From positions 1-55,092 of the forward strand of contig JAJFIX010000016.1 of assembly GCA_021774575.1 (NCBI GenBank): DNA of 55,092 nt, given 5' to 3'. The notes under the pieces were generated by a model, which saw only the letters and a list, made by a program, of their open reading frames with translations, searched no databases and was not told the DNA's origin. The position numbers were made by a program, and so were the translations under genes. The stretch's first letter is position 1. Each line of letters begins with the position of its first letter. The DNA comes from Alphaproteobacteria bacterium (GTDB taxonomy: Bacteria; Pseudomonadota; Alphaproteobacteria; UBA6615). Of the stretch, positions 1-55,092 are shown piece after piece.

Positions 1-1
1 C

Positions 2-322
2 GTTGGGTTTCAGCGCAAACAACTCGACAGTAGAATGACCGACCTTGGCCGGGACGCCATCGACACGCCCGGTCGCCTGGAAACCATCGAGACCGAAATC
101 ACCGCCGAGCTGGTCAACGCCGTCGCCACCGGTTTGATCCCAGCAAAAGATTTGGACGCGACCCTCAATACGCGAATAAGCACCGCCCGCCGGATCGCCG
201 CCGCCGAGCTGCTCGACATCGCGCCCGAGCGCCTCGTCGAACGGGTCGGGACCGACATGGGCTCCGAGTTAACCGGCCTCAGCCTGGACGAGCCAAGCCG
301 CGCCGCCATCTGTTGCAGGTAA
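2..322 (+). CDS. hypothetical protein, possibly 5'-incomplete
   Basis: The frame is open from the left window edge to TAA at 320-322; the first ATG is at 35. Codon third positions are strongly G/C, as in the core genes of the window, so this strand and frame look coding. I do not recognise the product. The visible part is a soluble, charged alpha-helical polypeptide with many Ala, Glu and Arg. The last residues (AAICCR) look unlike the rest, and base composition drops right after the stop, so the gene may have been cut by insertion of the AT-richer island that follows. A gene in frame 1 ends at TAG 31-33, so ATG 35 could instead be a genuine start. Confidence 0.4.
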   Translation, partial: VGFQRKQLDSRMTDLGRDAIDTPGRLETIETEITAELVNAVATGLIPAKDLDATLNTRISTARRIAAAELLDIAPERLVERVGTDMGSELTGLSLDEPSRAAICCR

Positions 323-466
323 AATAGAAATCATTTTTCAAGACATAAAATTGGCCGTAGATAATTGAATATATGTCGAATTCGAGAATTGGAAGTTTCT
401 CCGAGGAGAATCTCCTAGATATCTATACATACGCGAACCGATAGAGGAATAACTTTTGAAACCTGT

Positions 467-1546
467 CTAGAGGTTTAGGTTTTTCAATTCGTTCTCTGTT
501 GGCAAATGCAACAACTGCGGGCTGGGATTGAGTGCTCCCGCGTATTCGAGCACACGATCCAACACCTCAATGTCATAGGGGTTTGGTGCGCCTGCTGGAG
601 TGGCAACAATTGCCTTCCAATTTTTTGAATTCATACTCTGGGGTCCTATGACTACCGCCTCACAGTGGACATTCATAGGGTTTTGGCCGTCTACAGAAGC
701 AAAAAAGCGGATCGAACCGGGTCTTATACTATGAATACCCTTTAAAGTAGGTTCACTTTTTGAAAAAGTCATGGATGGGTGTTTGCCTGCACGTACGGAA
801 ATCTTTCCGGACTTACCTGTGCCAGGGAGACTGTAAGAGCCGCAGATGGCCCAAGGTTCGTCATCTCGAATGGGGCATGGAAGCCGTACAGATCTGCCGA
901 TGGACATACTAAATACCAATTCTCCGGTTTGATTGTCATAAAATAGCCGTCCAAGGTTTTCTATCTCGCAGAAGGTGAATGTCTGCCCCTTACCCGTTCC
1001 AATTCCACAATGAGGTACAACTCGACAAAAAATCAGGCCACGATTGCGCGTTGGAGTAACAATTCGGAAGCTATCGTCAATATTTGGCCCGTTTCCACTT
1101 TGCAATGCTGCCTCGATGATCACGTCATATGGTAGGCGAGATTGCATCCCGTCCGCGGTAAGTTGGGCGCAAAGCTTGATATCGCCTGTCAGGACCCACG
1201 CGTCATAATGCTTCGCCGCGCTCACTACGTGGTTATCGTGGGCTTTAACCGAGGTATTTCGCAACGGCATAGCTGGTGGAAGCCGTAGAATACATGCTGA
1301 AGAAATGAAGTCGGAAAAAATGGTTGCTAAATCAAGCCCCGGTCGGAAGTACCTTTTCTTCTCGTTCAGGATCCGAATTGCTTCCAATTCCGTCATCTCG
1401 TCGATGAACGGCGAGTATCCCATTTGACCGAGATGTTTTACTGATCTTCGCGCTGCCCCATCAGCTACAAACACCGCATTCAAGAGCACATTCGTATCAA
1501 TTAGAACTCGATTAGGAAGATCCTTAAGCGAATTGTACATCGGCAA
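467..1546 (-). CDS. PIN-domain protein with beta-rich C-terminal domain
   Basis: This 359-residue protein starts with a PIN-type nuclease fold. VLIDTNVLL places the first metal-binding aspartate at D17, an acidic pair lies at E54/E56, and KAHDNHVV (D104) plus VLTGDIKL (D122) supply the remaining acidic residues. PIN domains are Mg2+-dependent RNases, most often VapC-like toxins, and usually span about 130-150 residues. Here some 200 further residues follow (about 165-340), rich in alternating hydrophobic and polar strands with several Gly turns. This suggests a beta-sandwich of concanavalin/LamG type, but I cannot assign it to a family. No antitoxin-sized gene lies directly upstream. It sits in the AT-richer island. 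An RNase role is inferred from the motif; the target and the tail's function are unknown. Confidence 0.75.
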   Translation of the reverse strand: MPMYNSLKDLPNRVLIDTNVLLNAVFVADGAARRSVKHLGQMGYSPFIDEMTELEAIRILNEKKRYFRPGLDLATIFSDFISSACILRLPPAMPLRNTSVKAHDNHVVSAAKHYDAWVLTGDIKLCAQLTADGMQSRLPYDVIIEAALQSGNGPNIDDSFRIVTPTRNRGLIFCRVVPHCGIGTGKGQTFTFCEIENLGRLFYDNQTGELVFSMSIGRSVRLPCPIRDDEPWAICGSYSLPGTGKSGKISVRAGKHPSMTFSKSEPTLKGIHSIRPGSIRFFASVDGQNPMNVHCEAVVIGPQSMNSKNWKAIVATPAGAPNPYDIEVLDRVLEYAGALNPSPQLLHLPTENELKNLNL

Positions 1547-1615
1547 CTGTGCCTTGTTCTATTTCCAGGTTTTGACGATCTTCCAATCCCGCGAACCTTC
1601 AGCGGTTAGTTATCG

Positions 1616-1856
1616 CTAAACAGGCTTGACCGAAGAGTAGATGACTTTGATACCTAGATCAAAACCCATGGGAATGCCAAACCAGTGTGCCTTCCAGTAT
1701 GCACATGTGTACGCCACGGTAGCCTCATATTCACCAAGTTGATATTGCGTGCGCCCCAGGGCCGACATGTACCATCCCGGATGGATTACCGCATATATTC
1801 TCGGTCGGCCGAGGCCTAGATACAGCGGAAGTGGATCTCTTAATATTGTGATTTGA
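1616..1856 (-). pseudogene. C-terminal remnant of a TPR-like protein
   Basis: Reading the minus strand from about 1856 to TAG at 1616-1618 gives some 80 uninterrupted codons without a good start. A stop (TGA) in the same frame lies just upstream. The translation contains HPGWYMSALGRTQYQLGEYE and a following helix, the pattern of a tetratricopeptide repeat (small residues at positions 8 and 20, paired helices). It resembles the TPR tails of alphaproteobacterial class III cyclase-like proteins, but the cyclase domain is absent. It overlaps the end of the orphan ORF in another frame. I read it as a truncated gene fragment, not as a functional gene. Confidence 0.45.
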
Positions 1857-2199
1857 ATATGTCATTCACGCTAAATCTAGGAAAATATGGAGCAGACCTA
1901 ACCATGTTCATTAAATCCCAATACATCTCCTTTGCAACTGGATGAGTGATTTCTGGTGGAAATCGGTAGCGATACATCGGATTCGGATCAATACGTTCAA
2001 ACGAACGTTCATATTCTGGTTTGAGATATTCAAAAATCGACCACCGAATGTTATTCAGAAACTCGGCAATTGTGCGGGCGTGGTAACCAAATACATTGTC
2101 GTGGAACCACTCGTGGAATTCCGGAAGAACCAAATATCCTTTTCCCTCGTCGATTGCGCTGAGTAGGGCTCTGTTAAACTCTTCCTTGTGCGTCGCCAT
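1840..2199 (-). CDS. hypothetical protein (119 residues)
   Basis: The ORF runs from ATG at 2199 to TAA at 1840-1842. The product is soluble, rich in aromatic residues (Trp, Tyr, Phe) and His, with no signal peptide or membrane segment. I do not recognise the family. Composition matches the AT-richer island and codon use differs from the surrounding core. Upstream lies a 270-base gap; downstream a TPR-like remnant begins in another frame. It may itself be a remnant of a larger reading frame, so its status as a functional gene is uncertain. Confidence 0.4.
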   Translation of the reverse strand: MATHKEEFNRALLSAIDEGKGYLVLPEFHEWFHDNVFGYHARTIAEFLNNIRWSIFEYLKPEYERSFERIDPNPMYRYRFPPEITHPVAKEMYWDLMNMVRSAPYFPRFSVNDIFKSQY

Positions 2200-2473
2200 T
2201 TTGCTGCCTGCCTAAATAGATAGTAGAGGGCAAAACGATAGTCCGCCGAGGGACAACGGTTGTCAAAAAGCAAACGTCCCAATTTGGGAAATGAAAGGAA
2301 AATGAGAATTTTGGGTGGCTTCTATGGCCCTTGAACGGATTAATTGCTGCCGCTTTGCGCTGGAAAGAAGACATAACCTGGAGGTGTCTAGAGGGACGGC
2401 TTTTGACCCAAAGCGGACGTAAAAATATCTGCGGTTCAAGCGACAAGTGAGCTTATTACGCAGCGGCCATGCC
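2200..2473. other. island intergenic gap, degenerate sequence
   Basis: No convincing gene is visible. The stretch contains AAGCGGAC at 2414-2421, and a related inverted form (ATGTCCGCTT) occurs at 3449-3458 after the start of the next gene. This may be the trace of a dispersed intergenic repeat, but only two imperfect copies are seen here. Confidence 0.25.
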
Positions 2474-3406
2474 TTAATCAAACCTTATCTCCAATGGTCC
2501 GGTAACTTTGATGGCTTTTGCATCCCTCGTATGCCCGACCATGCAGCAAAACATGTACTGGGAGGCTTCTATCATCAACTTATGCAATTTTTCCTTTTGC
2601 TCCAGTATCGGTATAGCCCAGTCTGCGTTGTATTGGTGAAGGCTCTCGCTATCAATTTTGCCATTGTGTGCGGCCGCATTCCTGAGTTTAACAATAAGGT
2701 CGATGACATCCTTACCATCAGGTAGTTCAACGCCACATCGAGCGGCAATCGCATTCAGATCACCAGAAAACCCAATGCCTTCACTAAAATTTCTTAATCG
2801 TTCAGCCAAAGAAGTGCCGCCTGAATCATCGGATGCTTCTTCGAAAAGTATCAGTTGAAACAACAACTGATTGTCGACTTCGTATTCCCGCAATGAGGCC
2901 CGAAATAATCTGATAAGCAGCGCAAGCTTGGGGTTCGAGTTAGCGCTCGTGTGAATGTCGGAGAGAGCGTCAAAAGGTCCGGGGACGTTGGTTCCATGAC
3001 GAATTATTGTGTCATTTGGAACAAAATATTTCACACCTGAATCCCTTGTTCCTTGGGCAAAAGCACAAAGCGGTACCGCAGGGTTTTGTGACACTATTGA
3101 TACCGCACCAATGGCATTCTCTGCATTGGCGAATTGCGATTCAATCGCCAATTCGAAGGTCTTGGCTCTTATTTTTTCGAACGATACTAATACAGAAGGT
3201 CCGCAAGCCTTGAAGTTATCCAGCGTCTTGTTTAGGTCGTCGCGTGAAAATGGAAACTTCGCAAGGTCAAATAACCTGCGTCCGTCATGAATACCGCCTG
3301 CGAAGCCTGTCGGCAGGAGTGGCACGAGATCAATTCCATCAGCCAAACCGACGCTTTTTTGTAAGAAGCAGCGAACGTAAATGAACCCAACCCGGTAAAT
3401 GTCCAT
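2474..3406 (-). CDS. hypothetical protein with HEPN-like RX4H motif
   Basis: The protein has 310 residues. The N-terminal half is mixed alpha/beta and unassigned. The C-terminal third is helical and carries LRNAAAHNGK, placing R242 and H247 in an R-X4-H arrangement typical of HEPN RNase and RNA-binding domains, with a preceding helix (DVIDLIVK). HEPN proteins commonly act in toxin-antitoxin, abortive infection or RNA-processing systems. No partner is adjacent; the nearest nuclease-like gene is the PIN protein 900 bases downstream on the same strand. The HEPN reading rests on one short motif in a helical context, so it is tentative. Base composition belongs to the island. Confidence 0.55.
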   Translation of the reverse strand: MDIYRVGFIYVRCFLQKSVGLADGIDLVPLLPTGFAGGIHDGRRLFDLAKFPFSRDDLNKTLDNFKACGPSVLVSFEKIRAKTFELAIESQFANAENAIGAVSIVSQNPAVPLCAFAQGTRDSGVKYFVPNDTIIRHGTNVPGPFDALSDIHTSANSNPKLALLIRLFRASLREYEVDNQLLFQLILFEEASDDSGGTSLAERLRNFSEGIGFSGDLNAIAARCGVELPDGKDVIDLIVKLRNAAAHNGKIDSESLHQYNADWAIPILEQKEKLHKLMIEASQYMFCCMVGHTRDAKAIKVTGPLEIRFD

Positions 3407-3493
3407 GCCGTAGTGATACTCCCTTTGGGGTTGAAATAGCTATAGCACAATGTCCGCTTATGGCTAAAAACCGCCGTCTCCACGGTGGCCGAT

Positions 3494-3551
3494 TCACGGA
3501 TACGGGGACATCACGGATACGGGGACATGTTACTCACGGATACGGGGACAT
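3494..3551 (+). repeat. three copies of an 18-bp direct repeat
   Basis: The unit TCACGGATACGGGGACAT occurs at 3494-3511, 3511-3528 and 3534-3551. The first two copies share one base; copies two and three are followed by GTTAC. The repeats sit between the island's last gene and the GC-rich racemase gene. They may mark an island edge or a residue of a mobile element; no transposase is nearby. Confidence 0.8.
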
Positions 3552-3614
3552 GTTACTTATCTCAGGCTATACGGGAATTCTTAGGTAGTCTTTCGCGAGT
3601 GAAGCCGGGTGGTC

Positions 3615-4313
3615 TTATGCGGCCGCTATGCGGCCGATGGCCTCGATATGGATTGCGGCGCAGTCGATTATTTGGAAGTCGTATTGTTGATTGTCGTGCT
3701 CTTTATTATCAAAAGCGAGGAAAAGGTCGGTGCCGCCGAGCATGACGGCTTCGGCGCCTTGGTCTTGGCATAGGCGGTGACCGGCGTCGAAAAAAACTTG
3801 GCGTTGGGTGTTGGTGATTGTGCCGGTGGTGGCCATTGCAACGTAGGTTTGGTGCACCAGGTCGAATTCTGGTTCCGGTGGGGTGACGATTTCAATTGAT
3901 GGGAGGCTGTTGTAAAAACGGGTCTCCATGACTTTTTGCGTACCGATCAGGCCGAGTTTTTTTTGGCCGCTGCTTCCCACAGCGGGGGAGACGGCGCGAG
4001 TGATTTCGTCGATCATGTTGATGATCGGCAGCGGTGAAATTTTCGTCAGCTCATCGATGCAAAAATGACCGGCGATCGAGGGTATTGCCACGGTTTGCGC
4101 CCCGGCGGTTTTTAACCGCGCGACCAGATCGCCAAACAGCGCCGCCTGGGCGACATCGTCGTCGCGGGCGAGATTGCCCAACACCGTCGGCGCGTCGGCA
4201 TGGGCCATTGTCAGCTCAAGTTGTTGGCCGCTATCGGCCAGGGCGCGAATAAGGCCGCGATAATAATAATCCGTCGCCGCCGGTCCAATGCCGCCGATCA
4301 GGCCGATATGCAT
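3615..4313 (-). CDS. aspartate/glutamate racemase-family protein lacking both catalytic cysteines
   Basis: The 232-residue product starts MHIGLIGGIGP, the usual N-terminus of Asp/Glu/hydantoin racemases. I chose ATG 4313 over the in-frame ATG at 4349 because AAGAGGA lies about ten bases upstream and the family begins there. Other family marks are LGLIGTQKVMETRFY and the C-terminal Asp-x-x-x-Ile-His-x-x-Ala pattern. Enzymes of this family use two cysteines, in CNT-x-H and GCTE motifs. Here these positions read PSIAGH (S79) and LGGTD (G194), so both are replaced. C85 lies six residues after S79 but is not at the usual place. Cofactor-free racemization by the two-thiol mechanism therefore seems unlikely; the real reaction is unknown. 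Confidence 0.75.
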   Translation of the reverse strand: MHIGLIGGIGPAATDYYYRGLIRALADSGQQLELTMAHADAPTVLGNLARDDDVAQAALFGDLVARLKTAGAQTVAIPSIAGHFCIDELTKISPLPIINMIDEITRAVSPAVGSSGQKKLGLIGTQKVMETRFYNSLPSIEIVTPPEPEFDLVHQTYVAMATTGTITNTQRQVFFDAGHRLCQDQGAEAVMLGGTDLFLAFDNKEHDNQQYDFQIIDCAAIHIEAIGRIAAA

Positions 4314-4418
4314 TGCTGGGTTCCTCTTATTGCCGGTTGTCCGGGGCATTCTATCAAGAGGACTGGCCGGGTCTATATTTTATCGCCGGACCTGAGCGCC
4401 CTTCTTGGTTGCCAAAAG

Positions 4419-5192
4419 TTACTCATCGAGCAGTTCGAGATGCCGCGTCTCTATGCCTGCACAACTTTCTCGACTGGCCTCGCGCGTCGTAATTTCCGTG
4501 TTATCAGCAACAATATAAATTACTTCCACGATTAATCCCTCGTCGATAAGAGATCGGAGTTCCGTATCTGTGCAGTAAGTGCCTGTGATACCTCCCGCGC
4601 TTTGGTCTGCGACAAATTTGGCTGCCGAGCCTTGGGTCGCATCATTCATGCGGGCCGTCATGCGCAGGGTCGTCCCATCCGTTTCGACAGCCACTAGGGT
4701 TACGCCCTGATCGATTTCGGTTGATACCAGCTGGCGTATATTGGCTGCAATAAATTCGACATCACGGGGCGCGAGTACGGCGCCTTGCCCGCCGTTCGAC
4801 CATTTGGCAAAATTTAAAAATGCGGACGCCAGAATAAGCAAGGCTACCAAACCGGATAGAAAAATGGTCAATTCAGTGATGCGACAGGCCGGTCGGTCTC
4901 GGTGGGGCGGTCTTAGTATGCCGAAGCCAGTAATGATCGCGGCGAAAAACCAAGGTGTTGCTGCCCGGCCAATAAGTTCAAGGAACAAGGGGTAGGTCGT
5001 TGCCCATGGCTGACCGATGACGGTTAGGAGTGAAAAATTTACTATTTGGTGAAAAATTGACAGCGCAACGCTCGCGGCGATTGCCTGGCGCCATCGCGGT
5101 TTTTGTGGTCGCTTGCCGATGGGGGTCGGTGAAAAAGGCTTGACCGCGCCGGAGTTTACCGGAGTCTGAGCTTCGGGGGGCTGGTCGGCCAT
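4419..5192 (-). CDS. hypothetical integral membrane protein
   Basis: This 257-residue protein has a Pro-rich basic N-terminus and three hydrophobic segments at about residues 38-62, 75-93 and 105-127. A soluble C-terminal domain of about 120 residues follows, containing VSTEIDQGVTLVAVETDG and TGTYCTDTELRSLIDEG. I do not recognise the family. The tail pattern resembles small domains that sense or bind at the membrane surface, but this is only an impression. It is divergent in role from its neighbours (racemase, tgt) and separated from tgt by 109 bases. Confidence 0.55.
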   Translation of the reverse strand: MADQPPEAQTPVNSGAVKPFSPTPIGKRPQKPRWRQAIAASVALSIFHQIVNFSLLTVIGQPWATTYPLFLELIGRAATPWFFAAIITGFGILRPPHRDRPACRITELTIFLSGLVALLILASAFLNFAKWSNGGQGAVLAPRDVEFIAANIRQLVSTEIDQGVTLVAVETDGTTLRMTARMNDATQGSAAKFVADQSAGGITGTYCTDTELRSLIDEGLIVEVIYIVADNTEITTREASRESCAGIETRHLELLDE

Positions 5193-5301
5193 AGGGGTAT
5201 ATACTCCGGGTTACGTGCTGGACCCGAACGATTGGGTCTGCCGGATGGTACCACTAAAAAGTGTTGCGCCTAGGGTTAAATGCGCGGCCCGGTCTTGCCG
5301 G

Positions 5302-7451
<2,150 letters not shown>

Positions 7452-7505
7452 GAACTGGGATGTAGCAGGAATCGCCTCAGTGGCGCAGCGCTTTTTTTCC
7501 TCCCG

Positions 7506-9871
7506 TTACCAATCGAGCCTGATGCCGGCCCGCGCGGTTCCCGAGACGAAATCGCTATTGGCTTTGCTGCCGATACTAATGAAACCGGACAGGCCGTCGC
7601 CGCTATTGAGGAAACCCAAAATGGCTTTGACTTCGCCGAAAGTACCGTCGAATTTGCTGTTTGTCGCAGCGGTTGTACCGCCATTGATGTTGGTGAAGCC
7701 GGCATCGACGGAGCCAAAAAATTCGTGCCACATGCGCCCGACAATGGAAAATTCTACCGGCCTGGAATTGAGGAACTCAGGGGCGCCCGTTGCCCCCAAG
7801 CGAAGTCCGGCGGCGACACGAAAGTTCGAGCCATCCTCGACATTGACCGCGATATCGCCAAGGGTGAATTCGTCGATAGAGCTATGGCTGTAGGCCGCTG
7901 TCGCCACCGGTTCAATATAAAAGCCGTCGCCGATATCCGATCGCCAACCGCTGTCAATCACCCAACCCAGGGAATAAGCGTCGACAGAGTCGGCCGACCC
8001 CAGGCCCGGTGCGCTATAGTCGAAATCGAGCAGGTCGAGTTTCACCAAAGCGTCGAGAAAGAAGCCGCCGCGCAACATCGTGCCATAAAGACCACCGGAA
8101 AAACCTTCATAGTCGATGGAGGCGCCGCCAACATCGAAATCGAGATCCGATTGCACATAGCCCAATATGGCACCGATATAGAGCGCGTCGGTGTCAAACG
8201 GCGCGCTATCAAATTGGGTGTCGAGGCCGGCAAATTGGGCGACAATGGTTTGGTCGAAACCGGTATCGTGGGTAATTGTCTTGCCGAGGAAGGCTCCGCT
8301 GGCCTCCTGATCGCGGCTGGTAAGGGTGCCCGAAGCCCGGGCCCAAATGGCGGGTTTTGCGTTTTTGGCAGGGCGGGGTGCGACCGATGGGGCGTCGTCG
8401 GTAGCCGCCACCAGGACCCCATTTCTGGCTGTTGCCGACCTATTCGACGGTGCTTCATTGCTGTAGCGCAAATCCGTAACCCGGTCGCGCCACAGGCCCA
8501 CCGTCTCATGCCAGACGGTTTGGACGCCGTTTGAGATTGCCGGCATTTGATGGGCTTCGGCATCCAGCGATCCAACCAGGAGATGGGTGTTGGTCACCGC
8601 GTCAAAAATCAGATCGTAAAAAACCAATCCTTTGTCGAGCACGCCGCGTGTTGCGTCATAGTGATCCGACAGGGGGTCGAGGGTGAAATGGGCCGCATCG
8701 CTGACACCGGTGGAGACATCGACCTCCGGAATGCCGACCGTATTGAGCGCGCCAGGACCCGAGTTGATGTCGGAAACGATGATGCTCGTTAGTCCGGCTG
8801 TTGCCGTGCCGACAGTCAGCAAATCGGAGGCCGATCCGGGGCCGCCCAGGAAGGTGTCGATGGAGAGCCGGCTCGCACCGGTTCCGGTAAATGTTCCGTC
8901 AGTGGTCATGGTATTTCCGGCGACGCCGTTTGTCATCGTGACCAAGCCGCCGCCATTGTTGAACTCTTGCAGCGCGGCAAAGCTCGTGTGACCGCCAACG
9001 ATCAGGGTGCCGGTGTTATTCCATGCATCGGTTCCGCTGCCAAAGTCGAACAAGGTCGTCGCCGAGCTGGTCGTCGTGCCGCTATTATTGACCACATCGT
9101 TGCCGGCGCCAAATCTGTTGGTGCCAGAAACGGTCCAGGACAGATTGCTGGTATTATTCATTGTGTCGGCGGCCGCCGTGGTTTGAGCCCGGCCGATTAA
9201 GGTGCCGTTATTTTGGATGAGAGTGGCTCCGCCGACGGCGCTGATGGCGAGGTCGGTGGCCGCACCGGATGTCGAGCAGATCGTCGCCCCCGCAGCGTTG
9301 GTGAGTGTCGCGGCGGTGGTTGTCGCAATTTCAATGACGGCCGTGCCGGCCATCCCGGCGCCCGCGCCACCCGCCCCGGTGACCGTGCCCCGGTTGGTGA
9401 TGGTCGCGGTGTCTGCGGTATTGACTTGGATGCCGGTTTCGGTTGCTGCAACCACACTGGCGATTGTTGTGTCGACCAGAACCGTTCCCGAATTTGAAGA
9501 TGCCTCGACACCGTCCATCGTCGCCGTGACGGTGGTGGCGACGTCTATATCGATGTCGCCGGCGGCTGAACTGGTCGCGGATATACCGTTGCCCCCGATG
9601 GCGGAAATCGCGGCATTGGCGGCGACCGTCGCTGTGCCGTTTTCGGCCTCGGTGGTAATGCCGTCGCCGCCGGTGGTGGTAATCGTCGCATTCGAAGCCA
9701 CGTCGACGGTCCCAGCGAGGGTTGTCGATGCGGTAATGCCAGCAAGAGCCTCAATGGTGCCGTTCTGCAGAACCATGGCGTTGCCGCCGAAACTGCGGGC
9801 CCAAATGCCGATGCCCGATAGGGCGGTGAGTGTGCCGGTGGAAGCGGTTTCCACTGAGACGTTTCCGGTGC
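7506..9871 (-). CDS. autotransporter, C-terminal part with beta-barrel (frameshifted from upstream part)
   Basis: This frame continues the passenger repeats of the upstream part and ends in an outer-membrane autotransporter barrel. The barrel covers about the last 280 residues, from WARASGTLTSRD to the terminal GIRLDW, with alternating amphipathic strands and a C-terminal aromatic residue expected for recognition by the BAM complex. Before it lies a repeat-poor linker of Gly/Thr/Asn-rich beta-helix. The in-frame GTG at 9854 is not a credible start: it lies inside a repeat and has no signal peptide. The reading frame is joined to the upstream part by restoring one base in the G run at 9871-9875. 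As it stands the barrel would not be made or exported. Confidence 0.8.
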
Positions 9872-11863
9872 CCCCGCACGGGCGGTGACGGCGTCGCTGT
9901 CGGCAATATCGCCGGCGGATATGGCGGCGTTTACCGTTACCGAGACGTCGCCGTCCTCCGTGGTTGCTTCAATGCCGTCGGCCTCAATGGTAGCGCTGTC
10001 GGCGGTAATGGCGGCATTGGCGGTGACCGTCGTCAAGCCGTCTATCGATTGGGCGCGAATGCCATCGCCGACGGTCGTGGAGATGCGATCATTCGATGTT
10101 ACCGTCACGGTTGCCGTAAGGTTGCTCTTGGCAAAAATGCCGGACTGCGCATCGATTGTGCCGTTTTGCAGAATTGTGACGTCACCCCCCTGGCTTCTCG
10201 CTGTCATGCCCACACCGGAAAGAGCCGTGATCGCCGCGGCGGAGGCGGTTTCCACGGAAATAGCGGCGGCTCCCAAAGCAAGTATGGCGATGCCGTCGCT
10301 GCCGACAAAATTGCCGGCCGATATGGCGGCGTTCGCCGTCACCGCGACGTCGCCATCCATCGACAATACCTCAATGGCGTCCGCCTCTTGGGTGGGGCTA
10401 TCGGCGGTAATGGCGGCGTTGGAAACTATTGTCGCGACGCCGTTCTCGACCTCGGCGCGAATGCCGTCACCGTCGGATGCGAAAATCAGCGCGCTCGAGG
10501 TTACATCGACGTTACCGACGCCGCCGTTGGTAGCGCCGATGCCGATGCTGGCATTGATGATACCGTTTTGCAAAACCATCGCGCTGCCGCCCATACTGCT
10601 TGCCCGAATACCATTGCCTGCCAGGGCGGTAATCGTACTGGTGGCGGCCATTTCCACAGTGACATTGCCGGTGCCTGTTGCGCGGGCGTCGATGCCGTCG
10701 CTGCCGGCAAAATCACCGGCCGAAAGGGCGGCATTTGCCGTCACAGTGACGTCGCCATCCGACGATATGGCCTCGATGGCATCGACTTCTTTGGTGGCGG
10801 AATTGGCGGTAACTGTGGCGTTGGCAGTGACTGTATTGGTGCCGGTCGCGGTCTGGGTGCGAATGGCGTCGCCGCCGACCGATGTGACCGCCGCATTTGA
10901 CGTTAGCTCCACCGTGCCGGCGCCTTCGGTCCTGGAAGTGATACCTTCTTCGGCGTTTACCGTGCCGTCTTGGATCACCACCATATTGCCGCCGGCGCCC
11001 CTGGCGCGAATGCCAACGCCGGAAAGGGCCGTTATGTCGGCCCCGGCATTTATTATAGCCGTCACATCGCCAGTGCCTTCAGCCCGTGCCGTGACGCCGT
11101 CGCTTTCGGTAAAATTGCCTGCGGTTATCGTGGCGGAGGCGGATACCGAGATCGCTCCGTCCCCATTGGTCACAATGCCGATGCCGTCGGCTTCCTTGCC
11201 GGCTGCGTTGGCGGAGATGGTTGCGTTGGAAACGACCGTCGTCGGGCCGTCTACGGCGCGGGTGCGAATGCCGTCGCCGTTGGTCGCTGTGATGGCGCCA
11301 TTTGACAAAATATCGACCAGGCCGCCGCCTTGGGTGAACGCAATGACACCTTCCTCGCCATTTAGGGTTCCGTTCTGGGTGACCAGTAAATCACCGGTGG
11401 CGCTTCTTGCCCGAATGGCTCTGCCCAATAGGGCACTTACGTTGCTTCCGGCGCTCGTATTGATGGTCACCGTACCCGAGGTCAAACTCTCGACGAATAT
11501 TCCGTCCGTATCACTGGTGACGGTGCCGGTACCGACCTGATTGACCGTCAGCGCAAAGTTGCCGGTGACCCTAACTCCCTGGGTCGTGACGGCGTCCACT
11601 CGGACTTCTAAGTCACCGGTCGCCGCGATTAACACCCGGTCGGGCGTTGGGTCGGGGGTACAATCGGCAACGCCGATTGTGTCGGTGCAGGCAGCGACCG
11701 CCGGTCGGTTATTGGTCGCCATACCGGCCAAGGCAATCAACCCCATGACGCCAATAAGCGCGGGTCGCGACGGCCGGGGGCGGCGCGCTGGATGTTCGGA
11801 CGAAGGGGGAGGGCGATCAGCGCGTAAGGGGAAAAATATGGATGACTGCAAGTACCTAAACAT
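9545..11863 (-). CDS. autotransporter, N-terminal part with repeat passenger (frameshifted)
   Basis: ATG 11863 begins a basic extended leader, then a hydrophobic segment (PALIGVMGLIALAGMA) and an export cleavage region near AVAA. The longer reading uses TTG at 11917 and is less likely. The passenger consists of long repeats of about 134 residues, each holding DGIR, ADGIE, SDGV-ARA, ITALSG and GTI or GTV blocks. About four or five copies are present, counting across the frameshift, consistent with a beta-helix adhesin. After SDAVTARAG the frame switches to out-of-frame Pro/Arg-rich sequence ending at 9545. Adding one G at 9871-9875 gives ARAGGTGNVSVET, matching the other repeats. Intact, the protein would be roughly 1450 residues. 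A surface adhesin role is inferred from architecture. Confidence 0.8.
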   Translation of the reverse strand: MFRYLQSSIFFPLRADRPPPSSEHPARRPRPSRPALIGVMGLIALAGMATNNRPAVAACTDTIGVADCTPDPTPDRVLIAATGDLEVRVDAVTTQGVRVTGNFALTVNQVGTGTVTSDTDGIFVESLTSGTVTINTSAGSNVSALLGRAIRARSATGDLLVTQNGTLNGEEGVIAFTQGGGLVDILSNGAITATNGDGIRTRAVDGPTTVVSNATISANAAGKEADGIGIVTNGDGAISVSASATITAGNFTESDGVTARAEGTGDVTAIINAGADITALSGVGIRARGAGGNMVVIQDGTVNAEEGITSRTEGAGTVELTSNAAVTSVGGDAIRTQTATGTNTVTANATVTANSATKEVDAIEAISSDGDVTVTANAALSAGDFAGSDGIDARATGTGNVTVEMAATSTITALAGNGIRASSMGGSAMVLQNGIINASIGIGATNGGVGNVDVTSSALIFASDGDGIRAEVENGVATIVSNAAITADSPTQEADAIEVLSMDGDVAVTANAAISAGNFVGSDGIAILALGAAAISVETASAAAITALSGVGMTARSQGGDVTILQNGTIDAQSGIFAKSNLTATVTVTSNDRISTTVGDGIRAQSIDGLTTVTANAAITADSATIEADGIEATTEDGDVSVTVNAAISAGDIADSDAVTARAGAPETSQWKPLPPAHSPPYRASAFGPAVSAATPWFCRTAPLRLLLALPHRQPSLGPSTWLRMRRLPPPAATALPPRPKTAQRRSPPMPRFPPSGATVYPRPVQPPATSI

Positions 11864-12357
11864 GATGTTACGAACCGCCTTTTTAAGTCCTACGAACTGA
11901 AGCAATGCCAGAGTCAAACAGGGTCGTCACAGGGGTATCACAGGGTAGCCGATGCAAATACAATTATTCATTTCTGGCAAGTAAAACGTACTATTCTTGG
12001 GTGTTACGAGTTGACTTGCGTTTTTCTGACAAGTTGTCGTATGCACTCTACATTATTTTTGTTTTCTAAGTAAAATCCTAATAAACAATTGAATGCACTA
12101 TATATAAGAGATTGGGCGACTATATTAATGCAATCACCGGTTTTTGGTAAATGGTCTCTTTTTTAAATGTCGCCGGTTTGTCAGGTGTTGCCGAAATAAA
12201 TCAAATTTTTTTGTATATTAAGAAAATCATCGGATGAAGGTTAGTGAAAAGAAGAATGCATACCTATTTTGATCTTCCGAGCGGTTCGTATTCGGTAAAT
12301 CGCTGCTGTATTTATAAAATATATGTCTTCTTTTGAATTAGGCCAGAGCCGGGTGAA
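11864..12357. other. AT-rich intergenic region upstream of the autotransporter
   Basis: About 490 bases between the autotransporter start and the response-regulator stop. It is markedly AT-rich with many A and T runs, so it probably holds the autotransporter promoter on the minus strand, but I cannot name a specific site. No ORF of note is visible. A 19-bp duplication occupies its edge near the regulator stop. Confidence 0.3.
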
Positions 12358-12372
12358 TTAGGCCAGAGCCGG
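12334..12372. repeat. two tandem 19-bp copies at the regulator stop codon
   Basis: TGAATTAGGCCAGAGCCGG occurs at 12334-12352 and 12354-12372 (period 20). The unit encodes the last codons (PALA) and stop of the response regulator on the minus strand, so the second copy repeats the stop region just downstream. Confidence 0.85.
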
Positions 12373-13089
12373 CGCCGTGTCGCGCAGTAAATAGCCGCGG
12401 TCGGGCACGATATCGATGAGGTCGTGACCGCCCATTGCCCGGGATAATTTCCGTTGCAATCCTTCGGCCAGGGTGTCGACGATTGTCGGGTCGCTGGGGG
12501 TGTCGACGGTATCATATAGGTGGATGATGGCGTTGGTGCGGGGGATGATTTTTCCCTGACGCAGGCTGAGCAACCGCAAAAGCCGGTGTTCGTCGCCGGT
12601 TAGCATCAGTTGGGCGCCGCCGACATCGACTTTGTGGAGGCCATTGGCCGGGGCCAGCGGCTGTGTCACGGGAGTTGGCGCGAGGGTCTCTGGAGCGAAT
12701 GCGGGGGTGATCTGGTTCTGCGCCTGGTCAATCATGTCGCCGACGCGGGTAACCAGGGTCTTTCGGTTAAACGGCTTGGTGAGGAAATCATTTATCCCGA
12801 CCGTGGCGTCAGTCATCTTATTGGTCGCTAAATTACCCGCCTCACCATAGCTGGAGACGATCAGCACCGGGGTAGCCACACCGGCGCCGCGCAATCGCGA
12901 CAGCACCTCATACCCGTCGATATCGGGCAGCATCAGATCAAGCAATACGATATCATAGGGCGCCTGCTTTGCCGTCCGCAGCCCGTCTTCGCCTAGATCG
13001 TTGATGTCGCAGGAATACCCCTCGGCCTCAAGGGTCATACGGATAATTTTGGCCATAACGGGATCGTCTTCGATGATAAGAACGCGCAT
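12358..13089 (-). CDS. CtrA-like OmpR-family response regulator
   Basis: The receiver domain (residues 1-120) starts MRVLIIEDD and has phosphoacceptor D51 in LLDLMLP, S79/S80 at the switch position and K105 in TKPF. Its opening and DLGEDG..YDIVLLDLMLPDIDGYEVL are very close in style to CtrA. A Pro-rich linker (about 127-145) leads to a winged-helix output domain ending RGYLL. The output domain is less CtrA-like than the receiver, so I do not call it ctrA. No kinase gene is adjacent. DNA-binding regulation of envelope or cell-cycle genes is likely; CtrA-type boxes elsewhere in the window would need CtrA itself or a paralogue such as this one. Confidence 0.8.
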   Translation of the reverse strand: MRVLIIEDDPVMAKIIRMTLEAEGYSCDINDLGEDGLRTAKQAPYDIVLLDLMLPDIDGYEVLSRLRGAGVATPVLIVSSYGEAGNLATNKMTDATVGINDFLTKPFNRKTLVTRVGDMIDQAQNQITPAFAPETLAPTPVTQPLAPANGLHKVDVGGAQLMLTGDEHRLLRLLSLRQGKIIPRTNAIIHLYDTVDTPSDPTIVDTLAEGLQRKLSRAMGGHDLIDIVPDRGYLLRDTAPALA

Positions 13090-13199
13090 ATTACCGACAC
13101 TGAATAATGACTGACGAAAATTTATATAATAGAAGGCTACAACGGTTTGGCCGCAAAAGGCATTAATTTATGTGGATATCTGTGCGGGGCCGAATGACC

Positions 13200-13439
13200 C
13201 TATTCACGTCGTTTTTTGCGTGGTCGCCTTTTGCTGATCTCAACGCCATCTTCAATAAGGCAATCGAGATACGTGCCGAATATATGAGAACCGGCGGCGG
13301 TGCATTGAGGGTCGGAGGTAACGGCAGGCGCGGTGACGTCGCCGATATATTGACTGGCTGCCGCGTTGCTGGAAGATCCGGCACTGACGCCGAGGCCAGC
13401 AATGAATGCAAAAGTGGGGATATAAGCAAATTTCAACAT
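13200..13439 (-). CDS. small exported protein
   Basis: This 79-residue product begins with a signal peptide: MLKFA, then a hydrophobic core IPTFAFIAGLGVSAG and small residues before AASQY. The mature part is about 50 residues with two Cys (C46, C60, possibly a disulfide) and a very basic tail (KRRPRKKRR). AATAGG lies about nine bases before the ATG. I do not recognise the family. Other frames over the same DNA lack a signal peptide, which is why I chose this one. A periplasmic location is inferred. Confidence 0.5.
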   Translation of the reverse strand: MLKFAYIPTFAFIAGLGVSAGSSSNAAASQYIGDVTAPAVTSDPQCTAAGSHIFGTYLDCLIEDGVEISKRRPRKKRRE

Positions 13440-13607
13440 TTTAATACCTATTTCGTAATTGCAATTACGTACTCATTCCGCTCATTTCTCGGTACGGCCG
13501 AATAAAGAACGAAAAATTTTGTGGGATAAATCAGATTTTGGCTAAAAAAGCAATATCTAAATGGCGTCTCTAAATAGTGTTTTGAATTATGCGTCGAGCG
13601 GTGGCCC

Positions 13608-14567
13608 TCAGTGCAGCCCGGTGCGCCCCATTTCGAGGAATTTTTCTCGGCGTTTGGCGCGCAGAACGCCGGGTTCGAGGGGGAGAAACTCCCTGATCTG
13701 TGCTTCGATATAATCGCCGACCCGCGCTGTCATATCGTCGACATTGCGGTGGGCGCCGCCCAGGGGCTCGTCGATAATGGCGTCGATGACCTCCATCCGT
13801 TTGAGGTCTTGGGCGGTTAGTTTTAAGGATTCCGCGGCTTCCGACGCGTGGGCGCCGTCGCGCCACAGGATCGAGGCGCAGCCCTCGGGCGAGATCACCG
13901 AATAGACCGAATGTTCAAGCATCGCCACGCTATTGCCAGCGGCCAGGGCAATGGCGCCGCCGGACCCGCCTTCACCGATGACCACCGAGATCAGCGGCGT
14001 TTTAATGTCGAGGCAGGTCTGGATTGATTTGGCGATGGCTTCGGCCTGGCCCCGTTCCTCGGCGCCGACACCGGGATAGGCGCCGGATGTATCAATAAGC
14101 GTGATCACCGGCAGGCCAAATCGTTCGGCGGTTTGCATCAGACGCTGGGCCTTGCGATAGCCCTCGGGTCGGGCCATGCCGAAATTATGTTTGACCCGGC
14201 TCTCGGTGTCGTAACCTTTTTCATTGCCGATGATGACGGCTGAAAATCCGCGAAAGCGGGCGATGCCCCCTTGCAGGGCATTATCTTCGGCAAACAGCCG
14301 GTCGCCGGCCAGCGGCGTGAAATCGGTGGTCAGGGCGGCAATATAATCGGAAAAATGCGGTCGGCCGGGGTGGCGGGCGACTTGCACTTTTTGCCAGGCC
14401 GAGAGTTTGCCATAAGTGGCGCGCAGCTGCTTATCGACCTTGGTCTGCAGTTTGGAGATTTCTTCGGCAATATTCATCTCGCCGGTGTCGGCCAAACGCC
14501 GCAACTCGTCGATCTTGCCTTCCAGCTCGGCAATCGGCTTTTCGAAATTCAGGAAACTGCGCATCAT
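13608..14567 (-). CDS. accA: acetyl-CoA carboxylase carboxyltransferase subunit alpha
   Basis: AccA pairs with AccD to transfer carboxyl from biotin-BCCP to acetyl-CoA, the first committed step of fatty-acid synthesis. The body matches the family throughout: [77 protein letters not shown]-type oxyanion region and [12 protein letters not shown]. From ATG 14567 the product is 319 residues, the usual length. The frame extends to 14651 but that extension encodes a duplicated PIAVTW peptide from an 18-bp tandem repeat and is not family sequence. accD is not in the window. Confidence 0.95.
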
Positions 14568-14582
14568 TCCGGTCGCGTCCTT

Positions 14583-14618
14583 CCAGGTAACCGCTATTGG
14601 CCAGGTAACCGCTATTGG
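14583..14618. repeat. 18-bp tandem duplication upstream of accA
   Basis: CCAGGTAACCGCTATTGG is repeated head-to-tail at 14583-14600 and 14601-14618. It lies 16 bases before the accA start, in the leader. Confidence 0.85.
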
Positions 14619-14765
14619 CGGAAGATGCGGCGTGTTCGGGTAAAAAGTCAACCTCTTCGCCGGGGGCCGCTCACCAAGGGAGTGTGGCTAACAGCGGGGC
14701 AAAACGGACCGGAATCGATGGCCGTGCTGGGGTAGCCGGAAAGTATGAATGCCCATTGGGCTCAA

Positions 14766-14792
14766 TTAACTAATCATTAACGAAATATTAAC
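14766..14792 (+). promoter_or_regulatory. two overlapping CtrA-type boxes
   Basis: TTAA-N7-TTAAC occurs at 14766-14781 and again at 14777-14792, sharing the middle TTAA. This matches the full CtrA consensus of alphaproteobacteria. A GACTC (GANTC, CcrM-type methylation site) follows at 14815-14819. The boxes lie about 150 bases before the small lipoprotein gene and about 200 bases from accA on the other strand, so either could be controlled; the lipoprotein is the nearer fit. Confidence 0.65.
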
Positions 14793-14942
14793 CATTCATA
14801 ACTATTCTTGCTACGACTCAGAGAAGGGTCGATTGAGTGACAGGTACACGAATGCTAGGGCCTAGACAGGGCCAGGTATTTCGTGGGTGTCGATATTTTT
14901 AGCGCGAGTATTTGACAGTTATTTTGGTACGTGGAGGACGTG

Positions 14943-15197
14943 ATGACACGAATTAGCAATTTTTTGGTTCTTGGAGCCTGCGCCATAGCTCTTTCCGGCT
15001 GCGCCGTCTTTAGTGGTTCAAACTCACAAACAGATAATTCGGATATAGATCCGGCGCTGGTGTCAAACGCGCCTGTTGCCGTTGAGCAAGATGCGGCAGC
15101 CAGTGATGAGACTGAAATAAGGGTGGCGCGCCGAGATGGGACCGCACGTCCCGGTTTTCCGGTAGGCCGGTTTCCGTTGGGTTTCCTTCTCCCATAA
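14943..15197 (+). CDS. small lipoprotein
   Basis: ATG 14943 follows GGAGG by five bases; the GTG at 14931 would place that site inside the gene. The 84-residue product has a lipoprotein signal: MTRISN, hydrophobic core, then LSGC as lipobox with the acylated Cys near residue 20. The mature part is acidic, then ends in an Arg/Gly/Pro-rich tail (RPGFPVGRFPLGFLLP). No family is recognised. Two CtrA-type boxes upstream suggest cell-cycle control (inference). Confidence 0.6.
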   Translation: MTRISNFLVLGACAIALSGCAVFSGSNSQTDNSDIDPALVSNAPVAVEQDAAASDETEIRVARRDGTARPGFPVGRFPLGFLLP

Positions 15198-15236
15198 CTC
15201 GATTATTGGGTGACGAACCCCGCCTGAAACAATGTT

Positions 15237-15284
15237 GCTGTGGGCGTACGGAATTCGGTCTTACTGGGCTTTGTAACCCACAGC
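15237..15284. repeat. 8-bp inverted repeat with 32-base loop
   Basis: GCTGTGGG at 15237-15244 pairs with CCCACAGC at 15277-15284. It lies between the convergent lipoprotein and xerD genes. It has no T run and is not an obvious terminator; function unknown. Confidence 0.3.
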
Positions 15285-15369
15285 GAGCCTCGCCATTCCT
15301 GATCATCGGGGCGGCATGGCATTTCGATGCTGTCCGAAATCATATGATTTAGAAAATTGCCGAGCCGCA

Positions 15370-16326
15370 TCATTTCTTGCGGCTGGGCGGTTTTTTCCGG
15401 CGTAGCGTGCGTGCCTTTTTGGCCAGCGGGTGGTGCGTTTCGACCATTTGGCGCAAGCGCTCGTCGAGGACATGGGTGTAGATCTGGGTGGTGGTAATAT
15501 CGGCATGTCCTAGCATAGCTTGAACCGAGCGCAGGTCGGCGCCGTGGGCCAGCAAGTGACTGGCAAAGGCGTGGCGCAAAACATGGGGGCTGATTTTTTC
15601 TGGATTGAGTTTGGCTAAACGGGCGAGGTCTTTCAGCATTTGGGCGAAGCGATGGCGGGTGAGATGGGCGGTGCTGCCCCGCCCGCCGGGAAAAAGATGG
15701 GGCGAGGCCACTTGGCCAAGCAATGCCTGGCGCTTGGGCAGGTAGGCTTTGACGGCTTTTCGCGCCGGGTCGGTCAGGGGGATCATCCGCTCTTTCTCCC
15801 CTTTGCCCCGCACGATCAAAATATCCGGGTCCCGGACGACCGTGGCCAGGGGCAGGCCGACCAGTTCGCTGACCCGCATCCCGGTGGCGTAAAGAAGTTC
15901 GATCAGCGCCCGCAGCCGCGCCGGTTGGGGGCCGCTATATTTCTCCAACCCTGCGATCAGCGCGTTGACATCGTCTTGGCTGAGGGTCTTGGGCAGGGAC
16001 CGTCCCTGGCGCGGGCTATCCAGGGTGCTGGATGGGTCGTCCCGGCGGATGCTCTCGATAAACAGAAATTTGAAATATTGGCGTAACGACGACAGCCGTC
16101 TTGCGGCGGTGCGGGCGCTCAGCCCCGTCTCGTCTAGCGCCCGGAGATAGCTTCGGAGCTGTTGGGTCGTTGCCTGGGCCAGATCCGGCGCGCCCTGGCC
16201 GCCAACAAATTGCGCGCAATGATTTAAATCGCGAGCATAGGCCTCGACGGTATTTTTGCTCGCCCCACGCTCGGCAACCAGCATTTCAAGAAACGGTTCC
16301 AAATACCGGTTTTGCCATTCGGCCAT
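15370..16326 (-). CDS. xerD: tyrosine recombinase XerD
   Basis: XerD, with XerC, resolves chromosome dimers at dif. The 318-residue protein has an N-terminal SAM-like core-binding domain (NTVEAYARDL) and the catalytic domain with the full set of residues: Arg in YATGMRVSELVGL, Lys in RGKGEKERMIPL, HVLRHAFASHLL (His, Arg), LGHADI (His) and TQIYTHV (Tyr nucleophile). The C-terminus is unusually basic (RTLRRKKPPSRKK). A 46-residue membrane-protein gene lies 13 bases upstream, and aroK-aroB are divergent, an arrangement common in alphaproteobacteria. Confidence 0.93.
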   Translation of the reverse strand: MAEWQNRYLEPFLEMLVAERGASKNTVEAYARDLNHCAQFVGGQGAPDLAQATTQQLRSYLRALDETGLSARTAARRLSSLRQYFKFLFIESIRRDDPSSTLDSPRQGRSLPKTLSQDDVNALIAGLEKYSGPQPARLRALIELLYATGMRVSELVGLPLATVVRDPDILIVRGKGEKERMIPLTDPARKAVKAYLPKRQALLGQVASPHLFPGGRGSTAHLTRHRFAQMLKDLARLAKLNPEKISPHVLRHAFASHLLAHGADLRSVQAMLGHADITTTQIYTHVLDERLRQMVETHHPLAKKARTLRRKKPPSRKK

Positions 16327-16339
16327 CGGCGTGCCCGGC

Positions 16340-16480
16340 CTAGCGAGGGAAACGGTCGTTGGGGATGACCGTTTCGATCAGGCGGTTGGGTGGCGGCGGG
16401 TCGGTAACGGCCAGCCAAACAGCCCCGGCGGCGGCGGCCAGGAGCAATAAGATGATCAGTAGGAGAAAAAATTTTTTCAT
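16340..16480 (-). CDS. small single-span membrane protein upstream of xerD
   Basis: ATG at 16480 to TAG at 16340-16342 encodes 46 residues: MKKFF, a hydrophobic span of about 18 residues (LLLIILLLLAAAAGAVWLA), then TDPPPPNRLIETVIPNDRFP and a final Arg. AGGA lies nine bases before the start. The hydrophobic anchor plus short Pro-rich periplasmic tail and the conserved-looking end (IPNDRFPR) argue for a real gene. The 13-base gap to xerD suggests cotranscription. Function unknown. Confidence 0.6.
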   Translation of the reverse strand: MKKFFLLLIILLLLAAAAGAVWLAVTDPPPPNRLIETVIPNDRFPR

Positions 16481-16527
16481 CAATAATCCTGTAATATATC
16501 GCGTGTGTCGAAAACCCTGTGCCGTTC

Positions 16528-16560
16528 TGGTAGATGGCTGGTAGATGGCTGGTAGATGGC
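16528..16560. repeat. three tandem 11-bp units
   Basis: TGGTAGATGGC is repeated three times without interruption (16528-16538, 16539-16549, 16550-16560), followed by a partial variant copy. It lies in the divergent region between the xerD unit and aroK. Confidence 0.85.
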
Positions 16561-16678
16561 CGGTAGTTAATAGAGCTCATCGTTCGCTTAAACGAGGTTG
16601 CTGGCGGCCGGGATAACGCTTATGTGATAGGCTGGTAAGTAAAATTGCAATTATTAAGCTGATTCGCGAGAGCCGAAA

Positions 16679-17266
16679 ATGACTGGTGATGTCGAGGCAG
16701 AAAGTCAATTTGAAACCGGAAGTTTGCGCACCGTACTCGGCCGTGAACAAATTATCCTGGTCGGTCTGATGGGGTCGGGCAAGTCGGCGATCGGCCGGCG
16801 GGTGGCGGAAAAATTGGCGATGCCGTTCATCGATGCCGATGCCGAGATCGAGGCGGCGGCCGATTGTACCATTGCCGAAATTTTCGCACGCGACGGAGAG
16901 ACGGCGTTTCGCGAGGGCGAACGCCAGGTCATCAAGCGCCTGCTCGCCGACGGGCGACCCAAAGTGCTGGCTACCGGCGGCGGCGCCTTCATGGACGATG
17001 AATTGCGTGCCTTGATCAAGGCCAACGGCATTGCCGTCTGGCTGAGCGCTGAGCTCGACATTTTACTTGAGCGGACTTCCCGGCGCACTCATCGCCCGCT
17101 GTTGCGCACCGGCGATCCGCGCGCAACCCTCCAAGGGCTGATCGACCAACGTTACCCGATCTACGCCGAAGCCCATATCAAGGTGATTTCCGGCGCCGGC
17201 CCCCTGGCCGAAACCGTAACGCGGACCTTATCCGGGCTGCAGGCGTTCATTGCAGAGATCCCATGA
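16679..17266 (+). CDS. aroK: shikimate kinase
   Basis: AroK phosphorylates shikimate at the 3-hydroxyl using ATP. The 195-residue protein shows the P-loop GLMGSGKSAIGRR at about residues 29-41, the shikimate-binding DADAEIE, FREGE (Arg contacts) and ATGGGAF. An N-terminal extension of about 20 residues precedes the core. The stop overlaps the aroB start (ATGA), so translation is coupled to the earlier pathway enzyme. Confidence 0.93.
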   Translation: MTGDVEAESQFETGSLRTVLGREQIILVGLMGSGKSAIGRRVAEKLAMPFIDADAEIEAAADCTIAEIFARDGETAFREGERQVIKRLLADGRPKVLATGGGAFMDDELRALIKANGIAVWLSAELDILLERTSRRTHRPLLRTGDPRATLQGLIDQRYPIYAEAHIKVISGAGPLAETVTRTLSGLQAFIAEIP

Positions 17267-18408
17267 TGGAAGCGAGCAAATCCTTAAACGTCGATCTCGG
17301 GGCGCGCAGCTATGATATTGAAATCGGGCCGGGGCTGATTGGCGAATTGGGGACCCGATTAGGATCTATTGCCCGCGGAAAATCAGTAGGTGGAAAATCG
17401 GTGTTTGTCGTCACCGATGAAAATGTTGCCGCACATTATTTGCAAACGGCGATGGATAGTTTGCGCGTCGCCGGTTTTGGCGCGCGGTCCTTTGTCTTGC
17501 CCGCCGGCGAGGCGACCAAATGTTTTGCCCAGCTGGAAATTCTGACCGGTGACCTGTTGGCGGCGGGGATTGAGCGCAAGTCGGTGATCGTTGCCTTGGG
17601 CGGTGGGGTGATCGGCGACCTGGCTGGGTTTGCCGCCAGCATCGTTTTGCGCGGCATTGATTTTGTGCAAATACCGACGACCCTGTTATCCCAGGTCGAT
17701 AGCGCGGTCGGCGGTAAAACAGCGATCGATACGGAGCTGGGAAAAAACCTGATCGGCAGTTTTTACCAACCGCGTCTGGTGTTGGTCGATACCACCTGCC
17801 TCGACACCTTGCCCCGGCGCGAGCTGCTGGCTGGCTATGGGGAGGTGGTGAAATACGGCGCCTTGGGCAGTCTCGATTTTTTCTCCTGGCTGGAACAAAA
17901 TGGGGCGGCCGCCTTAGCCGGGGACGGCGCCGAGCGGGCCGAGATGATTGGGCGATGCTGCGCGATGAAAGCCGATATCGTCGGTCGGGACGAGCACGAA
18001 GAGGGGGTGCGCGGCCTGCTTAATCTAGGCCACACATTCGGCCATGCCCTGGAACTGGCCGCCGGTTTTGACGGGGCACTGCTGCATGGAGAGGGCGTGG
18101 CCCTTGGCATGTGCCTGGCCTATGGCCTGGCAATGGAATTGGGGCATGGGACCCAAGATGATTTGGATCGGGTTTCGGCCCATTTGAATGCGGTTGGCCT
18201 ACCGGTCAAACTGACCCCGACTTGGCCCGATGGCAGTGCGGCGAAGATGGATGCGGCGGCCCTGCTCGAAACCATGAAACTCGATAAAAAGGTCGAGGCG
18301 GGGCGCATTGGATTTGTTCTGCCGCGCGGTATCGGCGACGCCTTTATCAGCCGCGACGTGCCCGTCGAAACCGTGGCACATTTGCTCGAGCAGGCACTTC
18401 TCGAATAA
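17263..18408 (+). CDS. aroB: 3-dehydroquinate synthase
   Basis: AroB converts DAHP to 3-dehydroquinate in the shikimate pathway and needs NAD+ and a divalent metal. The 381-residue protein has GGGVIGDLAGFAAS (NAD binding), PTTLLSQVDSAVGGKTAID, and the metal ligands in GYGEVVKYG, NLGHTFGHALE and LLHGEGVALGM. ATG 17263 overlaps the aroK stop; a second ATG follows at 17266. A short near-duplication (GKSVGGKSV) lies around residue 45. Confidence 0.95.
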   Translation: MMEASKSLNVDLGARSYDIEIGPGLIGELGTRLGSIARGKSVGGKSVFVVTDENVAAHYLQTAMDSLRVAGFGARSFVLPAGEATKCFAQLEILTGDLLAAGIERKSVIVALGGGVIGDLAGFAASIVLRGIDFVQIPTTLLSQVDSAVGGKTAIDTELGKNLIGSFYQPRLVLVDTTCLDTLPRRELLAGYGEVVKYGALGSLDFFSWLEQNGAAALAGDGAERAEMIGRCCAMKADIVGRDEHEEGVRGLLNLGHTFGHALELAAGFDGALLHGEGVALGMCLAYGLAMELGHGTQDDLDRVSAHLNAVGLPVKLTPTWPDGSAAKMDAAALLETMKLDKKVEAGRIGFVLPRGIGDAFISRDVPVETVAHLLEQALLE

Positions 18409-18453
18409 AGCTTGCGTGACGAGTTACACGGGGCTCATTAGGAGATCATTGAA

Positions 18454-19722
18454 ATGGACCAAGCTGCGCTAATCAGTCTTGTTGTGATATTTTTTCTGCT
18501 GATGCTCTCGGGATTTTTTTCCGGGTCGGAGACCGCCTTGACTGCTGCGTCCCATCCGCGTCTGCATCAACTGGAAAAAAACGGCGACCGGCGGGCGCAT
18601 CTGGTTAACCGTTTGCGCGATAATCAGGAACGGTTGATCGGTGGCATTCTGGTCGGCAATAATTTTGTCAATATCGGCGCCTCGGCCTTGGCGACGAGCC
18701 TGGCCATTACATGGTTCGGCGAACCGGGGGTGGTGGTGGCGACAATCGTCATGACCCTCGCTGTGCTGATATTTTCCGAAGTCATGCCCAAGACTTATGC
18801 CCTGCGCCATGCCGACCAAGTTGCATTGAGCGTCGCGCCGTTGCTGCGGCTGATCATCTTGGTGCTGACGCCGGTGACGGTTTTTGTGCAGGCCATCAGC
18901 CGTTTTGCTTTTTATGTGTTCGGCGCCAGCCGGCGCCATGGGGATTTGGTGATAGCGCGCGAAGAAGAGCTGCGCGGGGCAATAGATTTACATGCCCATA
19001 GCGACGACGAGGCGGCAACCGAAGGCACCATGCTGCGCAGCATTCTCGATCTCGGCGATGTCGAGGTCGGTGAGATCATGACCCATCGGACCGTTATCGA
19101 AACCGTCGATGCGACCTTGCCGATCAGCGAGATTATCGCCCAGGTCATGGCTAGCCCCTATACGAGGCTGCCGGTGTTTCGCGATGACCCGGATAACGTT
19201 ATCGGGGTTTTGCATGGCAAGGAGCTGTTTCGTGCCGTGCAAGAAGTCGGGGATCGTCTCGACGAGCTCGATATTACCAAAATTGCTGGGCTGCCCTGGT
19301 TTATCCCCGAATCGACCAGCCTGCACAATCAACTTCACGCCTTTCGTTTGCGCCGGGCGCATTTTGCCCTGGTGGTTGATGAATATGGCGCGCTGATGGG
19401 GGTCGTCACCTTAGAAGACATCCTGGAAGAAATTGTCGGCGATATTGATGACGAGCACGATATTCCCGTCGCCGGTGTGCGCCAGGATCGTGACGGCGCC
19501 TATATCATTGACGGGGCGGTGACGTTGCGCGATCTCAATCGGGAGTTTGGCTGGACCCTGCCCGATGAACAGGCCTCGACCATTGCCGGACTGGTCTTGC
19601 ACGAGGCACGGTTGATCCCCAACGAAGGTCAGAGTTTTGCCTTTCACGGATTTCGCTTCGATATACTGCGCCGCACCGGTAATCAAATTACCTCGATCCG
19701 CGTCGCCACCCGACTTTCGTGA
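18454..19722 (+). CDS. CNNM/CBS-domain protein of the CorC/HlyC family
   Basis: The 422-residue protein has an N-terminal DUF21/CNNM membrane domain of about four spans (starting [20 protein letters not shown], a hallmark). Two CBS domains follow at about residues 205-330 ([41 protein letters not shown]). A C-terminal CorC_HlyC transporter-associated domain starts near [16 protein letters not shown]. Such proteins are linked to Mg2+/Co2+ efflux or ion homeostasis. AGGAGA precedes the start. It follows aroB by 45 bases, probably in one transcript. Confidence 0.88.
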
Positions 19723-19743
19723 ATTGCTCGCCAGGAGACTGTT

Positions 19744-20325
19744 ATGCCCCTTTCCCAAAATGCCCCTCGGGCACCGATGCACGAGCGCAAAATCACCTGC
19801 TCGGGATATTTGCGCGATGACGGGTTATGGGATGTCGAGGGGCATTTGATCGACACCAAAGGCTATGATTTCGAAAATTACGAGCGCGGCACCATCGGCA
19901 CCGGCGATCATGTCCACGAGATGTGGCTGCGCCTGACCGTTGACGATGACTATCTGATCCATAACGTAGAGGCGGTCACCGACCACGCGCCCTTTGCCAT
20001 TTGTCCGACGATTACCTCGGCTTTCGAGAGCCTTGCCGGGCTGAAGATCGCGCCGGGCTGGAACCGCAAAGCCCGCCAACTGGTCGGTGGGGTTAAGGGC
20101 TGCACCCATTTGGTTGAACTCTTAGGCCCGCTGGGCACCACCGTGCTGCAAACCGTGCGGCGGGACCGCAACCCCCACACCAAGGATCAAAGGTCGGCGG
20201 GTGACGCCAGCTTTGAAAGCGGCCAGAGCCGGACGCGGCCCCGGATCATCGACACCTGCCATGCGCTCAAAGCCGATGGTGAGGCGGTGAAGCAAATGTG
20301 GCCGGAGTTTTACGAAGGCGCCTGA
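19744..20325 (+). CDS. DUF2889 domain protein
   Basis: The 193-residue soluble protein reads through as DUF2889: ITCSGYLRDDGLWDVEGHL near the N-terminus, then DTKGYDFEN, HEMWLRLTVDD and GGVKGCTHLVELLGPLGTT. The biochemical role is not established. CAGGAGA lies before ATG 19744, and it follows the CNNM/CBS gene by 21 bases. The gene ends three bases from the convergent lipoprotein gene. Confidence 0.85.
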   Translation: MPLSQNAPRAPMHERKITCSGYLRDDGLWDVEGHLIDTKGYDFENYERGTIGTGDHVHEMWLRLTVDDDYLIHNVEAVTDHAPFAICPTITSAFESLAGLKIAPGWNRKARQLVGGVKGCTHLVELLGPLGTTVLQTVRRDRNPHTKDQRSAGDASFESGQSRTRPRIIDTCHALKADGEAVKQMWPEFYEGA

Positions 20326-20328
20326 ATA

Positions 20329-20841
20329 TCAGAAACGACGGGGGGCGTGTGTATGGGCACCGTTGGCCGGATATCCGTTAACTCCGGTATGGCTGTGGGC
20401 GCCATTAGGGCCACTGGCGGGGCGCATGGCTGTTGCCCGAGCGGGGGCCGGAGCGCGCTGAACCGGCGGGTTGGCCGGGCGCGGTTGATAATAATATTGA
20501 TGTAAGTAGACCGGGACCCCTGGTGCTGGCAGTTGGTAAACTGATTGCCGCAACAAAACCGGCTGGCCAGTTGGCTGGCTGGCTGGTGTGGCGATGGGAC
20601 GCCGAACTTGCTGCTGGTAGGGGGGTTGGTTGTAATAAGGCTGGGCGTAGCTTGGCTGCTGGTAAACCGGCGCTGTACTGGGCGGCTGGGCGACCGGGTC
20701 GGCTCTGGCGAGTTCCGTACCGGCGTCTTCGGCCGCCACTTCGTCGGTATTTTGGTCGGCATCGCTTTTCGACCCGGCCCCTGTTTGACAAGCGGCGAGA
20801 CCCAAAGAGATAAAAATTGCCAAAAATGCAGAACGAGACAT
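20329..20841 (-). CDS. Pro/Gln/Tyr-rich lipoprotein
   Basis: The 170-residue product starts with MSRSAFLAIFISLGLAAC, a lipoprotein signal whose lipobox Cys is residue 18. An acidic stretch follows, then a long low-complexity region of YQQP, YNQP and PQQ type, ending with His/Gly/Asn-rich sequence (GAHSHTGVNGYPANGAHTHA). No folded domain is recognised. The tail motifs with alternating His could bind metal, but that is speculation. Outer-membrane or periplasmic surface location is expected. Confidence 0.6.
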   Translation of the reverse strand: MSRSAFLAIFISLGLAACQTGAGSKSDADQNTDEVAAEDAGTELARADPVAQPPSTAPVYQQPSYAQPYYNQPPYQQQVRRPIATPASQPTGQPVLLRQSVYQLPAPGVPVYLHQYYYQPRPANPPVQRAPAPARATAMRPASGPNGAHSHTGVNGYPANGAHTHAPRRF

Positions 20842-21004
20842 CGAATTTCCCCCCGGAAACAGTCAAGTGTTTTCTCGTGAAAATTTGTACGTGCCGTTCA
20901 TATACTGAGATATCGAGGCATGAGTTTGCTCCCCAAAGCGCCGAAATACCAACAAATTATCAAGGGTGAGGGGGCGCACCGTGTATAGAACCGCGTTTTC
21001 AGCC

Positions 21005-21208
21005 CTATATCGGCGCCAATTCTTCGATGATATAGACCCTTAAGGCGGCCGCGATGAGGCCTTGTGGCGCCACCGCCGCAATACGGTCGGCAAGGGCCGC
21101 CGGTGTTTCGTCGTGTCCCTGGGCAATACCATCCAGGGCCCGCCAAAACGCCGGATCCAGCGCGACGCTCGTACGCCGGCCTTTCACGCAAATATTACGA
21201 TTGCTCAT
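21005..21208 (-). CDS. ribbon-helix-helix domain protein
   Basis: This 67-residue protein matches the small alphaproteobacterial RHH family: NICVKGRRTSVALDPAFWRALDGIA gives the beta strand and first helix, followed by ETPAALADRIAAV. RHH proteins are dimeric DNA-binding regulators. It lies 39 bases downstream of the BolA-like gene on the same strand. No operator could be identified. Confidence 0.75.
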   Translation of the reverse strand: MSNRNICVKGRRTSVALDPAFWRALDGIAQGHDETPAALADRIAAVAPQGLIAAALRVYIIEELAPI

Positions 21209-21246
21209 GCTGGGTACGTCTTAAAGTCAGGCCGGCTAGCCGGTGG

Positions 21247-21543
21247 CTAGGCGGCTTCGGTTGGGGTTTGTGTGGTTAGGGACAAGGCATGGATGCCTGC
21301 GTCGATCTCGGCTTGCAGGATCTCATAGACCCGGCGGTGGCGGGCGACCCGGCTCATGCCGGAAAATTCGGCGGAAATGATTTCGACGTTAAAATGGGTC
21401 TCGCCGCCGTCACGAAACCCGGCGTGACCGCGATGGCTTTCCGACTGGTCTTCGATGCTGAGGCGTGTCGGCGCCAAGGCGCTGGTGAGCTTGTCGCGGA
21501 TCGTGTCGGCGGTGGAAATGGCGACCTCTACTGGGCTTTCAAT
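21247..21543 (-). CDS. BolA family protein, apparent ATT start
   Basis: The BolA fold is clear from TIRDKLTSALAPTRLSIEDQ through SHRGHAGF, GETHFNVEIIS, GMSRVARHRRVYEIL and IHALSLTTQTP. BolA proteins bind glutaredoxins and Fe-S clusters or act on stress and envelope genes. No ATG, GTG or TTG lies in frame near the domain start. The stop of the upstream surface-antigen gene reads TAATT, exactly where a TAATG stop-start overlap would place ATG; GGAAG lies seven bases before it. ATT 21543 gives 98 residues, normal for the family. The in-frame GTG at 21651 would add 36 unrelated residues inside the upstream gene. Either ATT is used or one base differs from a true ATG. Confidence 0.8.
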   Translation of the reverse strand: MESPVEVAISTADTIRDKLTSALAPTRLSIEDQSESHRGHAGFRDGGETHFNVEIISAEFSGMSRVARHRRVYEILQAEIDAGIHALSLTTQTPTEAA

Positions 21544-21983
21544 TACAGGGCTTCCAGGCGGGTCCAGCGTCCACCTGCGTCGCGGCAGGCCGAGGTGGTG
21601 AAGCCTTCTTGGTTCCCGGCGACATTCGCCAGTTCCTGATACCCACGGCACAGACGGCCGAAGCTATCCTGGAAAGTCTGAACCATGCGAAAGGCCCCGG
21701 AATTGCCAGTGCGCGGATTGGTCCAGGTGGTGCCCGAGCCGTCCTGCGTCTGGTTAAGAGCCTGAAACAGGGCCGCATCTGACATCCGAATATCGTCGGT
21801 CGTCAGGGCAACATTCATCGACACGGTGCTGCGTCCGCCAATACCGACAATGGGGTCGGGGAATGCCGCGCAGGCCGAAATTGCCAAGCCTAAGGTAATG
21901 GCCATTACAGGGGCCAAAACTGGGGCCAATATCCGGCCGATAGCCAACCGAGCGGTGTGCCGCTGCTTAATCTGGTGCATCAT
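21543..21983 (-). CDS. 17-kDa surface-antigen-like lipoprotein
   Basis: The 146-residue protein has a hydrophobic signal ending LAISAC (lipobox Cys near residue 38). The mature part has the pattern of the rickettsial 17-kDa antigen-like domain: TTWTNPRTGNSGAF, then FGRLCRGYQEL and ACRDAGGRWTRLE with two conserved Cys. It is likely an outer-membrane lipoprotein. It shares one base with the BolA frame, so expression of the two may be coupled. An alternative start at the second Met changes little. Confidence 0.7.
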   Translation of the reverse strand: MMHQIKQRHTARLAIGRILAPVLAPVMAITLGLAISACAAFPDPIVGIGGRSTVSMNVALTTDDIRMSDAALFQALNQTQDGSGTTWTNPRTGNSGAFRMVQTFQDSFGRLCRGYQELANVAGNQEGFTTSACRDAGGRWTRLEAL

Positions 21984-22307
21984 ATGTCGTGGTAGTCAGC
22001 GCACGAATGTGCCCTTTTTCCACCCCCCCCTATTGCCTATTTTTCTCACAACTTCATCATGTTATTAATTTAGTTTAGCACGGTTAGTTCAATTTGCCAA
22101 ATAACGCCGCTAAGTTGTTTTAGGTCAGATAAAACTCGGCTTGCCCCCAGGTTTCTGTGTGTAGTCTCGGATTCTCCCGGAGGCCTATTTTCGATTGCTC
22201 TCGACGGTTCAAACCGTCATATCATACGGCGCGCACGAGTGTTTTAGCTGGATGTTTCTTGCACCGGCGCCGGTTCGCGTCGGTTATGGCGGTATCAGGT
22301 TTGGATT
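21984..22307. other. divergent intergenic region
   Basis: About 320 bases between the minus-strand lipoprotein and the plus-strand J-domain gene. A run of eight C lies at about 22023-22030 and AT-rich stretches follow. It should carry two divergent promoters, but I cannot name boxes with confidence. Confidence 0.3.
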
Positions 22308-22985
22308 ATGGCACGCAAATACAGCACATCACGCCAGGTCGCACCAGGCTATGGTGACGAGACACGGGGGCAGGTGAGAACCTGCGATCATCCCGATTGC
22401 CAAGACCATGCCGAACACCGAGCACCCAAATCCCGAGGCGAAATTCGCGACTATTTCTGGTTCTGCCTCGATCATGTTCGAGCCTATAATAAGGCCTGGA
22501 ATTATTATGCGGGCATGTCGGAAGACGAGGTCGAGCAGGAATTGCAGAAAGATACGTTCTGGCACCGCCCGACATGGCGCCTCGGCGAACGCCGCACGAC
22601 CGTCGATCTGGGCGGGGTCGGCGACCCGTTTGGGGTTTTCGATGATGGTCCGAACGGCATGGGGCTTAATGGTAATGGCGTTAACGGTGGCTCTAGAGGT
22701 GCTAACGGTGGCAAAAATCACGACTCCGATGACAAACGCACCCATGACAAACGAGATGACGAGGCGTATATGGGCGCGGCGCTCAATTTTGGCGCCCGGC
22801 ATACGCAAGCGCTGGCGATCATGGATTTGCGGCCGCCGGTGTCCATGTCGTCATTGAAGTCGCGCTATAAGGAGCTGGTCAAACGTCATCATCCCGACGC
22901 CAATGGCGGCAGCCGCCGGGCCGAAGAACGGTTGAAGGCGATCAATATCGCCTACGGATCACTGATCAAGGCCCTGGAAGAATAA
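22308..22985 (+). CDS. J-domain protein preceding cobS
   Basis: The 225-residue protein ends in a J domain (about 170-223) with the HPD motif in KELVKRHHPDANGG and NIAYGSLIKAL. The N-terminus has Cys/His pairs (CDHPDC ... FCLDH) that could form a zinc site. A variable Asn/Gly-rich linker (GLNGNGVNGG) joins the parts. J domains stimulate Hsp70 ATPase; the partner is not in the window. Position directly before cobS-cobT is the usual alphaproteobacterial order, so it may assist the chelatase or simply be syntenic. Confidence 0.88.
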   Translation: MARKYSTSRQVAPGYGDETRGQVRTCDHPDCQDHAEHRAPKSRGEIRDYFWFCLDHVRAYNKAWNYYAGMSEDEVEQELQKDTFWHRPTWRLGERRTTVDLGGVGDPFGVFDDGPNGMGLNGNGVNGGSRGANGGKNHDSDDKRTHDKRDDEAYMGAALNFGARHTQALAIMDLRPPVSMSSLKSRYKELVKRHHPDANGGSRRAEERLKAINIAYGSLIKALEE

Positions 22986-23023
22986 CCCCAATACATTTTG
23001 AACAAACTGCGGAACGATTGATT

Positions 23024-24010
23024 ATGACAGACCAAACTGCATCACAGGCGGCGCCCGATATCTCGGTTTCGGCGCGCCAGGTTTTCGGCGTCGATACGGA
23101 TATGGATGTGCAGGCTTTCAGCCAGCCGAGCGAACATGTGCCGGACGTCGATGAAAGCTACCGGTTCGACGAAACGACGACTTTGGCGATATTGGCCGGG
23201 TTTTCCCATAATCGGCGGGTGATGATCCAGGGCTATCACGGAACTGGTAAATCAACCCATATCGAGCAGGTTGCGGCGCGGCTTAACTGGCCCTGCATCC
23301 GGATCAATCTCGACAGTCATATCAGCCGCATCGATTTGATCGGCAAGGACGCGATTGTCCTGCGTGGCGGTCAGCAGACGACCGAATTTCGCGAAGGTCT
23401 ATTGCCCTGGGCGCTGCAAAATCCCTGCGCGCTGGTGTTTGATGAATATGACGCTGGGCGGCCCGATGTGATGTTTGTTATCCAGCGGGTGCTCGAAGTT
23501 GACGGCAAGCTGACCCTGTTGGATCAAAACCGGGTGATCACGCCCAACCCGTCGTTCCGGTTATTTTCCACCACCAACACCGTCGGTCTCGGCGATACCA
23601 CCGGCCTCTATCACGGAACCCAGCAGATCAACCAGGGCCAGATGGATCGCTGGAATATCGTCACGACGCTGAATTACCTGCCCCATGATGAAGAAGAGGC
23701 GATCGTCCTGGCAAAATGTCCCGATTACGATAATGAAGAAGGGCGCCAGACTTTAAAGGCGATGGTCGCCGTTGCCGATCTGACCCGGGCCGGATTTGTC
23801 GCCGGGGATATCTCCACCGTGATGTCGCCGCGAACGGTCATTAACTGGGCCGATAATGCGAGCATTTTCAAGTCGATATCCCTCGGCTTTAAGATGACGT
23901 TTCTAAATAAGTGCGATGAGATTGAACGCCCGGTGGTGGCTGAATATTTTCAGCGCTGCTTTGGCACCGATCTCGATGACGGGGTGATTGCCCCGTCATC
24001 GGTCTCCTGA
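23024..24010 (+). CDS. cobS: aerobic cobaltochelatase subunit CobS
   Basis: CobS is the AAA+ ATPase subunit of CobNST, which inserts cobalt into hydrogenobyrinic acid diamide in the oxygen-dependent B12 pathway. The 328-residue protein (ATG 23024; TTG 23018 also in frame) has [11 protein letters not shown] near the start, Walker [11 protein letters not shown], Walker [10 protein letters not shown] and a sensor FSTTNTVG. cobT follows 19 bases later. The large subunit cobN is not in the window. Confidence 0.95.
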
Positions 24011-24029
24011 CCGCCCGGGCGGGGACGCC

Positions 24030-25886
24030 ATGTCTCACGGAGACGGCCAGGTCGATGAATTTCGCCGGGTGACGGCGGCGGCGATGCGCGCCATGACCCG
24101 CCAGCCCGAACTCGATGTGGCGTTTTCGCCCGAACCGGCGCGCGCCGACGGTGATGCGGTGACCTTGCCGATGCCCAGCCATACTCTGCCACGCCACGAG
24201 GTTGACGTGTTGCGCGGCCTAGCCGACGGGCTGGCTTTAAAAATGCGTCATCACGATCCGGCCCTGCACGCGGCAAGCGCCCCAGCTGGTGGCGAAGCGC
24301 GGGCAATTTGCGATGCGCTGGAACAGGCGAGGGTCGAGGCCATTGGCGCCCGCCGGATGGCCGGGGTCGAGGCCAATTTGGCTGCGGCGATCGAGGAAAA
24401 ATGTCGGCTGAAAGGCCTGACGCGGATTGGCGATAAATCCCAGGCGCCGGTGGCCGACGCGATGGCGTTGCTGGCCCGCGAGGCGCTGACCGGATCGCCA
24501 CCACCGCCGGCGGCCAAACAGCTTGTTGACTTTTGGCGGGCCGAAATCGAGTCCAAAGTCGGCTCGTTGCTCGGGCGGCTTGGGGAGCGGATCGAAGATC
24601 AGCAAGATTATATGTCCCTGGTCGCCAAAATGATCGACGATTTGGGTCTGGCTCAAGAAGGCGGGCCCGCCGATCAAGATAATGATGAAGACGGGGTCGA
24701 CGAAGACGGCGACGAGCAAGAAGGCGGCGAAGACGAACAGGGTGCCGACGGCGAAATGGTCGACGCGATGGGCAGCTTCGACGATGAAATGCAGCTCGAA
24801 CAGCCCGAGGCCCAGGCCGAACAGGGCGAAGGCGACCCCGAGGACGGCATGGGGGACGAGGATCCCGATATGTCGGGCACCCCCTGGCGACCGCCTGAAC
24901 ATGGGGCAAACGATATTGGCGCGCCGACTTACGGCGCCATGACCACCGAATTCGATGAAGTCGTCGTTGCCGAAGATTTGTGCGATCCCGATGAGCTGGC
25001 CCGGCTGCGCCAGCAACTCGATCAGCAGCTGGGTCCTTTACAAGGGGTGATCACGCGGCTGGCCAATAAGCTGCAGCGCCGGTTGCTGGCCCAGCAATTA
25101 CGCTCCTGGGATTTTGATCTAGAAGACGGTTTGCTCGATACCGCGCGCCTGGTGCGGGTGGTGACCAACCCGACCCATCCGCTCAGTTTTAAACAAGAAA
25201 CCGCCTCGACCTTCCGCGATACGGTGGTGACCTTGTTGATCGATAATTCGGGCTCGATGCGCGGTCGGCCGATCACCGTGGCCGCGCTCAGCGGCGATAT
25301 CTTGTCGCGGACCTTGGAGCGCTGCGGGGTCAAGGTCGAGGTGCTGGGCTTTACCACCCGGGCCTGGAAGGGCGGGCAATCGCGCGAGCAATGGCTGGCC
25401 GATGGCAAACCGGCCAATCCGGGGCGACTGAATGATCTGCGCCATATCATCTATAAGTCCGCCGATGCTCCGTGGCGCCGGGCGCGCAAAAATCTCGGCC
25501 TGATGCTGCGCGAAGGCCTGCTGAAAGAAAATATCGACGGCGAGGCCCTGGCCTGGGCCTATGATCGGCTGCAGGCCCGGCCCGAACAGCGGCGCATCCT
25601 GATGGTCATTTCCGACGGTGCCCCAGTCGATGACAGCACCCTCTCGGTCAATTCGGGAAATTACCTCGAACGCCATCTGCGCGATATGATCGCCCGGATC
25701 GAAAATGACGGCATTGTCGAATTACTGGCCATCGGCATCGGCCACGACGTCTCGCGCTATTATGATCGTGCCGTCACCATCGTCGACGCCGAACAGCTCG
25801 GCGGTACGGTGATGGAGCAGCTCTCGGACCTGTTTGACGAGGGCGGCGGACGCCCGGGCCGGGGTGGCCGACCAAGACGGCGTTAA
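24030..25886 (+). CDS. cobT: aerobic cobaltochelatase subunit CobT
   Basis: CobT partners CobS in the chelatase motor. ATG 24030 gives 618 residues; the TTG at 23988 overlaps cobS and adds no family sequence. The N-terminal part ([13 protein letters not shown]) leads to a very acidic Asp/Glu-rich stretch of about 60 residues near the middle ([14 protein letters not shown]), typical of CobT. A C-terminal von Willebrand A domain carries the MIDAS motif [10 protein letters not shown] and [12 protein letters not shown]. The gene ends 35 bases before phoR. Confidence 0.94.
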
Positions 25887-25920
25887 GCTGGAGCGTAGCC
25901 AAAAGGGATAAGACATATCC

Positions 25921-26976
25921 ATGACCGGCAAGATCGCAAATTCACCCCCCGTCGATTTGCCTCATGTTGACGTAGTGGCGCTTTTGGACGGGTTGCCGAG
26001 TCCCGGCCTGCTGATCGATGCAAGTCGAACGGTACTGGCGGCAAATCAGCCGGCGCGAGAAACGCTGGGCATTATCAGGCCGGGGGAAAGTATTTCCCGG
26101 TCCCATCCGATCCCGGCCTTGCTGGAGGCAATCGACCAGGTGCTGGCCAATGGCAAACGCACGGTCCGAGAGCTTCAGTTGAGCACAACACCGCCACTGA
26201 TATGTGAGGCGAGTATTTCAGCGCTCGATATTGACGGGCGGCGCTACCTCTTAATTGTGCTCATCGATTTGACCTCTGTCCGTCAGGCCGACGTGGTGCG
26301 CTCGGCCTTTGTGGCTAATGTCAGCCACGAGCTGCGCTCTCCCTTGACCACTTTGATGGGCGCGGCCGAGGCGCTGGAAGGACCGGCGGCGGGAAATATC
26401 GCGGGCCGGTCGCGGATGCTGGCGCTGATGGGTCAAGAAGCGCGGCGGATGAAAAACCTGATCGACGATCTCTTGTCACTGTCGCGGGTCGAGGCCCAGG
26501 AATTCATTCCACCGGACCAGGATGTGGCGGTGCTGCCATTGCTGGAAGGGGCGCGGGAGCGATTGAGCGAGCGGGCGGCCACCCGCGGCATCGAGATTAA
26601 AATTATCGGCGCAAATGATGTGCCCAAGGTTCCCGGCGTCGACGAAGAATTATTCCAGGTGTTTGATAATTTGATAAGTAACGCCATTAAATACGGTGCC
26701 GAGGGCAGTGTGGTCACGGTCACCGCCCAAACCGTTGAGCGTGGCGTGCGGATCGGGGTTCACAATCATGGGACCCCCATTCCCGCAACCCATTTGCCGC
26801 GCCTGACCGAGCGATTCTACCGGGTTGATAAAAGCCGCTCGCGGTCGCTCGGCGGGACCGGGCTGGGACTGGCAATCGTCAAACATATCGTCAGCCGCCA
26901 TCGCGGCACCTTGCTGATCGATAGCAGCCAAGGGGCCGGAACGATGTTTTCGGTCGACCTACCGACCGGGCGCTAA
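25921..26976 (+). CDS. phoR: phosphate-regulon sensor histidine kinase, no membrane segment seen
   Basis: The 351-residue kinase has a PAS-like sensor (about 15-118), HisKA with H136 in VSHELRSPLTT, and HATPase_c motifs NLISNAIKYGAEG (N box), RSLGGTGLGLAIVKH (G2 box). It is followed by pstS and the rest of the pho regulon ending in phoB, so it is read as PhoR controlling PhoB phosphorylation. I see no hydrophobic spans in the N-terminus, unlike typical PhoR, so it may be cytoplasmic or contact PstSCAB through a soluble face. Confidence 0.88.
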   Translation: MTGKIANSPPVDLPHVDVVALLDGLPSPGLLIDASRTVLAANQPARETLGIIRPGESISRSHPIPALLEAIDQVLANGKRTVRELQLSTTPPLICEASISALDIDGRRYLLIVLIDLTSVRQADVVRSAFVANVSHELRSPLTTLMGAAEALEGPAAGNIAGRSRMLALMGQEARRMKNLIDDLLSLSRVEAQEFIPPDQDVAVLPLLEGARERLSERAATRGIEIKIIGANDVPKVPGVDEELFQVFDNLISNAIKYGAEGSVVTVTAQTVERGVRIGVHNHGTPIPATHLPRLTERFYRVDKSRSRSLGGTGLGLAIVKHIVSRHRGTLLIDSSQGAGTMFSVDLPTGR

Positions 26977-26988
26977 CGCCACCCAATA

Positions 26989-27032
26989 TTGTCATAAAAC
27001 TGTAACCTAGACGTCACCAACCCGTCACATAA
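26989..27032 (+). promoter_or_regulatory. array of four Pho half-sites upstream of pstS
   Basis: Seven-base repeats with an 11-base period: TTGTCAT (26989-26995), CTGTAAC (27000-27006), ACGTCAC (27011-27017) and CCGTCAC (27022-27028), separated by AAAA, CTAG, CAAC and followed by ATAA. This is the tandem Pho-box layout bound by PhoB dimers. The first pair matches the consensus best. It lies 58 bases before the pstS start and just after phoR, so pstSCAB-phoB should be induced by phosphate limitation. Confidence 0.85.
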
Positions 27033-27085
27033 CCTCTCTATCAGATCCGTCGTGACGACGGAGATAGCTCCTGTCGCGCAGTCAA

Positions 27086-28129
27086 ATGGCCAGGCAACGA
27101 AGGATGAGGGATATGGGGCGCACACACAAATTTGTACGGATGTTAAAACTGGTTTCGGTCGCGGCACTGGTTAGCGGAGCCAACCAAGCATGGGCCGGGG
27201 ACGAAATCCGCATCGTCGGGTCGTCGACCGTGTTTCCCTTTGCCACTGTGGTTGCCGAGCGGTTCGGCCGCACGTCTTCATTTGGCACGCCGGTCGTTGA
27301 AAGCACTGGGTCGGGCAGTGGGTTTAGACTGTTTTGTTCCGGCGTCGGCGATGATACCCCCGACGCGACCAATTCGTCCCGGGCAATAATGGCTTCGGAA
27401 ATTGAGCTATGCCGGGCCAACGGGGTCACCGATATCGTTGAGGTGAAAATCGGTTTCGACGGTATCGTTCTGGCCAATTCCCGGCGGGCCGAACAGTTTG
27501 AGCTGACCACCGCCCAGATTTTCCTCGCCCTGGCCAAAACCGTTCCCGTCGATGGGCAATTGGTGGCCAATCCGTTCACCAACTGGCGCCAAATTAGCGC
27601 CAATTTGCCCGATCAAGAGATCGTGGTTTTTGGGCCGCCGCCAACCTCGGGCACCCGGGATAGTTTTGTCGAACTGGTCATGGAAACCGGTGGCCAGACC
27701 CTGGGCATTACCGATGGTACGTCGCTGGCGACCATGCGCGAGGATGGCCGGTTCGTCGAGGCTGGCGAAAACGACAATTTGATTGTCCAAAAGCTCAACG
27801 CTGATCCCGATGCTCTGGGCATTTTCGGGTTCAGTTTCCTCGACCAAAATGGCGATAAAATACAAGGCAGCGCGATCAACGGCTTTGACCCGAGTTTTGA
27901 AAATATCGCCGACGGATTATACGCCGTCTCCCGCCCGCTCTATTTTTACGTAAAAAGGGCGCATTTAGACCTCACGCCGGGACTGGGGGATTATGTGGCT
28001 GAGTTTATCTCCGATACGGCCACTGGCGACGAAGGTTATCTGAGCGATCGGGGCCTGATCCCCTTGGCCGGGGCCGAGCGTGCGGCGATGGTCGGGGCGG
28101 TCGCCGATTTCCGCGCCGCCGCATTTTAG
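27086..28129 (+). CDS. pstS: phosphate ABC transporter substrate-binding protein
   Basis: The 347-residue exported protein captures phosphate in the periplasm. A signal peptide (about 24-40, LKLVSVAALVSGANQAWA) follows a basic N-terminus; ATG 27104 or 27113 could equally be the start. The phosphate-binding fold is marked by IRIVGSSTVFPF, ESTGSGSGFRLFC, KIGFDGIVLANS and PPPTSGTRDSFVEL. It is the first gene after the Pho boxes and leads pstCAB. Confidence 0.92.
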   Translation: MARQRRMRDMGRTHKFVRMLKLVSVAALVSGANQAWAGDEIRIVGSSTVFPFATVVAERFGRTSSFGTPVVESTGSGSGFRLFCSGVGDDTPDATNSSRAIMASEIELCRANGVTDIVEVKIGFDGIVLANSRRAEQFELTTAQIFLALAKTVPVDGQLVANPFTNWRQISANLPDQEIVVFGPPPTSGTRDSFVELVMETGGQTLGITDGTSLATMREDGRFVEAGENDNLIVQKLNADPDALGIFGFSFLDQNGDKIQGSAINGFDPSFENIADGLYAVSRPLYFYVKRAHLDLTPGLGDYVAEFISDTATGDEGYLSDRGLIPLAGAERAAMVGAVADFRAAAF

Positions 28130-28161
28130 GTCGCCGCACGTCGCTGGCGGGAAAATACGTC

Positions 28162-29112
28162 ATGATCTCCGGTCAAACTCTATACGCAAGATCTGTTCGT
28201 CAATTGTGGGTCGAGCGGTTGATTAGATATGGTCTCTTCAGCTGCTCGGCCGTCGCCATTTTAACCACGGTCGGCATTGTCGCCTCGCTGATATTCGAGG
28301 CGGTACGGTTTTTCCAAATGGTGCCGGTTCTCGATTTTCTGTTCGGACTACAATGGAGCCCGCAAACGGCGATCCGCGCCGACCAAATCGGCGCCTCGGG
28401 ACATTTTGGCGCGATACCGCTGTTTGTCGGTACCGCACTTATCGGCGCGGTGGCGTTGAGTTTGGCGGTGCCGTTGGGCCTGTTTTCGGCAATCTATTTA
28501 TCGGAATATGCGAGCGACCGCACGCGGTCTTTAGTTAAGCCCCTGCTGGAAATATTGGCTGGAATTCCGACCGTCGTTTATGGGTTTTTTGCCGCCCTCG
28601 TTATCGCCCCGGCGTTGAAAGCATCAGGGGCATTTATCGGCCTCAGCGTCGCTTCGGAAAGTGCCTTGGCGGCGGGGTTGGTGATGGGGGTGATGATCAT
28701 TCCGCTGATCTCGTCGATCTCCGACGATATAATCAAGGGTGTTCCGGTTTCATTGCGCGAAGGCTCATACGGGTTGGGGGCGACAAAATCGGAAACCATT
28801 CGCAAAGTGGTTTTGCCGGCGGCCCTGCCGGGCATCGCCGGTGGCATTCTTCTCGCCGCGTCCCGGGCCATCGGCGAAACCATGATCGTCGTTATGGCCG
28901 CCGGTCTGGCGGCCAATCTCACGGCAAATCCATTGCAGGCGGTGACCACGGTGACGGTGCAAATCGTCGCCTTGCTGACCGGCGATCAGGAATTTGACAG
29001 CGCCAAGACCCTGGCTGCCTTTGCCCTCGGCCTAACGCTGTTTTGCGCCACGCTGTTGCTCAATCTAATTGGCCTTCATATCGTCGAGCGGTTCCGAGAA
29101 CAGTATGACTGA
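28162..29112 (+). CDS. pstC: phosphate ABC transporter permease PstC
   Basis: PstC forms the membrane channel with PstA. The 316-residue protein has about six spans, with the first at 20-45 and the EAA-type loop region LREGSYGLGATKSETIRKVV followed by LPGIAGGILLAASRAIGETM. The stop overlaps the pstA start by eight bases. Standard order S-C-A-B confirms the assignment. Confidence 0.93.
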   Translation: MISGQTLYARSVRQLWVERLIRYGLFSCSAVAILTTVGIVASLIFEAVRFFQMVPVLDFLFGLQWSPQTAIRADQIGASGHFGAIPLFVGTALIGAVALSLAVPLGLFSAIYLSEYASDRTRSLVKPLLEILAGIPTVVYGFFAALVIAPALKASGAFIGLSVASESALAAGLVMGVMIIPLISSISDDIIKGVPVSLREGSYGLGATKSETIRKVVLPAALPGIAGGILLAASRAIGETMIVVMAAGLAANLTANPLQAVTTVTVQIVALLTGDQEFDSAKTLAAFALGLTLFCATLLLNLIGLHIVERFREQYD

Positions 29113-30397
29113 AAACATCTCCCCATCGCGCTTATCGAGCCAGGCGCTGCCCGGTGTCGAACGCCGTCATCGCAAGGAGCAAATATTCCGTCGATTGGGG
29201 CTGGGGGCGATTTTAACCAGTTTGCTGTTTTTGATGTTTTTCCTGGCGTTGATTGTGGCGAGGGGGCACGGCGCATTTCTTGAGACCGTGATATTGGTTG
29301 ATTATCATTTTGATCATGAAACGCTGGACATCGACCAGGCGGTATCGCAAAACGATTTGGCAAATGCCAACTACAGGAGCGTCATCCGGGCCGCGATGCG
29401 CGAGCTGGCGCCGGAGGTTTCGGGCCGCAGCGCGCGCCGGGACCTATATGGAATATTGGGGGCGGGCACCGAGTATGACCTACGCGATTTGATCATCGCC
29501 CAGCCGTCTTTGCTCGGCACTACCGCTGGAATTTGGACGCCAAGTTCAGACGAATTTCATCTATTTCATCGAAATGGCGGTGATCGGGCGTCGCGGCAAA
29601 GTACTCGGCTCAGTCCACTACAGATTGAACTATATGCCGAACTTGATAATGCCGGCCGCATCAAGACGCGGTTCAATTGGACATTCCTCTCTAGCGGCGA
29701 TTCTCGTGACCCGGAACAGGCCGGTGTCTGGGGGGCGGTCAAGGGATCGATTTTGACCCTCGGTATCTGTTTTTTGCTGTCCTTTGGTGTTGGGACTTTG
29801 GCCGCTATTTATCTTGAGGAGTTCGCATCGAAAAACTGGGTGATGCGGGTGTTGGAGGTCAATATCAACAATTTGGCGGCGGTGCCGTCGATCACCTATG
29901 GATTGCTCGGTCTTGCGGTTTTCTTGAATTTTTTTGGGCTGCCCAGATCGGCGGCTTTGGTTGGCGGCTTGGTTTTGTTTTTAATGACCCTGCCGACGAT
30001 TATCATCAGCTCGCGGGTGGCCTTGCAAGCGGTGCCGCCGTCGATCCGCGAAGCGGCGCTGGCCGTCGGTGCCAGTCGGGTGCAAACGGTATTCCATCAC
30101 GTCGCGCCGCTGGCTTTGCCCGGCATGTTGACCGGCTCGATCATTGGAATGGCGCGTGCCTTGGGTGAAACGGCGCCACTATTAATGATCGGTATGGTCG
30201 CGTTTATTGTTGATCCGCCATCGGGTGTTCTTGACCCGTCCTCGGCCCTGCCGGTGCAAGTCTATTTATGGGCTGAAAGCCCGGAACGGGCATTCGCAGA
30301 AAAAACCGCCGGGGCGATCATGGTGCTGCTGGTTTTTCTGATCACGATGAATTTAGCCGCGATACTGTTGCGCCGGAAATTTGAAAAACGATGGTAG
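29105..30397 (+). CDS. pstA: phosphate ABC transporter permease PstA with DUF3333 N-terminal region
   Basis: ATG 29105 gives 430 residues, longer than the roughly 280 of short PstA. The excess is a periplasmic DUF3333-type segment (about 55-190) after the first membrane span, containing [20 protein letters not shown]. The C-terminal half is a standard PstA permease: [35 protein letters not shown]-type loop ([21 protein letters not shown]) and [20 protein letters not shown]. The stop overlaps the pstB start. Confidence 0.93.
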
Positions 30398-31176
30398 AAA
30401 ATATGATGTTGGAAAATGGCGCGGCAAAAATTCGAGCGCGGAATGTCTGTGTCGACTATAGCGGCCAGCGGGCGATCAATAAGGTCGATATCGATATTCC
30501 CGGCAACTGTGTAACGGCTTTGATTGGACCGTCGGGGTGCGGCAAGACGAGTTTTTTGCGCTGTCTTAATCGGATGAATGACATCATCGAGAATTGTGTT
30601 GTTTCCGGCGACATAACCCTTGATGACGAGGATATCTATGGCCCCCAGGTTGATGCCGTTGTGCTGCGTCGGCGGATCGGCATGGTCTTTCAGAAACCCA
30701 ACCCATTTCCAAAATCGATATTTGAAAATGTCGCCTACGGGCCGCGCATTCACGGGCTGGCGAAGACACGCGCTGATCTTCAAGCCTTGGTCGAGGCCAG
30801 TTTGGGGCGGGCCGGATTGTGGGACGAGGTTAAGGACCGGCTGGATATGCCCGCAACCCGCCTTTCCGGCGGTCAGCAGCAGCGGTTATGTATCGCCCGC
30901 GCCATTGCCGTCGAGCCCGATGTGATTTTGATGGATGAACCATGTTCGGCGCTGGACCCGATCGCTACGGCCAAAATTGAAGCGCTGATAGACGAGTTGA
31001 AGGAAAAATACACAATTGTTATTGTCACGCACTCGATGCAGCAGGCGGCGCGCATATCCCAGCGCACCGCTTTCTTTCACCTCGGTGACCTGGTGGAGCA
31101 AGGCGAGACAGAAAGTGTTTTCTCCAATCCCAAAGACGCGCGCACCGGGGCTTACGTGACCGGGCGGATTGGCTAG
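30391..31176 (+). CDS. pstB: phosphate ABC transporter ATP-binding protein
   Basis: PstB powers phosphate import. The 261-residue protein has Walker [11 protein letters not shown], the Q-loop [10 protein letters not shown], the ABC signature [14 protein letters not shown] and Walker [17 protein letters not shown] 30391 overlaps the pstA stop; ATG 30403 or 30406 could also be used. phoU, normally next, is absent: phoB follows after a 79-base gap. Confidence 0.95.
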
Positions 31177-31255
31177 ATGGGAGAGAAGACGAGGGGTTGT
31201 AAAATAGGCTATATCAAACCGTCAACTGCCAACCGCCAACCGATGATGTCATTGA

Positions 31256-32008
31256 ATGGGTCAAGAAAACGTCGTGAATGATGCCGCCAATATTTTGATC
31301 GCCGAGGATGAACCGGCCCAAGCAGAGGTGTTGGCGTTTAACCTGGAGGCGGCGGGGTTCGCCATTCGGGTTGTGTCCGACGGTGCCGATGCATTGATCC
31401 AGGTTGAGGAGGCGCGGCCCGACCTGCTGATACTCGATTGGATGCTGCCTGAGGTCTCGGGAATAGAAGTCTGCCGCCGCCTTAGGGGCCACGAGGCAAC
31501 CCGCGAATTGCCGATCATTATGCTGACCGCTCGGGGCGAGGAAGACGACCGCATTCGCGGTCTCGATGCCGGGGCCGACGATTATATGATCAAGCCCTAT
31601 TCCCCCGGCGAGCTGATCGCTCGAATTTCGGCGGTGCTGCGGCGCTCGCGCCCGGCACTGGTCGGTGAGAAACTTGACTATGCCGGTATTACCCTCGATC
31701 TTGGCGCCCGCAAAATTACCCGTGACGGCCAACCGGTGCGCCTGGCACCGACCGAGTTTAGAATTCTCCAAGCGCTGATGTCGCGTCCGGGACGGGTGCT
31801 GTCGCGCCAGCAGATTATCGACCTGGCCTGGGGTCCGAATATCTATATTGAGGATCGCACCGTCGACGTGCATATCAGGCGCTTGCGGGCCGCCCTGTCG
31901 GCTACACAGTCGGCTACACAGTCGGCTACACTGCCTAATGAAGGACAGCCCGATATTATCCGCACCGCGCGGGGCTTCGGCTATTCTCTCGATATTGATA
32001 AGATCTGA
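31256..32008 (+). CDS. phoB: phosphate regulon response regulator with SATQ-repeat insertion
   Basis: PhoB (250 residues) has a receiver with D61 in LILDWMLPE, the switch T in IIMLTARGE and K in MIKPYSP, and an OmpR-type winged helix ending RTARGFGYSLD. The stretch between the recognition helix (DRTVDVHIRRLRAAL) and the wing strands is expanded by SATQSATQSAT, encoded by three 12-bp repeats. Its position in the pst cluster after a Pho-box array supports the name over other OmpR regulators. Confidence 0.92.
   Translation: MGQENVVNDAANILIAEDEPAQAEVLAFNLEAAGFAIRVVSDGADALIQVEEARPDLLILDWMLPEVSGIEVCRRLRGHEATRELPIIMLTARGEEDDRIRGLDAGADDYMIKPYSPGELIARISAVLRRSRPALVGEKLDYAGITLDLGARKITRDGQPVRLAPTEFRILQALMSRPGRVLSRQQIIDLAWGPNIYIEDRTVDVHIRRLRAALSATQSATQSATLPNEGQPDIIRTARGFGYSLDIDKI
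31897..31932 (+). repeat. three 12-bp repeats within phoB
   Basis: GTCGGCTACACA occurs at 31897-31908 and 31909-31920, and GTCGGCTACACT at 31921-31932. They are in frame and add the SATQ-type peptide to PhoB between its DNA-recognition helix and wing. Confidence 0.9.
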
Positions 32009-32041
32009 TTGATTATAAGATCTAGGCAATTGGGTAGACGA

Positions 32042-33427
32042 ATGCAGTCAGATCCAAACAGCGGAAGTCGGATGAAAAGGCGCGTGTCGGTGCGCAACGT
32101 TGCCTGGACCCTCGGCCTGATCATTTGCGGTTTTGTGTTGCTCGGCGTGCTGGGGGACGTTCTTCGGGTAACATCGGGGATCGGCAGGGATCATTTGCTG
32201 GTGCGGCGGTTCAGCCTGGATATGGAACGCGCCATCCCCACCTGGTACTCGGTTTTTGGCTTGGCGTGGAGCGCCGTTTTGCTGGCCGGTATCGGCTTTT
32301 CTTTGCGCCAGTGGCGTGGCTGGCAGGTCGTCGGCTGGATGGGGCTTGCGGTTATTTTTGTGTTCTTGGCCATGGATGAAGGGCTGGCTTTTCACGAGCG
32401 GCTGATTGAACCGATGCGCCGCCTGCTCGATCCGCCTCCGCTGTTTCATTTTGCCTGGGTCATTCCTTATATGGCCGCTGTCGTGGTGATCGGGGTGGCT
32501 TATCTCAAATTTCTTTGGGGCCTAGATCGGCGGACCCGCTGGACGCTTATCTGCGCCGGGTTCGTTTTCGTGTCCGGGGCCGTCGGCATGGAACTTGTTG
32601 GCGGATATTTGCACTTTGTTGACGGTGCCCGGCGAACCCCGGCCTATGCGGCGGTTTCATCGGTGGAGGAATTGCTCGAAATGGCTGGGATCGCGATATT
32701 TATTTGCGGTCTTCTTTTCTTTCAAGCACCTTCGGCGACCCGTGCCACCGTGCCCCTCTATCGGCTTGGCGTGACGATCTCGATCGCCTTGGTGGCGACC
32801 CTGGCGACCTGGGGCGTACATCACACACGAACGGCCGCAAGTTATGAGTACCGCTTTGCCGGTCGGCTCCTGGCGGGGACCGGGGGCGAGCAAGACCCTG
32901 CCGGCGCGGCAAGATTGTACCGTAAATCGGCGGAGCGAGACTTCGCGCCGGCCCAGTTTGCATTGGGGCGGATGCTGCTACGCGGCACCGAAATTGCCGC
33001 CGACCATGAGCAGGCCTCAATTTGGCTCTTGCGCTCGGCGACCCAAGGCATGGTCGCGGCCCAGATTTCCATTGGCAATATGTATGTCTCCGGCACCGGG
33101 GTTGCGCGGGACCCCGTCGCCGCCCGCCATTGGTTTAAACGTGCGGCAGATCAAGGCAATGTAACCGGCTATTTCAACTTGGCCATTCACTATTTTGATG
33201 GGCGAGATACGCCCCGGGATATTGACCGGGCCTTCGGTTATTTTATGCAGGCGGCGCAGCGCGGCATGCCTGCGGCCCAATCCTATATTGGTGGGTTTTA
33301 TGAAGCGGGCTATTTGAACTCGGGCGGTCTGGAAACCGCTTTGCGCTGGTACGAATTCAGCGCGCTGAACGGATATGCTGCGGCCGGACGAGCTGCGGCG
33401 CGGGTGCGCACCAAACTGGCTGACTAG
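32042..33427 (+). CDS. multi-span membrane protein with Sel1-like repeats
   Basis: ATG 32042 gives 461 residues (ATG 32072 also possible; TTG 32009 overlaps the phoB end). The first half has about six hydrophobic spans with buried acidic residues (FLAMDEGLAFHERL, GMELVGGYLHF, SVEELLEMAG). From about residue 270 onward, Sel1/SLR repeats follow: PAQFALGRMLLRGTEI, AAQISIGNMYVSGTGV, TGYFNLAIHYFDGRD, AAQSYIGGFYEAGY. Sel1 repeats mediate protein contacts. It directly follows phoB, so it could belong to the phosphate response (inference). I do not recognise the membrane domain. Confidence 0.7.
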   Translation: MQSDPNSGSRMKRRVSVRNVAWTLGLIICGFVLLGVLGDVLRVTSGIGRDHLLVRRFSLDMERAIPTWYSVFGLAWSAVLLAGIGFSLRQWRGWQVVGWMGLAVIFVFLAMDEGLAFHERLIEPMRRLLDPPPLFHFAWVIPYMAAVVVIGVAYLKFLWGLDRRTRWTLICAGFVFVSGAVGMELVGGYLHFVDGARRTPAYAAVSSVEELLEMAGIAIFICGLLFFQAPSATRATVPLYRLGVTISIALVATLATWGVHHTRTAASYEYRFAGRLLAGTGGEQDPAGAARLYRKSAERDFAPAQFALGRMLLRGTEIAADHEQASIWLLRSATQGMVAAQISIGNMYVSGTGVARDPVAARHWFKRAADQGNVTGYFNLAIHYFDGRDTPRDIDRAFGYFMQAAQRGMPAAQSYIGGFYEAGYLNSGGLETALRWYEFSALNGYAAAGRAAARVRTKLAD

Positions 33428-34470
33428 GCCAATAGGTCGGTCTGGTAGGCAAAAATTGCCGGTGCGCCGCCGGTGTGAATGAACAGAACATCGCTACCCT
33501 TGGGGATGCGCCCCTGGTCGACAAATTGCATCAACCCGGCCATGGCGCGCCCGCTATAGACCGGATCGAGCAACAGCGCTTCGCTTTGGGCAGCCAAACT
33601 GATTGCCGCCTTGGTCGGGGCGTTGATCCTTCCGTAGCCCGGCGCCAGTACCTGATCGTCGGTGATGATATCTTGTTCGGTGATCTTGATGCCGCCGCCG
33701 AGCAGGTCGACGATCTCGCGGGCGCGGGTCAGGACCCGGCGGTTTTGGGTTTCCGCGTCACGGCGGACACAGACACCCAAGATCGGCACATCCCAACCCA
33801 CCGACCGGGCGCCGACCAGAAACCCCGCATGGGTCAGGCCGCTGCCCGATGGGATCACCACATGGCTCGGGGGGCGCCGCCCTTGTGCCCGCAATTGTGC
33901 TTGCAACTGATGCCAAGTTTCAATCGCCGCCTCGACATAACCGAGGCCGCCATAGGGCGGGTGATCGAGGCTCAGGTGGATGACATAGGGGCGCCGTCCT
34001 TCGTCGCGCAGGCGCGCGGCAATGGCGTCGAGGTTGCGATCCGCCGCCGCTTCGTCCTCGCCTTGGTCGAAATAATGGATATGGGCGCCCAGTATCTGAT
34101 CGAGCAGGACATTGCCCGAGCTGCGATAATATGGATCGTCATTGGGCACGCGATCTTCCAGTTGGACCTCGGGCCGCCAGCCTTGGCGGCGGGCGGCGGC
34201 GGCGGCGAGGCGGACAAAGTTCGACTGGCGAGCACCGGTGATCAATATGGTGTCGGTGTCTTGGGCGGCGGCGCGGCCGAAATAATATTCGAGCTGGCGC
34301 ACCTTATTGCCGCCCATTGCTAGCCCGGTGCAGTCATCGCGCTTGACCCACAGGTCAATTCCCAGCTGCGGGCCCAGATTATGCAGTCGCTCCAACGGCG
34401 TCGGCCCATGGGTGAGGGTGATCTTTTTATGCGCGGCCAGACCCGCCGGCAGTAGGTCACGTGGCGACAT
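33424..34470 (-). CDS. PLP-dependent D-cysteine desulfhydrase/ACC-deaminase family enzyme
   Basis: The 348-residue enzyme has the family's fold-II PLP signature: KRDDCTGLAMGGNKVRQLEY with the Schiff-base Lys in GGNK, ITGARQSNFVRLAAAAARR and IPSGSGLTHAGFLVG for phosphate binding, and FIHTGGAPAIFAY near the C-terminus. D-cysteine desulfhydrases make pyruvate, H2S and ammonia; ACC deaminases open 1-aminocyclopropane-1-carboxylate. Sequence alone does not separate them. ATG 34470 is preferred; the longer frame adds unrelated residues. It overlaps the TauE/SafE permease gene by 14 bases, and that family exports sulfur anions, which suggests sulfur handling. Confidence 0.85.
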   Translation of the reverse strand: MSPRDLLPAGLAAHKKITLTHGPTPLERLHNLGPQLGIDLWVKRDDCTGLAMGGNKVRQLEYYFGRAAAQDTDTILITGARQSNFVRLAAAAARRQGWRPEVQLEDRVPNDDPYYRSSGNVLLDQILGAHIHYFDQGEDEAAADRNLDAIAARLRDEGRRPYVIHLSLDHPPYGGLGYVEAAIETWHQLQAQLRAQGRRPPSHVVIPSGSGLTHAGFLVGARSVGWDVPILGVCVRRDAETQNRRVLTRAREIVDLLGGGIKITEQDIITDDQVLAPGYGRINAPTKAAISLAAQSEALLLDPVYSGRAMAGLMQFVDQGRIPKGSDVLFIHTGGAPAIFAYQTDLLA

Positions 34471-35239
34471 CGAGTATCCCTTTCCACAGCAATGAGGTCC
34501 CCATCGCCAACAGTAAAAACCTGAGCGCCCTATGTAAGGCGACCTCACCGACCCGATGCTTGGCAACGATGCCCAACCCAACACCGGCGATCAGGGCGGG
34601 TAACAGGATGAGAACGATGCGCCAGCCTGCCGTCGGAATGCCCCCAAGCCCGGCATGGACGATCAGCGCCGTGCCGTAGGAAAATATATAAGCCGCGCGC
34701 AATGTCGCCCGGGTCGCCGAGGCCGACAAATTATGGCGCAGCAATGTCCACATGGCGATCGGTCCGGGGATCGCTAAGCAGCCGCTCATGAACCCGGACA
34801 ATCCGCCCCCGGCCAGGGTGCTCGCGGGGCTTATCGCGCCCCCATCAGACGCCGCAACAGGCCGGCCGAGCATCAGCAATTGCACCGAAGCAACCAGCAC
34901 AACAGCACCGGAAAAAAGCTTCAGCAACGAGACATCAATCCAGTTTAAAAAAAGCCAGCCGACGGGAATACCAACCAACGTCCCGACCAGCAGTAACCGC
35001 AAAGGTGCCCCGACAATGTTGCCGCGCTCTTGGGGCAGCAGCGCCACGGATACTAGAAGGTTTAAAATGATCGCCACAAAAATCGCCGTCTCACTGGCCA
35101 AATTGAGCAGTAATATCGGCCCGGCAAGCAGACCCAGCCCAACGCCGGTCGCCACCTGCAAACTTGTCCCGGCGCAAACCACCAGGGAAGCCAGTATCAG
35201 CGCATTCATGCTCAGCGGCAATTGGTCGAAAAACATCAT
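34457..35239 (-). CDS. TauE/SafE family sulfur-anion permease
   Basis: The 260-residue protein has about eight hydrophobic spans and family features: GTSLQVATGVGLGLLAGPILLL near the N-terminus and GGLSGFMSGCLAIPGPI in the middle (the family's Gly-rich repeated half). TauE/SafE proteins move sulfite, sulfoacetate or related anions. AGGAG lies nine bases before ATG 35239; upstream in-frame ATG 35296 adds no family sequence. It is cotranscribed with the PLP enzyme downstream (14-base overlap). Confidence 0.85.
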   Translation of the reverse strand: MMFFDQLPLSMNALILASLVVCAGTSLQVATGVGLGLLAGPILLLNLASETAIFVAIILNLLVSVALLPQERGNIVGAPLRLLLVGTLVGIPVGWLFLNWIDVSLLKLFSGAVVLVASVQLLMLGRPVAASDGGAISPASTLAGGGLSGFMSGCLAIPGPIAMWTLLRHNLSASATRATLRAAYIFSYGTALIVHAGLGGIPTAGWRIVLILLPALIAGVGLGIVAKHRVGEVALHRALRFLLLAMGTSLLWKGILDVAT

Positions 35240-35361
35240 GGGTTGTCGCTCCTGGGTGGAGCCATGACTATAGGTCGGCGGAGGTCCCGATCCCACTATT
35301 TCGAACAGCTATATTACCAAAGAAAAATATCGTCTGGTATTTCAGCAGCGCATGCAAAATA

Positions 35362-37278
35362 TCAATTCACCGGAATTGCTAGGTTAATATTCATCCCATA
35401 GGCTTCAAATCCATCGTCGCCGATCCCGTCGTAATTTCCGCTCACGGCAAATCGAATGCCGGCATCCGAGGACATCGAAAACCCGATTTCTCCTTTGCCG
35501 CGGATTTCGCCCGATCCTGAAATGAATTGGTCAGTTAGAACGCCATTGTCGCCGGCAAAATTCCAAACCGCTTCTATCGAGGCATGGGGGGCGAATGTCA
35601 TTCCACTCTCGTCGGTGACTGAGTAAAATATTTTCGGGCCAAATTTTGCCTGACCTAGGGTTATCGTTTGGCTCGGTATGGTCGCGCCCAGGCTGTCGGT
35701 AAAGCTCTTTTGCTCGTCACGAATATAGGCGACCGTGATGCTCGGCCGAAACGTCAAATTGTCCACGCGGTGGTCGCCGGTTAGGCGCCCGCGCGCCAGC
35801 CAGCGCTCTGTTTCAAAATTGTCGGAATTTGTTGAGGCGGTATCGACCGTATTGTGGGACAGCCCCCAACTTGTTTGGCCGTCGAAAAATAAATTTTCAG
35901 ACAGTCGGGCCGCAATATTGGGCCCGACCATCCAGCCGATACCGTCGACCTCGGTTTTCAACGCATCATTGTCCTGCTGCATCCAATCAAACTGTGCGAC
36001 CATTCCAAGCATCAAAGATCGGCTGACCACGTAATCGACACCGAGGTAACCGATGGCAAACTGGCCGTCGCCGCCGAGACTATCGTTGAAGGTTTTGATG
36101 TGGCCTTCGACCCAGACGTCTAGGCCTGTCGGATCGTTACCGTGCACAGTAACGCCGCCAGCGCGATCAAGCGACACACGATAGGCGTCACGCCTTGCCG
36201 CCGACTGTTCGATTTGGCGAAGACCGGTCGAAAATGATGCGGTCAATTGTCGTTCGGAAAGCAAGCGGTCAAAATCGACCTGCAAGCCAAACGGTGAATT
36301 TGGGGCGAGACCATTAAACCCGCTCACGGTTGCGCCTGCCGCCGCCGAGGCATTGTTCAGTCGCCCTATTGACCGATCGATGCCCGGCCCATTCGCCAAA
36401 ATGAGGTCGGCGCGCCGGTTCATGAAACGGGCGGCGGCCTCACTGGCCTGCGGGTTTCCGATGGTCAAAATAATGCGGTTTTGCAGGCGTTCGGGTGAGA
36501 GACTCGAATTTGCAAAAACGCCATCATTTAGCGTGGGGTTGGGTGTCGAAAAGCCCATCGCAAATTGGTTGCCGCGGGCCGCATTCAACGCTGCTACTGC
36601 TTGCGCGTTTAATGGAATTTTGATGAACATGCCTTGCATGGCGTTAGTTACGGTCGCCGTCCCATAGGATGCACCGTTGGCTAGGTCGTCGCGTATTCCG
36701 GTCAAACCGGTTCCACCAGCCAATAATGTCGCTATCGGTGTCACGACGTCTTTGATCTGCAGGGAATGGGTTCCTACAACGTCATATGTATATATCTCCA
36801 ATTCAGCCGACACTATTGTGTCTGTATCGGGTACATCGAATACATGAAAACCGTAAAATGTTGTGAGGCCGGGCGTATTGGTTTGTGCTCTTGCTGTGAG
36901 GTAGTTTTGGTTGGTCGGACCATGAAACCCCAAATCGTTATACCAGCCGGAATCTACATATGTTGCGTCCACCAGCGGCTGGGCGCTAGAAGAGGACGCG
37001 CCGCCGACCACGGAAAATAGCAGAACCGAAACCAGGAAAAATGGGTTGGCAACATTCGACCTGGGCTGTGCCCCGTCCTGGTCGCCGCGACGGTACGGAC
37101 CCCAATGCCTCTCGACCGGAAAGAGGGCGACCGGAAAGCAGGCGACCGGAAAGCAGGCGACCGGAGAAAAGGAATTTCGGGTAAAAAAGTCGTGGAGAAC
37201 ATGACCGGCGACCGAAAAAATATGCAACCACCACGACACGGCGCGGCAACCCTTCGCCGCGAAAATATACGTACTCAT
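35362..37278 (-). CDS. autotransporter with extended repeat-containing leader
   Basis: This 638-residue protein ends in an autotransporter barrel (roughly the last 270 residues, from VWVEGHIKTFNDS to NINLAIPVN) of amphipathic strands. The passenger is about 170-200 residues, beta-rich (GFHVFDVPDTDTIVSAELE). The hydrophobic export signal (NPFFLVSVLLFSVVGGASSS) lies only at about residues 77-97; before it is a basic leader with FPVAC repeats from 15-bp DNA repeats. Long leaders occur in some autotransporters, but the expanded repeat may be a non-coding expansion if a later start exists; no ATG or GTG lies between. The C-terminus ends in Asn rather than a typical aromatic. Function unknown; surface protein. 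Confidence 0.75.
   Translation of the reverse strand: MSTYIFAAKGCRAVSWWLHIFSVAGHVLHDFFTRNSFSPVACFPVACFPVALFPVERHWGPYRRGDQDGAQPRSNVANPFFLVSVLLFSVVGGASSSSAQPLVDATYVDSGWYNDLGFHGPTNQNYLTARAQTNTPGLTTFYGFHVFDVPDTDTIVSAELEIYTYDVVGTHSLQIKDVVTPIATLLAGGTGLTGIRDDLANGASYGTATVTNAMQGMFIKIPLNAQAVAALNAARGNQFAMGFSTPNPTLNDGVFANSSLSPERLQNRIILTIGNPQASEAAARFMNRRADLILANGPGIDRSIGRLNNASAAAGATVSGFNGLAPNSPFGLQVDFDRLLSERQLTASFSTGLRQIEQSAARRDAYRVSLDRAGGVTVHGNDPTGLDVWVEGHIKTFNDSLGGDGQFAIGYLGVDYVVSRSLMLGMVAQFDWMQQDNDALKTEVDGIGWMVGPNIAARLSENLFFDGQTSWGLSHNTVDTASTNSDNFETERWLARGRLTGDHRVDNLTFRPSITVAYIRDEQKSFTDSLGATIPSQTITLGQAKFGPKIFYSVTDESGMTFAPHASIEAVWNFAGDNGVLTDQFISGSGEIRGKGEIGFSMSSDAGIRFAVSGNYDGIGDDGFEAYGMNINLAIPVN
37111..37170. 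repeat. four 15-bp tandem repeats in autotransporter leader
   Basis: Units of the form GGCGACCGGAAAGCA occupy 37111-37125 (variant), 37126-37140, 37141-37155 (both exact) and 37156-37170 (variant). On the minus strand they encode FPVAC-type pentapeptides. Confidence 0.85.
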
Positions 37279-37564
37279 TTTAAGTTCTACCTGCCCCCAA
37301 AAGAACTGCCAGCCCCAAACATCACCGAGTTGTGCATTTATCCTAAATGCTTAAGGTTCTCGATTGAAGTATGAGGTGGGAGAGACACTATAAAATTTTG
37401 TGTTTGTTGTCAATTTTGCCCCCTTTAGGGGGGGCGCCCTACTGTTGCTATGGTGTAAGAACTTGGGCGCTGGCTGCTGTAACAAGAGCGTCGGGAATGG
37501 GTTTTTCGCCCTCTTAAATGCGTAAGCCTTAGGCTTTGACGCGGTTTAACGCCTGTTGGAAGGA

Positions 37565-38740
37565 ATGTCGGCCTTGCCCGAGCAAAGTTACGTACCCATT
37601 GATGGGGCCAGGCACGACGTTGCCCCGGCACGGCTCGCCGTGGCTGTGTTTTTTGTCAGCAACGGGTTTTTGACCGGCAGTTTTATTCCTCATATTCCAC
37701 TGATCATGGCGCGGCTCGATCTGAGTGCGGCGGTGCTGGGCGGGGCGCTGTTTGTGATGGCGGTCGGGGCCGTGCTGGCAATGCCCTTGGCTGGGGCGCT
37801 GATAGCGCGCCGGGGCAGCGCACCGGTTGCGATTGTTGCCGCGGTCTGCCTTTGCCTGGTTATTCCTTTATTGGCGATCAGTCCCAGCCTTGCGACCTTG
37901 ATGGGGGCGCTGTTTCTTTATGGCGCGACGACGGGGTCAATGGATGTGGCGATGAATGCCCATGGGGTTGGGGTTGAAGAACGGCTCGGGCGTCCGGTGA
38001 TGTCGTCCTTTCACGGCTGGTGGAGTGCCGGTGGTTTTCTTGGGGCGTTGGTTGCCTGGGTTGTGCTGCCGCATTTCGGCGGCGTGGTGCATTTGACCGG
38101 GGCGGCGGTGCTGGTCTTGGGGGCGATAATGTTTTGGGCCGCCCGGCGGCTGCTACCCAGCTCTATTGACCGGGGTGGTAAGCACCGGGCGCTTGCCATG
38201 CCTCATGGTTTGGCCTGGCGGCTTGGTATTTTGGCATTTATTGCCTTGCTGGGGGAAGGGGCCATCCTCGATTGGAGTGCCGTGCTGCTCGATCAGCGTT
38301 ACGCGCTCAAGGAAGGCAGCGCCGGTATCGGCTTTGCCGCGTTTGCCGCGACCATGGCCGCGGGGCGCTTTGCCGGCGATAGCCTACGTGCCCGTATTGG
38401 CGATGCGGCGTTGATCCGCGCCAGCGCGGCACTGGCCAGCCTGGGCCTATGTCTGGCGCTGCTGCCGGTCACGCTGCCGGTCTCGCTGGTCGGATTTGCC
38501 CTCACCGGCATCGCCCTATCCAATGTCGCACCAATATTATTTGGTGCCGCTGGACGTATTCCTGGCCAGTCGCCGGGCGCGGGGATGGCGGCGGTGGTCA
38601 CGTTGGGATATTCGGGGTTTCTCGTCGGCCCGCCATTAATCGGCAGCATCGCCGAACTCACCAGTCTGCCATTGAGCCTGGCCCTGGTCGTCGGCGCGTT
38701 TCTGGTACTCTTACCCGGAGCGTCTTGGCTAAAGCGCTAA
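37565..38740 (+). CDS. MFS transporter
   Basis: The 391-residue protein has about twelve hydrophobic spans in two halves. Span 1 starts ARLAVAVFFVSNGFLTGSFIPHIP. MDVAMNAHGVGVEERLGRPVMS and FHGWWSAGGFLGAL are typical of the FucP/NagP-like and YfcJ-like single-solute groups. ATG 37565 follows GGAAGGA; TTG 37556 is also in frame. The substrate is unknown. A compact hairpin spans its stop. Confidence 0.85.
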   Translation: MSALPEQSYVPIDGARHDVAPARLAVAVFFVSNGFLTGSFIPHIPLIMARLDLSAAVLGGALFVMAVGAVLAMPLAGALIARRGSAPVAIVAAVCLCLVIPLLAISPSLATLMGALFLYGATTGSMDVAMNAHGVGVEERLGRPVMSSFHGWWSAGGFLGALVAWVVLPHFGGVVHLTGAAVLVLGAIMFWAARRLLPSSIDRGGKHRALAMPHGLAWRLGILAFIALLGEGAILDWSAVLLDQRYALKEGSAGIGFAAFAATMAAGRFAGDSLRARIGDAALIRASAALASLGLCLALLPVTLPVSLVGFALTGIALSNVAPILFGAAGRIPGQSPGAGMAAVVTLGYSGFLVGPPLIGSIAELTSLPLSLALVVGAFLVLLPGASWLKR

Positions 38741-38749
38741 AGGCGCTTT
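38731..38749. terminator. hairpin between convergent MFS and rpmB genes
   Basis: AAAGCGC (38731-38737) pairs with GCGCTTT (38743-38749) around a five-base loop that includes the MFS stop codon. It lies between two convergent genes, 27 bases from the rpmB stop, and could act bidirectionally; T tracts are short. Confidence 0.35.
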
Positions 38750-38775
38750 AAGCAGCTTCGTTGCTCGAGGTGGCT

Positions 38776-39069
38776 CTACGCCGCCCTGGAAGCCGCGGCG
38801 CTCAGGATCTGCTTTTTCAGCCGGCGCATCGATGGATCAAGGTTGGTGCTCCTTGCATCGGAAATCCATGCGTCGAGACCACCATTATGCTCGATGGTAC
38901 GCACCGCAGCCGTTGTTAGGCGCAACCGCACCGCATGGCCAAGGGCTTCGCTAAAAAGCGATGTCGCCTGCAAGTTGGGCAGGAACCGCCGACGCGTTCT
39001 ATTTTTCGCGTGGCTCACGTTATTACCGGTTTGTACACCCTTGCCGGTGACACTGCAGCGTCTGGCCAT
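38776..39069 (-). CDS. rpmB: 50S ribosomal protein L28
   Basis: The 97-residue product is clearly L28: MARRCSVTGKGVQTGNNVSHAK, then NRTRRRFLPNLQATSLFSEAL, VRLRLTTAAVRTIEHNGGLD. AGGA precedes ATG 39069; the upstream GTG/ATG adds two residues. Length matches alphaproteobacterial L28. It is a single gene, convergent with the MFS gene. Confidence 0.96.
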   Translation of the reverse strand: MARRCSVTGKGVQTGNNVSHAKNRTRRRFLPNLQATSLFSEALGHAVRLRLTTAAVRTIEHNGGLDAWISDARSTNLDPSMRRLKKQILSAAASRAA

Positions 39070-39597
39070 GACCAAAATCCTGTCATATTCGAATAAGAGT
39101 GGGGTTTTTAGGCAAGTGTCGGCCCCACGTCAAGTGCCGTGCCGAAGAAGGTGAGTTTGTCCCCATATTTCACCGTTCAAGGTGCATGTGCATAGATGTA
39201 TGCCGAATGCGTGCCCCAAACAGCACAGGCAGGGTGGGAGGCGGCCTTCGCGATCAAAAAAATTGCTCTCTGAGTAAGACATTCCCTCTTTAATAGGTTG
39301 TTATATTTAGTAAAAAACAAGGTTCCTTGGGTCAGGAATCCTGTGGTATTTTGGTCCTAATCGCCGTTGCTAATGCACCACAATAAATCGGGCGGATGTG
39401 GATGGCTTTGTGGAGAATGGGAAAATAACGCCGCTAACATGGGACATGGGAGGGAGGCGGATTGCGGGGGTTGTTTCCCCACCGACTGTGGCAGATCGAT
39501 TGGGGCGGATCGGGCAGGGTAGATCGAGTGGACATGTGGGCAATCGTCGGCTAAACGAAGAAATGAAATTTAAGCGCTTTAGACTCAGGAGAGACAG
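39070..39597. other. intergenic region between rpmB and thiolase
   Basis: About 530 bases with divergent genes on both sides, so it should hold both promoters. An imperfect inverted repeat (AAGGTTCC ... GGAATCCT) lies at about 39329-39352. I see no ORF, tRNA or named regulatory box. Confidence 0.3.
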
Positions 39598-40773
39598 ATG
39601 ACCGAAGTGGTAATTGCCGGTGCCGCGCGCACGCCTGTTGGTGGATTTAATGGTGGCTTGTCAAAAGTTGCCGCCGCTGACCTTGGAGCGACAGCGATTA
39701 AGGGCGCCTTGACCCGCGCCAGCGTCGCCCCCGATGATGTTGACGAGGTTGTGCTGGGCCAGGTCTTGACGGCCAATACCGGCATGAACCCGGCCCGCCA
39801 GGCCTTGTTGAAGGCCGGTATTCCCCATGAGCGCACGGCCTATCTGATTAACCAGGTCTGTGGGTCGGGTTTGCGGTCGGTCGCCCAGGCCTATCAGGCA
39901 ATCAAGCTCGGCGAGAGCGGCATTGTTGTTGCTGGTGGCCAGGAAAATATGAGCCTCGCCCCCCATGCCCAACATTTGCGTAACGGCCAAAAAATGGGCG
40001 AGCTGAACCTGGTCGATACAATGATCAAGGACGGTTTGTGGTGCGCGGCGATGGGTTACCATATGGGTAATACGGCTGAAAATGTCGCCGAGAAATGGCA
40101 AATTACCCGGGAAGATCAGGACGAATTCGCCGCCCAGTCTCAAATAAAGGCCGAGGCGGCACAAAAAGCCGGCCGGTTGGCCGACGAAATTACCGCTGTG
40201 ACCGTTAAAACCCGTAAGGGTGAGGTCACCGTCGACAGTGATGAGCATCCACGCCACGGCACCACGCCCGAGTCCCTGGCCGGTTTGCGCCCTGCCTTTG
40301 TCAAAGAAGGTACGGTCACCGCCGGTAATGCATCGGGCATTAATGACGGCGCCGCCGCTTTGGTCTTGATGTCGGCCGAGCAAGCCGAACAACGCGGCCA
40401 AGCGCCGCTGGCCCGCATCGCGTCCTGGGCGACCGCTGGGGTTGAGCCGGCACTGATGGGCTCGGGACCAATCCCAGCATCGCGTCTGGCCTTGGAAAAG
40501 GCCGGTTGGAGTGCCCAGGATCTTGATCTCGTTGAGGCCAACGAGGCCTTCGCCGCCCAGGCAATTGCGGTTAATCGCGACATGGGATGGGACATCGAAA
40601 AGGTCAACGTCAATGGCGGCGCCATTGCGCTGGGCCACCCGGTCGGGGCATCGGGGGCGCGGGTTTTAACGACCCTGCTCTATGAAATGGCCCGGCGCGA
40701 CGCCAAGAAAGGCCTCGCCACCTTGTGTATCGGCGGCGGCATGGGGATCGCCCTGTGCGTAGAGCGAGACTAA
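39598..40773 (+). CDS. acetyl-CoA acetyltransferase (thiolase)
   Basis: The 391-residue thiolase condenses or cleaves acetoacetyl-CoA. Nucleophile C88 is in [13 protein letters not shown], the catalytic His is in [18 protein letters not shown], and the second Cys is in [16 protein letters not shown]. Length and start [11 protein letters not shown] fit biosynthetic PhaA/AtoB-type enzymes. AGGAGA precedes ATG 39598. No phaB or ketogenic partner is adjacent, so the pathway (PHB, ketone bodies, ethylmalonyl-CoA) is undetermined. Confidence 0.93.
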
Positions 40774-40781
40774 AGGTGCGG

Positions 40782-40820
40782 CGCGGAACTTTTAATTTCT
40801 AAAGTTTAATTTCTTCCGCG
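40782..40820. terminator. nested inverted repeat between convergent genes
   Basis: CGCGGAA (40782-40788) pairs with TTCCGCG (40814-40820), and inside it AACTTT pairs with AAAGTT. It lies between the thiolase stop and the pilin stop and could end transcription from either side. Confidence 0.35.
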
Positions 40821-40889
40821 ACCACCGCTTCTCGTATTTCCCTGTCCGCTATTCGCGCGGTCTTGCAGATCGGGGCGGGCCCGGCGGGC

Positions 40890-41171
40890 TTATTGCGCCG
40901 GGTCTTGGCTCGTGTCTTGGTCGTCGACGTTCTCATCGGCGGGTGCGGTATCTGATGGTGGGGGAGCTGTGCTGTCGCCAGCCGATGCATCGACCTGGCC
41001 GGCGGTGGCGAGAGCGGTGTCGGCTGAATCAAACATTGACACTGTCTTTATGCCAAGAGCTTGCAGGGTGCCGAGAATGGTAAGCATTACCAGGGCAATG
41101 ATCAGCCCATACTCAATGACTGCCGTGCCCGATGCATCGCCTTTCAGCTTTTTGAAGATAAAAGACAACAT
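40890..41171 (-). CDS. Flp/Fap-type pilin
   Basis: The 93-residue protein has a short leader ending at Gly before TAVIEYGLIIALVML, the hallmark of Flp prepilins with Glu at +5 and Tyr at +6 of the mature chain after prepilin peptidase cleavage. A single hydrophobic helix follows, then an acidic, Pro/Asp-rich tail of about 35 residues that is longer than in most Flp pilins. No tad/cpa genes are in the window. A CtrA-type box lies upstream. Confidence 0.85.
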   Translation of the reverse strand: MLSFIFKKLKGDASGTAVIEYGLIIALVMLTILGTLQALGIKTVSMFDSADTALATAGQVDASAGDSTAPPPSDTAPADENVDDQDTSQDPAQ

Positions 41172-41289
41172 GGGTTTGCCATTTTTGAATTGTGGGTTTG
41201 GTTACATCCTCTCAGCATCCTGCGCTTAGCATTATGGCTTTCTACTGTGCTCGGGATACGCTCATATTGTAAAAATTTGTCGATAAGTT

Positions 41290-41305
41290 TTAACAACTGA
41301 TTAAC
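41290..41305 (+). promoter_or_regulatory. CtrA-type box upstream of the Flp pilin
   Basis: TTAA (41290-41293), seven bases, then TTAAC (41301-41305) gives the TTAA-N7-TTAAC consensus. It is about 120 bases before the pilin start (minus strand) in a gap with no other start. Pilin control by CtrA is known in Caulobacter, which supports the reading. Confidence 0.6.
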
Positions 41306-41329
41306 GGCAAATTTCGCTAATTGAGAGCG

Positions 41330-42562
41330 CTACTCGTATCGCAGGGCCTCGATCGGGTCGAGGAGGGCCGCTTTGCGGGCTGGGTAGAAGCCGAAAAAGA
41401 TGCCGATGAAGGCGGCAAAACCAAAGGCCATCAGCGGGGCATAGATTTCGATGCGCATCGGCCAGTCGGCGAAATTGGCGATCGCCTGGCTGCCAGCCAG
41501 GCCCAAGACAATGCCGATCAGGCCGCCGATGAGCGACAAGGCGATTGCTTCGATGAGGAACTGCATCATGATGTCTTTGCCACCGGCGCCGATGGCCATG
41601 CGCAGACCTATTTCGCGGGTGCGCTCGGTGACCGAGACCAGCATGATATTCATGATGCCGATACCGCCAACCAGCAACGAAACACTGGCTACGGCGGCGA
41701 GCAGCAGCGACATTACGCGTGAGGATTCTTCGCGGGCCGACAGGAATTCCGAGATATTGCGGATCGAGAAATCGTTGATTTGATCAGGGCGGATGCGATG
41801 GCGCTCCTGCATTAATTCGGTGACTTGGGCCTCGGCCATCGAAACTTCCTCGGCCGAGCGGATGGAGACGGCGATGACACTGACCAGGTTGCCGCTCAGC
41901 CGGTCACTGCCCAGAATTCGTTTCTTGGCGGTCGAGATAGGTATCATCACCGTGTCGTCTTGGTCGCGGCCAAAGGATGTCTGACCTTTGCCGACCAGGG
42001 TGCCGACGATTTCAAACGGCACGCGCTTGATGCGCAAGGTCTGGCCGAGAGGGTTCTGTCCGGGGAACAACTCATTGGCTACGGTCTGACCGATGACGGC
42101 GACCTTGGCGGCGCTGCGGACTTCTTCGGGGGTAATGCCGCGGCCTTCTTCGATGCTCCAATTGCGGGCCACCATGAATTCTGGGGTGATGCCCTCGACT
42201 TGTGAAAACCAATTGGTATTGCCGAAGATGAGCTGGGCCGAGCCGCTGACCGAGGGGGCGGCAACGACGACGCTGTCGAACTGGGTTTGGATCGCCTCGG
42301 CGTCATCCATGGTCAGGGTTGGCCTGGAACCGGCCCCACCGCGCACCCCACCGCGGCTTGACGAGCCGGGGACGACCATAATCAGATTGGAGCCGATGCT
42401 TTCAATCAGCTTGTCGACGTTGGCCCGAGCACCGGCACCGACCGAGACCATGACGATCACTGCTGCAACGCCGATAATGATGCCGAGCGCCGTCAAGACA
42501 CTACGCAGAATATTGACCCGGAGCGACGAAAATGCGGCCCGTAGGCTATCCATATAAGTCAT
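41330..42562 (-). CDS. MacB-type ABC exporter permease
   Basis: The 410-residue protein has a MacB core: an N-terminal span (SVLTALGIIIGVAAVIVMVSV), a large periplasmic domain (about 45-285) and three C-terminal spans with the FtsX region (GIMNIMLVSVTERTREIGLRMAIGA). It starts with ATGA overlapping the ATPase stop. Unlike E. coli MacB, ATPase and permease are separate genes. With the MacA-like adaptor it would form a tripartite exporter; the substrate (macrolide, peptide or lipid) is unknown and no TolC gene is present. Confidence 0.9.
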   Translation of the reverse strand: MTYMDSLRAAFSSLRVNILRSVLTALGIIIGVAAVIVMVSVGAGARANVDKLIESIGSNLIMVVPGSSSRGGVRGGAGSRPTLTMDDAEAIQTQFDSVVVAAPSVSGSAQLIFGNTNWFSQVEGITPEFMVARNWSIEEGRGITPEEVRSAAKVAVIGQTVANELFPGQNPLGQTLRIKRVPFEIVGTLVGKGQTSFGRDQDDTVMIPISTAKKRILGSDRLSGNLVSVIAVSIRSAEEVSMAEAQVTELMQERHRIRPDQINDFSIRNISEFLSAREESSRVMSLLLAAVASVSLLVGGIGIMNIMLVSVTERTREIGLRMAIGAGGKDIMMQFLIEAIALSLIGGLIGIVLGLAGSQAIANFADWPMRIEIYAPLMAFGFAAFIGIFFGFYPARKAALLDPIEALRYE

Positions 42563-43329
42563 GCGGCTTCCTCTGTATTATTTTCTGTATTACCGGCATT
42601 TTTATCGAGATCCTGAAGATCTGCGGCGGCGTCATCGGGATTGGGTTGGCGCTCGTCTTTAATCAATTTGCCGTCACGGAAAGTCAGGAGGCGTCCGGCG
42701 TATTTTGCCACTTCGGGCTCGTGGGTGACGACGATCAGGGTAATACCCTCGCGATTAAGCCGCTGAAACAGGGCCATGATCTCAATGCCTGTGCGGGTAT
42801 CGAGCGCCCCGGTCGGCTCGTCGGCCAGCAGCATCGCCGGGCTGCCCACCAGGGCCCGGGCGATGGCCACTCGTTGTTGTTGACCACCGGAAAGTTGCTG
42901 GGGGTGATGTTCCATGCGCTCGGCCAGACCAACCGCTTTGAGCGCCTCAATCGCTTTTTCGTGGCGCTCGATTTTGGGCACCCGGCCATACATTAAGGGC
43001 AAGGCGACATTTTCGAGCGCGCTGACCCGGGGCAGCAAATTAAATTGCTGAAAAACAAAACCGATTTTGCGGTTGCGGGTCGCCGCCAATTCATCGGTGG
43101 TTTGTTCCGATACCGGCTCACCGTCGAGGGTATAGGTGCCCGCAGTCGGCGTATCCAGACAGCCGAGCAAATTCATCAGGGTCGATTTGCCCGAGCCCGA
43201 CGGGCCCATGATGGCAATGAACTCACCCTCGTTGATTTCGATATCGACCCCGGCCAGGGCGTGGACGATTTCGGGACCGACCTGATAATTCCTGGTCAGA
43301 CCAACTGTTTTGATAACTGGATCTGTCAT
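42559..43329 (-). CDS. MacB/LolD-type ABC transporter ATP-binding protein
   Basis: The 256-residue ATPase shows Walker A GPSGSGKSTLMNLLG, Q-loop FVFQQFNLLPR, signature [15 protein letters not shown] and Walker B MLLADEPTGALD, followed by a His switch THEPEVAKYA. It lies between adaptor and permease genes (12-base gap and four-base overlap). It energizes the MacB-type permease. An acidic C-terminal extension of about 25 residues (NPDDAAADLQDLDKN) is not typical. Confidence 0.92.
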   Translation of the reverse strand: MTDPVIKTVGLTRNYQVGPEIVHALAGVDIEINEGEFIAIMGPSGSGKSTLMNLLGCLDTPTAGTYTLDGEPVSEQTTDELAATRNRKIGFVFQQFNLLPRVSALENVALPLMYGRVPKIERHEKAIEALKAVGLAERMEHHPQQLSGGQQQRVAIARALVGSPAMLLADEPTGALDTRTGIEIMALFQRLNREGITLIVVTHEPEVAKYAGRLLTFRDGKLIKDERQPNPDDAAADLQDLDKNAGNTENNTEEAA

Positions 43330-43341
43330 GGGATCCGCCGC

Positions 43342-45060
43342 CTAAAACCCGAACCGGACACGGCGTCCGGAATTTTGGGCGGCCTGCAGGTCGACACCGA
43401 TAATGATTTCATCGCCATCTTCCAGGTCGTCATTGACCACCCGGACGACTTCAGTATGGCTGTTATCGCTGATGCCGACCACCAGGGGCAGGGGTGTTGG
43501 GGTACCGTCGTCTCCGATCACCCAGACCCGGACCCGCCGGGTGGTGCTGGCGCCGCCAAATATTTCTGCAAATTTTTCCAGCTGCTCGGGGCGCATCAAC
43601 GGCTTGATCGCCTCGCCCAAAGCGGCCTGGATACGGCCGCGAATTTGTGGGAAGGGGACGCCCTGGGCCCGTAATTCCTGGACCATCTGACGGTTGCCCG
43701 AGGCGATTTCGCGAACTTGGGCCTCTTGCTCTTCGTCGAGTTCGAGGTCTTCGACCAACTGGTTGACCAATGCGCCGGGACCACCGCCACCACCGCCGGG
43801 GCCGCCACCGCCTCCACCGGGACCGCCGCCGCCGGGGGCACCGCCACCGCCGGGACCACCACCGCCGCCAGGGGCAGCACCACCACCGCCGGGTCCGCCG
43901 CCAGGGCCACCACCACCACCAGCAGCCTGTGGTGCAACACCTTCAGGCAGGAAACGGAGGGCGGCATTGGGAATGCGCAGCGCATCTTCGCGCTCACCGG
44001 CGATGATTTCGACATTTGCCGTCATGCCGGGCAGCAAGCGCTGATCCGGGTTGGCCGCCGCGACAATGACTTTGTAGGTCACGACATTTTGCACGACATC
44101 CGGGGCCAGGCGCACCTGGCGCACATTGCCCTGAAATTCCTCGCCGGGAAAAGCATCGACGTTAAACTTTACCGTCAGCCCTTCGCGGACCTGGCCGATA
44201 TCTGCCTCGTCGACGCTAACCTCGACCTGCATGTCGCGCAGATCCTGGGCGATGGTGAAAAGATCCGGCGCTTGTAGGCTGGCCGCCACGGTCTGGCCGA
44301 TATCGATCTTGCGTTCAATCACCACCCCGTCGACCGGCGAGCGAATAAAGGTCCGGTCGAGATCGACCTGATTATTGGCCAGGGCCGCCGTGCGCTGCAG
44401 AACCTGCGCTTCGGCGGTCAAAATATCGGCCTCGGCCATCGCCTGTTGGGCCGTGCGCGCCTCAACGGTGGCCAGCGCCGCGTTTAGGGCGGCAATTGCC
44501 GAGCTGCGGGCGGTGCGGGCGGTGTCGACTTGGGCCTGGGAGGCAAATTCGCGCTCTAGCAGGGCTTGCTTGCGGGCCAATTCATTATTGGCCTCGGTGA
44601 CGCGCGTGCGGGCGCTGGCGACTTGAGCTTCGGCGCTCTGTAAATCCGCCCCGGCCCGGTCCAATCCGGCGCGCCGTTGTATGACATTGGCGTTGGCCAC
44701 CGCCAGTTCGGCTTCGGCTTGGCCGACCCGGGATTGGAAGGTCGCCGGGTCAATGCGGGCTATCACCTGACCGGCGGTCACCCGAGAGTTGAAATCGGCA
44801 GGTAATTCAATGATTTGGCCCGAAACTTGGCTGCCAACCAGTACTGTCACGACGGCGCTCAGGGTGCCGGTCGAGGAGATCGATTTCACCACCGGCCCGT
44901 GATCGGCGGCGCCGGTTCGATAGCTAATCCCATCGCCAGCCCCACCCCCGCCCGATGCGAGGATAATAACCGCCAAGACGACAAGGACCGCCGCCCCACC
45001 GATGATTTTTATTTTCTTCGGCAGCGCTAAGATTTTTCCAATCGGACCGTTCGCCATCAT
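43342..45060 (-). CDS. MacA-like periplasmic adaptor with inserted Gly-rich linker and helical domain
   Basis: ATG 45060 follows GGAG by six bases and gives 572 residues; the longer frame to 45231 has no adaptor sequence. A membrane anchor (IIGGAAVLVVLAVIILASG) is followed by the HlyD half-hairpins: lipoyl-type VLVGSQVSGQIIELPADF, a long coiled coil (about 140-245) and beta-barrel (VKFNVDAFPGEEF). After RIPNAALRFLPEGVAP an insertion of about 130 residues occurs: a poly-Gly/Pro stretch of about 50 residues, then a helical domain (LEDLELDEEQEAQVREIASG) resembling Spy/CpxP-type helices. The family's C-terminal membrane-proximal strands then resume (TRRVRVWVIGDDG). The insertion is unusual; function unknown. 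Confidence 0.88.
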   Translation of the reverse strand: MMANGPIGKILALPKKIKIIGGAAVLVVLAVIILASGGGGAGDGISYRTGAADHGPVVKSISSTGTLSAVVTVLVGSQVSGQIIELPADFNSRVTAGQVIARIDPATFQSRVGQAEAELAVANANVIQRRAGLDRAGADLQSAEAQVASARTRVTEANNELARKQALLEREFASQAQVDTARTARSSAIAALNAALATVEARTAQQAMAEADILTAEAQVLQRTAALANNQVDLDRTFIRSPVDGVVIERKIDIGQTVAASLQAPDLFTIAQDLRDMQVEVSVDEADIGQVREGLTVKFNVDAFPGEEFQGNVRQVRLAPDVVQNVVTYKVIVAAANPDQRLLPGMTANVEIIAGEREDALRIPNAALRFLPEGVAPQAAGGGGGPGGGPGGGGAAPGGGGGPGGGGAPGGGGPGGGGGGPGGGGGGPGALVNQLVEDLELDEEQEAQVREIASGNRQMVQELRAQGVPFPQIRGRIQAALGEAIKPLMRPEQLEKFAEIFGGASTTRRVRVWVIGDDGTPTPLPLVVGISDNSHTEVVRVVNDDLEDGDEIIIGVDLQAAQNSGRRVRFGF

Positions 45061-45300
45061 CTCACTCCAGGAACTAGCGCCGCGCAAAATAACGGCGCGC
45101 AAATATATAAGCGGCAGGGACTTATACGCGTGGGCGCGACAAGACATCCCCAAGAAACATGCCCCAACAAATTGGCCAGCTGGCCTGCTCATACCACGTT
45201 TGGGCCGGCTATATCCGGCAATATTAATCAATTTCTTTTGAGAATGGCTATATGGTGTCTATCCTGCCGAGCAAACTGGCTAGCTAGTAGGAGTTGAATT

Positions 45301-46170
45301 ATGGAGATCAAACAAAACCTCATCGACCTCTATGACGCCTATACCCATGGGGCGATGGATCGGCGGACGTTTTTAGAACGGTTTACTCTGGCGGCTGGTG
45401 GGGCTGTGGCGGCATCGGCCCTGTTGCCATTGATTCAGGCGAACCCAGCAGCAGCGGCGATTATTGACGAAGATGATGGTCGTTTGACCACCGGGCGCAT
45501 CTCCTATGACGCGCCGGACGGGGCGGTTTCAGCCTATCTGGCGCGGCCCGAGGCCGGGGGCGATTTGCCCGCTATTATCGTTATCCATGAAAATCGGGGG
45601 CTCAACGCCCATATCGAAGATGTTGCGCGCCGGGCCGCCCTTGCCGGCTATACCGCGCTGGCTCTCGACCTGCTGTCCCCACAAGGGGGAACACCGGCGG
45701 ATTCAAATGCCGCCCGCTCGATGTTTTCGACCATGGATCGCGATGTCATGCTGCGCAATGTCCTGGGCGCGATGCCGTTTTTGCGGCGCCTGCCCGGCGC
45801 CACGGGCAAGGTCGGGATTGTTGGGTTTTGCTGGGGCGGTGGGGTGGTTGGCGACGCAGCGGTCAATGCAACCGATCTTGATGCCGGTGTGATCTTTTAC
45901 GGTCGGGCGCCGGACCTTTCCAAGGTGCCCGATATCGGCGCCCGGTTGCTGATGCATTATGCCGGTCTCGATAACCGGATTAACGGGACCGTCTTCCCGA
46001 CCTTCATCGATGCGCTGGAGGGAGCCGGCAAGGATTTTGCCGCGCATTTATATGACGGCGCCCAACATGCCTTCCATAACGACACCTCGGCGGCGCGCTA
46101 TAAAGAAGATGCGGCGATGCTCGCCTGGACCCGGACCATCAATTTTTTCGACGAGACGCTAAAGGCCTAA
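45301..46170 (+). CDS. dienelactone hydrolase family protein, Tat-exported
   Basis: The 289-residue protein has a twin-arginine leader: DRRTFLERFTLAAGG before a hydrophobic stretch and AAAA cleavage region at about residues 50-55. The alpha/beta-hydrolase domain has ENRGLNAHIEDVARR, the nucleophile elbow GFCWGGG (Cys), an Asp near YAGLDNRIN and His in GAQHAFHND, the Cys-Asp-His triad of dienelactone hydrolases. AGGAG precedes ATG 45301. The substrate is unknown. It is convergent with the HPF-like gene at eight bases. Confidence 0.9.
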   Translation: MEIKQNLIDLYDAYTHGAMDRRTFLERFTLAAGGAVAASALLPLIQANPAAAAIIDEDDGRLTTGRISYDAPDGAVSAYLARPEAGGDLPAIIVIHENRGLNAHIEDVARRAALAGYTALALDLLSPQGGTPADSNAARSMFSTMDRDVMLRNVLGAMPFLRRLPGATGKVGIVGFCWGGGVVGDAAVNATDLDAGVIFYGRAPDLSKVPDIGARLLMHYAGLDNRINGTVFPTFIDALEGAGKDFAAHLYDGAQHAFHNDTSAARYKEDAAMLAWTRTINFFDETLKA

Positions 46171-46177
46171 CATTAAC

Positions 46178-46555
46178 TCAGCCGACAGCTTGCCTTGCGT
46201 GGCGGTGACGCCGCCCGGCGCCGTTCATCCGTTCCGTCTGTCTGGCCAATTGGCGGGCGGTTTTGGCAAAGCCCGTGCGAATGGCCAAGGTGAGGTCCTG
46301 ATTGGTCCCACCGCGGGAGTTCTCCCGGTGGATGGTTGCGCCCCGGTCGGGTAAATCAACAGCGATTGAGACCTGAAAATTCTTGCCTTGGCCCGGCCGT
46401 TTCGTTTGTGCCTGTATGGTCACCCGGCATGCGGTCATCCAGTCTTGAAACCGCGCCAGTTTGCCAAAACTCTCTCGGACGCTGTTTTCCAGGGATGGGG
46501 AGGCGGGGATGTCAGTAAAGGAGATCTGCAGGAGATCGGTTCTCGGGTCCATCAT
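46178..46555 (-). CDS. HPF/RaiA-like ribosome-associated protein
   Basis: The 125-residue product aligns in style with the sigma-54 modulation/HPF family: LQISFTDIPASPSLENSVRE, KLARFQDWMTACRVTIQAQ and FQVSIAVDLPDRGATIHRE. These proteins dimerize or silence ribosomes in stationary phase. The C-terminal part has basic stretches (RRHRHARQ). Two FNR-type boxes lie in the upstream divergent region, 110 or more bases before the start. Confidence 0.65.
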   Translation of the reverse strand: MMDPRTDLLQISFTDIPASPSLENSVRESFGKLARFQDWMTACRVTIQAQTKRPGQGKNFQVSIAVDLPDRGATIHRENSRGGTNQDLTLAIRTGFAKTARQLARQTERMNGAGRRHRHARQAVG

Positions 46556-46663
46556 TAGGGTGCATCTTCCTTTCGCTACGTATTTGGCGTTACACGAGCC
46601 ACTTTCTTCATATGGTGTGCCTCGGCCGATATCGAAATGATATTCCTAGATCGGCCAATCGCC

Positions 46664-46701
46664 ATTGATGCAAATCAACAAGATTGATGCAAATCAACAA
46701 G
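46664..46701. repeat. two exact 19-bp tandem copies
   Basis: ATTGATGCAAATCAACAAG repeats without a gap at 46664-46682 and 46683-46701. Each copy contains one FNR-type palindrome. Confidence 0.9.
46665..46697. promoter_or_regulatory. two FNR/FixK-type boxes in a 19-bp tandem repeat
   Basis: TTGATGCAAATCAA, a perfect TTGAT-N4-ATCAA, occurs at 46665-46678 and 46684-46697. Both lie in the exact tandem repeat 46664-46682 / 46683-46701. The position 54 to 86 bases before the ridA-like start fits a class II-type site there; the HPF-like gene on the other strand starts 110 bases away. Anaerobic or oxygen-dependent control of one or both genes is inferred. Confidence 0.75.
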
Positions 46702-46750
46702 AACGACTACATTTACGGCTCGGAAATCAATCTTGCAGGAAGAACCAAAA

Positions 46751-47146
46751 ATGGTCGAAAAAACCTATAACTCGCCGAACGGTATCCATACGCCGTTCAG
46801 TCAATATTCTCATTCGGTCACCGTTGAAGGGGCGCAAAAATTGATTTTTTGTGCGGGGCAAGTGGCCGGTGATGATGACGGCAATATTCTTGGGCCCGAG
46901 GATTTTAGCGCCCAGGGCGCATTGGTGATGAAAAACCTCGTCCGGGTGCTGACCGAAGCCGGGGCCACGCTCACCGATGTGGTTAAGCTGACCAGCTATG
47001 TCTGTTCGCCCCATGATGTGCCAAAGGTGCGTGCCCTGGTTAAAGAGCATTTTCCCGAGCGCCCCCCGGCCAACACGATCTGCGTCCTGCGTGGGCTGGC
47101 CCATCCCAATTATCTGCTGGAAATTGACGCAACGGCGGTGATTTAG
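46751..47146 (+). CDS. RidA (YjgF/UK114) family protein
   Basis: ATG 46751 gives 131 residues, after AGGAAG; TTG 46733 is less likely. Family features include GAQKLIFCAGQVAGDDDGN, AQGALVMKNLVRVLTEAGAT and the C-terminal EIDATAV. RidA deaminates reactive enamines and imines using an Arg in its PARSC-type motif. Here the region reads PPANTIC, with no Arg at the equivalent position, so deaminase activity is doubtful and it may belong to a divergent Rid subgroup. FNR-type boxes lie upstream. The stop overlaps the convergent transporter stop. Confidence 0.85.
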   Translation: MVEKTYNSPNGIHTPFSQYSHSVTVEGAQKLIFCAGQVAGDDDGNILGPEDFSAQGALVMKNLVRVLTEAGATLTDVVKLTSYVCSPHDVPKVRALVKEHFPERPPANTICVLRGLAHPNYLLEIDATAVI

Positions 47147-48048
47147 CGGCGGTCGAATACTCGTCCATCGATCGCCACCAGCCCTAATCCGATCAGCGCC
47201 ATGCCGGCAAATTGCAGGGTGCCCAGCCGCTCACCGAGAACGAGGGCGCCGAGCAAGATCGCCGAAACCGGGATTAAGAAAGTGACCAGCAGCAGGTTGG
47301 TCGCCCCCGAAGAGGCGAGAATGCGAAAGTAAAGGATATAGGCGAGGGCGGTTGAAAGAACCGCCAGGCAGATCATCGCGGCCAGAGTGGCGCCACCCGG
47401 CATTGCCAGGGTCCAGGGGCGGTCGATCACCAGCATCAGCGGGCATAGCATTATGGTCGAAGCCGTCACCTGGCCCGCTGCGGTGACCATGGGGTCGACG
47501 CCCAGGGTTTTGAACCGGCGCCCGTAGACCCCGGCAAAGGCATAGGTTAGGGCCGCGCCCAGCACGGCAAGGGGGGCGAGAATTTGCCCGGACATGCCGC
47601 CGGGGCCGATCATCACCACGGCACCGGCAAAGCCGATACCCGCACCAACGAGTTTGGCCGGTGTCGGGCGCTCGTCGCTGAGCAGCAGTCCGGCGATCAG
47701 CACCCCAAACATCGGTGTGGTTGCATTGAGAATTGAGGCATATCCCGAAGAGATCTGGGTTTGGCCCCAGACGATCAGGCTGAACGGGATGGCGTTATTT
47801 AGGAACCCCATGCCGAAAAAGGCCACCCAGACCCGCCCCGATCGTGGCAGTTTGCGCCCGGTCACGAGGATAACGGCCCATAAAGTGGCGGCGGCCAAAC
47901 CGACCCGCAGGGTGACGATGGTCAGGGGCGGGAGGTCCCTGATCGCCACTTCGACAAAAAAGAACGAGCCGCCCCAAAGCACCGACAAGATAATCAGCAG
48001 CGCCCAATCGCGGGGGCCCATCACCGTGTTAATCTTGCCTGCTTGCAT
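47143..48048 (-). CDS. EamA/DMT-family transporter
   Basis: The 301-residue protein has about ten spans in two EamA repeats: LIILSVLWGGSFFFVEVAI at the N-terminus and AVLGAALTYAFAGVYGRRF beginning the second half. DMT proteins export metabolites or amino acids; the substrate is unknown. Start ATG at 48048 fits the first span. It overlaps the ridA-like gene by four bases tail-to-tail. Confidence 0.87.
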   Translation of the reverse strand: MQAGKINTVMGPRDWALLIILSVLWGGSFFFVEVAIRDLPPLTIVTLRVGLAAATLWAVILVTGRKLPRSGRVWVAFFGMGFLNNAIPFSLIVWGQTQISSGYASILNATTPMFGVLIAGLLLSDERPTPAKLVGAGIGFAGAVVMIGPGGMSGQILAPLAVLGAALTYAFAGVYGRRFKTLGVDPMVTAAGQVTASTIMLCPLMLVIDRPWTLAMPGGATLAAMICLAVLSTALAYILYFRILASSGATNLLLVTFLIPVSAILLGALVLGERLGTLQFAGMALIGLGLVAIDGRVFDRR

Positions 48049-48140
48049 GGTTCGGCTCCTCGATATTTTTATCGTGAGCCCGAATTAGCAAGCCGTTCAC
48101 GCCAACGCCACCCGGATCTTGTTATTGTTTAATGGGGTGT

Positions 48141-49331
48141 TTAATGAGTTGGCATCTTGCCGTTGCCTGGGCTGCCTCCCGATCCATTTGCTAAGACGCC
48201 GCGCACGACACTGTCGACCCGTTCGGGTTCGAGGTGGAATTCCTTGGCGACGCTCTCGATGATCTGCTCCATGTTGACCGTCTGTCCGGCACCGCGTGAA
48301 TTGCCTGCGGTGGTAGGCTCATAGGGGGCGGGTGGGTTGGTGAGGTTGACCAGGTCCCATCTTGCGTAATGGCCGAGACTGTCGAACACCGATTTCACCA
48401 CCTTGATGAATTTTGCCTGCAACTCGGCATAGATGATGGTCTCTTTGTCGAAAGTTGGCGGGACCATATATTCCGATGTTGGGGCAACGATGTGACTGCC
48501 GCCACAAGCCCAACCGACAAATTTGCCTTGGCCTTTACCGGCATAATTCATCTTGTCTTTAAAGGGGAAGTCGTCGGGAATGTCTTTCATCCGCAAGATA
48601 TTGTTGGCCGAGAGGACATAGCACTGGCCCGAAAAAGCGCGCTCGCGGGTAGCTGGTATGAGGTCGCAGCGATTGATATCGTGGCCTGCATAAATAAAAC
48701 TTTCATCCATCGTGGTGCCGCAATTCCACATACCCGGCCAGACTGCAACATGGATGTCGACGCCCTGGGCGATATACCAGGCGGTGATGTTGACGATATG
48801 ATTTTCCCAACAGATCTGACCGCCGATACGCCCGATTTCCGTGTCGAATACTTTAAGGTCCCTTGCGTCGCCCTGGCCCCACCAGAGCCGCTCGATATAG
48901 GAGGGGATGAGCTTGCGGTGGCGACCCAAGACGCCGCCATATTTATCGATATAAACCAGTGAATTAAACAGCGTCCGACTGCCGATCCGGTCGTCGAGTT
49001 CATTGACCCCCATGACCACATAAGCGCCGGCCTCGCGGGCGGCTTTGCCCAGAATATCGGTGTCCTCGCTGCCGACGACCACCGAATTATCCTGCAGGTC
49101 GGCATGCACGTCATGGAAGGCCGAGGCGGCGGTGTCCCAGCCCATCGACCAATAGGGGTAGGTCGGGATCCACGTTTCGGGAAAGACGATCAATTCCGCG
49201 CCTTCCTTGCCTGCTTTGATGATTAGGTCGCAGGCCTTTTCCAGGCACTTTTTTTTGTCCATGAATTCCGATGCCGCCTGGACGACGGCGACCTTGACGA
49301 CCTCGCGGCCACCGAGCACTTTTGCTGCCAT
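48141..49331 (-). CDS. nitrilase family carbon-nitrogen hydrolase
   Basis: The 396-residue enzyme has the Glu-Lys-Cys triad: FPETWIP (Glu), HRKLIPSYIERLWWGQGD (Lys) and GGQICWENHI (Cys nucleophile). The arrangement with WWGQGD fits arylacetonitrilase/aliphatic nitrilases, which convert nitriles to carboxylates and ammonia. The C-terminal extension of about 50 residues ends in Gly-rich sequence. ATG 49331 follows GGGAG; the longer frame to 49418 adds no family sequence. It is next to the nifJ gene but separated by about 500 bases and a small ORF. Confidence 0.9.
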   Translation of the reverse strand: MAAKVLGGREVVKVAVVQAASEFMDKKKCLEKACDLIIKAGKEGAELIVFPETWIPTYPYWSMGWDTAASAFHDVHADLQDNSVVVGSEDTDILGKAAREAGAYVVMGVNELDDRIGSRTLFNSLVYIDKYGGVLGRHRKLIPSYIERLWWGQGDARDLKVFDTEIGRIGGQICWENHIVNITAWYIAQGVDIHVAVWPGMWNCGTTMDESFIYAGHDINRCDLIPATRERAFSGQCYVLSANNILRMKDIPDDFPFKDKMNYAGKGQGKFVGWACGGSHIVAPTSEYMVPPTFDKETIIYAELQAKFIKVVKSVFDSLGHYARWDLVNLTNPPAPYEPTTAGNSRGAGQTVNMEQIIESVAKEFHLEPERVDSVVRGVLANGSGGSPGNGKMPTH

Positions 49332-49605
49332 GTTCTTGCTCCCGCTTATAGGCATAAAGCGGCGTCTCCGCAAAGGAAGGCTCATGGCATGACGCGCGGA
49401 AAAAAATAGCCCCGGCACGTCCGTCCATCAGCTTCCCGCATGCGGTTTGACCGCATATTTGAATTCGGTCAGCCTAGCATAAAAAGATGTCCCCGGTCCG
49501 AACGCGATTGAAAATCAGCGTTTGAACCGGGAATTATGTCGAGGAATTGAGAAATGGAGGCGTTATTACGCCAAGGTGGTTGCAGGTCTTAGGTCGTGCG
49601 TTCGT

Positions 49606-49707
49606 CTATATATTGGTTAATAAAATGTAGCCGCACAAAACGATGATCGCCACGATGAGGGAGATCGAAAGACCATTAAGCTGTGAAGGTTTGCCAGTAT
49701 CCGCCAT
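49606..49707 (-). CDS. 33-residue single-span membrane peptide
   Basis: ATG at 49707 to TAG at 49606-49608 encodes MADTGKPSQLNGL, then a hydrophobic span SISLIVAIIVLCGYILL and TNI. The charge pattern and helix length (about 17) fit a bona fide small inner-membrane protein. The ribosome site is weak. It is between nifJ and the nitrilase gene on the same strand. No family is known to me. Confidence 0.45.
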   Translation of the reverse strand: MADTGKPSQLNGLSISLIVAIIVLCGYILLTNI

Positions 49708-49746
49708 AATACTCGTTTCCCGTTAGCCGTTAATAGGGAACGTACT

Positions 49747-49792
49747 AAAAAGACACCTTCCATTAGACACTAAGCAGAAGAGTCGATGGAAG
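49747..49792 (-). terminator. possible terminator downstream of nifJ
   Basis: On the minus strand CTTCCAT (49786-49792 side) pairs with ATGGAAG (49757-49763) around a 22-base loop. A T run (49747-49751) follows five bases later. The long loop and spacing make this moderate evidence only. Confidence 0.35.
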
Positions 49793-49810
49793 CGATTTTT
49801 AGGTGGTGGG

Positions 49811-52800
49811 TTATGTCTCCTCGCCTGCTGGTTTTTCCGGCAGGCTAATCTCGGCGAGTTTTTCGTAGAGGGCGAACCGGCGCTCCAAATGGGCCTTTGC
49901 CGAAATCATCAGATCCGCATAGCGTTCCGGGTCGCGGCGTTTGACGGCCTGGAAGCGGTTCTCGTTTTCGACCAAGGCATCAAGGGAAACCGTCGGCATT
50001 TTACTGTCGAGCTGCATCGGCTTCTTGCCCGCTTCAAACAATCGTGGGTCGTAACGGTAGAGCGGCCAATATCCGCTGTCGACCGCCAGGGTTTGCTGGT
50101 CAATGCCCAAGCCAAGATCATAGCCATGTTCGATACACGGCGAATAGGCGATAATGATCGACGGCCCGTCAAAGGAGGAGGCCTCATGAAAGGCCCGCAC
50201 GGTCTGGGCATCCTTGGCACCGAAGGCGACCGAGGCGACATAGACATTGCCCGACATGATCGCCAGCAGGCCGAGATCTTTTTTCGGCTGCGATTTTCCC
50301 GAGACGGCAAATTTGGCTGCCGAGCCAAGGGATGTCGCCTTGGATTGCTGGCCACCGGTATTGGAATAGCCTTCCGTATCCATCACCAAAATATTCACGT
50401 TTTGGCCGGAGGCGAAGACGTGATCGAGGCCGCCATAGCCAATATCGTAGGCCCAGCCGTCGCCACCGACAATCCACACATCCTTGCGCACCAGGTAATC
50501 GGCCAACTGGTCGAGACGGCTTGCGTCCTCGCCGGTTATGGTTTTGAGGGCCGCGCGAAGTTTCAACACCCGCTCGCGCTGGGCAAAAATTCCCGCATCG
50601 TCGCCTTGGTCGGCGGCAAGCATGTCGTTAACCAGGGTTTCGTCGAGGTCGCCGGACCGGCGTTCCAGAAGCGAGCGCGCCTGGGCGCTGTGCATATCGA
50701 TGGCCAACCGGTGGCCGAGACCAAACTCGGCATTATCTTCAAACAGCGAATTGGCCCAGGCCGGGCCGCGCCCGTCCTTGTTGGTTGTATAGGGGGTTGT
50801 TGGTAGATTTCCGCCATAGATCGACGAGCAGCCGGTCGCATTGGCAATCACCGTATGATCGCCATAAAGCTGTGTCAGCAATTTAATATATGGCGTCTCG
50901 CCGCAACCGGAGCAGGCGCCGGAAAATTCGAACAAAGGTTCAGCGAACTGGGACATTTTGACGTTCGACCGTAATTTCGTCCGGTCGGCCTCGGGGATTT
51001 CGGTAAAGAACGACCAGTTTTGCTTGTCGCTCTCACTGGCGAAATATTCGTGGGGCTCCATGAAAAGCGACCGGCGCTCGGGGTCGGCCTTATCGATGCC
51101 CGGACAGACGCTGACGCAAAGATTGCACCCGGTGCAATCTTCGTGACTGACTTGGACGGTGTATTTCGCCTCGCCGAATTCCTTGCCTTTATAATCCATC
51201 GCCTGGAAATTATCCGGCGCGTCGTCAAGGACCGCCGGTTCATAGGCTTTCACCCGGATGCAGGCATGGGGGCAGACCAGGGCGCATTTGTTGCACTGAA
51301 TGCACAGTTCCGGGATCCATTGTGGGGTCTCGATCGCTAGGTTGCGTTTTTCCCACTGGGTCGTGCCGGTCGGCCAGGTGCCGTCTACGGGAAAGGCGCT
51401 GACCGGCAATAAATCGCCGTCCCGGGAAATCATTTTTGCCGTCACTTCTTTGACGAAGTCGGGGGCGTCAACGGGCACCACCGGCGGCATTTCGAAGTCC
51501 CCGGTTACTTGGGCCGGCACGTCGACTTCTTCGAGATGGTCGATCGAGCTATCGACTGCGGCAAAATTCATTTCGACAATGTCGCGGCCCTTGCTGCCAT
51601 AGGACCGCTCGATGGCGCCTTTAATCTGGCGGATCGCCTCGTCTTGGGGGAGGACGCCGGAGATGCCGAAGAAACAAGCCTGCATCACCGTGTTGATGCG
51701 CCGACCCATGCCGGTATCCCGGGCGACCTTGGTCGCATTGACGACGTAGAATTTGAGTTTCTTGTCGATGATTTCGGCCTGCACCGATTTCGGCAGCTTG
51801 TCCCAGACTTCTGTCTTGTCATAAGGGGAGTTGAGCAGGAAGGTGCCGCCGGTCTCGACATGTTTGACAATGTCGATTTCGAACATGAAATTAAACTGAT
51901 GGCAGGCGACAAAATGCGCCTGCTCGATCAAATAGGCCGAGCGGATCGGTTGCGGGCTGAACCGCAGATGCGAGATCGTCACCGCCCCGGCTTTTTTCGA
52001 ATCGTAGACGAAATAGCCCTGGCTGAAATTATCGGTATTTTCCGAAATAATCTTAATTGAGTTTTTGTTGGCACCGACAGTGCCGTCGGAGCCGAGACCA
52101 AAGAAGATCGCCGTTTTTACGTCGCCGGTCTCGGTGCTGAAATTGGCATCCCATTTGAGCGAAAGATAGGTCACGTCGTCGGCGATGCCGACGGTAAAGC
52201 CCGACTTGGGACGGTCGGCATCCATTTCATCGAACACCGATTTAACCATACCGGGGGTGAATTCTTTCGACGATAGGCCGTAGCGGCCGCCGATAACCAG
52301 CGGATCGATGGCGGTCGGGCGCAGCCCTTGGGACTTGGCCTGGGCCAGGGCGGTGACCACGTCTTGGTAAAGCGGCTCGCCGAGGCTGCCATGTTCCTTG
52401 GTCCGATCAAGCACGGCGATCGATCTGACCGACGTTGGGATGGCGGCAATCAGCTTATCCATCGAAAATGGACGGAACAGACGGACCTTGACCACCCCGA
52501 GCTTGGCGCCGCGATGGTTCAGATAATCGACGGTCTCGTGCACCGTATCGGCGCCCGATCCCATGATGATGATGAGTTTTTCGGCTTCCGGATGGCCGAA
52601 ATATTCAAACAAATTATACTGGCGCCCGGTCAGGGTGGCGAACTCATCCATCACTTGCTGGACGATATCGGGGCAGACCTCGTAATAGGGATTGCGCGCT
52701 TCCTGCATCTGGAAAAAGCTATCGGGATTTTGCGCCGTGCCCCGAATTTTCGGATCATCCGGGGTCAGCGCCCGCGAGCGGTGGCTGGCGACCAAATCAT

Positions 52801-53437
52801 CGTCGATAATGGCGCGCAGGGTGTCATCGTCGAGAAACTCGATTTTATTGACCTCGTGGGAGGTTCGATAGCCGTCGAAAAAATGCAAAAACGGCACTCG
52901 GGCGCGTAAGGTTGCCGCCTGGCCGATGCAGGCAAAATCATGGGCGATCTGAACCGAGGAAGAGGCCAACAGGGCAAAGCCGGTTTGACGAACCGCCATC
53001 ACATCCGACTGGTCGCCAAAGATCGACAAGCCATGGGTGGCGACGGTTCGGGCCGACACATGCATGCAATAAGGCGTTAATTCGCCGGCAATTTTATACA
53101 TATTGGGGATCATCAATAAGAGCCCCTGGGACGCGGTAAAGGTCGTCGTCAGTGCCCCCGATTGCAGAGCGCCGTGTACCGCGCCAATGGCCCCGGCCTC
53201 CGACTGCATCTCGACGACGGTGGGCACTTCGCCCCAGATGTTTTTACGGTCCTGGGCTGACCATTCGTCGGCCATTTCGCCCATCGACGAGGCCGGTGAA
53301 ATGGGATAGATGGCAATGACTTCGTTGGTCCGATGGGCCACCGAGGCGACCGCCTCATTGCCTTCCATCGTCGTCAATTTGGATTTACTAGCTGAGACGC
53401 CATTTTTTGTGGCGTCGAGTTTTTCGACATCGGACAA
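49811..53437 (-). CDS. nifJ: pyruvate:ferredoxin (flavodoxin) oxidoreductase
   Basis: The 1208-residue single-chain enzyme oxidizes pyruvate to acetyl-CoA and CO2, passing electrons to ferredoxin or flavodoxin. Domain order is standard: N-terminal pyruvate-binding half (VASVAHRTNEVIAIYPISPAS; QSGALTTTFTASQGLLLM), domain III, a ferredoxin domain with two 4Fe-4S sets (CIQCNKCALVCP and CTGCNLCVSVCPG), a Cys-rich CSGCGETPY and the TPP domain (GDGWAYDIGYGGLDHV, EGYSNTGGQQSKAT). PFORs are oxygen-sensitive in many organisms. No nif genes are near, so a role outside nitrogen fixation is likely. Confidence 0.96.
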   Translation of the reverse strand: MSDVEKLDATKNGVSASKSKLTTMEGNEAVASVAHRTNEVIAIYPISPASSMGEMADEWSAQDRKNIWGEVPTVVEMQSEAGAIGAVHGALQSGALTTTFTASQGLLLMIPNMYKIAGELTPYCMHVSARTVATHGLSIFGDQSDVMAVRQTGFALLASSSVQIAHDFACIGQAATLRARVPFLHFFDGYRTSHEVNKIEFLDDDTLRAIIDDDLVASHRSRALTPDDPKIRGTAQNPDSFFQMQEARNPYYEVCPDIVQQVMDEFATLTGRQYNLFEYFGHPEAEKLIIIMGSGADTVHETVDYLNHRGAKLGVVKVRLFRPFSMDKLIAAIPTSVRSIAVLDRTKEHGSLGEPLYQDVVTALAQAKSQGLRPTAIDPLVIGGRYGLSSKEFTPGMVKSVFDEMDADRPKSGFTVGIADDVTYLSLKWDANFSTETGDVKTAIFFGLGSDGTVGANKNSIKIISENTDNFSQGYFVYDSKKAGAVTISHLRFSPQPIRSAYLIEQAHFVACHQFNFMFEIDIVKHVETGGTFLLNSPYDKTEVWDKLPKSVQAEIIDKKLKFYVVNATKVARDTGMGRRINTVMQACFFGISGVLPQDEAIRQIKGAIERSYGSKGRDIVEMNFAAVDSSIDHLEEVDVPAQVTGDFEMPPVVPVDAPDFVKEVTAKMISRDGDLLPVSAFPVDGTWPTGTTQWEKRNLAIETPQWIPELCIQCNKCALVCPHACIRVKAYEPAVLDDAPDNFQAMDYKGKEFGEAKYTVQVSHEDCTGCNLCVSVCPGIDKADPERRSLFMEPHEYFASESDKQNWSFFTEIPEADRTKLRSNVKMSQFAEPLFEFSGACSGCGETPYIKLLTQLYGDHTVIANATGCSSIYGGNLPTTPYTTNKDGRGPAWANSLFEDNAEFGLGHRLAIDMHSAQARSLLERRSGDLDETLVNDMLAADQGDDAGIFAQRERVLKLRAALKTITGEDASRLDQLADYLVRKDVWIVGGDGWAYDIGYGGLDHVFASGQNVNILVMDTEGYSNTGGQQSKATSLGSAAKFAVSGKSQPKKDLGLLAIMSGNVYVASVAFGAKDAQTVRAFHEASSFDGPSIIIAYSPCIEHGYDLGLGIDQQTLAVDSGYWPLYRYDPRLFEAGKKPMQLDSKMPTVSLDALVENENRFQAVKRRDPERYADLMISAKAHLERRFALYEKLAEISLPEKPAGEET

Positions 53438-53802
53438 AACGAGCTCTCCCCAATCGAGATAATGTCATCGAATATTATGGCATCGAGAGTGTGCCATCGA
53501 AAATATCCCGCACGTCGGTTTGAAGCTGCCGATACGCACCGGACCCAACAGAGGCAAAGACTAACTTTTTTTGCTCCGGCATACAAACCAACTCGTAATG
53601 TTCACGGGATGTTTATCCATTAAGTTGATGAAACCTTTGCATTGTTGCTTGAACTATTACCTTAGGCTCGGCGGCGTTACGGCTGACGGTTCAGCCGATT
53701 TTATGTAAACTCCGGGCTGAAACCGATTATCCCAGTCCCCTTGCACGGGAAAACGAGTTCCTGCGCGCCGGAAAAATACAGACCACCACGAAAGATTACG
53801 TC
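53438..53802. other. divergent intergenic region upstream of nifJ
   Basis: About 365 bases between nifJ (minus) and the lipoprotein gene (plus). A 7-bp stem (CGGCTGA 53680-53686 with TCAGCCG 53691-53697) is followed by ATTTTAT. Several A/T-rich tracts are present; no clear FNR palindrome was found (only a half-site-like TTGAT near 53624). Confidence 0.3.
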
Positions 53803-54375
53803 ATGCGTTATTCGATCGCGACCGCGATTTTGCTCACTTTTTCAATGATTTTGGCCGGCTGCGGCAAGGACGAAGTTGCCGACCTGGTCTGCGGAGAGAT
53901 CCCACCGGCCGCCGGGCTTGCCGCGCCAAGCCCGCAAAACGCCACTGTCGACGCCACTGTCGACGCCACTGTCGAAGGCGATACCGGTGGCTATCTCATA
54001 AATATTGCCGCCTGCGAACGCGATCCAACCCATATCTTCATGGTCATTGAGACCAACCTGCCATTGCCCGTCGAAGTCGTCGCCGGGGTAAACCTGGTCA
54101 CCCGCGCCCCAGGCGAGATTTATATCGGCCATGCCGAGCGGGTGCAGCTCAATACCGCCCAAACAGTGCATGAACTCGATCTCACCCGAGTAAACCCACC
54201 GCTGCGCGGCGGCGCCTACGAGGCCAGGGTCGGCTTTTTTGCCGCTTCGGGCACGGTCGCAGAAAACCCGGCAGCAGCGTCGGTGCCAGACCTCTGGGCG
54301 GCAACACCGCTGGTCTTAACCGGGACCGAGCCGGCCGCCGAGCCGTCACCCGACCCCGGCCAACCCGATCTTTAA
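53803..54375 (+). CDS. putative lipoprotein with VDAT repeats
   Basis: The 190-residue product has the lipoprotein signal MRYSIATAILLTFSMILAGC (Cys residue 20). The mature part begins with an acidic region containing VDATVDATVE encoded by three 12-bp repeats, then a beta-rich domain (FMVIETNLPLPVEVVAGVN ... EARVGFFAASG) that looks like an immunoglobulin-like or copper-chaperone-like sandwich, but is unassigned. The tail is Pro/Glu-rich. It is not clearly linked to its neighbours. Confidence 0.6.
   Translation: MRYSIATAILLTFSMILAGCGKDEVADLVCGEIPPAAGLAAPSPQNATVDATVDATVEGDTGGYLINIAACERDPTHIFMVIETNLPLPVEVVAGVNLVTRAPGEIYIGHAERVQLNTAQTVHELDLTRVNPPLRGGAYEARVGFFAASGTVAENPAAASVPDLWAATPLVLTGTEPAAEPSPDPGQPDL
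53941..53976 (+). repeat. three 12-bp tandem repeats in the lipoprotein gene
   Basis: GCCACTGTCGAC is exact at 53941-53952 and 53953-53964; the third copy (53965-53976) differs in its last base. In frame, they encode VDAT repeats. Confidence 0.9.
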
Positions 54376-54443
54376 ACCGGCCGCACAAAACCGACGGTTA
54401 GGCTGATTATCGACGAGCGGTAGGGGGCAAGCACATGTTTCCT

Positions 54444-55092
54444 CTACGCTTCCGTCAACTCGGCCAGCCGCGCCTCGCACACCATCGCGACCCGTGCCTG
54501 TAGGTCTGCGACACGCCCCGCCAGCCATTCGAGCTCGTCACGAGAAATGTCGTAATGCTCGGAATAGCGCGCCTCGATATAGGCGCGCTTGAGCAGTTGG
54601 AACATGCGGCGGTAACGCCGCTTATCGCGCGGCCAGGCATCGATCAAGCTGGGTGCCCGGCCGTCGGCCCAACCGCGCAGGAATTCGATATTGTGCGATT
54701 GGGGGACGTAAAGGGTAAAGGTGAGCAACAAGGTCCTATATGTGCTCTCGGTTGCCTGGTGCAGTTCGAATGCCGCGTGTTTTCTGTGCGCCAACTCCGG
54801 CTTTTTCATAAATATTTCTGCGCCTTCCAGAAAACTCTGGGATTGAGGCAACTCGCTTTCGAAATATCCCGTCGCCAACTTCAACGCCGCCGCCGGAGTT
54901 GGCGGTTTCGGGTCCCGCAGCTTGTGACCTTTCAGGTCATAGAGGGCGATACCTTCCTTGGCGATGTCGGAGAAGAAATACCGCCCCTCGGCCAGTTGCC
55001 CGTTCACATCTCCTAGAGAGTGAACGATGAAATTGACCTGGGGCTTGATCGTCGGCTCTCGGTTGAGGCGATCCTCGGCCTTGTACCAATAC
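54444..55092 (-). CDS. MNT-HEPN fusion protein, C-terminal part (5' end beyond window)
   Basis: The frame is open from the right edge to the stop at 54444-54446; the GTG at 55007 is internal because residues upstream (KPQVNFIVHSLGDV) continue the same domain. About 215 residues are visible. VNFIVHSLGDVNGQLAEGRYF and SDIAKEGIALYD match the end of a minimal nucleotidyltransferase. The rest is a HEPN domain (HRKHAAFELHQATESTYRTL, SHNIEFLRGW, DKRRYRRMFQLLKRAYIEAR). Such fused nucleotidyltransferase/HEPN proteins are widespread and related to MNT-HEPN toxin-antitoxin pairs. The catalytic nucleotidyltransferase core lies outside the window. Confidence 0.85.
   Translation of the reverse strand, partial: YWYKAEDRLNREPTIKPQVNFIVHSLGDVNGQLAEGRYFFSDIAKEGIALYDLKGHKLRDPKPPTPAAALKLATGYFESELPQSQSFLEGAEIFMKKPELAHRKHAAFELHQATESTYRTLLLTFTLYVPQSHNIEFLRGWADGRAPSLIDAWPRDKRRYRRMFQLLKRAYIEARYSEHYDISRDELEWLAGRVADLQARVAMVCEARLAELTEA

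Follow-up and report, generated by a model that had tools for sequence, protein, structure and literature searches.

Ribosome hibernation is usually linked to starvation or stationary phase, and to our knowledge the switch-on signals of many paralogues of the hibernation factor HPF are not settled. HPFcold was described structurally from Coxiella burnetii in 2026, in a paper whose available text cites an earlier pan-genome analysis of HPFs and whose main text contains neither 'FNR' nor 'anaerob' (PMC13392368). In mycobacteria, the HPF paralogue RafH is induced by hypoxia through DosR, according to the accessible part of PMC10799931. Escherichia coli raiA is reported, in the portions available of two papers, to be FNR-repressed without oxygen (PMC8778775, PMC10502375). 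Table 1 of PMC2908626, the section of that source used here, lists the predicted alphaproteobacterial FNR/FixK/DNR core regulon and names no HPF, although its hypothetical-protein rows could hide one. Cold-shock response genes are FnrL targets in Dinoroseobacter, as stated in the part of PMC5398030 available, and an HPFcold gene could be among them.

Here we describe an alphaproteobacterial locus in which a doubled FNR-type site very probably serves as the promoter control of a short HPF gene from the HPFcold side of the family, predicted to be activated by FNR (class II) at oxygen loss. The window, i.e., the whole stretch of 55,092 nt that was analysed, contains the following features around this site:

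46178-46555, minus strand: short hibernation factor of the HPFcold side, 125 aa, monocistronic by position (PF02482 only)
46566-46573, minus strand: Shine-Dalgarno-like AAAGGAAG ahead of the HPF start codon, read from the sequence
46637-46642, minus strand: TATCAT, predicted as the -10 of the HPF promoter and located 22 nt past the proximal box, the sole TANNNT on this strand in 46556-46750
46664-46702, no strand assigned: exact 19-bp tandem duplication with both boxes (period-19 identity, Tandem Repeats Finder)
46665-46678, no strand assigned: FNR-type box TTGATGCAAATCAA, HPF-proximal; the spacing to the -10 predicts a centre at -41.5 relative to the HPF start
46684-46697, no strand assigned: second FNR-type box, identical to the first, centred at -60.5 relative to the HPF start if that prediction is right
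46684-46713, plus strand: weak possible Rid promoter TTGATG-N18-TACATT, its -35 being the 5' half of the second box (putative, a reading of the sequence)
46751-47146, plus strand: divergent Rid-family (PF01042) gene, 131 aa (PF01042 79.1 bits, cut-off 27.3)

Both boxes are perfect copies of the FNR-type palindrome TTGAT-N4-ATCAA. They lie 19 bp apart from start to start, with a 5-bp gap, inside an array of ~2.05 copies of the unit ATTGATGCAAATCAACAAG (100% match in Tandem Repeats Finder). The preliminary description had reported two such sites in an exact 19-bp tandem, 19 bases apart, and this is confirmed: only 0.03 matches to TTGATNNNNATCAA are expected in the 55-kb window, and two matches occurred in 0 of 100 shuffles. 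In the whole genome (3.50 Mb), nine perfect TTGATNNNNATCAA-type sites were found, against none for the reversed control pattern.

The position of the boxes points to the HPF gene. On the HPF strand, TATCAT at 46642-46637 is the single TANNNT between 46556 and 46750. The transcription start predicted from this -10 would lie at ~46630, which places the centre of the proximal box at -41.5, presumably the classical class II arrangement, with the -10 following the box at the class II distance of ~22 nt. In relatives, this spacing is likewise enriched (see below). A consensus promoter scan of the locus found no -35/-10 promoter, which is expected for an activator-dependent promoter, yet gives no support either. 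Judged by this predicted geometry, the boxes fit the divergent HPF gene and not the Rid gene.

A short-HPF match was found in 16 of 95 relatives and in 65 of 289 genomes of the class, this genome included in both counts; four of the 65 genomes gave weak matches only, which were taken as long HPFs. We scanned 250 bp upstream of the matched genes for the pattern TTGAYNNNNRTCAA, allowing at most one mismatch. For the class sample, 68 of the 74 match rows were used, excluding the row of this genome itself and five weak ones (E 2e-6 or higher) taken as long HPFs, and one of these 68 (L083) was not counted as it had only 35 bp upstream. The box was present in 20 of the 67 remaining short-HPF loci, 10 of them perfect, against 0-1 of 67 for each of four control patterns. 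Upstream of the long HPFs from the same genomes the box was found in 0 of 27 cases (27 of 29 match rows scanned, one of them over the 131 bp available upstream; a row that was a second fragment of an already included gene and the own-genome copy, scanned separately, were excluded). The own-genome long HPF likewise had no box upstream, the best site having 3 mismatches. On both grounds we rejected the housekeeping long HPF as the linked gene.

A second sample consisted of 80 named loci, with alpha and gamma labels taken from record titles, mostly of metagenome-assembled genomes. By these labels, the box occurred in 22 of 41 alphaproteobacterial, 15 of 33 gammaproteobacterial, 1 of 4 unspecified and 0 of 2 other loci, while six control patterns gave 0-2 in the 80 loci. 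Culturable relatives in which a perfect box precedes the short or HPFcold gene include Nitratireductor sp. XY-223 and Hoeflea poritis. After pooling of the samples and removal of duplicated upstream regions (147 reduced to 142), a box with at most one mismatch was present in 56 of 142 regions, against 2.7 expected from Markov sequences, and a perfect box in 27, against 0.13 expected. The preliminary description had linked the FNR-type box to a ribosome-associated factor, and these counts lend that link strong comparative support. A TANNNT started 20-24 nt past the box in 26 of 62 boxes (2000 shuffles: mean 3.9, maximum 11), with a peak at 21-24 nt; the other five-base bins from 0 to 39 nt past the box held only 0-5.

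After clustering at 80% identity, the box was found in 43 of 109 representatives (Fisher p 1.2e-5 versus long HPF). Looser clustering weakened the signal, to 30 of 83 representatives at 70% and 8 of 36 at 60%. The box rate was alike in HPF-only proteins (16/40) and HPF-plus-cold-shock proteins (21/55), as sorted by length and our own motif with no family search; four HPF-plus-extension relatives that were tested all had HPF and cold-shock domains. Among the other genomes of the same family, a single-protein search found a short-HPF match in only 2 of 23, both with a one-mismatch box 58-75 bp upstream. Since no box with at most one mismatch was found in 86 of the 142 relatives, including both Azospirillum brasilense loci, FNR control appears to be common but not universal. 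At the relatives lacking a box, control would have been gained or lost repeatedly, or other regulators would act.

Several side observations were made at these loci. In 33 of the 61 genomes with a short or HPFcold-type HPF, a search with this genome's long HPF gave nothing at E 0.001, and some of these may rely mainly on the short type for hibernation. Some neighbours belonged to clusters whose identity was taken from their representatives only. A cluster with an RtcB RNA ligase representative neighboured short/HPFcold genes at 7 of the 80 named loci (e.g., L180:994-2418, L235:3413-3829), and one with an archease representative in 3 of the 80; possibly, this forms an RNA-repair plus ribosome-protection neighbourhood. 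A third cluster, with a GGDEF diguanylate cyclase representative, was found near the short HPF in 6 of the 80 loci (e.g., L176:5090-6331), and all six carry an FNR-type box.

The call of an HPF-like gene in the preliminary description holds, with PF02482 at 42.1 bits (cut-off 23.7), and can be refined to a short paralogue of the HPFcold side. The protein is an HPF domain alone, and it scores below the cut-off of NCBIfam TIGR00741 (23 versus 40.9). Its predicted model has the HPF fold (beta-alpha-beta-beta-beta-alpha; pLDDT 83.8). Foldseek with this model gave 34 PDB chains at E 0.001 or better, of which 33 were HPF/RaiA/protein Y or ribosome entries, the exception being an LptDE chain. At the sequence level, the only solved-structure match at E 0.1 or better was HPFcold (9t0z, E 1.1e-8). 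The profile of its family matched HPFcold at 8e-37 and other HPF/RaiA chains at 3e-8 or weaker. Two Legionella loci were excluded from the structure alignment. We rejected HPFcold itself as the class of the protein, as the C-terminal cold-shock domain is missing, although it groups with the HPFcold side. Long HPF was rejected as well, as the C-terminal dimerisation domain is missing (125 aa, PF02482 only) and, in a tree of 41 rows, the 17 long HPFs formed a group of their own, apart from the window protein and the short/HPFcold proteins (support 100/100). The window HPF is very divergent (end branch 2.22; identity at most 36% in the tree and 39% in the local match), and where it belongs among the short HPFs is uncertain from the sequences. 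Because another contig of the genome carries the gene for a long HPF (194 aa), the window protein is an extra paralogue rather than the housekeeping copy. By analogy, it probably puts ribosomes to sleep.

Why the box is doubled is a separate question. The answer that we consider somewhat better than even is a replication accident, i.e., one working box was recently duplicated as a 19-bp tandem, with no function added. A recent slip-type duplication would explain why both copies and the spacer are identical. The window also holds three other short perfect tandem arrays (3494-3557, 14583-14619 and 37126-37165; periods 15-23), and for this reason the doubling may be accidental. In all, perfect arrays of period 14-40 numbered four in the 55-kb window (five rows, box array included), against 1 in 97 kb elsewhere in the same genome (32 stretches) and 3 across the 80 named loci (458 kb), which are small numbers; five shuffles gave none. 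Looked for in relatives, as the preliminary description had suggested, the exact 19-bp doubling was found in none of the 94 other genomes. Within 3 mismatches, the double arrangement occurred in 11 of 95 genomes, with 0 mismatches only here and 2-3 in the other ten, and its reversed control matched in 4 genomes. We therefore rejected the exact arrangement as a conserved device. Seven distinct relatives do have two boxes, but these lie 28-119 bp apart and none has the 19-bp spacing. The doubled binding proposed in the preliminary description is only a candidate, as two dimers whose centres lie 19 bp apart may not fit side by side. Against an accident, two boxes upstream of one short HPF recur, so that multiple sites may be useful, and the predicted position of the second box, -60.5, is close to class I positions.

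An FNR-type regulator might instead govern both divergent genes, with HPF activated and Rid repressed when oxygen falls, or both activated, as the preliminary description implied. We regard this as unlikely. In its favour, TTGATG-N18-TACATT on the Rid strand shares bases with the second box, but FNR half-sites resemble a -35, so that the overlap may be chance, and the promoter scan picked up neither this putative promoter nor any other. The Rid strand has no TANNNT 20-24 nt past the box, i.e., no class II -10; the only one downstream is TACATT, at offset 10. Moreover, a Rid-family frame was found near the short HPF in only 1 of 165 locus records (flanks ~0.5-3 kb, some records overlapping), and the genomes of the other 59 relatives searched gave no Rid match at E 1e-20. 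The single case, in Azospirillum brasilense ATCC 49958 (L223:2174-2479), is a Rid-family frame that precedes the short HPF by ~0.5 kb in the same orientation, and no FNR-type box was found at that locus. Because such a neighbour is so rare, the adjacency in the window is probably incidental. Promoter geometry and neighbour rarity led us to reject Rid as the main target, and the coupling of the Rid gene to oxygen loss that had been proposed earlier is unsupported. The Rid gene is probably not an FNR-activated target; at most, we infer, FNR would block the weak Rid promoter. As to the protein itself, the Rid-family call stands (PF01042 over the cut-off). It remains below the curated cut-offs of TIGR00004, the Rid detoxifying-hydrolase model (51.1 versus 106.25 bits), and of RutC (48.3 versus 169.1), so that we call it a Rid-family protein and do not assign it to the RidA imine deaminases.

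The absence of an FNR/FixK regulator, which would have spoken against the proposed control, was not observed: the genome encodes two FNR-type regulators. PF13545 had four matches, three over the cut-off. The two strong ones, L010 and L011, contain a CX2CX7C motif and one more Cys at position 128 or 127, and their recognition helix has ETVSR, so that both combine Fe-S cysteines with a DNA-reading helix that matches the site. We take CX2CX7C plus the distal Cys to be an oxygen-sensing cluster, and E..SR to read TTGAT, as in FNR. The best NCBIfam match of both is FnrL, below its strict cut-off. FNR genes often carry a box ahead of their own start, as does L011, with a perfect TTGAY-N4-RTCAA box whose end is 110 bp from the start codon. 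The third match looks GntR-like by reading and the fourth is below the cut-off. It is improbable, more so than joint control of both genes, that the boxes are read by another CRP/FNR member with the same DNA code, such as a FixK that does not sense oxygen or an NO-sensing DNR/NnrR. FNR, FixK and DNR sites are very similar according to the available part of PMC2908626, and a further regulator could be missing since the assembly is 96.9% complete; but both strong PF13545 matches among the four carry the cysteine pattern.

The degenerate pattern TTGAY-N4-RTCAA was found at 31 genomic places, against 5 for its reversed control. According to the ORF calls, 13 were intergenic, 16 lay in long ORFs and 2 in doubtful ORFs. 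The 16 in long ORFs look like chance, which is the one point in favour of functionless chance palindromes at our locus as well, a reading made very improbable by the 0.03 sites expected in the window, the -10 at class II distance from the proximal box and the recurrence of a box with the same -10 spacing in relatives.

Intergenic boxes of this genome are situated near a NarK-like transporter, a CBS-BON protein, a MauG/CCP-type cytochrome and an indolepyruvate decarboxylase-like enzyme. At L143/L144 (G000:C16:15837 and 15908), an MlaC-domain gene and a 496-aa frame with no Pfam match flank a pair of perfect FNR-type boxes spaced by 71 bp. Pyruvate:ferredoxin oxidoreductase is an oxygen-sensitive enzyme. 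A 1208-aa pyruvate:ferredoxin (flavodoxin) oxidoreductase (TIGR02176, 1766 bits) is encoded at 49811-53437 on the minus strand of the window, ~3 kb from the boxes, and fits a low-oxygen lifestyle. An FNR box for this gene was rejected, as none was found near it within one mismatch of TTGATNNNNATCAA.

At the predicted promoter, activation of the hibernation factor gene by FNR when oxygen is lost is a well-supported prediction, in which we infer binding, oxygen response, activation direction and ribosome binding. When oxygen falls, an FNR-type [4Fe-4S] regulator would turn active and bind the HPF-proximal box at -41.5. The bound regulator would then activate transcription from the TATCAT promoter by class II activation. 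HPF would subsequently park ribosomes and probably, like solved HPF/RaiA proteins, do so by obstructing the small subunit's decoding centre. The second box at -60.5, probably a product of the tandem duplication, may raise occupancy, serve as a class I site or do nothing.

Beyond this locus, it seems fairly likely from the upstream sequences that in many Alpha- and Gammaproteobacteria the HPFcold-side HPF is a class II FNR/ANR target, such that oxygen loss would directly trigger ribosome parking while the long HPF stays outside the regulon. This would be an anoxia-specific branch of hibernation, opposite in sign to E. coli raiA. The recurrent FNR-box promoter offers a testable trigger for one widespread paralogue, namely oxygen loss itself, and suggests when HPFcold-side proteins act. 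If true, respiratory control and translation shut-down would be joined in one regulon.

The preliminary description had called the link to oxygen loss a new regulatory theme. Term searches of the text available found no HPF under FNR-type control in PMC4999443, PMC6515984, PMC10454721, PMC7713065, PMC9104464, PMC8510549, PMC5398030, PMC3797731, PMC12542648 or PMC12977618, and no FNR-, FixK- or Anr-activated HPF in Proteobacteria was found among the matches listed from the open-access literature, as far as its accessible text extends. The theme is new only in part, because a hypoxia-induced HPF is known in mycobacteria (PMC10799931, accessible part).

Compared with these systems, and within the parts of the sources available, the locus shares features with each. 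It has the same binding site and regulator family as the FnrL/FixK core regulon of Alphaproteobacteria (PMC2908626). HPFcold of C. burnetii (CBU_0020, PDB 9T0Z) is the best structure match of the window HPF, but has a cold-shock domain that the latter lacks (PMC13392368). E. coli RaiA is also an HPF-family protein under the influence of FNR, but with the opposite sign, i.e., repression (PMC8778775, PMC10502375). RafH resembles the window HPF in being a second HPF paralogue, with low-oxygen induction known for RafH; it differs in phylum, in its regulator DosR and in being a two-domain, long-type HPF (PMC10799931). Hence, low-oxygen control of a hibernation factor is known as such. What our comparison of promoter sequences supports is its predicted operation here through an HPFcold-side paralogue with a class II FNR promoter, and more widely than at this locus, which, if true, would be a parallel to DosR-RafH in mycobacteria by another regulator.
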